IMG/VR virus record: IMGVR_UViG_3300025122_000048
Location: 1-40,112 of that record
Source: a virus
Strand: one strand, 5' to 3'
DNA: 40,112 nucleotides
The notes under the pieces were generated by a model. It saw only the letters and a list, made by a program, of their open reading frames with translations. It was not told where the DNA came from and made no database searches. Shown here piece after piece: positions 1-40,112 of this stretch; position 1 is the stretch's first letter; the number at the start of each line of letters is the position of its first letter. Position numbers and translations under genes: made by a program.

Positions 1-1
1 A

Positions 2-646
2 TTTTATCCGCTTCAAGAGTGGACCTATCCGCTGGGTTATTTTTGTGATAATCCTGAAAAGATTATTTCTGCAAAGTCTAAAATTAAGAAGATACCCGTT
101 GAAGAAAGGGATATTGATTTTCTATGGATAGGTAGCCTCCATGACAAGGCTGATCAAAGAATTAAAAGCGTCTGGCCTGACGATCTATCATTTGACTATT
201 GGACTCCGGGAATAAGGAGAAGATGCTTCGACGCGGTAAACAAAATAGCTGAGAAAAGAAGAGATTGGAATATTGTTTGCTCTGATAAGCGTTTAGAGAA
301 GGATGAGTATTTTGATCTCCTAAGTAGAACAAAAGTGTGCCTTGATTTTCCAGGAATCGGATATCACACAAGAAGATTTTTTGAAAATATGATTTTAGAA
401 AAGTTTTGTCTAGTCTATAAAAATGAAATGAAGCTACCTTATCCAATTTATGACGGACAGCACTTTGAATTTTTTGACACCGATTTAAGTAAGCTTGAAG
501 AGAAAATGGAGAAGACAATATCAAATAGTGAAAAAATTCACACAATAGAAGATAATTTGAGAAAAGATCAACGCTTATTCACATATGATTTTATAGTTGA
601 TAACATTAAATCAGTATTTTTATCTCATTTTGGTAGAGAGATTTAG
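2..646 (+). CDS. Putative glycosyltransferase, GT-B/exostosin-like (5' end outside window)
   Basis: The reading frame is open from the left edge, so the N-terminus is missing; 214 residues are visible, ending at TAG 644-646. The visible part looks like the C-terminal half of a GT-B fold transferase. A strand starting FLWIGSLHDK is followed by helical segments, then by LLSRTKVCLDFPGIGYHTRR and FFENMILEKFCLVY. That layout (sensing strand, 'cleft' loop with Gly, then an aromatic helix) is seen in phage and bacterial glycosyltransferases of the group 1/exostosin type. It opens a cassette of sugar-nucleotide and transferase genes: the next start codon is 10 bases downstream behind a good GGAG ribosome site at 645-650. 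The donor sugar and acceptor cannot be read. The family assignment is an inference from pattern, not from a clear catalytic signature, so another nucleotide-sugar-binding protein remains possible. Confidence 0.5.
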   Translation, partial: FYPLQEWTYPLGYFCDNPEKIISAKSKIKKIPVEERDIDFLWIGSLHDKADQRIKSVWPDDLSFDYWTPGIRRRCFDAVNKIAEKRRDWNIVCSDKRLEKDEYFDLLSRTKVCLDFPGIGYHTRRFFENMILEKFCLVYKNEMKLPYPIYDGQHFEFFDTDLSKLEEKMEKTISNSEKIHTIEDNLRKDQRLFTYDFIVDNIKSVFLSHFGREI

Positions 647-656
647 GAGTAGTTTT

Positions 657-1517
657 ATGACATCTAATAGTGCAAGCTATTCAATTGGAATAATTGGAAA
701 TGGATTTGTAGGATCTGCGATATTACATGGGTTTATATTACATGTAGAGGACATAATAATCTACGATAAAGATCCCAAAAGATCAACTCACTCTATGAAG
801 GAGTTAGTCTATAAGTCAGATGTAATATTTGTGTGTGTTCCCACACCAATGTTTGAGTCTGGAGAGTGTGATCTATCAATAGTTGAGAGTGTCATAGAAG
901 AGATGTCTCACCACGCCATCATTAATAAAAGGGTAATAGTGATAAAATCAACAGTTGTTCCAGGGACGGTGGAGTCACTTGCAAAGAAATATCCAAAAAT
1001 GAATTTTGTATTTAATCCTGAATTTTTGACAGAAAGAAAGGCGCGACTTGATTTTATTAACACGTCAAGAATAGTTCTTGGAAGCAATAAGACACTAGCT
1101 TGTGACATAGTTGAGAGTTTGTATAAATTAAGATTCCCGTATACACAGGTAATTAAAACAGATTTTGGAACGGCTCAGCTAATAAAATATATGGCAAATT
1201 GTTTCTTTGCAACCAAGGTTTCTTTCATGAATGAGATGTATCAGGTCTGTGAGGCAATAGGTGGAAATTGGGATAGTGCGCTTAAGGGATTTATAACCGA
1301 TGGACGAATTGGAAACTCACATATTGACGTACCAGGTCATGATGGCGATCTTGGCTTTGGAGGAAAATGCTTTCCAAAGGATCTTAACGCAATGATTAAG
1401 CGAGCAGAAGAATTAGGTGTAAATCCAAGTGTTATGAAAGGTGCGTGGGAAAAAAACCAAGAAGTAAGAACAGATCTAGACTGGTATGATATAGAGGGTG
1501 CTGTAAGCAAGGAATGA
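657..1517 (+). CDS. UDP-glucose/GDP-mannose dehydrogenase family protein, short form
   Basis: This protein resembles enzymes that oxidise UDP-glucose to UDP-glucuronate with two NAD+. The N-terminal Rossmann motif GIIGNGFVG (G14, G16, G19) binds NAD. Conserved catalytic elements follow in order: KSTVVPGT near 97-104, NPEFLTE with E122 near 120-126, K177 and N181 in LIKYMANCF, DGRIGNSH near 215-222, and the active-site loop GFGGKCFPKD with nucleophile C238, K241 and D242. At 286 residues it stops soon after this loop, whereas typical family members run about 390-450 and carry a third, UDP-binding Rossmann domain. The ATG at 657 was chosen because TTTAGGAGTAG lies just upstream; an earlier TTG at 597 would lie inside the preceding gene. 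Its stop overlaps the next start (ATGA). UDP-glucose is the most likely substrate, but a related nucleotide sugar is possible. Confidence 0.85.
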   Translation: MTSNSASYSIGIIGNGFVGSAILHGFILHVEDIIIYDKDPKRSTHSMKELVYKSDVIFVCVPTPMFESGECDLSIVESVIEEMSHHAIINKRVIVIKSTVVPGTVESLAKKYPKMNFVFNPEFLTERKARLDFINTSRIVLGSNKTLACDIVESLYKLRFPYTQVIKTDFGTAQLIKYMANCFFATKVSFMNEMYQVCEAIGGNWDSALKGFITDGRIGNSHIDVPGHDGDLGFGGKCFPKDLNAMIKRAEELGVNPSVMKGAWEKNQEVRTDLDWYDIEGAVSKE

Positions 1518-2401
1518 GTAATTGTCTAGTGACTGGCGGTCATGGATTTATAGGAAGTCACTTAGTGGACAGACTTTTAAATGATGGTCATCATGTGAGA
1601 GTAATAGATGATCACTCCGCCCCAGAGAATGAAAAATTTTATGTAAATGAGTCATCAGAAAATTACTATTTAGATATATCAAAAGTTGACTGTTTTGATG
1701 TATTTGAGAATGTAGATTTTGTTTTTCATCTTGCAGCCAGATCTAGAATACAGCCCACAATATCCTCTCCAAGCGAATGTTTCGAGGTCAACGTGGTAGG
1801 CACACAGAGGGTTCTAGAGTGGTCCAGGTTGAATGGCGTAAAGCGACTAATATATTCAGGTACGTCATCACTATATGGCCGTCAGAATCAAATTCCGTTT
1901 TCTCCTAATATGCCAGCAGACTGTTTAAACCCCTACTCAATGTCAAAGTGGATGGGCGAGCAGATATCTAAATTGTATAGTCAGCTGTATGATATTGACA
2001 CCATTGTATTGAGATACTTTAATGTGTACGGGTCAAGAGAGCCGACAAGAGGGGAATATGCTCCTGTAGTTGGATTATTCAAAAGACAGTCTAGCCGAGG
2101 TAATGCTATGACTATTGTTGGAGACGGTGAACAGAGAAGGGACTTTACACACATCGACGATGTCGTCGATGCAAATATTTGTGCAATGAATTCCAAGGGT
2201 ATAAAACACGGCATCTATAATGTAGGAACAGGAAAGAATTATTCAATTAATCAGATTTCAGAAATGATTGGTGGAAAAGTAAGATATACAAAAAAAAGAC
2301 TTGCAGAGGTAAGAGAAACTCTTGCTGACATAGAGATGACAAAAAATGACTTAGGCTGGTTTCCATCAAGAGAATTAGAGGATATGATACTTTCTTATTA
2401 A
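1514..2401 (+). CDS. NAD-dependent nucleotide-sugar epimerase/dehydratase (extended SDR)
   Basis: This 295-residue protein is a soluble extended short-chain dehydrogenase. The NAD-binding motif TGGHGFIG is at residues 7-14, the catalytic Tyr-Lys pair at Y141 and K145 (NPYSMSKW), and the Ser/Thr element SGTSSLYG at 115-122. The segment YGSREPTRGEYAPVV, then TIVGDGEQRRDFTHIDDVV, and the C-terminal EVRETLAD with LGW are typical of UDP-glucose/UDP-glucuronate 4-epimerase-like enzymes. It is translationally coupled to the dehydrogenase gene by a 4-base ATGA overlap. A likely joint pathway is UDP-Glc to UDP-GlcA to UDP-GalA, which is an inference. A decarboxylase (UDP-xylose synthase) or a simple GalE activity cannot be excluded from sequence alone. 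Confidence 0.85.
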   Translation: MSNCLVTGGHGFIGSHLVDRLLNDGHHVRVIDDHSAPENEKFYVNESSENYYLDISKVDCFDVFENVDFVFHLAARSRIQPTISSPSECFEVNVVGTQRVLEWSRLNGVKRLIYSGTSSLYGRQNQIPFSPNMPADCLNPYSMSKWMGEQISKLYSQLYDIDTIVLRYFNVYGSREPTRGEYAPVVGLFKRQSSRGNAMTIVGDGEQRRDFTHIDDVVDANICAMNSKGIKHGIYNVGTGKNYSINQISEMIGGKVRYTKKRLAEVRETLADIEMTKNDLGWFPSRELEDMILSY

Positions 2402-2413
2402 GTAAAGTATAAT

Positions 2414-3244
2414 ATGAATATGAATTTTCCAACAAATAAACAACACGTATCCTTTTCTGAAATTAAATGCTGGAAGGAGTGCTCCTATCGCCATAAGCTT
2501 GTACATATTGACAAGGTAGATCTATTTGAGCCATCACCCTATCTAGATTTTGGAACAGCTGTACATGAAGGCTGTGAAACATTGCTTAAAACAAAGACTG
2601 TTGATAAGAAAAAGCTTCTAAAAGATATAGTAGATGCATGGAATAAACATGGATTTGATAATCCTGAGTGGTATCAAAAACAGCCTAGCTGGTATAAGTA
2701 CGTGCCTGTTGAAGAGTGGTGTAAATGGGCTACCAATATGTGGGATGAAGTGCCCGAGTTTTTAGATGAAACATTTCCCGGGTGGGAGTGTTTTGAGGCT
2801 GAGGAGATGCTTTATGAAAGTATTGACAAAAAGGATATAAACTTTAAGGGATACATCGATGGAGTAATTAAGGTTCCCAAGAAAAGAGGAGATGGATATA
2901 ACTACTGGATCATAGACTGGAAGACATCTCAGTCATATGGATGGAGAAGACAGAAGAAACAGGATATTTTGATGACAGCGCAGTTAATTTTATACAAGTA
3001 TTTCTGGTCTAAAAAACATTCAATTCCGCTGAAGGATATTCGCTGCGGATTTGTTCTCTTAAAGCGAGGGGGAAAGCAAGGAAAGATTTGTGAGTTAGTA
3101 ACAATTTCTGTTGGCCCAACATCACTGAATAAGGGGCTCAAGATACTAAATAATATGGTTTCATCTGTAAGGCGAGGAATGTTTTTAAAAAATAGAGATT
3201 CTTGCAAGTATTGTCAGTTCAAGGATACAGAATTCTGTACTTGA
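2414..3244 (+). CDS. PD-(D/E)XK nuclease, Cas4/AddB-like with Fe-S cysteines
   Basis: This 276-residue protein carries the RecB/Cas4-type nuclease signature. FSEIKCWKECSYRHKL (C23) is at the N-terminus, GTAVHEG with H51 and E52 follows, then GYIDG with D149, the core WIIDWKTSQ with D168 and K170, and the helix QLILYKYFW. The C-terminal CKYCQFKDTEFC supplies C264, C267 and C275, which together with C23 form the four-cysteine 'iron staple' known from AddB and Cas4. The expected role is single-strand or end-directed DNA cleavage in recombination or replication; no cas1, cas2 or repeat array is present, so CRISPR adaptation is unlikely. ATG at 2414 follows AGTAAAGTATAAT without a clear ribosome site; ATG 2420 is an alternative. 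Its position among sugar genes is odd. Confidence 0.8.
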   Translation: MNMNFPTNKQHVSFSEIKCWKECSYRHKLVHIDKVDLFEPSPYLDFGTAVHEGCETLLKTKTVDKKKLLKDIVDAWNKHGFDNPEWYQKQPSWYKYVPVEEWCKWATNMWDEVPEFLDETFPGWECFEAEEMLYESIDKKDINFKGYIDGVIKVPKKRGDGYNYWIIDWKTSQSYGWRRQKKQDILMTAQLILYKYFWSKKHSIPLKDIRCGFVLLKRGGKQGKICELVTISVGPTSLNKGLKILNNMVSSVRRGMFLKNRDSCKYCQFKDTEFCT

Positions 3245-3274
3245 TTTACTTAAAATTTTTAAAATAGTAGTATC

Positions 3275-3288
3275 TTTAGTATACTAAA
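3275..3288. promoter_or_regulatory. 14-bp palindrome before the first complete glycosyltransferase gene
   Basis: TTTAGTATACTAAA is a perfect palindrome in the 63-base gap 3245-3307, flanked by a direct repeat TATCTT (3271-3276 and 3289-3294). It overlaps CTAAATA, which partly resembles a T4 late box. The start codon is 20 bases downstream. A repressor site or promoter is possible; chance is not excluded, since a few 14-bp palindromes are expected in 40 kb of AT-rich DNA. Confidence 0.3.
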
Positions 3289-3307
3289 TATCTTGGTGTA
3301 ATATCGT

Positions 3308-4552
3308 ATGAAAAAAAAGAAAGTTTTAATTTTATCTGATCACGCTCTTTCAACATCAGGTGTTGGAACACAGACTAGACACCTTGTTGAGGGGCTTCTG
3401 GAAAAAGGCGGGTATGAATTTAGACAGTTTGGAGCTGCTCTCAAGCACACAGACTACAGAACTATCGTAGTAAATGACAACTTTATAATAAAGCCCATAG
3501 ATGGATTTGGCGATAGAGATCTTATAAGGGTAACTCTTGCAACAGAGAAGCCTGATATTCTTTTTATATTTACTGATCCAAGATTTTTTATTTGGTTATT
3601 TGAAATGGAGGACGAGATCCATCAGGTGTGTCCAATAGTGTGGTGGCATGTCTGGGACAATAAGCCCTATCCTAAGTACAATGAGACCCTCTATCAGTCA
3701 ACAGACATAGTGAATTGTCACTCTTATCTGACATACGAGATGATTAATGAGCACTTTCCAGAAAAGACAAATTTTATTCCACATGCAGTACCTGAAAATG
3801 TATTTTTTCCTCTTTCAAAATCAGATATTGAAAAGTATAAGGTTCAAGTTTTAGGATTTGATAAAAGAGATCACTTTGTTGGGATATGGGTGAATAGAAA
3901 CGCTAAGCGTAAGAGGCCTAATGATGTACTTCACGCATGGAAGTTGTTTCTTGATAAGATAGAGGAAAAATATGGAAAAAGAAACGCAACTCTGATAATG
4001 CACACAGATCCTCTTGACCAGGAAGGACCCAATCTCGCGGTATCGTCAGAGATGCTTGGAATACATAAGAACATATTTTTCTCTCGAGATAGAGTAGAAT
4101 TTGATAAGATGAACATCTTATATAACATCTCAGACGTTTGTTTCAACATAAGCTATGCAGAAGGATTTGGACTTCCAACACTTGAATCAATGCAGGCAGG
4201 AAAGCCAATTATAGCACTTAAGACAGGTGGATTAACTAGGCAGGTCGTTGATCACAGAGATAATTCTGAGAACGGTATAGCGCTAGACATAGAATGTCAG
4301 ACACTTGTTGGATCTCAGCAGGTGCCCTATATTTACGAGGATTATGTCTCAGCACAAACAACTGCTGATGCATTTTTTAAATTATACGAAATGTCACAGG
4401 ATGAAAGAGATGCCCTAGGTGAAAAGGCTAGATCATATGCACTATCAGAATTTAAATTTCAGGATACAGTTGATAGATGGCATGGGGTACTTGAAGATCT
4501 CCATAGCGACTGGAAGAAAAATTATAAAAGATGGGAGATGTTTTCCTATTAA
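3308..4552 (+). CDS. Glycosyltransferase, GT-B fold (GT1/GT4-type)
   Basis: This 414-residue cytosolic transferase has the N-terminal glycine loop of GT-B enzymes (STSGVGTQTRHL, residues 15-26) and a basic phosphate-contact segment NRNAKRKRP near 197-204. The donor-site motif SYAEGFGLPTLE has the E-x7-E pair E285 and E293, followed by AGKPIIALKTGG. These features are established for retaining group 1/GT4 transferases, which use UDP-, GDP- or ADP-sugars. No membrane segment is evident. It starts at ATG after a 63-base gap, one of the few gaps in this cassette. It may use the UDP-sugar made by the two upstream enzymes; acceptor and linkage are unknown. Confidence 0.85.
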   Translation: MKKKKVLILSDHALSTSGVGTQTRHLVEGLLEKGGYEFRQFGAALKHTDYRTIVVNDNFIIKPIDGFGDRDLIRVTLATEKPDILFIFTDPRFFIWLFEMEDEIHQVCPIVWWHVWDNKPYPKYNETLYQSTDIVNCHSYLTYEMINEHFPEKTNFIPHAVPENVFFPLSKSDIEKYKVQVLGFDKRDHFVGIWVNRNAKRKRPNDVLHAWKLFLDKIEEKYGKRNATLIMHTDPLDQEGPNLAVSSEMLGIHKNIFFSRDRVEFDKMNILYNISDVCFNISYAEGFGLPTLESMQAGKPIIALKTGGLTRQVVDHRDNSENGIALDIECQTLVGSQQVPYIYEDYVSAQTTADAFFKLYEMSQDERDALGEKARSYALSEFKFQDTVDRWHGVLEDLHSDWKKNYKRWEMFSY

Positions 4553-4569
4553 TATGAAGAGGATTTAAA

Positions 4570-5739
4570 TTGAAAAATGTGATACTTAGAGCACCCCTGC
4601 TAAGCATAAGTGGGTATGGTGTTCACTCCAGACAGATTTTTAAGTGGATTTCTAAGAGATATGATGTCAGATTATTTTCTCAGGTGGTGCAGTGGGGGAA
4701 TACATCCTGGATGATAAGTCCAGAGTTAGAGGATGGCCTTGTAGGAAAAATTATGGCTTCTTCCAATAACTTAGATACAAAGGCTGATGTGTCAATACAA
4801 GTTCAGCTACCAGACGAGTGGGATCCAAATTTAGCTCAAAAGAATATTGGTATATCTGCTGTTATTGAAACAGACAGATGCAATCCTGAGTGGATCAGTG
4901 CAATGAATAAGATGGATGCTGTAGTTGTGCCGTCTAATCACGTTAAAAATATAATTTTAAATACAGGAAGAGTGACGTCAAAGCTATACGTTATTCCTGA
5001 GTGGTATTATGAAAATATTGATCTTCAGGAGAGTCATAATTTAGATATAGATTTTAATACATCATTTAACTTTTTAACTATTTCTCAATTTACAGGAAAT
5101 GATGCTTTTACAGATAGAAAAAATCTTTACTTCACGCTGAAGTGGTTTTGTGAAGTATTTTCTGAAGACCCTGATGTCGGATTGATTCTTAAGACGAATC
5201 ATGGAAAAGGGACTAAAATTGATAGGCAAATAACTAGAAATAAAATAAGGCAAGTGCTAGGCGAGGTTAGAAATGGCTCTTCGTATCCAAAAATTCACTT
5301 ACTTCATGGAAACATGACATCTGATGAGTTAATATCTTTATATCGAAATGAAAAAGTCAAATGCTTCTTAAGCCTCACAAGAGGAGAAGGTTTTGGCCTC
5401 CCACTGTTAGAGGCAGCAGCATGCAAGCTTCCTGTCATGGCAACAAACTGGTCAGCTCATTTGGACTTTTTAAATCTCGGAAGATTTATTCCAATTAATT
5501 ATCAATTAGCTGAAATTCCACCCCACAAGGCAGACGGAAGAATTTTTACTAATGGGATGAAGTGGGCGGAACCCTCTGAATCTGACTTTAAAGTAAAAAT
5601 TAAGAAGTTGCGTAATAAATACGATATGCCCAAGCAGTGGGCATCTGAGCTATCTGAGAAAGTTAAGCTGGAATTTAGTGCCGAGCCAATAATCTCAAAA
5701 TATGATGATATGTTTAATGAGGTCATAGGATTGAAATGA
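4570..5739 (+). CDS. Glycosyltransferase, GT-B fold (second copy type)
   Basis: This 389-residue transferase starts with RAPLLSISGYGVHSRQI, the N-terminal glycine loop. It has LILKTNHGKG near 206-214, and the donor-site motif TRGEGFGLPLLE with E273 and E281 (E-x7-E), followed by CKLPVMATNWSAH. It is related in architecture to the preceding transferase but clearly diverged, so it probably has a different donor or acceptor. The start is TTG at 4570, preceded by GAAGAGGA at a normal distance. ATG codons further in would remove the glycine loop. The stop overlaps the next gene by ATGA, coupling it to the small membrane protein. Family assignment is firm; substrate is unknown. Confidence 0.83.
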   Translation: MKNVILRAPLLSISGYGVHSRQIFKWISKRYDVRLFSQVVQWGNTSWMISPELEDGLVGKIMASSNNLDTKADVSIQVQLPDEWDPNLAQKNIGISAVIETDRCNPEWISAMNKMDAVVVPSNHVKNIILNTGRVTSKLYVIPEWYYENIDLQESHNLDIDFNTSFNFLTISQFTGNDAFTDRKNLYFTLKWFCEVFSEDPDVGLILKTNHGKGTKIDRQITRNKIRQVLGEVRNGSSYPKIHLLHGNMTSDELISLYRNEKVKCFLSLTRGEGFGLPLLEAAACKLPVMATNWSAHLDFLNLGRFIPINYQLAEIPPHKADGRIFTNGMKWAEPSESDFKVKIKKLRNKYDMPKQWASELSEKVKLEFSAEPIISKYDDMFNEVIGLK

Positions 5740-6047
5740 GCACAATATTGAGTGTGTTAACATTTGTTTGTGTAATTTTATCTGTGTGTCTGGGTCTGTC
5801 AGTTTACTTTAACATAAAACACGGAATATTAATATTGAAAATGCAAGATGCTTTAGAGAATTCTTTGGACATACTTAATGAGAGATATAGAAGTATTTCA
5901 AAAGTGGTGGAAACACCTCTTTTTTTTGACTCAGTCGAGGTAAGACAGGTGATCTCAGACATAGATAAGTGTCATGAGTCGGTCTTATATGTCGCCAATA
6001 TTCTCACTGGCTTTACTGAAGAGGGGGGAGAGGATGGCGATAGTTAA
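5736..6047 (+). CDS. Small single-pass membrane protein, unknown function
   Basis: This 103-residue protein has one N-terminal hydrophobic segment (about residues 4-27, rich in Leu, Val, Cys and Ile) followed by a helical, probably coiled-coil region and an acidic tail. The hydrophobic segment has no clear signal-peptidase site, so an anchored protein with its C-terminus in the cytoplasm or periplasm is more likely than a secreted one. It overlaps the transferase gene upstream by 4 bases and the sigma factor gene downstream by 14 bases, so all three are probably translated together. I do not recognise a family. A spanin- or holin-type function is conceivable for a short phage membrane protein, but nothing in the sequence decides this. 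Confidence 0.7.
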   Translation: MSTILSVLTFVCVILSVCLGLSVYFNIKHGILILKMQDALENSLDILNERYRSISKVVETPLFFDSVEVRQVISDIDKCHESVLYVANILTGFTEEGGEDGDS

Positions 6048-6768
6048 AAAAAAAATAAGAAGAAGAAGATCTGGTAGAAAACCTTACTTTGGAAAAGCTG
6101 TGCACGATGCGATCGTAAGGTATCAGGCTGCACAGACAATAAAAGAGAAACATGAAACATATGTTAAGGAGATTTTGCCTGCATTTAATAAGCTCGCAGA
6201 AAATTTAATATTCATTCATGGATTTGCCAAATCACCCGACAAATATGAGTCTATGAAAGCAGATTGTGTTTCATTTTTATATGAGACGCTTGGAAAATTT
6301 GACCCCAGCCGTGGCACGAAGGCATTTTCATATTTTAATGTTGTTGCTAAAAATTGGCTAATAATACAGAGCAAAAAGACTGCAAAAAATAAAAGGAGGC
6401 TGGTCAGCATAGATGACTCTGAGTCTTTAAGCCAATGTGACATTCGAACTATTGAGAATTTTAGCATAATGCCTCCGCAGGATTCAGAATTATTAAAGAA
6501 GGAGTCATTAGAAGACTTATTTAGATTAATGGGAGTGATTCGAGAGCGACTTAACAGTGAAAATGAAATAGCATGCATGGATGCAATAACGACACTTTTT
6601 AAAAGAATTGATGATCTAGATTTATTAAATAAAAGGGCTGTATTCGTGTATATGAGAGATTTATCAAATTTAAATCCCAAGCAGCTGTCTGTTGCAATGT
6701 CTTCAATTAGAAAGCACTATAGGGATATAGTTAAGAATAATGATTACGATATATTTTTTTGGGGGTAG
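6034..6768 (+). CDS. Late-transcription sigma factor, T4 gp55-like
   Basis: This 244-residue protein matches the gp55 type of phage sigma factor, which replaces the host sigma on RNA polymerase to read late promoters. The conserved sigma region 2-like segment includes NKLAENLIFIHGF near 52-64 and FDPSRGTKAFSYFNVVAKNW (89-108), a hallmark of this family. The N-terminus is very basic (KKKIRRRRSGRK). The C-terminus ends in DYDIFFWG, an acidic and aromatic tail of the kind T4 gp55 uses to contact the sliding clamp. T4 gp55 is 185 residues, so this form is longer. ATG 6034 was chosen because GGGGGGAGAGG lies directly upstream; an in-frame ATG at 5974 would extend into the previous gene. It sits directly before the virion genes it would be expected to activate. 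Confidence 0.85.
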   Translation: MAIVKKKIRRRRSGRKPYFGKAVHDAIVRYQAAQTIKEKHETYVKEILPAFNKLAENLIFIHGFAKSPDKYESMKADCVSFLYETLGKFDPSRGTKAFSYFNVVAKNWLIIQSKKTAKNKRRLVSIDDSESLSQCDIRTIENFSIMPPQDSELLKKESLEDLFRLMGVIRERLNSENEIACMDAITTLFKRIDDLDLLNKRAVFVYMRDLSNLNPKQLSVAMSSIRKHYRDIVKNNDYDIFFWG

Positions 6769-6770
6769 TT

Positions 6771-7136
6771 ATGTCAAAATCTGTTGAAGATGCCATAGAC
6801 AAGGTAAAGAAAACAAGCCAAAAAATAGATAGGTTTGCAGATCTTCTTGACTCTCTAGAGAGCACAGAGGACAAGAAAAAACTATTATGGAAAGAGGTAT
6901 ATGAGAATGCTCTAGTAGATAGGGAGAATGCTAGTATGTTATTCACAGATCTATTAATGCAGTCAAGAGGGAATGCGGGAAATCACGCAATGTTCGGACC
7001 AATAATGGCAAAATATCTTGAGAGAATGGCAAAGTCAAATGATCAGATACTAAAGCTAGCAGAGCTCATCTCAAAGGAAGAGCAGCGAGAGGTACTCAGT
7101 GCTGATGATATTTTTAGTAAGATAAATGAGGACTAA
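6771..7136 (+). CDS. Helical 121-aa protein, possible late-transcription coactivator (gp33-type)
   Basis: This is a short, charged, almost entirely helical protein without cysteine pairs or membrane segments. Recognisable stretches are FADLLDSLEST, FTDLLMQSRGNAG, MAKYLERMAKSN and DQILKLAELISKEEQ. It starts 2 bases after the sigma factor stop behind a GGGGGT ribosome site; a TTG at 6759 is in frame but would overlap the upstream gene. Its C-terminus, LSADDIFSKINED, carries an acidic-hydrophobic DIF element also present at the sigma factor's C-terminus. In T4, gp33 (112 residues) and gp55 both bind the sliding clamp through similar C-terminal motifs. Size, position and tail fit a gp33-like role, but I cannot confirm homology; a small terminase subunit is another possibility. 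Confidence 0.6.
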   Translation: MSKSVEDAIDKVKKTSQKIDRFADLLDSLESTEDKKKLLWKEVYENALVDRENASMLFTDLLMQSRGNAGNHAMFGPIMAKYLERMAKSNDQILKLAELISKEEQREVLSADDIFSKINED

Positions 7137-7138
7137 AT

Positions 7139-8797
7139 ATGAGCGGAACTAATATAGGAGCATTTGAAAATCCCAGAGGCCTTGCAGATCGTAAAAGAAT
7201 CTTAAGGCCCGGCTTAACGAGCTCTAGGGTGTTTTACTCAGCTGTTGTCATTGACTACATATCTAATCCTGATAGTGAGCTCGCTGCAACTGCTGTGATC
7301 GGAGAGGATGACGCATCGATAGACTACAGACAGTCGCTAAAGACGGGTGTAAATTCAGTCGGAAATCCTGATCTCGTAGATGTAATGCCAAGGAATAGTA
7401 TCGTGGCAAGAATAGTATCTGACAAAGCATCTAGAATCTCATCACCAGAAATATTCTATCCATTCTTTTCACCCCACCTATGCATGCCGGTGAAGGCTGC
7501 AGAGCAAGTTTGGATAATATTTGAAAAAGCGGGATCGAAGAAGGCGACAGGGTACTGGATGTGCAGAAGACCATCTGACTTACAGGTCGATGATCTAAAT
7601 TACACCCACGAGGATAGAGTCACCCTTGATCTATACGAGAGTGGTACAGATCAGAGCGCAGAGTCAAATGAGGAGGGATCTGATGTAGATCCATTTAGTT
7701 TCCCTCTTGGCGGAAAGGGCAATAGGCAGTTTAATACACTACCGGGTGAGTACCCCTTCAAGGATATAATTGATAGCTCACAGTCATATCAGGCTGAGTT
7801 TTTAGGAGAGCCCGTTCCGAGATTCTCAAAGAGATCAACTGATCTCGCTCTTCAGGGATCTCACAACACTCTCGTATCTCTTGGAAGGGATAGGGTGGGA
7901 GCTGAACAATATGCTGAAGGCGAGGAGGATCCTGATCAAAAGGAGCTCGCTGGAAGCATAGACATAGTTACAGGTCGAGGCCTGAAGTGGGACGCTGGTG
8001 AGAGCGCTGCTGTGGTAAATACTCCCACAGCAGCAACGGAGCCCAACGGCGAGGCAGGAGGTCCAGAAACTGTCGATGGTGAGGCTAATGTTAAGAATAG
8101 GGGATATGAGGAAATCGATAAGGCTCCCACGATTAGCGGAAACACGTCAAATGTGAATGAGGGCGACCCTGATTTCGTAAATGATCTCTCAAGAGTCTAT
8201 GTCTCAATGAAGACAAACGGAGACGAGAATTTTGGAATATCTGGAATAACAGAGCTTGGATCAGTTGATGTGGCCGACAGGGCAGCAGAGCCATTCATAG
8301 TGATGAAGTCAACAAATACGAGAATTATTTCACGACCTGATGGATCAGTTAAAATTGTTAAGATGGGACCTGATGATAGTAATGCCGAAGCGGCTAGCAT
8401 AGTTCTTGATAAAGATGGTAATATCCAAATTCAGACAAATGGTGAGATAACTCTGTGTAAGACGGGGGACACCGCGTCAGAGGGGAATACCACCGGCATC
8501 CAGCCATTTGTTCGCGGAGACGACCTCGCAGATGTCTTACAGGCATTTATGGAGCAGACAGCAGCATTATTTAATGATATCGCAGATACGTGGACAAGCT
8601 TAGGAGCCACAGATCTCTCCTCTAATGTTACACCGGGCTACGGATCTCCAAATCCAGCAGTAACTGCAGCAGCCGGGACATTCTCATCAGCTGCTGCTGA
8701 TTTAATGATCGGCGCCAATGAAATTACAACAGGCGGCGGTGATGCAATGGTGGCTGACCTTGCAAAATTCAAGTCAACAGTTATAAAGGGAGAGTGA
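7139..8797 (+). CDS. Putative baseplate hub/spike protein with OB-fold (gp5-like, no lysozyme)
   Basis: This 552-residue protein begins with a strand-rich region (about 30-150) resembling the OB-fold of central spike proteins, including SSRVFYSAVV, FFSPHLCMP and AEQVWIIFEKAG followed by GYWMCRRP. The C-terminal part has short beta repeats such as RPDGSVKIV (near 397) and DKDGNIQIQTNGEITL (near 423-438), as in the beta-helical needle of phage spikes. A long Ser/Asp/Glu/Gly-rich middle separates the two. Unlike T4 gp5 there is no recognisable lysozyme domain. It lies directly before the gp25-like and gp6-like genes, where a hub/spike gene is common. The residues near the end are Ala-rich and may be helical. 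The assignment rests on fold pattern and position, so a different virion protein is possible. Confidence 0.55.
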   Translation: MSGTNIGAFENPRGLADRKRILRPGLTSSRVFYSAVVIDYISNPDSELAATAVIGEDDASIDYRQSLKTGVNSVGNPDLVDVMPRNSIVARIVSDKASRISSPEIFYPFFSPHLCMPVKAAEQVWIIFEKAGSKKATGYWMCRRPSDLQVDDLNYTHEDRVTLDLYESGTDQSAESNEEGSDVDPFSFPLGGKGNRQFNTLPGEYPFKDIIDSSQSYQAEFLGEPVPRFSKRSTDLALQGSHNTLVSLGRDRVGAEQYAEGEEDPDQKELAGSIDIVTGRGLKWDAGESAAVVNTPTAATEPNGEAGGPETVDGEANVKNRGYEEIDKAPTISGNTSNVNEGDPDFVNDLSRVYVSMKTNGDENFGISGITELGSVDVADRAAEPFIVMKSTNTRIISRPDGSVKIVKMGPDDSNAEAASIVLDKDGNIQIQTNGEITLCKTGDTASEGNTTGIQPFVRGDDLADVLQAFMEQTAALFNDIADTWTSLGATDLSSNVTPGYGSPNPAVTAAAGTFSSAAADLMIGANEITTGGGDAMVADLAKFKSTVIKGE

Positions 8798-8800
8798 CAA

Positions 8801-8971
8801 ATGACTCTAGCCCAACTCACAGAAGACATCTTCGATGCGTTTTTTGAAAGTGCCGGTGGTGAAGCTGCTGAACTTCCCGATGAAGCACGTGAAAAGATAC
8901 AGGCTCTTGCTACTGCTTTAGCAACTGCGATCGCGGCTCATGTTGAAGATGAAATAGACGAAGCCCTATAG
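8801..8971 (+). CDS. Small acidic helical protein, 56 aa
   Basis: The ATG at 8801 follows a strong AAAGGGAGAG ribosome site at 8786-8794, three bases after the preceding stop, and the frame runs to TAG 8969-8971. The product begins MTLAQLTEDIFDAFF, is rich in Ala and Glu/Asp, and contains an amphipathic helix around AREKIQALATAL and AIAAHVEDEIDEAL. There is no membrane segment. Its place between the hub-like gene and the gp25-like gene suggests a small virion or assembly factor, such as a spike tip adaptor or chaperone, but this is only context. Coding is supported by ribosome site, spacing and base composition similar to the upstream gene. Confidence 0.65.
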   Translation: MTLAQLTEDIFDAFFESAGGEAAELPDEAREKIQALATALATAIAAHVEDEIDEAL

Positions 8972-9024
8972 ATTTAATACTATCACATTCTGTGTGGATA
9001 TTTTCCGTAGTGAAATAATTAATA

Positions 9025-9039
9025 ACGCTAGGAGAGCGT
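9025..9039 (+). promoter_or_regulatory. Hairpin presenting the ribosome site of the gp25-like gene
   Basis: ACGCT (9025-9029) and AGCGT (9035-9039) are exact inverted repeats, giving a 5-bp stem with three G-C pairs. The loop is AGGAG (9030-9034), the ribosome binding site itself, and the ATG of the gp25-like gene begins two bases after the stem. The pairing is directly visible; whether the fold helps or hinders initiation is unknown. T4 gene 25 is known to have a hairpin in its own initiation region that enhances translation, although there the stem lies between the ribosome site and the start. Confidence 0.5.
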
Positions 9040-9040
9040 C

Positions 9041-9532
9041 ATGGCAGAATATTCATTCAAGAGTTCGGGAATTGTATCTAGTGATCCTAGGCTAATAAGG
9101 GACGTCGCACAAAATCCCGTGGGTATAAAAACACCAATTAATCTTGGCACCGGAAGATCTGGAATATTTCAGATGAATTTTAATCCCGTTGATCAAATTT
9201 CTGATAATTTAAAAAATTTAATTCTCACGAATTGGGGTGAACGTCTTGGAAATTATTACTATGGTTCAAACATTAGATCTCTAACGACAGAGCTGACAGC
9301 ACAACAAGATTTTGACTCTGAAGCCATGAGAAGAATAGATGCAGCTGTTAAAAATTTCATGCCATTCGTTGAGCTAGATAGCTTTAATTCTTCTTTTGAT
9401 TCAGATGTGGTTGCAGGTAGCACGATTGGAGCAGACGGGCTATCAGTGGTATCTCTAACCGTAAAGTATAATATTCCACAACTACGAATAAGCGGAAAAT
9501 CAATAGAGGTAACTCTATATTGCATAGGATAG
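9041..9532 (+). CDS. 25: Baseplate wedge protein, gp25-like
   Basis: This 163-residue protein shows the GPW/gp25 pattern. There is an N-terminal beta segment with NPVGIKTPIN and FQMNFNPVDQI, the conserved helix-turn DNLKNLILTNWGERLGNYYY, then SNIRSLTTEL and a helical stretch ending in AAVKNFMPFVEL. C-terminal strands follow (VSLTVKYNIPQ, IEVTLYCIG). In T4 the gp25 protein joins the wedge to the sheath and nucleates sheath assembly; the NWGER element corresponds to the family's most conserved core (usually T-x-x-GER). Length is slightly above the usual 110-150. The ATG follows AGGAG inside a small hairpin. It is followed by the gp6-like gene after 3 bases, the usual 25-6 pairing of contractile tails. 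Confidence 0.85.
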   Translation: MAEYSFKSSGIVSSDPRLIRDVAQNPVGIKTPINLGTGRSGIFQMNFNPVDQISDNLKNLILTNWGERLGNYYYGSNIRSLTTELTAQQDFDSEAMRRIDAAVKNFMPFVELDSFNSSFDSDVVAGSTIGADGLSVVSLTVKYNIPQLRISGKSIEVTLYCIG

Positions 9533-9535
9533 AAA

Positions 9536-11389
9536 ATGTCTTCAAGTAAAAAAAATCAAGTTAAGAGCATGAGAGCTAATCAAAGATCGTATCTCAATAA
9601 GGATTTTTCAGCATTTAGAGCTGAATTAACACAATACGGCCAGACATACTTCTCTGATAAGATAACAGACTTTTCAGAAAATGGTTTAGCTGGTATGTTT
9701 ATAGAGATGTCAGCATACGTCGGAGATGTGATGTCTTATTATTTAGATCATCAGTTCAGTGAACTTAACATTCTCACTGCCGTTGAAAGTGATAATATTG
9801 AGAAGCTAGTGAGAAGTGCCGGTGTTAAGATACAGGGTGCCTCTCCAGCGTCAGCAAAGGTTGATTTTTATTTAGAGATACCGGCAATAGTTAGAGAAAA
9901 TGAGTATGTTCCAGATTTTATAAAGATGCCAACAATAGTGGCAGGGACACTATTAACTTCAACAACCGCAATAAAGTTTGAATTAATGGAGGACTTAGTC
10001 TTTTCAGCTGTTGATTCCCAGGGAAAGTTTCTTGCCTCATATAAGACTATGAAGGTTAATGCAGAGGGAAACCCATCAACTTTTTCAGTTAAACTAACTG
10101 GAGTATGCATATCTGGAATAACATCATCAGAGAGCTTTAATATTCCGGATTCATTTGTACCGTTTAGATCAATTACTTTGAGTAACTCAAATGTGTCTGA
10201 TATTATATCTGTAACTGACACTGATGGAAATGCGTATTATGAGGTTAGCGCACTCACACAAGATACGGTGTTTAAGCGTGTTATAAATTCTCTATCAGAC
10301 AGTAATTTAGTTTCTGAGAATCTTGAAATGATTCCCGCACCTAGAAGGTTTGTAATATCAACAAGTAGGTCATCTGGATTAACTTCATTACGATTTGGCG
10401 GCGGAGATGCACTATCAACTGATGATGACATCATGCCAGATCCAAGTGAGATAGCTATTCCGCTATACGGAAAGGCGTCGACTATATCAAGATTCACTTT
10501 AGATCCAAATAAACTTTTGAAGACAAGAACTCTAGGGATAGCTCCGAGAAATACCACGCTGAGTATTAGATACCGATCAGGGGGAGGATTATCTCACAAC
10601 TCCGGTGCCAAATCCATAACTTCAGTTTCTAATCTTATTACAAAATTTTCATCTGGAACGCCATCATCATCAATATCTGCTGTGAGAACATCATTAGAGG
10701 TTAGCAATCCCAAAGAGGCTTCCGGCGGGGAAGCCGCTATGACTCTAAGTGAACTCAAGTCTACGGCCCTATCATATAGGAATTCGCAGTCAAGAATAGT
10801 TACAAAAGAGGATCTTATAGCTAGAATATATTCCATGCCATCTAATTTTGGAAGAGTTTTTAGGGTGGGTGTTAGAGATAATCCAAATAATCCGCTAGCG
10901 TCAGTTGTGGCAATCATAAGTAGAAATAGAGGTGGAAGCCTTATAGTGTCACCAGATTCATTAAAGGAAAATCTAAAGACATACATAAATCAGTATAGAC
11001 TAATATCAGACGCTCTAGATATTGTAGACGCAAAAGTTTTGAACATAAGGGTAGAGTACGGAGTTGTCATTAATTCCGAATCAAATAATAATTTAACAAT
11101 TCAAAATATCAATAAATCTATTCAAGAATATCTCTTGATTGATAATTTTCAAATAGATCAGCCAATTGTAACATCAGATCTAATTAATATCATTATAAAT
11201 TCTAGGGGTGTTGTCTCAATAGTAGATTTTAAAATTTCTAATCTTACGGGAACGATAAAGGATAGGCCATATAGCAATGAAAATTTCTCTGTCGCCTCTA
11301 GTACTGACAGGGGTCTTATAATTCCGCCGCAGGGATCTATTTTTGAATTAAAGTATCCGAATGATGACATCATAGGGGTTGCGAGGTAA
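9536..11389 (+). CDS. 6: Baseplate wedge protein, gp6/baseplate J-like
   Basis: This 617-residue protein has the gp6 start pattern: YLNKDFSAFRAELTQYGQTY, then DFSENGLAGMFIEMSAYVGD with YYLDHQFSELNILTAVESDN, as in baseplate J proteins of contractile tails. The central part is beta-rich. The C-terminal third has the conserved ALSYRNSQSRIVTKEDLIAR, VRDNPNNP and NINKSIQEYLLIDNFQI segments, in which strands alternate with a helix. In T4 gp6 forms the iris-like ring of the inner baseplate and binds gp7, gp25 and gp53. It follows the gp25-like gene by 3 bases and precedes the next gene by 2. Length is close to T4 gp6 (660). No truncation is seen. Confidence 0.85.
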   Translation: MSSSKKNQVKSMRANQRSYLNKDFSAFRAELTQYGQTYFSDKITDFSENGLAGMFIEMSAYVGDVMSYYLDHQFSELNILTAVESDNIEKLVRSAGVKIQGASPASAKVDFYLEIPAIVRENEYVPDFIKMPTIVAGTLLTSTTAIKFELMEDLVFSAVDSQGKFLASYKTMKVNAEGNPSTFSVKLTGVCISGITSSESFNIPDSFVPFRSITLSNSNVSDIISVTDTDGNAYYEVSALTQDTVFKRVINSLSDSNLVSENLEMIPAPRRFVISTSRSSGLTSLRFGGGDALSTDDDIMPDPSEIAIPLYGKASTISRFTLDPNKLLKTRTLGIAPRNTTLSIRYRSGGGLSHNSGAKSITSVSNLITKFSSGTPSSSISAVRTSLEVSNPKEASGGEAAMTLSELKSTALSYRNSQSRIVTKEDLIARIYSMPSNFGRVFRVGVRDNPNNPLASVVAIISRNRGGSLIVSPDSLKENLKTYINQYRLISDALDIVDAKVLNIRVEYGVVINSESNNNLTIQNINKSIQEYLLIDNFQIDQPIVTSDLINIIINSRGVVSIVDFKISNLTGTIKDRPYSNENFSVASSTDRGLIIPPQGSIFELKYPNDDIIGVAR

Positions 11390-11391
11390 AA

Positions 11392-12963
11392 ATGTATAGG
11401 ATCTTAACAGCAAGTAAAGACACATATATAACAAATAAAATCATCAATAACTCGTTTAGAGCAACTGATGCTAATGTGGGACAAGCTGCGACTTTAGATC
11501 TATTTAAATTATACGGAGAGTCAGTTTCTGGATCTACGTCCTCTCCGACTGAAATAAGCAGACTATTAGTAAAGTTTGATCTTAACCCACTTAGATCAAT
11601 AACTGGATCATTTTTAGATCTAGATGATTCATCATTTAGATGTCATTTAAAGCTATCTGACGTGTACGGCGGTCAGACATGCCCATCTAATTTTAATATA
11701 ATAGCTTTTCCTCTTTCAAGATCATTTGACGAGGGCGTCGGGATGGATGTTATAAAATTTTCAGACCTCGATGCGTGTAATTTTGTAACTTCATCAATTG
11801 TTAATTCAGTTACGCCAGTATCATGGTCAGGACCTGGTGCAAATAAGGAGGGACTTTTAAAATCATCAGATATAGACATAATATCAAGCGGAAACCTTAA
11901 TGATGGAAATGGAATTGTCAATATCTGGAAGTCACAACAATTTTCAACCGGCGAGGAAGATCTTCTCTTAGATGTGACAACAATTATATCTGCAACATTA
12001 AAGGGTCTCATACCTGATCACGGATTTAGATTATCATTCTCGGGATCAGAAGAAAGCGATAATGTGACTAGATTTGTTAAGAGATTTGGATCGACACAAA
12101 ATTCTCAACTTTTAAAGAGGCCTCAATTAATCGTGAGGGTGAATGATACTATTCAGGATCACCATAAATCATTCTATTTTAATTTAAGCGGTTCGTTATT
12201 TTTAAATAATTTTCACAGGGGAGTGTCGAGAAATATACTTTCTGGTGCATCAGCAACACAAATAAAGGGATCTAATTCTATAGTTTTAAGATTAAGCTCC
12301 GGATCCACTGGAAGGGGGACATTTTTTCAGAAAATAATAACAGGATCTCAGCATAAATTTGGACAAAATAATTTTATGTCAGGTGTATATTCTGCATCAT
12401 TTGCTGTGTCTCAGTTTTCTGCTTCAAATGCAGGAGAAACTAGACAGTCAACTAGGCCCCTGGAGAATGAGATTAAAAATGCGGGATCTGCAACGTTTAA
12501 AGAAATTTGGGAGTCACTTGACGGAACCGTGGGATACGTCACATCCAGTCTTGTAGTGTATTCAGTAAACAGAACATCATTCGATAACAAGCTACCTAGG
12601 TTACTCATAAGCATAACTAACATGCAAAGTGAGTATCGATTTAAAGATCTCTCTAGATTTAGAATTTTTGCTGAAAATATAGATCGAACAATTGTTGCTA
12701 AGAGGCTACCCATGGTTTCACCGAGTGAAATTTTTACATCTATGTACTATAGAGTTAGAGATGTAGAATCATCGGATGTAGTCATTCCATTTGATACATC
12801 ACATAATGGAACCCTATGTTCAACTGATTCGACAGGGATGTATTTCGATTTTTATATGAGTTCTCTTCCCAAGGGGAGACTCTTTACAATAGACTTTCTC
12901 GTCAGGGACAGGGGAATCGATCAAATTTTTACAGATGTAGCAGCAAGATTTAGAGTTATCTAG
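11392..12963 (+). CDS. Virion protein with DNRLRE-like beta domain
   Basis: This 523-residue protein has no signal peptide or membrane segment. The first half resembles the carbohydrate-binding DNRLRE-type beta sandwich: SKDTYITNKII near 9-19, DANVGQAATLDLF, SRLLVKFDLN near 57-66, PVSWSGPGANKEGLL, LLLDVTTIIS near 185-194, and RPQLIVRV near 245. The second half, starting FYFNLSGSLFLNNF, repeats beta structure with the elements YVTSSLVVYSVNR and SMYYRVRDVES. It sits between the gp6-like gene and the large wedge gene, 2 and 8 bases away. It probably belongs to the baseplate or to fibres attached to it; glycan contact is a reasonable guess from the fold, not shown. Confidence 0.55.
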   Translation: MYRILTASKDTYITNKIINNSFRATDANVGQAATLDLFKLYGESVSGSTSSPTEISRLLVKFDLNPLRSITGSFLDLDDSSFRCHLKLSDVYGGQTCPSNFNIIAFPLSRSFDEGVGMDVIKFSDLDACNFVTSSIVNSVTPVSWSGPGANKEGLLKSSDIDIISSGNLNDGNGIVNIWKSQQFSTGEEDLLLDVTTIISATLKGLIPDHGFRLSFSGSEESDNVTRFVKRFGSTQNSQLLKRPQLIVRVNDTIQDHHKSFYFNLSGSLFLNNFHRGVSRNILSGASATQIKGSNSIVLRLSSGSTGRGTFFQKIITGSQHKFGQNNFMSGVYSASFAVSQFSASNAGETRQSTRPLENEIKNAGSATFKEIWESLDGTVGYVTSSLVVYSVNRTSFDNKLPRLLISITNMQSEYRFKDLSRFRIFAENIDRTIVAKRLPMVSPSEIFTSMYYRVRDVESSDVVIPFDTSHNGTLCSTDSTGMYFDFYMSSLPKGRLFTIDFLVRDRGIDQIFTDVAARFRVI

Positions 12964-12971
12964 AGTTTTAA

Positions 12972-15900
12972 ATGCCAATAACAAACCTGACAAAACCAAA
13001 ACTTTTTAGTCCATCAGTAGTAAGAGAAGAGAGTAAGATTCCACTCTCACAAAATGTAACGCTTGATCAACTAAAGGATACAAATTTCAGTAGTACATCA
13101 TCGTTTAGATACGATCAGTCGGGAGCTGGTTTAAAATCTACACAAGAGATTAGTATTGATTGGTCAAAATTTGAAAATCATACGTTTTTTAATTCTGCAC
13201 AGTCTAAGGTTAATATTTCATTTGACAGGGTTATAAATGAATATCCTTTTGACGGATCAAATAAACAAATTGAAGCATTTGAAGATTCTCTAACGGGATA
13301 TGAGAAATATATTTTAGATTCATTTCCAAAAAATCATGGGTATCTATTATTCTCTGGAACATCTCCGACTGAAAATCCAAAAGGTGGATATACTGAAGGA
13401 CTCGGAACTTACATATCTGTTAGAGATTCCGCAGGTGCTGACTTTCCTCTTTTTTCTAGAAACATAAGTGGTGAATCAGCTATTAATTTTGGGCTTAACC
13501 CAATTTCATTTGAGATGCAAATTTTTATTCCAAAGATCTCAAACGATAATCAGATAATTTGTCAAAAACTTGATACTTCTAACAGGCATGTTACACTTGC
13601 ACTTTCTCAATCAAGTAATATTAATACTGTACCGTTAATTTTTGCAATATCTTCTGGATCTGAAAAACTATTTTTAAGTGAGTCCATTGAAAAAGGAAAA
13701 TTTTCTCATATTTGTGCAACATATGATAGAAATTCTTCAAATAATTTAAAATTATTTTTGAGTGAATCAATTATAGCAACTTCATCAAATGCCGTGGAGT
13801 TCGAAAGCTTGTCATTCGGGACGTCAAGATTCACAATAGGGTCAGGCTCAGCATTTAGTGTGGAGCGCGGTAAGCTTCAACCCTTCACCAGCGGAGATGT
13901 CACACTATTCACGCCCAGCAATACGCTTTCAGGTGCTCTAGATGAATTTAGAACATTTCACAGTGCGAGATCAATTGATATTCAGAAAGAGAAGGCGAGA
14001 AAATCAATTTACGCACAAGATGATTTAAAATTACATTTTAGATTTAATGAACCGCATGGCTCCTATGGAGCTCAAGATGTCGTACTAGATAGCTCTGGAA
14101 ATTCTCTTCACACTAGAATATCAAACTACTTTGCCAGCTTGCGGCTAACAGGGTCCGCTTCAGGACAACCGACAAATCCAATGGTGTATGAGGATATGAA
14201 AAGGTGTCCTATTTTATTTCCAGATTTCCCAAAAATTTCTAATAGAAATAAGTATTTGCTTCTCTCAGCGAGTTTGTACGATGAAGCTAATCCAAATCTC
14301 ATCACAAGACTTTTTCCAGTTCACTATTTGCTAGAGGGACAAGTTAATCAGGGGCTCTCGTCCCAGGATGGCCAGATAGGAAATGCAATATCTGGAGATT
14401 CGATTCCCGGGTCTGCAAAGCTGGGATCTTCTCAGTATTTGACAGCATTTATGCTCCTGTTAGCAAAGTTTTTTGATGAAATAAAAATGTTTATTGATCA
14501 TTTCAGCAATGTTTTATCAGTTGATTATGACGACTCAGAATCAGTTGTAACAAAACTTTTACCACAGCTCGCAATGTATTACGGCATAAGTCTTCCAAAC
14601 ATTTTTCCTAATTCAATCCCAAATCAGTACATATCTGGTGAAAATATTACAAATAAATTTTCATCATCTGAAAATTCATTAAAATATGTTCAGTCGCAGA
14701 TATGGAAGAGAATTCTTATAAACTTTAGCGAAATTATAGCATCTAAGGGGACAATTTACAGTATTACATCTGTGATAAGAGCCGCGGGAATTAATCCCGA
14801 TAATCTCTTAACAATAAGGGAATATGGTGGTCCAACTAAGAGATCTCTGAGCGGAATAAGGCAGAGAAGAATCGAAGTGGCAAGTTCACTAGATTTTTCT
14901 GGAAGCATAGGTAGGATATCAGATCCATCAACAATAAACACACAGGGATTTTCATCAGTATCTCCGAACATCATATCACCGTTTTTGTCTGGGGCAAGGC
15001 TTGAAGTTGGATTTCCGAGAGCAGTGGGTACATTTGTTTCCAAAAATCTTTTTCCACCGCACGGAATTTCAAATGATTCATCAGACGGATTATTAACGTC
15101 TGGTTCATTTACATTTGAGGGAATTTATCAGTTCGATTACGTAAGACCTCGTCCGAGATTTTTAACTAATCAGAGTCTTGTAAGACTTCACGTAAGCTCA
15201 AGCGATAATGGAGCTAGTAGAAGGTCAAAGGGAATATCATATGCGAATCTATTGCTGTTGTCAGGAACTGAAAATAGCCTGACAGGTAGCGGATCTACAC
15301 TTAGACTTTACATGCGCCCTGGAATGAATGGAGCAAATGATCCACTAATGAGATTACAGCTTTCCGGTGTTAATATTTTTGATGGAAATCTTTGGAATAT
15401 TTCATTTGGAAGAGAAAGATCTGATCAAAAGAATCCTGAACCTAATAGAAAGTATAACCTGGACAGAATATCTAGCGTGGGGTCAAGTTCATATTTTCTT
15501 AGAGCAGCCAGACAGTCTTACGGAGAGATAAAGAATATCTTTATAACGTCTTCATTCTTCCAGGCGACAACAGTTGATGATACGAATGCTCTTGAAAAAT
15601 TAAGCTCTCCTCTCAACCCGTCTGGATCAATGATAGTGATTGGATCTCAAAGCATGGCTAGTTTTTCTGGTCTGGGATCTAGCTATGATGTATTCTTAAA
15701 TGACACAAATCTTGAAAGCAGGCAGGGAGCTCGACCGGGTGATTTTGATCTAGCAAATACAACAGACTTTGAAGGACAGGTCAGTCAAATAAGATTCTGG
15801 TCCAAAGCTCTAGAGGTGGCGGAGTGGAAGGAGCATGTTAGAAATTTTAAGTCCGTAGGTGTTGAGAATCCTCTTGTTAATTTTAATTTTGAAACAGCAC

Positions 15901-16646
15901 CAACGGGAGCATTTGAAAGGTTGAGAGTTGACGTGTCAACAGATCAGCCGACGATAGAGTCAAATGACGAAGGAAGAATTACTGTATTTGATTTTTCACA
16001 GAATGAATATCACTTCTCAGGATCAGGATTCGAATCATCCGCTAAGGTAATAAATCCAGAGACATTTTACTTTAGCCATCTCTCTCCAAAATTTGATGTC
16101 GCTCAAACAGATAATAAGGTTAGAATAAGAAGCTATCAGAGTCCAGAATTACTAGAGGATCACCCATATGCCTCCTCAGCCCCGAGGTACGAGGTTAGAA
16201 AGAGTGAAGAGCCAGATGACGACACAAGATTTACAATAGAATTTTCATCTATGAAGGCCATCGACGATGACATAATGAATATGTTTAGTGATTTAGATTT
16301 CTTCGATAATGCCTTGGGAAATGTTAATCTTCTATTTGATGATTTCTATCCAGATCTAGAACAGGCCAGAAAGGTATACTTTAAGCGCCTCACTGGAAAA
16401 CCTGACTATCAGATCTTCTTTGACATGTACAGGTGGTTTAATACGTCGCTTGGACAATTAATAGGTCAGCTAATACCTAGAAAGACAAAGTTTCTTGGAA
16501 TTAATTTTATCATAGAGTCGCATGTTCTTGAGAGAAGTAAATTTAGATATTTATACGATGATATTTATCTATTAGCTCTTGAGAGAAACACTGATAGGGG
16601 GAACTTATTGCTCTCGCAGGTTGTTGGGCAGATGAGGAAGTGGTAG
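12972..16646 (+). CDS. Large baseplate wedge protein (gp7/tail protein I-like) with two LamG-type domains
   Basis: This 1224-residue protein appears mosaic. Residues about 165-330 look like a LamG/concanavalin-like sandwich (FEMQIFIP, FSHICATYDR, LKLFLSES, GALDEFRTFHSARS). The core, about 436-620, has ITRLFPVHYLLEG, FMLLLAKFFDEIKMFIDHF and IIASKGTIYSITSVIRAAG ending LTIREYGG; the 'KGT...IREYGG' element is typical of tail protein I/wedge proteins of contractile tails. A second sandwich follows at about 738-960 (LWNISFGRE, FEGQVSQIRFWSKALEVAEW). The C-terminus (about 1093-1187) has DDDIMNMFSDLDFFDNALGN and LIPRKTKFLGINFIIESHVL. Its place after gp25- and gp6-like genes fits the gp7 position. The two added domains are unusual for a wedge protein. 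Function beyond the core is inferred. Confidence 0.65.
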   Translation: MPITNLTKPKLFSPSVVREESKIPLSQNVTLDQLKDTNFSSTSSFRYDQSGAGLKSTQEISIDWSKFENHTFFNSAQSKVNISFDRVINEYPFDGSNKQIEAFEDSLTGYEKYILDSFPKNHGYLLFSGTSPTENPKGGYTEGLGTYISVRDSAGADFPLFSRNISGESAINFGLNPISFEMQIFIPKISNDNQIICQKLDTSNRHVTLALSQSSNINTVPLIFAISSGSEKLFLSESIEKGKFSHICATYDRNSSNNLKLFLSESIIATSSNAVEFESLSFGTSRFTIGSGSAFSVERGKLQPFTSGDVTLFTPSNTLSGALDEFRTFHSARSIDIQKEKARKSIYAQDDLKLHFRFNEPHGSYGAQDVVLDSSGNSLHTRISNYFASLRLTGSASGQPTNPMVYEDMKRCPILFPDFPKISNRNKYLLLSASLYDEANPNLITRLFPVHYLLEGQVNQGLSSQDGQIGNAISGDSIPGSAKLGSSQYLTAFMLLLAKFFDEIKMFIDHFSNVLSVDYDDSESVVTKLLPQLAMYYGISLPNIFPNSIPNQYISGENITNKFSSSENSLKYVQSQIWKRILINFSEIIASKGTIYSITSVIRAAGINPDNLLTIREYGGPTKRSLSGIRQRRIEVASSLDFSGSIGRISDPSTINTQGFSSVSPNIISPFLSGARLEVGFPRAVGTFVSKNLFPPHGISNDSSDGLLTSGSFTFEGIYQFDYVRPRPRFLTNQSLVRLHVSSSDNGASRRSKGISYANLLLLSGTENSLTGSGSTLRLYMRPGMNGANDPLMRLQLSGVNIFDGNLWNISFGRERSDQKNPEPNRKYNLDRISSVGSSSYFLRAARQSYGEIKNIFITSSFFQATTVDDTNALEKLSSPLNPSGSMIVIGSQSMASFSGLGSSYDVFLNDTNLESRQGARPGDFDLANTTDFEGQVSQIRFWSKALEVAEWKEHVRNFKSVGVENPLVNFNFETAPTGAFERLRVDVSTDQPTIESNDEGRITVFDFSQNEYHFSGSGFESSAKVINPETFYFSHLSPKFDVAQTDNKVRIRSYQSPELLEDHPYASSAPRYEVRKSEEPDDDTRFTIEFSSMKAIDDDIMNMFSDLDFFDNALGNVNLLFDDFYPDLEQARKVYFKRLTGKPDYQIFFDMYRWFNTSLGQLIGQLIPRKTKFLGINFIIESHVLERSKFRYLYDDIYLLALERNTDRGNLLLSQVVGQMRKW

Positions 16647-16654
16647 GAGAATAA

Positions 16655-17608
16655 ATGTCTATTATACCTTTTAATGACGCGCCAGAGGTTAATCCCGGTG
16701 GGAGTAATAACACTCCGATATCCGCTAGCGCCGGTATTAATACATCTGGTTGGGATAGATTTAGACAGGGCAATAGTGTCAGGGATATGTCAGACTTCTC
16801 CAAGATGATGACATTTTACATATCTGACAAGGGATTACCGTCTAATGCGAGTGCCAGGTTTGATCCATCATTTCAGAAACTTAACTTTGGTCACGAGATA
16901 TTATTTGAGACCGTTAACGAGGCTGGAACGGCGATGGCGCCGTTTGATGACATCCCAGGGATATTAAATCCAGTCCAGTTCATAAATGATCCGCTCTCAG
17001 CAGAGTATCCTGTCGTGATGGTGAGCCCAAATTGGCTAGATCCTTCAATGATGAATGGTGTAATAGAGCCCCTTCAGATCAGAGGGTCGCTGATAAATGC
17101 TTCAATCGGTGGGCCATTTATAGCGCACGATATTAGAGCGGCACTAATGCCGACAGTGGGACCAGAGATCGCCGGCCAGGCAGCTATAATATCAAATTTT
17201 ATGGAATTTGAACCGCGCGCCACGATAGCTCCATACTTTGACAGTCAGAACGTCTCTTTATCAGTGACTTTTGAAGGTATAACGTTTAATCTAGCTGAGC
17301 CAGGATATGCGTATCCTGAGGAGATGCCCATAAATCCCTTCAATGACGCAGTCATCACAAATCCAACAGATTTCCCATTTTTATCTCTGTCGTCTAGCTT
17401 TAACGCTCTCGGTCAGTTTATCGAGAATCCAGGATACGGTATATATGGTAAGTCATCCACCACAGGATTCACCAACAGGGAGGGAAATTACGTGGTAAAC
17501 TCGACGAGAATTGGGAGTACCGGATCGAATTGGACTGATCGAGACTTTACTGGAAATCAATTTGTTTTGGGAACTGATTCAATTGCTTTTGGTGGGTGGC
17601 TGAAGTAA
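16655..17608 (+). CDS. Virion protein, unknown, 317 aa
   Basis: I do not recognise this protein. It is Pro/Asn/Gly/Phe-rich and begins with a flexible stretch (MSIIPFNDAPEVNPGG), then DMSDFSKMMTFYISDKGLPS. Later segments such as LSVTFEGITFNL and FPFLSLSSSFNALGQFIENP suggest beta structure and surface-exposed loops. There is no signal peptide or membrane segment. It starts 8 bases after the wedge gene behind GTAGGAGA, and its stop overlaps the next start (TAATG), so it is probably co-translated with the 1526-residue LamG protein. GC content is higher than in the genes before it. It could be an adaptor or short fibre linking the LamG protein to the baseplate; this is position-based inference. 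Confidence 0.65.
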   Translation: MSIIPFNDAPEVNPGGSNNTPISASAGINTSGWDRFRQGNSVRDMSDFSKMMTFYISDKGLPSNASARFDPSFQKLNFGHEILFETVNEAGTAMAPFDDIPGILNPVQFINDPLSAEYPVVMVSPNWLDPSMMNGVIEPLQIRGSLINASIGGPFIAHDIRAALMPTVGPEIAGQAAIISNFMEFEPRATIAPYFDSQNVSLSVTFEGITFNLAEPGYAYPEEMPINPFNDAVITNPTDFPFLSLSSSFNALGQFIENPGYGIYGKSSTTGFTNREGNYVVNSTRIGSTGSNWTDRDFTGNQFVLGTDSIAFGGWLK

Positions 17609-20600
17609 TGCCAAGAGTTATAGATAATTCGCAGTATGATCTAAATAAATCATTTACTGTAACTGACGAAGGATCAGGTGTAACACACAGATACTCATCA
17701 CAAGGTTTCCTTCAGGGCTGGTGGAAATTAAATACGAATGTGTCCGTAGAGGGAAATTCCAATGATAGCAGCCCACACGGAAGAACTGGTACATTTGACG
17801 TAGCAGGTTACCGCCCTAGTTTTCTTCCAGATGAATTAATACCTGTTACTACTGGATTCACATCAATACAGAAGGGAGTTTGCAGATTCGAGGATAAGAC
17901 GGATCCGACAGCGGGTGAGGCTGTCAACATCGGGGCCGACTGGAATAATATTATTGGCAATGGAACAACTGGAACAAGCCAGATGACATTTGCCGCCTGG
18001 GTGTGGGTCGATGAAGATGGCACTGGTGAGCCCACAGATATCGGCCGGATATTTTCAATCGGGTCGCCTTCCTCTGATGGCGGCGTCAAGTTGATAATCA
18101 ATCACGGTCCCTCCTCTACTGGGAGGGCGCAGTTCAGTGCTAATTGGGATGCCACTCCCGGCGACCAAGGGCTTTGGTATTCAGATCCAGGCGTTGTGAC
18201 CATAGAGGAGTGGCAGTATGTGGTCATAACATATAATCCTGCCGGCGGGACAGATGAGGACCCACAGCTATATGTAAATGGTGTCGGGCCGCTAGCGATG
18301 GCGACACAAGGCATCAAGATTCCGGCCGGAAACTTCAAGGGAATATCTACGAATTACGCTTGGATTGGAAGCGGCGGCTCAGCCCCACAGACCCCGATCT
18401 ACAGCTTCACAGGGAATATTGCAGATCTTGCAATATGGAATAAAGTACTGACTGGAGAAGAGATCAGTGCAATATACACACTTTCGCAACAAAATTTTCC
18501 AGATGAGATTAGATCTGGATATGTCAATAATCCAGCTAGAACAATTATTCACACTCGCGATAATGCAACCGGATCATATCCCACAATAAATAGGGACACT
18601 GGATTTCACATCAACCAGCCAGCAGATCCATTTGTTGACAATAGGGCACTTGACTTTGGAAATAATGTTGACTCTGTGGCCTTTCCATTTGTACTAAGCA
18701 AATTTGATAAGGATCGATACTACAAAAACTGGGTCGACACACCAAATACACCAAGCACAATAGCGGGTATTCCCGGAAAGCCCAGACCAGGGGTGTCAGA
18801 TCAGGGGCTAAAGAGATCTGTTTATCAAGCTGGAGGATTCACTCCGTTTGATGAGAGCAGGATATATCTCAATGACTCGTCATTCTATTTAACAGGAACC
18901 AAAAACAGTGTTATGTACGGATTCTCGTCTCGGCTAGCTGACAAGATGCAGATAAAGGTGAATTTGAACACGAGCACCCCCACGTATGTCGGTCGGTGGA
19001 ATTCGAATGAGATACCAGCAGCTGACACGTCAATTGGAAGCGGAGGCGAGTTTGATAGTGAGGAGTGGTACGGTATAAAGTACTTTAATTTCACCACAAA
19101 CGAGTGGGATGACGCTATCAAGACAGATCCGGTTAACGCCTCCACAAGACCCTACGTGATGTATAATGACTTCACTGCCAGCCCCACCAGTCCCACCAAC
19201 ACCTGGCCGAATGGCCATTCAAGTGGAAAGAAATATGTTCATAAGTCATATCAGTTTGCAATGTCAGACCACACTGGATTCATAGCCAGAGACTATGATG
19301 AGCTAGTGTCTTGGGGGTATGATAAGATTGGTACACCGACTGTGGCTGGTCTAGCTCCATTTCACAATTTCTATCACGCACCTGAAGACAATCAGCTCGA
19401 TATGTCGGGCTACATAGATAAGCCATTTCTACTTGAGAAGGCTGTCATAGAGATCCCAGTCACTGTACGAAGACGTAACGGAAATAAGTTTGTCTCCGCA
19501 GACGGAAAGGTTGCAGATGGCACTGGAGGAAGAATTGCGAGTGCTCCAGTGAATGGATCAAATAGGGACATTGACAATTACGTCTTCTTCCTCTACAGGC
19601 AGAGAAATAGGGGAGCTCCCCCAAGAGATGGTGCATCAAGGGGGGAGATAGCCTATAATGTGTCAGGAAGCGAGAGATTCCTAATAATGAGTGCCTCAGT
19701 AGCATTCTATAATGGTAAGTCATTCTTTTCGGGGTCAGTTCAGTCCGCCATATCGACGCGTGGTCTCCCCCACACTCCCGCCTTCTCTCACGACTTTGAC
19801 ATGGATGTTTACGGGGCAGCAGACGGCGGTGGAGGCACAGCCGCTGGAATAATTGGAGCATTTACGGGCACACTTAGGATTGAGATGACTGCAGCTGTCT
19901 CAAATGAGCTTCTTGCCGGTGGGTCAAGATTCTCGGTCACAAGACGACACGGCGCCTCGCAACTTAGCAACAAAACTTTTCCAACCCAGGTCATACAGGA
20001 TTACTGGCCCGGAGGAGCCGGTGTGTCAATGTTCAATACATCGTCAAATTTTAGCAAAAAAGACGCTGATGGGAATGCTCTGACTAGAGTGGGTGGTCAG
20101 TATCAGGACCAGACGAGCCCGTACGGAGCAAACAATGCTGCTGATAATGATTCTCGCGTGTCTAAAGAGCTGGGTTACGGAAACACAGCTCAGGGAGCCT
20201 GGGGTTTCGCCTCGGGCCACATGAGATATAAACCAAATCAGTCTAATTTGAATATAGACGTTAGGCCTAGAAGAAATATAACAGGATTTTCAAATATCAC
20301 CAATGCAGCCTTTCTAAGTACGCTCTACCCATCTGGAGCTCACCCAATGTCGACCACATCCGCCGAGACGACGGGTCCATGGCCCTCCCTGGGAATCTCT
20401 GTAACAGATGTAATTGCAAATTCAACAGTGTCACCATACCTTCTTCTTCCGGGGGACAGTCTGGTAATAGGAATAGACCCAGGTGTCTCTTGTCCGCCCC
20501 TCTCTGGCTCCGGCGCGGCCACCTTCCCAGCAACGGCAAAAGTCGGGGGATCAGATCGACAGACTGTTCCGCATGAGCTCTATGGTTTTGTTCCGTATAC

Positions 20601-22188
20601 CTCCCTCGGAGAGGCGATGTCAGGATCCTACATGAGAATAGAGACAGGTAAGGCCTCGATAACACTATTTGGATCACAGGTGAGAGCCGGCGTTGAGAGA
20701 TTGCCGGAGCTAAACCAAAATCTCACGTCAGATGCTATCCACGAGGCCCTCCACTCAGACAATCCCGTCCTAGACCAGTATGACATTGCATCGAAGAAGG
20801 CGCTTACGGGATCCTACATAGATAATCTCATCTTTGGTGGAATGAACAACCGCGACGGCCTCAACATCTCCGGCTCAGCCGTAACGACAATGCAGCGGCG
20901 CGTTTATCAGAGTCTCGGATCTGGAGAGAGAGGGATACAGTCCTATTACGCGGACACAGCAGGCTCTGGCCTCCCTGGCAGCAGGTCTCGCTGGAATTCA
21001 CAGGATAAGCAGTCAGGGGGTGTGATCCGTGACAGATACGGTATTGCTAACTGGAATCAGGCAATGTCTATATCATCTCCTCGAAAATCTCTGTTTAGGG
21101 GGGTGAGGTTATTTGATGAGTCAGAGACAATTTATGACACCATAATGCCTGATCTGGTTGACTGGGCTAGGAGGAGCGGCATGGCCATCTCCTCCTCCCT
21201 TCCGCCGGCATCCGCCTTCGCGGGTGCGGTACTCGCCGCGGTGAAGCCGTCTGTCTATCCAATTGTGATCGGGGTATTAAATGGAAACTTAAATGAGACC
21301 GCTGCGAGGCATAATTTGGGTGGAGGTGCCTACCAGATACTTTCAAATAAGAAGGCAGCCCCCTACGCGACCAGGGTTCCGAGATCATCATTCAGTCGAG
21401 TTCGTCTAAGAATTCAGCTCGCCAAACACACAACAGCATACCTAATACCTGGTTACGGCAACTCCACAGATGAGGACTCTGCCATGGCCACCCTGAGCCT
21501 GGCGACACTTCCACTTTATTACGGTGCCGGAGATAGCTTCAAAAATCCAACGATTGTGAATTCTCTATTTTTTAAGCAGGGGGCAGAGATGGAATTCGTA
21601 GCAAAGCCATACTCAGACACAGCAGCTGGAGCGGCGAAAGACCTCACACCTCCGGGCGCTCGAATTCGTGTGTATCCTGCATACGTCACTGGGTCAGAGT
21701 ATACCCAAAATGCGACCCCGGCCTACCGCATCGGGCAGAGAAATCACCAGCCCTACGGCGCCCAGGGATTTTTATACGGAATAGAGAATATAATTCCAAC
21801 AAACACATCAGCTGTCTTCAGGTGGGACAGTTACGGTCAGTTCAGGGATATGCTCGAGCAGAGAAGGGATGGAAAGTTTATGACAAAGGCCAGCCCACCT
21901 CAGACCATGGACGGCAGTGTTCAGTGTGTATTTGTGGATAGGATAGATGGTATGACTGAGGTTCCCCCATATCAAACATACTCGTCAAATACAAACACGG
22001 AGTGCACAGCTTCTCTTCCCTCCTTCGATGGAAAGTCTAGAAACCGCTCTGGTGTGGAAGAGTCATCAGGGATTATTACAATTGTTGGCGCTGACTCCTC
22101 CGACGACGACGACTACACCATGACCTTCACTGTGGCACCAATCCCGTTACCGGAGGTTGACCCCGAAGACTCCTCCTGGATGTGGTAG
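17608..22188 (+). CDS. Giant LamG-domain virion protein (probable adsorption protein)
   Basis: This 1526-residue protein has an N-terminal LamG/concanavalin-like domain from about 30 to 290. Its elements are GFLQGWWKLN, MTFAAWVWVD, GRIFSIG, EEWQYVVITYNPAG, LYVNGVGP and GNIADLAIWNKVLTGEEISAIY, the last being the usual closing strand and helix. The long remainder is Ser/Gly/Asn/Tyr-rich, beta-like and unassigned; it ends with an acidic DDDDY patch and a Pro/Trp tail. LamG domains often bind glycans, so host surface recognition is a fair inference. ATG 17608 overlaps the upstream stop; an in-frame GTG at 17596 is an alternative. The gene is far GC-richer than its neighbours, the line at 21181-21240 being about 72% G+C by hand count. 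Confidence 0.65.
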   Translation: MPRVIDNSQYDLNKSFTVTDEGSGVTHRYSSQGFLQGWWKLNTNVSVEGNSNDSSPHGRTGTFDVAGYRPSFLPDELIPVTTGFTSIQKGVCRFEDKTDPTAGEAVNIGADWNNIIGNGTTGTSQMTFAAWVWVDEDGTGEPTDIGRIFSIGSPSSDGGVKLIINHGPSSTGRAQFSANWDATPGDQGLWYSDPGVVTIEEWQYVVITYNPAGGTDEDPQLYVNGVGPLAMATQGIKIPAGNFKGISTNYAWIGSGGSAPQTPIYSFTGNIADLAIWNKVLTGEEISAIYTLSQQNFPDEIRSGYVNNPARTIIHTRDNATGSYPTINRDTGFHINQPADPFVDNRALDFGNNVDSVAFPFVLSKFDKDRYYKNWVDTPNTPSTIAGIPGKPRPGVSDQGLKRSVYQAGGFTPFDESRIYLNDSSFYLTGTKNSVMYGFSSRLADKMQIKVNLNTSTPTYVGRWNSNEIPAADTSIGSGGEFDSEEWYGIKYFNFTTNEWDDAIKTDPVNASTRPYVMYNDFTASPTSPTNTWPNGHSSGKKYVHKSYQFAMSDHTGFIARDYDELVSWGYDKIGTPTVAGLAPFHNFYHAPEDNQLDMSGYIDKPFLLEKAVIEIPVTVRRRNGNKFVSADGKVADGTGGRIASAPVNGSNRDIDNYVFFLYRQRNRGAPPRDGASRGEIAYNVSGSERFLIMSASVAFYNGKSFFSGSVQSAISTRGLPHTPAFSHDFDMDVYGAADGGGGTAAGIIGAFTGTLRIEMTAAVSNELLAGGSRFSVTRRHGASQLSNKTFPTQVIQDYWPGGAGVSMFNTSSNFSKKDADGNALTRVGGQYQDQTSPYGANNAADNDSRVSKELGYGNTAQGAWGFASGHMRYKPNQSNLNIDVRPRRNITGFSNITNAAFLSTLYPSGAHPMSTTSAETTGPWPSLGISVTDVIANSTVSPYLLLPGDSLVIGIDPGVSCPPLSGSGAATFPATAKVGGSDRQTVPHELYGFVPYTSLGEAMSGSYMRIETGKASITLFGSQVRAGVERLPELNQNLTSDAIHEALHSDNPVLDQYDIASKKALTGSYIDNLIFGGMNNRDGLNISGSAVTTMQRRVYQSLGSGERGIQSYYADTAGSGLPGSRSRWNSQDKQSGGVIRDRYGIANWNQAMSISSPRKSLFRGVRLFDESETIYDTIMPDLVDWARRSGMAISSSLPPASAFAGAVLAAVKPSVYPIVIGVLNGNLNETAARHNLGGGAYQILSNKKAAPYATRVPRSSFSRVRLRIQLAKHTTAYLIPGYGNSTDEDSAMATLSLATLPLYYGAGDSFKNPTIVNSLFFKQGAEMEFVAKPYSDTAAGAAKDLTPPGARIRVYPAYVTGSEYTQNATPAYRIGQRNHQPYGAQGFLYGIENIIPTNTSAVFRWDSYGQFRDMLEQRRDGKFMTKASPPQTMDGSVQCVFVDRIDGMTEVPPYQTYSSNTNTECTASLPSFDGKSRNRSGVEESSGIITIVGADSSDDDDYTMTFTVAPIPLPEVDPEDSSWMW

Positions 22189-22198
22189 GCACTATGAT

Positions 22199-23626
22199 AT
22201 GATTAAGAGAAACGGAAGACTTTTCATCGATAGGGGATTAACTAGTAGTGTCCCAGGTACTGATATAGACAAGGCCACGGAAATCATAATTCGTGATCCG
22301 AAAACAGGTGATATAAAAAACACCATTAAGCCGATGCCCGTAGAGTTCGGATTAGATCACCCCAAGTATAGTAGAGATAATAACAGGACAGTTTTTTATA
22401 GTAGCCCTAGAATGAAATACGGAGGGACAATTGATGCTGATGGTTCTTTAAACTGGGGAACGGTCACGGGAGAGGCTGGCTATGGTCTTCGTGACTACTC
22501 TGGAAAGATTCAATTCAAGGACTCGGGAGGATCTTGGTCAGATATCGATGGAAAGGCTGATGACGAAGGTTCATATATTCTAACATCCGCCGATCCAGAT
22601 CTTGCTAACTCTAGAGTGCTTGCTGATGACGGCAACTACCTCAGCCTAACCGATAACGGATCGAACATAACGGTCGCGTGGGCTAAGACCAACAATATTA
22701 GCATTTGGACAAATGACTCAGGCTATGTCACCCCATCTAGCACCAGTACATTTACCAATAAGGATGGAAATATTAGTCAGTGGAATAATGATTCAGGATT
22801 TACAACAAATGCAGGCACTGTCACATCAGTGTCAAATGGTGATTCAACAATATCTGTGGGCGGCACTGGTGCCGCCCCCACGATTACAGTTGTCGAAGCT
22901 AATTTTTCTGGAATTCCAAATACAGCGCTTGCAAATGATGGAATAACAATAGGTGGAGCAAGCACAGATCTTGGGGGAAGTGTAAGCGGCGACACCATAA
23001 TCGGTGACGTCAGTGCTGGAGGGATCGGAAATTCTTTACTAGACAATGATTCGCTTACAGTCACAGCTGGCACCGGACTGTCAGGCGGCGGAGAAGTTTC
23101 TCTGGGCGGAGAAATAACTTTGGATAACACTGTAGTGGCCTCTGCCGTCGGCGGGTCCTCGATCTGGACATCCGACGCTGAAACTAAAGTCCTTGGTGGC
23201 GACGAGACGTCGGCTGTATTCAACTTTATCACCAACGCCGCGGTTAACACAGATGTGGTATCAAGCAATTCAAGCGGTGTATATACCGTTGCAGCAGCAG
23301 GGGGTTATAGGGTCACTGCATCTGTGACTTTAGCAGCCGCCGTTACTCCCAGATCAGGCACGGGACTAGTAATAAAATTTACAGATGGGGACACCACCGA
23401 CGTCACATACGCATCCACGCAACGCGAGTGTCCGACGTCTGGGGCCGCTTTTGAAATAACAAATGCGACCTACACCTTTGTGACCGATTCGACAACGATA
23501 GAGGTGTTAGTAATCTCAGATGACAAGTCAGGACCGAGTCAAACCGACTATGCTCTCTGGGGCGCGACTGAGGGAGCCCCGGTGCCGCTCGTTCCTCACT
23601 ACTTAGAGATAACAAGAATTGCGTGA
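22199..23626 (+). CDS. Tail-fibre protein with NDSG repeats and C-terminal beta domain
   Basis: This 475-residue protein has an N-terminal part (1-115) ending in GYGLRDYSGKIQFKDSGGSW. A repetitive middle follows: SIWTNDSGY near 168-176, SQWNNDSGF near 193-201, TNAGTVTSVSNGDSTISVGG near 203-222, and GTGLSGGGEVSLGGEITL near 291-308. Such NDSGY and GTGLSGGG elements are characteristic of trimeric phage tail fibres. The C-terminal domain (about 335-475) has SSGVYTVAAAGGYRVTASVT and later LEITRIA, resembling C1q/TNF-like sandwiches at fibre tips. The start is ATG 22199 behind GGTAGG; the ATG at 22194 reads into a stop at once, and an upstream in-frame TTG would overlap the previous gene by more than 30 bases. 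Receptor binding by the tip is inferred. Confidence 0.75.
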   Translation: MIKRNGRLFIDRGLTSSVPGTDIDKATEIIIRDPKTGDIKNTIKPMPVEFGLDHPKYSRDNNRTVFYSSPRMKYGGTIDADGSLNWGTVTGEAGYGLRDYSGKIQFKDSGGSWSDIDGKADDEGSYILTSADPDLANSRVLADDGNYLSLTDNGSNITVAWAKTNNISIWTNDSGYVTPSSTSTFTNKDGNISQWNNDSGFTTNAGTVTSVSNGDSTISVGGTGAAPTITVVEANFSGIPNTALANDGITIGGASTDLGGSVSGDTIIGDVSAGGIGNSLLDNDSLTVTAGTGLSGGGEVSLGGEITLDNTVVASAVGGSSIWTSDAETKVLGGDETSAVFNFITNAAVNTDVVSSNSSGVYTVAAAGGYRVTASVTLAAAVTPRSGTGLVIKFTDGDTTDVTYASTQRECPTSGAAFEITNATYTFVTDSTTIEVLVISDDKSGPSQTDYALWGATEGAPVPLVPHYLEITRIA

Positions 23627-23652
23627 TTGTGAAAAATTATCTTGACAATAGT

Positions 23653-23658
23653 TATAAG
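23653..23658 (+). promoter_or_regulatory. TATAAG box in the gap before the 404-aa protein gene
   Basis: The 44-base gap 23627-23670 contains TTGACA at 23642 and TATAAG at 23653, too close together (5 bases) to be a standard sigma-70 promoter. TATAAG alone, 18 bases before the GTG start and directly upstream of AAGAGG, resembles the TATA-type boxes seen in other long gaps between virion genes. A T4-like late promoter is possible but unproven. Confidence 0.22.
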
Positions 23659-23670
23659 AAGAGGTAATCT

Positions 23671-24885
23671 GTGGCCGGAATACTAGACATAAAGACTAGA
23701 ATGATAGACTCTGTTGTAACCAACATTGGAAGACAGCAGATTGCTAACGGAATGTTACGTGTCGAGTACGCCAGCTTCACAGACGGAGCCACGTATTACG
23801 AGGCTGATGCTGTTAGCGGATCGTCAGACGCGTCTGAGAGAATTTACTTTGAAGCTGCAGGTGATATACCACAAGACTTTATAACATTTGAGACGGATGA
23901 CTCAGGAAATCTGATGGGATATCCAACAGATTCTAATCTCTCTCTAGTGGGCGGAGAGATTTTTAAGACAGACGTGTCAGCATCAGTCGAGGATATTAAT
24001 CATTTTGTTTATGTCACAGGATCTGGTGACTTTGCATCATTATCGTCTGGAATTGTGACGTCATCAATTGATCACTTTAAGCAGCTGCGAATAATAGGAT
24101 CAGTCCCATCTACAGATCCGACCAGCTATCAGCATAATTTTGAGCTTAACCAGAATAATTTTGAGTTTATTATATTAAATACTCATCCGTGGATAGATGG
24201 TCCGTCTGACAGTCAGGCTGATATTGATAGTGTGGAGCCGCTCTTTATTGACAAGCGCCTGTCTCACATACCAAACTTTAAATTTTTACCACCCCTTGTC
24301 GTGGAACCAATTGTAAATGATGATAACGGTAACTATCGCGGCTTTGATCTGGCAGCAGAGCAGCAAAGGTCAACTGATAGCAATAGTCAGGTATTTCTTG
24401 GAGCATATGAGCCATTAAATGAGGTAATGACGCCATTAACATATCAGGATCTAATGATAGAGCTGAACGGCGAGGACAGTGAGGGTATAGATCCTGATTA
24501 CATAACAGATTTTCAATCCGCGGAGATGATAACAATGTGGAATAACCAGGGGGCCGATGGGGGATTTGGAACAGGAGAGGTGATGGGAACAGTTTTCGGT
24601 CAGAAAACGGGTGTGATAAATCTCTCAAATATTGAGGTTGCGCGTGATAGAAAGTATGTCAATTTCTTAAAAACATCAGAGTCCAATAATATTATCATGC
24701 AGATGTTTGAGGTTGATAGTAATAGATTGAACTTTATAAAATTAGATACAATTGACTATGGAGAGATAGTGGTGGAGAATGACGAATTACGGCCAAATAA
24801 ACACATTTTTTTCGCAGGAAAGGTATTTCTTGACTCAAACAAGATACCCACATTTGTTAATTTATTCACACTAATGTTAGACTGA
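23671..24885 (+). CDS. Virion protein of a phage-specific family, 404 aa
   Basis: The protein starts at GTG 23671 behind AAGAGG and begins AGILDIKTRMIDSVVTNIGR, then MLRVEYASFTDG. The same start pattern (GFLD..., D-x-V-x-T-x-x-GR, then a strand F-x-F-D/S-D) is found in the protein at 33766. The middle is mixed, with FELNQNNFEFIILNTHPW, PLTYQDLMIEL and IEVARDRKYVNFLK, and the last 60 residues form strands (INLSNIEVA, NIIMQMFEVD, HIFFAGKVFLD). There is no membrane segment. It directly precedes a 944-residue protein, overlapping by one base. It is most likely a tail or baseplate component; I cannot name the function. Confidence 0.65.
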   Translation: MAGILDIKTRMIDSVVTNIGRQQIANGMLRVEYASFTDGATYYEADAVSGSSDASERIYFEAAGDIPQDFITFETDDSGNLMGYPTDSNLSLVGGEIFKTDVSASVEDINHFVYVTGSGDFASLSSGIVTSSIDHFKQLRIIGSVPSTDPTSYQHNFELNQNNFEFIILNTHPWIDGPSDSQADIDSVEPLFIDKRLSHIPNFKFLPPLVVEPIVNDDNGNYRGFDLAAEQQRSTDSNSQVFLGAYEPLNEVMTPLTYQDLMIELNGEDSEGIDPDYITDFQSAEMITMWNNQGADGGFGTGEVMGTVFGQKTGVINLSNIEVARDRKYVNFLKTSESNNIIMQMFEVDSNRLNFIKLDTIDYGEIVVENDELRPNKHIFFAGKVFLDSNKIPTFVNLFTLMLD

Positions 24886-27719
24886 TGATAGTAGCAGCTC
24901 CCGATCCATTAAAAATTCTTTCACAGCCCGAAATAGCTGAGTCCAGGATTCTTGATGAATTCACTGTAACTGAAGAGGAGATCTCTCATGTGTTAGAGGA
25001 GGGAGTGTGGATGACGAGCACACCCCCAGATGAGGAAAAAAATGATTTGGGTGTTAGATATTTTAGATATCAATTTTTATTCAAGGCAGATCTCAGAGTG
25101 GCGCTTGACAGCAATCATCTAAGGGTCAGATTTTCTATTAGAAAGAATACAAAGCAAAAAAGAGTTTCCTTCTTTTCAGGGATCAACCCGAATCCAGCAT
25201 CAGTTGTCGCCTCTCTATACGTTGGGCAGCAGGTAAGAGTTAATACGCTTTCTGCAAATGACAGGGATGGATTGATTTTTAGAAAATTTATAGATCTCAC
25301 AAAGGAATTTGATAATGCTAAGTTAAGGAATGCCTTTCCCACATCTGAACTTCCCGCTCTAAGCGATAGAGATTTATTTGGAACAATTGAAGTGACAAAG
25401 ATCGTGAAAGTTGGAGACTTTAAGAAGACTGGGAAAAATATTATACTTGCTCAGAGAGAGGTATCTAGTTTGAATCAAGTATCTAATTCTAATTCATTCA
25501 AAAAGAATTATGAGATTGTAATATCAAATGGAATAGATCCTGCTCAAACTACACTTCCAACAGTTGATGAGTCTCCAGCAGATCCTAGAAAAAGAGGAAC
25601 ATTTGTCACACCGTCACTAGCCACTGATAAAGAAATAGTCGACGGAGCCATGTTTCAGATGAGAAAGTCTGTAACTCAGTCCTCAGTGAGGACAGCTCCA
25701 AGGGTCAATTTAGATGGATTTAACAAGACAGATGGTGTGGCAGTTAACGTTAAAATTACTAATAGAGTAAGATTAATGTCTGTGATAGTGGATATTCCAA
25801 TAAGGGACATAGGCCTAGGAGGTAAATTTTTTATAACTCTAGACGCAATGTCATTAAAGAAGAATACAATTGGACAGACGCTGGAGATGGAGATTAACCA
25901 TAGCCAAAATATTGATGATTATTATGTTCCGAGAGACATAGTGAGGCTTCGTGCTAGTTCATCATTTGCATCTAATGCACATTTTTTTGTAGGAAATATC
26001 GTTAAGACTGATAAAAATATAAAAGGCGCTCAGATATATAAAAGAGTCTTGAGTGAGACGTCACCCTATGCACGTTCAATGTTTGTAAAAACATCACAAT
26101 TTATGTTTTCAAATCAGACGCAGCGAAAACTTACATCTCAAAGTACACTTCCTATATTTTCTAGAAAAAGTAGAAGAGTGGACACTAGAAGTACTGCTAG
26201 GGTTAATATTACTAGAGCACTAACTATTGGAAGAAGAGGGGGTGTCTATGGAAACTTTTCTTCTTCTGTTGCAAAGGTTGGACCTTTTATATCATATACG
26301 GGAAATATCTATACAACATCAACGGATAGAGGAGTTCAAATTATATCTAAGAATCTGTGCCTAGGAGTATCTGGATTTTGCTTCCTGAAGAGAGACATAA
26401 CGAAAAATCAGTCTAGATTTGAAAAAGTATCTCCAAACGGAGGAGCTATATTTGATCTAAATGATCCATCAGCTGATGAGGGGCTGACAAGATCCTATGC
26501 GCATGCGTATAATTCAAGATCTACAAACATGGCTGTACTAGATCTCGATGTAAAGGATGGTCATCTCTATGAGTATAAGATAAAATTATACTTAGAGTCA
26601 GGTGTGTCAAAGACGTCATCGACTTCAAGAATTCATTTTCATAAAACTCCAATGAAGGCAATAACTTCAAGGGTATCTGGCATAGAGCATGCGATAGTTA
26701 CTTCAAATAGAAATACAATTAATTCAGAATTTCCATCTGCTGCCACATCAGCCACTGTAAGATTTAAAATAAACTATTCCATAGCTGGAAATGACACATC
26801 TGATCTTCTTAAAATTTTAAGTGCATCTGGTCTAGCAAACCTCTACGGCGGAGAAATAAATGCTGTAAAGGGGACACTTAGATCACTAATATCCTTTCAG
26901 ATCGAGAGATATAATGAATTAACGGGAGAGACATTTTACTTAGGAACGACACCAGAGGGATTATTTATAGATGATGGCGTAAGCACCCCGGGTCCTGCCC
27001 CAGCCCCCGGTCAAAAATATATCTATAGAATTATACCGCTATTAATTTCTCCTGCAGAGGTATCAGTTGAAATTGCAAGGCTGGTGTCTCCACAGCTAGT
27101 ACCCAACATATCAGTGACAACTGCGCTAGCTGATCCATCATCGCTAACTTCAATGAGATCATCAAATCTAGCTACAACCTCAGCCGACTTTAACAAGAAT
27201 ACTGCAGTTGGTGATTTCCAGAGATCGATTATTGATAAAAGCTATTCATCGAAAGCATTGGGACGAGGGTCTCTACGCTCCATGTCGACAGTTCCAATTG
27301 GATCATCACTTGGTATAGGATCTAGCTTTATGACTAGATACTCTACGGGAGATCATTTTGATATTTTTGTAAATACCGGATACAGAAATATAGCGACAAT
27401 TCCCGGAAAGATAACATCTGGAGGTCACGGTGGCGCGATAGTTAGGTGGTCACTTGCACCCCAAAGCTCGTATTCCTCGCAGAATCTAGATTACTTTGTC
27501 GTGATAGCTAAAAAGCAGGGAAAGAGATATATCGCTGGAAATTGTCATATAGGATCGATGACATCCTTTAAATTTATTGATTTTACAAATACAGAATTTA
27601 TAGGAGTTATAGACTATGCTGTAGTTCCCATTTATTTAGATGGAAGATCTGGATCTGAAATTACAATAGGACGAATTAGACAAATGGATAGAAATACAAA
27701 ATTTAAGAGGGGTAGATAA
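24885..27719 (+). CDS. Large virion protein with FN3-like beta domains, 944 aa
   Basis: The ATG at 24885 overlaps the previous stop by one base. The protein is beta-rich and basic (many Lys/Arg in the first half, for example KNTKQKRVSFF). Strand motifs reminiscent of fibronectin type III repeats occur at least three times: LYEYKIKLYLESGVS near 560-574, GQKYIYRIIPLL near 708-719, and IGVIDYAVVPIYLDGRSG near 905-922. In each, an aromatic-x-aromatic strand is followed by a loop. FN3-like domains in phage virion proteins are usually surface-exposed and help adhesion. A Pro/Ala-rich linker (PGPAPAPG) lies near 700. No enzymatic motif is visible. I do not recognise the N-terminal half. Confidence 0.6.
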   Translation: MIVAAPDPLKILSQPEIAESRILDEFTVTEEEISHVLEEGVWMTSTPPDEEKNDLGVRYFRYQFLFKADLRVALDSNHLRVRFSIRKNTKQKRVSFFSGINPNPASVVASLYVGQQVRVNTLSANDRDGLIFRKFIDLTKEFDNAKLRNAFPTSELPALSDRDLFGTIEVTKIVKVGDFKKTGKNIILAQREVSSLNQVSNSNSFKKNYEIVISNGIDPAQTTLPTVDESPADPRKRGTFVTPSLATDKEIVDGAMFQMRKSVTQSSVRTAPRVNLDGFNKTDGVAVNVKITNRVRLMSVIVDIPIRDIGLGGKFFITLDAMSLKKNTIGQTLEMEINHSQNIDDYYVPRDIVRLRASSSFASNAHFFVGNIVKTDKNIKGAQIYKRVLSETSPYARSMFVKTSQFMFSNQTQRKLTSQSTLPIFSRKSRRVDTRSTARVNITRALTIGRRGGVYGNFSSSVAKVGPFISYTGNIYTTSTDRGVQIISKNLCLGVSGFCFLKRDITKNQSRFEKVSPNGGAIFDLNDPSADEGLTRSYAHAYNSRSTNMAVLDLDVKDGHLYEYKIKLYLESGVSKTSSTSRIHFHKTPMKAITSRVSGIEHAIVTSNRNTINSEFPSAATSATVRFKINYSIAGNDTSDLLKILSASGLANLYGGEINAVKGTLRSLISFQIERYNELTGETFYLGTTPEGLFIDDGVSTPGPAPAPGQKYIYRIIPLLISPAEVSVEIARLVSPQLVPNISVTTALADPSSLTSMRSSNLATTSADFNKNTAVGDFQRSIIDKSYSSKALGRGSLRSMSTVPIGSSLGIGSSFMTRYSTGDHFDIFVNTGYRNIATIPGKITSGGHGGAIVRWSLAPQSSYSSQNLDYFVVIAKKQGKRYIAGNCHIGSMTSFKFIDFTNTEFIGVIDYAVVPIYLDGRSGSEITIGRIRQMDRNTKFKRGR

Positions 27720-30026
27720 ATGCCAATATCGTCGGGTAATTCACAGGGATCGATGAAAATGACAATTCAGCCTCCCCCCCACAACGCACCATCCGGAAAT
27801 ATGTCAGTTCTCGTAGCAGACCAGATAGGTTCACTATCGATGAATTCGCTATTTGAGGATCACCTCCACACTGATGGCGTCAATTATCAAAACGTATATC
27901 AGAATCCGGATCTTGAGACAGCACTGCTTTCAAGGGGATTTTCACAGCTGCGACCTGAAATTCTGGGTGTCTTTGAATTCACTCCTCCCCTAACAGAGGA
28001 CATACTCACTGCAGGCCCCAGTGGCGCACAGGTGCAGGGTGCGCCCTGGTCTGCTAGGCCGACGTACAGCACCAATGCGGCCGAGCTGTTTGATCTACAG
28101 TGCCAACTTAAGCAGCTAAGATATACTGAGGCATTAAAATTTTTAAGTCAGGAGATGAATCTTTCAACAGAGGAGATTGGAGCAGGGATTCAACTAAACC
28201 CTAATGATGAGGGAGGAATTTATCTAGAGCCATTTGATGCTGAGATGGGCGCAGCAAAGGACATCCTTGACTGGTTAACAGTAGGTTATAATTCTGTCAC
28301 AACAGTGCTGGAGGCGATGGATATAAAGTCAGCTCCTCATATCGGCATCGTTAACATCAATTCTAAAATATATGAATCACTAAGAATGTATGACCCAGAT
28401 GCTATCACAATCGCTCCTGAGAATTTAACTCTTCAGGAGTATATGAAATCTAGTTCAGGACTTGAGCTTCCTGATGGATGGTGGTCCTCTGCAACTCAAA
28501 CACAAATTATCGCACAGTTAATTCTCGATGTTGTCATGAGATTAATTTACCCAATTAAGGCTTACTCATATCCTCCCGGATGGCAGGTCAATGTCACAGA
28601 AGAGGGACTGGTCGTCGATGATGTAGAATTCAATCCTGGAACTGTACTGGGCCTAGACTATCTATATAATTCTGGGCTAGAAGAGACAATAACCGGAGCC
28701 ATATTACAGTTAAGATATCTACATGTAGACTCTTTGGCGATAAGTGAATCTTCGTCGACTGGACTCTCTTCATTTTCAAAAGGGGATTTCCAATCGCTTC
28801 GCGACAAGTTTATAGATACAGATGAAATAGGGATGGCGCTGTATGCATTTGCATCAGATCTAATGGTAAGGGCAGCTCTAGAGAGAGACACAGTAGATAT
28901 TCTCTCAGGCATTCCGAACAACGCTAGCAGTTTTAAAATTCTCAAAAAAATCTACGGTGCTAGCCCCAACACACATAATATAGCTAATATAGGCCCAAAC
29001 GTGGATCCGGACTCAATGATTATGCGATTAATGCCCAAAGATATGGACCCAGATACACATGTGGATAGAAAGATATCAACATTTCAGTACTCATCTCATA
29101 AAATGCCGCAAGGCAACTTCCCTCTCAGAACTGGAAAGTCATACTTTTTAGATGATATCGTGACTAAGGACGTCGCTCATGTCATGGTTAGACTTAGCGA
29201 GCTTAACTCTAATTTAACATACATTAAGGAAAAACTTATACAGTTAACGACGGCATTCAACTCTCCAAACTCAGTCGCCTCCCACCAGCCCTACATCGAA
29301 GAGGGTAAGATGCTTGCCTCTTCTCTAGTCTGGGATGTATTTCGTCAAGGTAGCGGTGCGATCGATCAGGTCCTGCTAGCAATCGAATCGGGTTCTATAG
29401 ATCCATTTGTAAAAATTTGTGTTGCAACAGCGGCAGCAGAAAATAGTAATATTGCGTGGAGTCTATTCAAGTATGTCATCTATAAAACTTTGTATCAGAG
29501 CGGATATGGCGATGCCTGGAAGTCATCAGCTCTGATGTCGGCTACAACTCTTATAACAGATTTATTAGAGTTGCATCCTGGTCTGACCGGTGAGATCGAC
29601 AAAATGAATAGGGCAGATATAGATATGGGCGGCGGAAAAGTCACAGTTAGTGCATCAGAAGATACTGGAGTATCCGGAGCCTATGCGGGAATACAGCTAT
29701 CTCAACTTCATTCAATTACAACCCCTGAGATGTTAGCAGTATTTGATAATGACGTCGAGATCGGTTCCCAGGAAGGGGATGCCGGAGATCTTTTTGATAT
29801 GGGCTATGTAGGAATGAATGTCTGGATAAAAAGGTTGCGTGGCACATATGGGCTGCTTCCATCATCTCTGCTTAGTTTGACTGGTCCGAATCTAAAGTCC
29901 TCATATTTGGGAGGAGTGGCAATCTGTTTCTTCTGGCAGCTGCAGGTATATAGGGAAGCTCTTAGATTTAAACAGGTGGCGGGCGAAGCTCACCTTGGTG
30001 GTCAGGCAGTTGAGGGAGGAGCATAG
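27720..30026 (+). CDS. Unknown virion protein, 768 aa, mostly helical
   Basis: I do not recognise this protein. It starts with a disordered, Pro-rich segment (MPISSGNSQGSMKM) and then becomes strongly helical, in contrast to the beta-rich proteins around it. Recognisable stretches are LFDLQCQLKQLRYTEAL, MALYAFASDLMVRAALE, HVMVRLSELNSNLTYIKEKL and GGVAICFFWQLQVYREAL. The middle segment IIAQLILDVVMRLIYPIKAY is apolar but interrupted by charges, so a membrane role is possible yet unproven. It begins with its ATG immediately after the previous stop. Within a tail gene cluster, long helical proteins are often tail-lumen or ejected proteins; this is only a suggestion. GC content is moderately raised. 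Confidence 0.55.
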   Translation: MPISSGNSQGSMKMTIQPPPHNAPSGNMSVLVADQIGSLSMNSLFEDHLHTDGVNYQNVYQNPDLETALLSRGFSQLRPEILGVFEFTPPLTEDILTAGPSGAQVQGAPWSARPTYSTNAAELFDLQCQLKQLRYTEALKFLSQEMNLSTEEIGAGIQLNPNDEGGIYLEPFDAEMGAAKDILDWLTVGYNSVTTVLEAMDIKSAPHIGIVNINSKIYESLRMYDPDAITIAPENLTLQEYMKSSSGLELPDGWWSSATQTQIIAQLILDVVMRLIYPIKAYSYPPGWQVNVTEEGLVVDDVEFNPGTVLGLDYLYNSGLEETITGAILQLRYLHVDSLAISESSSTGLSSFSKGDFQSLRDKFIDTDEIGMALYAFASDLMVRAALERDTVDILSGIPNNASSFKILKKIYGASPNTHNIANIGPNVDPDSMIMRLMPKDMDPDTHVDRKISTFQYSSHKMPQGNFPLRTGKSYFLDDIVTKDVAHVMVRLSELNSNLTYIKEKLIQLTTAFNSPNSVASHQPYIEEGKMLASSLVWDVFRQGSGAIDQVLLAIESGSIDPFVKICVATAAAENSNIAWSLFKYVIYKTLYQSGYGDAWKSSALMSATTLITDLLELHPGLTGEIDKMNRADIDMGGGKVTVSASEDTGVSGAYAGIQLSQLHSITTPEMLAVFDNDVEIGSQEGDAGDLFDMGYVGMNVWIKRLRGTYGLLPSSLLSLTGPNLKSSYLGGVAICFFWQLQVYREALRFKQVAGEAHLGGQAVEGGA

Positions 30027-30040
30027 CAATCCTAGTGAAC

Positions 30041-30066
30041 TATAATGGAAGATGATATGTATAATG
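30041..30066 (+). promoter_or_regulatory. Two TATAATG boxes, possible late promoter
   Basis: TATAATG occurs at 30041-30047 and again at 30060-30066, 19 bases apart start to start, in the 57-base gap before the 522-residue protein gene. The second lies 24 bases before the ATG. T4 late promoters consist of a single TATAAATA-like box and no -35 element, so a box of this kind upstream of a structural gene could be read by the gp55-like sigma factor encoded at 6034. The match is inexact and the region AT-rich, so this is a candidate only. Confidence 0.3.
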
Positions 30067-30083
30067 TGATGGGAGAAAGATAA

Positions 30084-31652
30084 ATGGGGATGTATTCAAG
30101 CGACATCGAGCTGCGGAGCATCGCTGAGGAAACGAACTCTATCTGGTTCGTTAATATCAGATCTATGCGCTCGTATCAGCAGGCAGTTGATAATTTTGAA
30201 ATCCCTAGTAGTGATCTTCAGCACACGCTAGAGGGAAACCCCATGGCAAATACAAATATGCCTTATGATGAGTGGGATCGTTCAACTGGACAGAGGGAAG
30301 AAATTCTCGAGTGGCACGATAAAATGAATAGCGCATATAAGAAAATATTGCACCTAGATGCAGGAACATGGAATTCATTGCACTATTTAGATTCAATATT
30401 TACAAACTTTCTAAATAAGACGGATGCGATGGCGATCGCTTTCGATAATAATGACTTCACATCAAATGAATTTAATGAAGTTTTAACTAGGATAAAGGGC
30501 GATCCTGAATTTGGTAAACTAACACTTGTGTCGCTTAATAGGGATCAGCTTATGTTAAATAAATCTCTCTATGACTCTCTTTCAGTGGCTAATAGGGAGT
30601 ACCCTTACTTGCCAGCAACCAAGGCTGTGATGACAAATCAGGCAAAAAATCTCGCCACAGCTGCAACTTTTGGTAGTCTAGTTGAAACAAGATTATCTGG
30701 TAGAAAGAGAATTTTCGCTGTTGGCTTGCCAGCAGGACTTGTTGAGACCATGCGCAATAAGGCCATCGATGAGAAGGATGATATATCGTACAGACGGTCA
30801 AATATTATCAGCATAAAGGTGTGGAGAAGAAATCTTCTCAATGAGGCAGAGCAGGTACCTCCCAAGGAGTTTTTCTTTGATATGTCAAAATTTATCATAG
30901 AGGGAAGAGCGACTCCCACAGAAGTTGCCTCGGGCCTTCTAGATTCTGCTGATGGATGGAGTGAGGGTCAGGATAATATTGACCTTAGCCGCAATATTGT
31001 GATTAGGGGTTATTCTCCCGAGGGGCAGGATAGTATTACACAGGGATGGCTTTCATTCTTACAACAGCTGGGTCTCACCCTCAACAACGTGACCGATGGG
31101 CTCGACTCCTCTGTCTTTCATAATCACGTTCTTGACTTCTACCTTAAGCTCTACATGATGTTAACAACTGGAGTTGATGTATTTGAGGACATTTTTCCAT
31201 TCCTTGAGTCAGAGGTCATGTTTACAGGTCCTGATGAGGGATTAGAGGAAATTTTTGAATTAATGAAGAGGCAGATGGGAGAAATGTTTCCAACAAGAGA
31301 TGTAACGAGTGCAATAAATTATGATAGGCTTGTCGGAGAGATAACACGCTCGATACTTCTAAGCCCAAAAAAGTGGAGAAATAGGGTAATATATCCAAAG
31401 ATTTTTGATAGAGTTTTTTGTATTATTATTGATGAGCAAGAGGATTTTGACACTCGCTCATGGCACGAGAGAGTGGCAGATCTTGGCCCAAACATCCCAG
31501 ATGACGCTGTTGTTTTAGATCCCGTTGATGGAACACCACAGTTTGTAAATGCGACAGCTACAAATGTAGCAATATCAAGAGAGGATGAATTAAGAGATCC
31601 AACATATTATCAATTTTATGTAACAGTAACTCTTCATCCGCCAGCGGATTAA
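30084..31652 (+). CDS. Unknown virion protein, 522 aa, helical
   Basis: I do not recognise this protein. It is mostly helical, with LRSIAEETNSIWFVNIRSMR, ATKAVMTNQAKNLA, IFAVGLPAGLVETMRNKA and FLKLYMMLTTG-type segments, and no signal peptide. ATG 30084 follows GGGAGAAAG; a second ATG two codons on is possible. It is separated from the preceding 768-residue protein by 57 bases containing a pair of TATAATG boxes. Together with that protein it forms a helical island inside the beta-rich virion genes. The stretch ISIKVWRRNLLN followed by EFFFDMSKFIIEG suggests a beta domain near the middle. Role unknown. Confidence 0.55.
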   Translation: MGMYSSDIELRSIAEETNSIWFVNIRSMRSYQQAVDNFEIPSSDLQHTLEGNPMANTNMPYDEWDRSTGQREEILEWHDKMNSAYKKILHLDAGTWNSLHYLDSIFTNFLNKTDAMAIAFDNNDFTSNEFNEVLTRIKGDPEFGKLTLVSLNRDQLMLNKSLYDSLSVANREYPYLPATKAVMTNQAKNLATAATFGSLVETRLSGRKRIFAVGLPAGLVETMRNKAIDEKDDISYRRSNIISIKVWRRNLLNEAEQVPPKEFFFDMSKFIIEGRATPTEVASGLLDSADGWSEGQDNIDLSRNIVIRGYSPEGQDSITQGWLSFLQQLGLTLNNVTDGLDSSVFHNHVLDFYLKLYMMLTTGVDVFEDIFPFLESEVMFTGPDEGLEEIFELMKRQMGEMFPTRDVTSAINYDRLVGEITRSILLSPKKWRNRVIYPKIFDRVFCIIIDEQEDFDTRSWHERVADLGPNIPDDAVVLDPVDGTPQFVNATATNVAISREDELRDPTYYQFYVTVTLHPPAD

Positions 31653-31653
31653 T

Positions 31654-31670
31654 GAATAATATGATTATTC
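31654..31670 (+). repeat. Hairpin just after the stop codon
   Basis: GAATAAT (31654-31660) and ATTATTC (31664-31670) are perfect inverted repeats around a 3-base loop, starting two bases after the TAA of the 522-residue protein gene. The stem is 7 bp but almost all A-T, and no T-tract follows, so it is a weak terminator at best. It is followed at once by the palindrome TCTATATAGA (31669-31678), which could serve as a TATA-type promoter box for the next gene, 27-30 bases before its ATG. Confidence 0.35.
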
Positions 31671-31699
31671 TATATAGAAAAATGAAAGGAACATAAGAC

Positions 31700-33706
31700 A
31701 TGGTAGCTCCGCAAAATCAAAATGATGATGATCAGATCCAGGGCGAATCAGATAATCTTTCAGAGATGACGTCATGGGTCGGGGCAGCACTTCCGTCTGA
31801 ACCTGTGACTCTTATTAATATACCTGAGCCAAAAAGTGTTTTAGGAAAGTTTGTCTATAATTTCTATACCAGGGATGAAAGAACAAACGGAAATGGAACC
31901 TTAGCAATAGATCTAGCAAATCCCAGTCAAGAGCAGCAAAATTTAGCGAAATCAAGAAAATTTCCAAGATACGTGAGATTATCAATTCAGCCCACGAGCT
32001 TCGGCTCAAAGGATCCCATGCTCGTGGGAATTGCAAATCAATTGGGCTCAAATTTAATTAATGATCATAAGAATCTTATTCAATTTGAAGGTGCAATTGC
32101 AAGTAATAAGTTCGCCGGCATAAGATTGCAAGATAATCAGGTCGATCAAAGCTTTTATTACGCATTGTCGTCATCTGTGGCCTTTTTTGGAATAGATACC
32201 AGCACCAGCGGAAATTCAATTTCTACAGAGTTAAATGCTGTGATATCATCGTCTGCAGCGTTTGGGCCGAGCGGTCTTCAAATAAGAGATTCACTGTCTA
32301 ATATTCAGTCTCAGGGAGTGAGTTATGCACCAACAGATGTTAGAAATGCTATCGCAAATGATGCATTTAGATCAGTTAGATTTATTGATTTCAACATGAA
32401 TATTAATAATAAAGTGATATCTAATATCTTGCAGGGATCTGTGGAGGATAAAACAAATATTTATGAAGACGAATTGGAATCTATGGCTATAGCAGCTAAA
32501 AATATTCAATCTCAAGCTGTTATACAAAGTAATCCAACCACAGTCTCAGCAGATGAATATGAAACTCCTGTTTCTGCTATAGACGTTTTTACCACCTCAG
32601 ATTCAAGCGTGTCTTCATCTGGTAATTTAAATGAGGGATCACTTGCAGTGGGATACTGGATTGAAAAGTTTGAACTTGTGATGAAGCCTGATGGGAACTA
32701 TGATAGAGTTAATCATGATCCATTAATAGTGAATCATTACGGACCTCTAAATATTTTAGATACATCTGTAAAGTATGGAGGAACATATCTCTATAATGTA
32801 AGAACGGTCGCTCTGACTAGATTTGAAGCGCTTAAGCGAGATGAAACAGCAAACGTTGAAGATGAGATTGTCGTAGCAGTTATCATGATAGCTTCATCTG
32901 GAGTAATGCTAAAGGTACAGTGCACAGAGAATATCCCACCAGACCCTCCGGGAAATATATCATTTAAATATGATTATCAAAATGATAACCTTATGATTTT
33001 TTGGGAGGAGCCTCTAAATCCGCAGAGAGATGTCGTAAGATACCAAATATTTAGAAGAAACTCTATAGATGTACCATTTACACTAATAAGAGAGTTTGAT
33101 TTTGATAAGTCAACTTCAAGAGTCCAGCCGGTTGAAGTTGCACCAGAAGATCTAATATTGAAGATGAATGGAGCGAGGAAGTTTTTTAGAGATTTAGAAT
33201 TCACAAAAACATCAAAATATATTTACTCTATCACATGCGTGGATGCTAGAGGATTCACGTCAAACTATTCCTCACAGTTTGAAGTTTCATTTAGCGTGGG
33301 AGAAAATAAATTAAAGACAAAGCTGGTCTCTAAAAAGGATGCTCCAAAGCCATACCCCAATCTATATCTAAATCAAGATCTATTTGTTGATACAATGAAA
33401 GATTCAGGACACTCTAGGCTTCGAATATTTTTTGATCCAGAGTACTATGATGTATTTAGAACGACCGGCCAGGTAGAGACATTTGAATGGGAGGGTAAGA
33501 TATTATCTTCTACAAAACAAACTCAGTCATTAAATTTAATAGGCAATAATTATAAACTACAGATCATTAATGTTGACAATCAGATGAGTCAGCTTGTAAG
33601 TGTGGCTGTCAATGATCTAACTGGATCACCAATAGAGATACCAGCAAATCAAGGAAATCTATCGAGCGTATCAAGCATGATTCAGTCAGAGTTAAATTCA
33701 ACATGA
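31700..33706 (+). CDS. Virion protein with FN3-like C-terminal domains, 668 aa
   Basis: The N-terminus is disordered and acidic (MVAPQNQNDDDQIQGESDN). The middle is Ser/Asn/Ile-rich with no known signature. FN3-like elements are seen in the second half: YGGTYLYNVRTVAL near 358-370, then ENIPPDPPGNISFKYDYQ with LMIFWEEPLNPQRDVVRYQI, where the Pro-rich start and the Trp strand are typical, and finally KYIYSITCVDARGFTSNYSS near 505-524. The start is ATG 31700 behind AAAGGA. Such proteins commonly decorate phage tails or baseplates and contact surface polysaccharides. No enzyme motif is visible; the FN3 call rests on strand pattern only. Confidence 0.6.
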   Translation: MVAPQNQNDDDQIQGESDNLSEMTSWVGAALPSEPVTLINIPEPKSVLGKFVYNFYTRDERTNGNGTLAIDLANPSQEQQNLAKSRKFPRYVRLSIQPTSFGSKDPMLVGIANQLGSNLINDHKNLIQFEGAIASNKFAGIRLQDNQVDQSFYYALSSSVAFFGIDTSTSGNSISTELNAVISSSAAFGPSGLQIRDSLSNIQSQGVSYAPTDVRNAIANDAFRSVRFIDFNMNINNKVISNILQGSVEDKTNIYEDELESMAIAAKNIQSQAVIQSNPTTVSADEYETPVSAIDVFTTSDSSVSSSGNLNEGSLAVGYWIEKFELVMKPDGNYDRVNHDPLIVNHYGPLNILDTSVKYGGTYLYNVRTVALTRFEALKRDETANVEDEIVVAVIMIASSGVMLKVQCTENIPPDPPGNISFKYDYQNDNLMIFWEEPLNPQRDVVRYQIFRRNSIDVPFTLIREFDFDKSTSRVQPVEVAPEDLILKMNGARKFFRDLEFTKTSKYIYSITCVDARGFTSNYSSQFEVSFSVGENKLKTKLVSKKDAPKPYPNLYLNQDLFVDTMKDSGHSRLRIFFDPEYYDVFRTTGQVETFEWEGKILSSTKQTQSLNLIGNNYKLQIINVDNQMSQLVSVAVNDLTGSPIEIPANQGNLSSVSSMIQSELNST

Positions 33707-33720
33707 ATTTGATATTTAAC
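33691..33720 (+). repeat. Two overlapping inverted repeats around a stop codon
   Basis: AAATTC (33694-33699) pairs exactly with GAATTT (33705-33710), with the stop codon TGA (33704-33706) at the base of the loop. GTTAAAT (33691-33697) also pairs exactly with ATTTAAC (33714-33720). The two pairings share bases, so only one can form at a time. Stems are AT-rich and no T-tract follows, so termination is doubtful; an RNA-stability or start-control role for the following gene is possible. Confidence 0.3.
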
Positions 33721-33738
33721 TGAGTTATTTGTGAGCAG

Positions 33739-33747
33739 TATATTTAG
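33739..33747 (+). promoter_or_regulatory. TATA-type box, possible late promoter
   Basis: TATATTTAG lies 27 bases upstream of the ATG at 33766 in a 59-base gap and is followed by AAACAGGAG, which includes the ribosome site. It resembles other TATA-type boxes found in the longer gaps of this region (30060, 31671) and could be a T4-like late promoter without a -35 box. The similarity to TATAAATA is partial, and AT-rich background makes chance matches common. Confidence 0.25.
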
Positions 33748-33765
33748 AAACAGGAGATTATTAAT

Positions 33766-34473
33766 ATGGGATTTCTCGATCATAGCACAAACAATATTAT
33801 TCTAGACGCAGTATTGACAGATTTAGGCAGGAGAGCGCTGTCGAGAAATGATGGAAGTTTTTCGATATTTAAATTTGCATTCTCAGACGAGGAAGTTGAT
33901 TACGGTCATATCGTTAATTTTGGCCGGACAGTAGGAAAAGAAAAGATAGAGAAGAATACTCCTATTCTTGAGGCGACCACACAGGGTAACTTGGGTCAAA
34001 AGTATCGGTGTAGATCTGTTAATAATGATTCTCTTACGAGGTTGCCAACACTAGCATTAGAAACATCTTTAACCAATGATACAGTAGTTCTATCTAGAAC
34101 AGGTACGAGTACAACGGCACCAACAAATAAGACAGTAGTAGTTAAACAAGCCATATCAGGCGCAGGAACAATGGATCCAGACTTAACAGACTTCAGTTTC
34201 AGAGTTACTCTTGATAATTTATTTTTGACATTGTCTGGTAAGGTTCCAGATAGTGTCGATGAAAATGATATGGCAGTATATACTATTGAAGCAAATCCTA
34301 GTATAACATCACAGAATACATCGAATCTCAATTTAGTTGTTGTAGCGAGATCTGTTTCAGATGACCTATTTGATAGCTATAAGAGAAAGGGAACTTCTAT
34401 AGTTGATAAGATATGTACAGTTTCTGGAATTAACTCTGGTGCCTTTGTAAGTTTTAGAATTCAGATATCGTAA
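33766..34473 (+). CDS. Virion protein, N-terminally related to the 404-aa protein
   Basis: This 235-residue protein begins GFLDHSTNNIILDAVLTDLG, followed by GSFSIFKFAFSDEEVDY. The N-terminal 45 residues share their plan with the protein at 23671 (GILD, I-D-x-V-x-T-x-x-GR, then a strand and acidic turn), while the rest is shorter and different. The remainder is beta-rich: VVVKQAISGAG, FSFRVTLDNLFLTLSGK, LVVVARSVSDDLF and a final FVSFRIQIS strand. The start ATG follows CAGGAG at a good distance. It is probably a tail or baseplate component of a phage-specific family; function unknown. Confidence 0.65.
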   Translation: MGFLDHSTNNIILDAVLTDLGRRALSRNDGSFSIFKFAFSDEEVDYGHIVNFGRTVGKEKIEKNTPILEATTQGNLGQKYRCRSVNNDSLTRLPTLALETSLTNDTVVLSRTGTSTTAPTNKTVVVKQAISGAGTMDPDLTDFSFRVTLDNLFLTLSGKVPDSVDENDMAVYTIEANPSITSQNTSNLNLVVVARSVSDDLFDSYKRKGTSIVDKICTVSGINSGAFVSFRIQIS

Positions 34474-34488
34474 TTTGGAGAATTAGTA

Positions 34489-35739
34489 GTGGCTACATTT
34501 AAGGAAATATCTGATGCTGACATTAAAACCGCAAGATCGTTTTTAAATCAGCTTGTAGATATCATTCAGGAAGATATATCTGGATCAAATACTAGAAAAA
34601 AATATCAGGTCTTTGTGACGGGCGGCGTTGGCCCCGGAGTTACATCATCGCTATTTCAGACAGTTTATGATCAAGATTTCACACTTCAGACAGCTAACCC
34701 TATTTTTGATCTTACGGTTGGATTATTCTCTGGAAGTAACGCTGTCGTTTCATGCTCTAGCGGAGTTGACTCAACAGGAAAGGTTTTATTCCCATCTAAC
34801 TCTCTTATGATGAGAGAGAAGGTAAGCAATTATAGACAGTTTTCTCAACTCCTTTTAGGCGATGCAAATTCACAATTCGCATCCCCGTTTGGAAGTTCAA
34901 CAACGACAGATTCAATTGACTCAGCAATGTTCATAACAATTAAGCGACTATTCGCTAGAGATATGATAAAGCGTGAGTCGTTTGCTATGAAATTTTATTC
35001 ATCTGCTTCACACAATGAGGATACAGATAAGCCAAACTTAGCACAAACATCAGAGTCTGGATCAACAATATTTACAGACGTCGGTGCTGCAGCAAACTTA
35101 GAGAGCGCATTTGGCGGTGAGGTGGGCAATATCGTAGACGCATCAAATACAGATGATAGCGTTGGTCTACTATTTTATCAGCAGGGGATTGCTGTTTTTG
35201 ACATGAAGAAGATACTTTCTGGCACAGAGCATGTGTCTGGAACAATTGCTGCAATGAATAATAAAAATCCCTCATCCGTCGGGTATGGAAAGACAATAAT
35301 TGGATCGTGGGATCCAATAAAGAGAACGCATCCGCTCGGTCGCTCATCTAACGCATCGGCAAAGTTCATTCCAGATCTCATGACATCTGGATCAATTGAC
35401 AATATAGTCAATCACCTCGCTAGCTGTAGATTTAGCTCAGGCTCTAATACAGCTATGACATTCCAGAATCTCACTAACATAAATTCGACACTGATTTTTG
35501 CTAGGGCTACAGCTGATGAATTTAACTATTCTTCTAACCCAACATATGTCAATTCTGTTGATAATAGAATCCGAGTAATTGAAATAGGACAGGAGGCAAC
35601 TCAAAAGGCATTTTGTTTCATAACGACTGTTGGTCTCTATGATGCCAATGACAATCTACTGGCTGTGGCAAAGTTATCTCGTCCAATTGAAAAGAACAAT
35701 GAAAAGGATATAACTATCAGGGTCAGACTAGATTTCTAA
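34489..35739 (+). CDS. Virion protein with shared C-terminal module, 416 aa
   Basis: The start is GTG 34489 behind TTGGAGAA. The N-terminal helix ISDADIKTARSFLNQLVDII is followed by GVGPGVTSSLFQTVYDQDF and FDLTVGLFSGS, a start pattern seen in large environmental myophages. The middle has LMMREKVSNYRQFSQLLLG. The C-terminal module contains ADEFNYSSNPTYVNS, FCFITTVGLYDANDNLLAVA and then a basic-acidic segment ending IRVRLDF. The same module ends the next protein. It follows the 235-residue protein by 15 bases and precedes the LamG protein by 9, so the three probably assemble together. Exact role unknown; a tail-fibre base or baseplate adaptor is plausible. Confidence 0.65.
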   Translation: MATFKEISDADIKTARSFLNQLVDIIQEDISGSNTRKKYQVFVTGGVGPGVTSSLFQTVYDQDFTLQTANPIFDLTVGLFSGSNAVVSCSSGVDSTGKVLFPSNSLMMREKVSNYRQFSQLLLGDANSQFASPFGSSTTTDSIDSAMFITIKRLFARDMIKRESFAMKFYSSASHNEDTDKPNLAQTSESGSTIFTDVGAAANLESAFGGEVGNIVDASNTDDSVGLLFYQQGIAVFDMKKILSGTEHVSGTIAAMNNKNPSSVGYGKTIIGSWDPIKRTHPLGRSSNASAKFIPDLMTSGSIDNIVNHLASCRFSSGSNTAMTFQNLTNINSTLIFARATADEFNYSSNPTYVNSVDNRIRVIEIGQEATQKAFCFITTVGLYDANDNLLAVAKLSRPIEKNNEKDITIRVRLDF

Positions 35740-35748
35740 TGGTAATTA

Positions 35749-38250
35749 ATGTCCCTTATAAAGATCCTGCCAGAGTACTTAGAAACATTTTCTCTTAGGT
35801 TACACCCTCAGGTAAACTATTTAAGTTCGTCATATCAACTTCCGACCTCTCTTACGACAGGTTCGATGCCGCTCGCTGCAAGGCCAAGCAAGTGTCTAAA
35901 AAACTTAATCGATCCATCCCAGCATGGTCAAAATTCATTCGCTGTCAATAGTCCTGGAGCAGTTGGATTTAATGAGGGAGATTATTCACTAGTCACAAAT
36001 TTAGAGTCAATAAGCGAGACAGTTAGAGAAAATAGAAGAGCTGGAACCACTGTAAACGTTTTAAATGAATTAAACAACTACATGACTACTGTAAATTCAT
36101 CATCTCAAATAGCAAGAAATACAAAGAGATTAGAGATAACAAGATTTGATCCACCATTCACATTTACAAAAAATTCCACCGTTAAAAATATCACACGAAA
36201 TGTGTTAATGCCGTATTACATATCTGACTATGATATGTGTCAATTTGGCTATACAAATTATAGCACTTTAAATTTTTTTACAGGATCTGGAATACCAACC
36301 AATTCAGCGATACTTTATCCCAACTTTTGGTTAAAGCCGGGAGGTTTAACTGCTTATTCTTCTGGAAGCCGTCGCCCATACTCTCCGTCAGGACCATTTA
36401 CATTCGACTTCTACATAAATCCTAGATATACAAATGATGTGGGCAAGCCATATCACGCAGGAACAATACTGCATGTAACCTCAACCTATGCTGTATCACT
36501 TATATCTGGCAGCCTAACAGATGGAGATGGAAGTGCGGGTTCATTTAGAATATTGCTTCAATTGAGTCATAGTGCAGATGTACCGCCCGATAGGATAAAT
36601 CTCAATGTCCCCAATAATAAACGCCCCTACCCGCAGAATCTGGCCTTTGTATCAGATGATCACGCACTTCTAAGAAATCACTGGCACCACGTGTCAATTA
36701 GGTGGGGAACTAGATCTGTGTACCATGGAACAGGCACAATGTTTGTCGATAATCGCCTTGTGGGTAAGTTTGCTGTAAATTCTGGATCAATTCTTCCAGC
36801 TAGGGATGTCGCGTGTGGCGCTCTAGTTCTTGGAAATTATTTAAATTTACCATCAGATCAGAATGAGGCAAGATTCTTTAATGAGACAGACGCTTTAGCA
36901 GAGGGAGTCTACCCATACCTGGATTTTGGATTCTATTATAATTCTAACCCAAATTATTATAATTTTAAAAATCCACTTAACGCTGAGCTTCATGATATAA
37001 AAATATTAGATCGATATGTTCCTCGACATGAACTCGTAGAATTTGGAAAGAGCGGAAGAAAAAATACAGATGGTCTAATGTTCTATGTGCCTCCATTCTT
37101 TGTGAAGGAGACTCGAACGAGAGAGTCTCTCATAACTCCATTTCAAACTGAAAGAAAATCACCGGCACACCCATTTAATACGACATTTTCATTTGGTGTG
37201 GGTGGATTTATGATGAATCTGCAAAATCACGTCCGAGAGTTTAAGAGAGGGGCGTACCCAAGATTAATAAATCTAACAGCCTCAACAATAGACTATACGG
37301 TTCTTGATATAACAGCAAATGGCTATGCCTTTGGAACAGCATCAAATAGAAAGAGAAATCTTACAATTCTTCCTAATGATAATGGTCTATTCACCCCTGA
37401 TTTTGATTTGCTATTAAGCGGAACTGTTAAAACTAGCATGTCGACATTCAAGCACATACTTGGAGGATATGATCTAAGCATGGTTAGCATAAATGAGATG
37501 TGTAGAACGGGATCAGCGTATAAGGGACTACCAACAGTATCTCCTAGGGCACTCAATCAAGCTGAGAATAATGAATCTCTAACTCTACAGGATGATACAA
37601 GCCCGAATACAATAGTGAGTCAAATAGCGGGCGTTACACCCACGCGACTAGGGGGCACGCTGTCACCCGTCGGACCAATTTTAACAATCTTCCAGAGAAC
37701 TAGAGATCCTAGCTCCAATGAGATATCGATGTTTGATATTTCAAATTTATTTTATGGAAATAGGATTCTTCCAGAAAGCTTTCACCTATATGACAATAAT
37801 CTCTCAGGGTCAGGCGGAAAGATTCGCATGACGCTAAAGGATAACGGTAAGGGAGGTCTATATAGGGCAGATTCGCTAACAAAACATGCAAAGTGGGCAA
37901 ATGTGGGAACTATTTTGTATAATGAGGGAATAGTTGTAATAAAGAACCCATCTCTGTCATATTTTGGAAAGCGTGAGTTCGAAACACAGTTCAAGGGCGA
38001 ACACAATGCTCATATTTTAACTATTAATATGCCTGCCGGAACTGGATTAATAAATTCTTCATCTAACCCAGTATATCAGGCAGTATCAGCATCATTTGAT
38101 GCAAATGAGTATGATCCAAAGTTTGTTTATATTACTGGGTTTAACCTTCACGATGACAATTTAAATGTAATAATGAGAGGAAACCTTGCGCAACCCGTTA
38201 AAAAGCGACAGACCGATGAGATGGTAATTAAATTTAAGATGGATTTTTAA
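35749..38250 (+). CDS. LamG-domain virion protein with shared C-terminal module, 833 aa
   Basis: The protein has an N-terminal region with ILPEYLETFSLRLHPQVNYL. A LamG/concanavalin-like sandwich follows at about 215-425 (GPFTFDFYINPRYT, SFRILLQLSH, HWHHVSIRWG, GTMFVDNRLVGKF, LHDIKILDRYV). A long middle contains LNQAENNESLTLQDDTSPN-type segments. The C-terminal module NSSSNPVYQAV, FVYITGFNLHDDNLNVI and FKMDF matches that of the preceding protein. The LamG part suggests glycan binding and the shared module suggests a common docking site on the virion; both are inferences. ATG 35749 has only a weak ribosome site nearby, so coupling to the gene 9 bases upstream is likely. It ends one base before the RuvC-like gene. 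Confidence 0.65.
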   Translation: MSLIKILPEYLETFSLRLHPQVNYLSSSYQLPTSLTTGSMPLAARPSKCLKNLIDPSQHGQNSFAVNSPGAVGFNEGDYSLVTNLESISETVRENRRAGTTVNVLNELNNYMTTVNSSSQIARNTKRLEITRFDPPFTFTKNSTVKNITRNVLMPYYISDYDMCQFGYTNYSTLNFFTGSGIPTNSAILYPNFWLKPGGLTAYSSGSRRPYSPSGPFTFDFYINPRYTNDVGKPYHAGTILHVTSTYAVSLISGSLTDGDGSAGSFRILLQLSHSADVPPDRINLNVPNNKRPYPQNLAFVSDDHALLRNHWHHVSIRWGTRSVYHGTGTMFVDNRLVGKFAVNSGSILPARDVACGALVLGNYLNLPSDQNEARFFNETDALAEGVYPYLDFGFYYNSNPNYYNFKNPLNAELHDIKILDRYVPRHELVEFGKSGRKNTDGLMFYVPPFFVKETRTRESLITPFQTERKSPAHPFNTTFSFGVGGFMMNLQNHVREFKRGAYPRLINLTASTIDYTVLDITANGYAFGTASNRKRNLTILPNDNGLFTPDFDLLLSGTVKTSMSTFKHILGGYDLSMVSINEMCRTGSAYKGLPTVSPRALNQAENNESLTLQDDTSPNTIVSQIAGVTPTRLGGTLSPVGPILTIFQRTRDPSSNEISMFDISNLFYGNRILPESFHLYDNNLSGSGGKIRMTLKDNGKGGLYRADSLTKHAKWANVGTILYNEGIVVIKNPSLSYFGKREFETQFKGEHNAHILTINMPAGTGLINSSSNPVYQAVSASFDANEYDPKFVYITGFNLHDDNLNVIMRGNLAQPVKKRQTDEMVIKFKMDF

Positions 38251-38802
38251 ATGATACTTGGACTTGATATTTCAACAAGCTGTACGGGATGGTGTCTATT
38301 AGACAATATGGGAACGTTATCCTCAATGGGTTATATATCTCTTAAAAATAAGAAGAATCTGTTTGAAAAGGCAGAAACTGTTAAAGAATGCTTATCACTT
38401 CTTCACATACAAAATGATATAAAGAAGATTTTTATAGAGGAAAATCTTCAATCATTTCGATCAGGATTTTCATCAGCGCAGACACTGTCCACTCTTGCAA
38501 GATTCAATGGAATAGTATCTTATCTATGTTTCGAGGAATTCTATTCAGAGCCAATATTTTTAAATGTAAATTCTTCTAGAAAGAATGTTGGAATTAAAAT
38601 AGAGAGAGAGAAGAATTGTGGAATATCTACAAAACAACAGGTTCTTGACTGGGTTACATCTAATCTGTCTGGATCATATGTGTGGCCAACAAAAACCCTA
38701 AGAGGCGGACCACGAAGAGGGCAGGTTGTTTTAGAGCCAGGCTGCTATGATATGGCCGATGCCTATGTTATAGCTTCGGCTGGCGCTAAGATGAACACTT
38801 AA
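38251..38802 (+). CDS. RuvC-like Holliday junction resolvase
   Basis: This 183-residue protein has the RNase H-fold of RuvC: ILGLDISTSCTGW with D6 at the first strand, FIEEN with E63/E64, and YDMADAYVIA with D167 and D170 as the last acidic residues. NSSRKNVGIKI and STKQQVLDWV correspond to the conserved middle of phage RuvC-like enzymes. It would cut branched DNA during recombination-dependent replication or before packaging, replacing the unrelated endonuclease VII (gp49) of T4. Start ATG directly follows the preceding stop, without a ribosome site of its own, so it is probably coupled to the virion gene upstream. Length is close to bacterial RuvC (about 170). Confidence 0.82.
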   Translation: MILGLDISTSCTGWCLLDNMGTLSSMGYISLKNKKNLFEKAETVKECLSLLHIQNDIKKIFIEENLQSFRSGFSSAQTLSTLARFNGIVSYLCFEEFYSEPIFLNVNSSRKNVGIKIEREKNCGISTKQQVLDWVTSNLSGSYVWPTKTLRGGPRRGQVVLEPGCYDMADAYVIASAGAKMNT

Positions 38803-38822
38803 ATAATATGTGTTATCTTTTT
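38788..38822 (+). terminator. Possible weak intrinsic terminator
   Basis: AAGATGAACAC (38788-38798) pairs with GTGTTATCTT (38810-38819), giving ten base pairs with one bulged G at 38793, and the right arm runs into TTTTT (38818-38822). The loop of 11 bases contains the stop codon region of the RuvC-like gene. The stem has only four G-C pairs, so termination would be partial. It separates the virion/resolvase genes from the primase gene, which starts three bases later with no clear ribosome site. Confidence 0.35.
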
Positions 38823-38824
38823 AA

Positions 38825-39790
38825 GTGGAAACTTTTACTTTAAAAATATCATTTCTTAGACAGATATTTGGATCAGTAGAAATAGCAAGAGATAATATTA
38901 ACGTAGCAGTTAGCTGTCCTGCTTGCAACGATACATCTGATAAGAAAAAGCTTTCAATCAATGTAGAAACTTGGAATTGTCACTGCTGGGTTTGTGGAAT
39001 AAAGGGGAAAAATCCATATAAGATAATAAAGGACCACATAGACCCAGCTGCTGCTAATACGTTTAAAGACAGGTTTAGGCTAGGTGGCAGCATAGAGAAA
39101 TCTTTGATATCAGATATTGAAGAGGAGGTACATCTTCCAGACGGATTTTTACCATTATTTGTCAAGCGCAAATCACAAGATCCCGATATAAAAAGTTGCT
39201 TGTCATATCTCAGATCAAGAAATGTCAATTATAATGACCTGTGGTATTTTAAATTAGGAACATGTAATACAGGTGCGCTTAGAAGAAGAATTATAATTCC
39301 ATCTTTTGACATGGATGGTGAACTAAATTATTTTTCTGCAAGATCAATAGATGAAAATTCTAGAATGAAGTATTTGAATTCTAAAAATAAAAAAACAGAT
39401 ATTATCTTTAATGAGATAAACATTGACTGGGAGAAAGATTTGACGTTAGTGGAGGGACCATTTGATTTATTTAAGTGTAATCAAAATGCGACATGTCTTC
39501 TTGGATCTAGTTTAAGATCTGAATCATTATTATTTAAAAAAATAATTGCAAACAAAACTCCTGTAACACTAGCTCTAGACTCAGATATGAAAAAAAAATC
39601 AATGAAGATAGCAGAGATGTTAATGTCGTATAGCTGTAATGTTAGAATTTTGGATTTGGGAAAATTTCATGATGTTGGAGATATGAGTAGATTAGATTTT
39701 AAAATGGCTAGCGCTGAAGCAATTACATGGTCTAGAAAATTATCTATGCTGGAAAAAATTTCGTCAATTGGAACGGGATCATTACTTTAA
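38825..39790 (+). CDS. 61: DNA primase, T4 gp61-like (DnaG-type)
   Basis: This 321-residue protein has an N-terminal zinc-binding motif, C31-x2-C34 and C54-x2-C57 (CPAC...CWVC). The basic catalytic segment ALRRRIIIPSFDMDGELNYF is at 151-170, then SARSIDENSRMKYLNS. A TOPRIM core has E210 in LVEGPFD and the acidic pair D252/D254 in LALDSDMKKK. These are the elements of DnaG-type primases that make RNA primers for lagging strands; the length matches T4 gp61 (342). A helicase partner is not in the window. The start is GTG 38825, because a TAA lies directly upstream in frame; no strong ribosome site is visible. It is followed after an 87-base gap by the gp47-like gene. Confidence 0.85.
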   Translation: METFTLKISFLRQIFGSVEIARDNINVAVSCPACNDTSDKKKLSINVETWNCHCWVCGIKGKNPYKIIKDHIDPAAANTFKDRFRLGGSIEKSLISDIEEEVHLPDGFLPLFVKRKSQDPDIKSCLSYLRSRNVNYNDLWYFKLGTCNTGALRRRIIIPSFDMDGELNYFSARSIDENSRMKYLNSKNKKTDIIFNEINIDWEKDLTLVEGPFDLFKCNQNATCLLGSSLRSESLLFKKIIANKTPVTLALDSDMKKKSMKIAEMLMSYSCNVRILDLGKFHDVGDMSRLDFKMASAEAITWSRKLSMLEKISSIGTGSLL

Positions 39791-39837
39791 ATTTTGATAC
39801 TTATTTATACCGACAGTAATTTTGTACAGTTGATAGA

Positions 39838-39858
39838 TTTGTGTAATAATTTTGTGTA
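39838..39858 (+). repeat. Direct repeat TTTGTGTA before the gp47-like gene
   Basis: TTTGTGTA occurs at 39838-39845 and 39851-39858, 13 bases apart, and the related TAATTTTGT at 39817-39825 and 39847-39855. All lie in the 87-base gap between primase and the gp47-like gene, which otherwise holds only AT-rich sequence and a TATTTATA at 39802. The repeats could be an operator or part of a promoter; nothing in the sequence decides this. Confidence 0.3.
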
Positions 39859-39877
39859 GGGCGAATGAGCATTATTA

Positions 39878-40112
39878 ATGAAAGTTATTCATATAGCTGA
39901 CATACACTGGCGGGGTCTGTCTCGTCATGACGAGTATAGAGAGTCATTTTCTAAATTTTTCGAACAGGCAAGATCTTTAAATCCAGATATTATCTATGTC
40001 GGAGGAGATATTGTTCACAATAAGACGCAGGGTATATCTCCTGAGCTGATAGACAGTCTCTGTTGGTGGTTTAATGGGTTATCTGATATTGCACCCACCC
40101 ATGTGATTCTGG
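39878..40112 (+). CDS. 47: Recombination nuclease, gp47/SbcD-like (3' end outside window)
   Basis: The first 78 residues are visible. They begin MKVIHIADIHWRG with the metal ligands D8 and H10 of calcineurin-type phosphoesterases, and continue with DIIYVGGDIVHNK containing D44, H47 and N48. This matches gp47 of T4 and SbcD/Mre11, which with gp46/SbcC resect DNA ends for recombination-dependent replication. A gp46 gene would be expected downstream. The ATG at 39878 is chosen from the motif; the nearest GTAGGG is about 16 bases upstream, an unusually long distance. A second ATG at 39865 in another frame gives only an 11-codon peptide. Confidence 0.85.
   Translation, partial: MKVIHIADIHWRGLSRHDEYRESFSKFFEQARSLNPDIIYVGGDIVHNKTQGISPELIDSLCWWFNGLSDIAPTHVIL

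Follow-up and report, generated by a model that had tools for sequence, protein, structure and literature searches.

A Probable gp16-Type Small Terminase Gene Immediately Downstream of the Gene for a gp55-Like Late Sigma Factor in Environmental T4-Like Phages

Introduction

What is the function of a conserved 121-residue protein whose gene directly follows that of a phage late sigma factor? This question is raised by a virus record of 40,112 bases (hereafter the window, that is, the whole stretch of DNA that was analyzed), in which both neighboring proteins end in an acidic segment containing D-I-F. A preliminary description read them as counterparts of gp55 and gp33 of phage T4 and as a sign of clamp-coupled late transcription. 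The presence of similar acidic tails on two neighbors is not enough to identify such a pair, and in the present analysis the 121-residue protein appears instead to be, probably, a divergent small terminase (TerS) of the gp16 type, whose gene immediately follows that of a gp55-like late sigma factor.

Gene Layout and Conservation of the Pair

The adjacency of the two genes and both D-I-F tails were confirmed in the sequence (Table 1). The sigma gene begins at the ATG at 6034 and its product ends in NNDYDIFFWG; the ATG of the second gene lies at 6771, two bases past the sigma stop, and its product ends in SADDIFSKINED. The start at 6732 given in the preliminary description falls inside the sigma gene. 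Farther downstream are a baseplate-wedge family protein (9041-9532) and another baseplate-type gene (9536-11389), and most of the space ahead of the gp25-like gene is taken up by an open frame of about 56 codons (8801-8971), which was read by eye and is shorter than the ORF cut-off. Directly upstream of sigma, positions 5736-6047 encode a 103-residue protein with an N-terminal hydrophobic stretch, whose family recurs at the loci of relatives and has no clear known family. The region 597-5739 carries a row of genes resembling sugar-nucleotide dehydrogenases/epimerases and glycosyltransferases (sugar labels assigned by eye), among which sits a phrog_69-type exonuclease gene.

Table 1. Features of the sigma-neighbor locus in the window.
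Feature	Position	Strand	Basis
gp55-like late sigma factor, 244 aa	6034-6768	+	phrog_234, E 6e-4; AlphaFold2 pLDDT 88.9; VIA-align to T4 gp55 (7d7c_F), Z 11.4, 124/137 residues
Sigma region 2-like domain, residues 17-146	6082-6471	+	Range aligned to T4 gp55 residues 10-153
Extra C-terminal helical domain of sigma, residues 149-237	6478-6744	+	No equivalent within the structured portion of T4 gp55
Sigma C-terminal tail DYDIFFWG	6742-6765	+	Sequence; strict motif in 72/130 unique relatives vs. 17/671 control ORFs
121-aa helical protein, probable small terminase (gp16-like)	6771-7136	+	Fold, register, profile ranks
C-terminal SADDIFSKINED of the 121-aa protein, probable TerS C-terminal segment	7098-7133	+	DDIFxxI-type motif in 133/136 unique relatives

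Scanning IMG/VR with the sigma factor identified 474 relatives, and in the best 80 of these as well as in the window (81 of 81) a relative of the 121-residue protein is encoded just downstream of sigma. A scan with the 121-residue family gave 80 loci, partly on the same contigs, bringing the total to 162 copies, of which 152 have a sigma gene within 400 nt upstream. Four of the remaining ten have at least 600 nt of upstream sequence, and sigma was found in three of these, either overlapping the start or 570 nt away. In a third and more divergent set of 83 loci, sigma lies within 1.5 kb in 65, while 13 loci with more than 900 nt upstream contain no recognized sigma. The same pair, annotated as hypothetical proteins, is present in Flavobacterium phage immuto (gp118-gp117) and Microcystis phage Mel-JY01, and the immuto partner is related to the 121-residue family by profile (P 4.4e-5). 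Three loci of the divergent set (L541, L542, and L543) lie on contigs that had been assigned to MAGs of Methylococcaceae TMED69 and Halobacteriovorax; these contigs may be phage, in which case the bins would hint at hosts.

The Late Sigma Factor and Its Additional Domain

The first half of the proposed gp55/gp33 pair is supported by both profile and predicted fold. With a cut-off of E 0.1, 42 of 63 relatives match the late sigma profile phrog_234 (best E 5.9e-7), and in the AlphaFold2 model, which was built on 63 relatives, T4 gp55 is the second VIA-align match, covering model residues 17-146. Nearly all of the top 50 Foldseek matches of this model are sigma factors, none of them at E 0.001. 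The protein resembles T4 gp55 in the profile and fold of region 2 and in its short hydrophobic-acidic C-terminal tail (SLDFLYEAND in T4), whereas T4 gp55 lacks about 85 helical residues that are found here beyond the aligned part, with predicted helices at 149-172, 176-190, 200-211, and 215-233. The two-domain sigma-E structure 1or7_A spans both domains (169 of 181 residues, model 20-235) with a large overall rmsd of 10.4, and this alignment suggests that the extra residues are the counterpart of sigma region 4, which would possibly be a new feature for a protein of this kind. In T4, according to the available text of PMC2988020, the role of such a two-domain factor is divided between gp55 and gp33; should the extra domain prove to be region 4, the phage could do without a separate gp33.

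An excess of the T4 late promoter TATAAATA in the window was also considered and rejected, as three matches were observed against 3.64 expected, which is another difference from T4. A second, sigma-70-like frame of 244 aa (labeled by eye) was noted in one relative, G001, at 108452-109186.

Profile Evidence on the 121-Residue Protein

Searches of Pfam, PHROGs, and PDB sequences with single proteins and with alignment members of the 121-residue family returned no significant match, only chance-level ones, and in 15 records of relatives that carry the gene, the TerS profile phrog_445 found no match up to E 1. An HMM of 124 gp16-type sequences placed family members at ranks 1-4 outside gp16 itself among 4017 ORFs (E 0.0027-0.023), and in the divergent set, with 1985 new ORFs, family members made up 19 of its top 20. 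The same HMM ranked the 121-residue gene first in the window (108 ORFs, E 0.057), in G001 (903 ORFs, E 0.39), and in G005 (337 ORFs, E 0.68); the best family matches overall are weak (E 0.0013-0.7). An HMM of gp33 run on the same 1985 ORFs also drew ten family members into its top 20 (best E 0.14), implying that part of the HMM ranking reflects composition.

In a profile-profile comparison, gp16 scored 25.3 (P 0.0028) and ranked third of 57 family profiles, below only the family itself and its kin from the Flavobacterium phage, the next score being 18.8. With a profile of 193 members, gp16 reached 26.8 and was first among outsiders (next 18.9), and gp33 obtained 11.4 at rank 29 of 59; a separate profile comparison with gp33 gave P 0.38. 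Across comparisons gp16 remained the best outside profile, with weak scores (P 0.0018-0.003). The profile search against gp33 that the preliminary description had called for thus gave no relation, and small terminase, which it had named as an example of a family that would speak against its reading, came out as the nearest outside family.

Predicted Fold and Sequence Register

The AlphaFold2 model of the 121-residue protein, for which 45 of 70 unique members were used, has a pLDDT of 86.5 and contains three long helices (2-28, 32-65, and 69-105) and a short C-terminal one (111-119), with helices 32-65 and 69-105 forming a long antiparallel hairpin core. This plan agrees with the TerS architecture described in the available part of PMC9611059, namely a helical hairpin core and a C-terminal arm, the latter binding TerL in lambda and P22. 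Sharing a hairpin fold with TerS does not by itself show function. Foldseek gave no match at E 0.001, and the absence of both gp16 and gp33 among the Foldseek matches listed excludes neither; likewise, gp33 is absent among the VIA-align matches listed, from which its exclusion does not follow. VIA-align found gp16 of phage 44RR (3txs_B) at rank 33 with Z 8.8 and rmsd 3.0, covering 90 of 90 residues over model 5-106, and TerS of phage T6 (9oox_A) at rank 39 with Z 8.6, covering 92 of 94 residues over model 1-106. Unrelated helical hairpins outscore them, with Z up to 10.1, and Z below 13 may mean little for helical proteins.

An agreement between sequence and structure bears on this comparison. 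NDQILKL at position 90 of the 121-residue protein pairs with NREILKL at 97 in T4, which corresponds to an offset of 7 to T4/T6 and of 8 to 44RR (represented by L379, presumably 44RR, whose numbering is T4 + 1). The structural alignments end at 106=113 (T6) and 106=114 (44RR), in agreement with the register derived independently from sequence. The weight of the structural argument therefore rests on the end-to-end coverage of both listed TerS chains together with the agreement in register, as Z alone proves little. In comparison with gp16 of the T4 family (T4, T6, and 44RR; phrog_735 and phrog_445), the protein is likewise all-helical with a long antiparallel hairpin, is matched across the full TerS chains in the same register, has gp16 as its best outside profile, and carries an acidic-hydrophobic segment near the C-terminus. 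It differs in length (121 aa against 164 aa in T4 gp16) and in its sequence score, which is not significant.

C-Terminal Tails

Each kind of tail occurs more often than expected by chance, and their conservation is unequal. The sigma motif, defined as aromatic-acidic-hydrophobic-hydrophobic within the last ten residues, is missing in 58 of the 130 unique relatives and in most of the divergent locus set. The DDIFxxI-type motif of the neighbor is near-invariant (14 of 671 control ORFs have it): among the three members without it, one stops early at DMNDI and two have DTIF, and in the extended family a slightly wider pattern is found in 185 of 193. Conservation of the D-I-F tails among relatives, as expected from the preliminary description, holds for the neighbor and only in part for sigma. 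The similarity of the tails is also limited to D-I-F itself, because the sigma motif occupies the chain end or a place close to it, and in the neighbor xxI and a further 2 to 15 residues come after DDIF.

On a tree of 121 sigmas, constructed with the last 15 residues left out, the presence of the sigma tail requires about 17 changes, at least 13 of which are forced by well-supported branches. Since the sigma tail is so variable and the motif of the neighbor is not, the two lack the joint occurrence that one would expect of a shared clamp epitope. The short sigma tail may rather be an accessory docking motif, polymorphic in contrast to that of T4 gp55 and present in about half of the relatives. 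The C-terminal segment of the neighbor resembles that of gp16 (SPTELMDEI in T4 and SPDELL in 44RR, compared with SPDDIF in some relatives); this look is suggestive only, because as many as 304 of 1501 control ORFs contain a relaxed gp16-like pattern.

Genome Context

TerL is present in 10 of 15 relatives' records, and in the six for which the distance was derived (G001, G002, G004, G005, G008, and G010) it lies 31-46 kb from sigma. The 121-residue gene is thus not adjacent to TerL as gp16 is in T4, where the arrangement is customary and not required. As gene order is not a property of the protein, this distance lowers the probability of gp16 membership without excluding it, and a TerS gene beside a late sigma factor and 31-46 kb from TerL would possibly be a new arrangement. 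In the six TerL neighborhoods that were read out of the ten, no gp16-like ORF was recognized beside TerL; they contain a gp46-like gene (by eye), a protein of 126 to 138 aa and, in most, a small Cys-containing ORF. The 126- to 138-aa protein is not gp16-like; the 127-aa TerL neighbor was considered as a TerS candidate and rejected (P 0.51 against gp16).

In none of the 15 records was a clamp recognized, whether of the T4 or the bacterial beta type, nor a B-family polymerase, gp33, or a phrog_445 TerS; most records are fragments, and single absences therefore say little. Three relatives (G001 at 88871-92434, G002, and G004) encode a DnaE-type (C-family) polymerase of about 1187 aa, in which no convincing clamp-type motif was found, and a clamp loader may be among the AAA matches. 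Clamp coupling of the T4 style, the broader claim of the preliminary description, is not supported, given that no clamp was recognized in these mostly fragmentary records and that many relatives keeping the motif of the neighbor have no sigma tail. In a very improbable scenario, a late sigma and a TerS would dock through their D-I-F motifs on the same partner, perhaps the beta clamp of the host, as relatives have a DnaE-type polymerase and no recognized clamp of their own; this would tie late transcription and packaging to replication in a phage that has lost gp33, gp43, and gp45.

Alternative Explanations

The second half of the proposed pair, a gp33-like coactivator that binds the beta flap of RNA polymerase and, with gp55, tethers the polymerase to the sliding clamp via acidic tails, has several points in its favor: 121 aa is near the size of gp33 (112 aa), the gene adjoins a gp55-like sigma in most relatives, an acidic-hydrophobic C-terminal motif is present, and the gp33 HMM attracts family members. 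Beyond length and motif the likeness to T4 gp33 (phrog_254) ends. There is no relation by profile, the long-helix hairpin contrasts with the five short-looped helices of gp33 (as given in the available text of PMC7892883), and the DDIFxxI motif is followed by further residues, whereas T4 gp33 stops exactly at LDFLL. The unequal inheritance of the two tails, the lack of a recognized T4 clamp in the relatives' records, and the additional C-terminal domain of sigma also speak against it. Identity with gp33 was rejected on profile and helix plan, and we regard it as very improbable.

A different explanation is that the protein is a new kind of sigma-associated factor, such as a co-sigma, an anti-sigma, or an assembly helper, whose hairpin merely resembles TerS. 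The tight and widely kept pairing, which extends to the divergent set and to a Flavobacterium and a Microcystis phage, would fit such a role, and generic hairpins score as high as gp16 in structural alignment. Against this, gp16 is the best profile outside the kin in each profile-profile comparison and ranks first by HMM, with a structural register that agrees; moreover, baseplate-type genes follow, and the two genes may be paired for no other reason than membership in a late operon. Such a factor therefore seems unlikely, if clearly less so than gp33. The identification of the 121-residue protein as a small terminase is probable rather than proven, because no single score is decisive.

Implications

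If the two genes encode a late sigma and a TerS, both would be made from one late transcription unit. The sigma factor would bring the RNA polymerase of the host to late promoters and would not need gp33, since its own C-terminal domain probably takes the place of region 4. The two long antiparallel helices of TerS would form the oligomerization hairpin of a ring, and TerL or another partner would be engaged and regulated by the conserved DDIFxxI segment, carried on a flexible arm at the C-terminus. As far as the available text of PMC3012670 and PMC9026906 goes, T4 gp55 contacts TerL, and the packaging of concatemers is about 100-fold poorer in extracts that lack gp55; the pairing of sigma with TerS may accordingly reflect a working link between late transcription and packaging. 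No statement of a pair of TerS and late sigma was found in the available parts of the literature searched, including PMC9611059, PMC9958956, PMC4360716, PMC3012670, PMC9026906, PMC2988020, and PMC7892883.

If true, this reading would name two T4 core functions, the late sigma factor and the small terminase, in poorly known environmental T4-like phages. The Far-T4 phages, an uncultivated clade, are also environmental T4-like phages, for which the available text of PMC4360716 reports TerL, portal, and capsid genes, with T4 core genes of transcription regulation undetected. Should the window belong with this clade, the two functions would be named in a group in which such transcription genes were reported as undetected. 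A lineage in which the genes for a late sigma and a TerS adjoin would lend itself well to a test of the coupling of gp55 to packaging.
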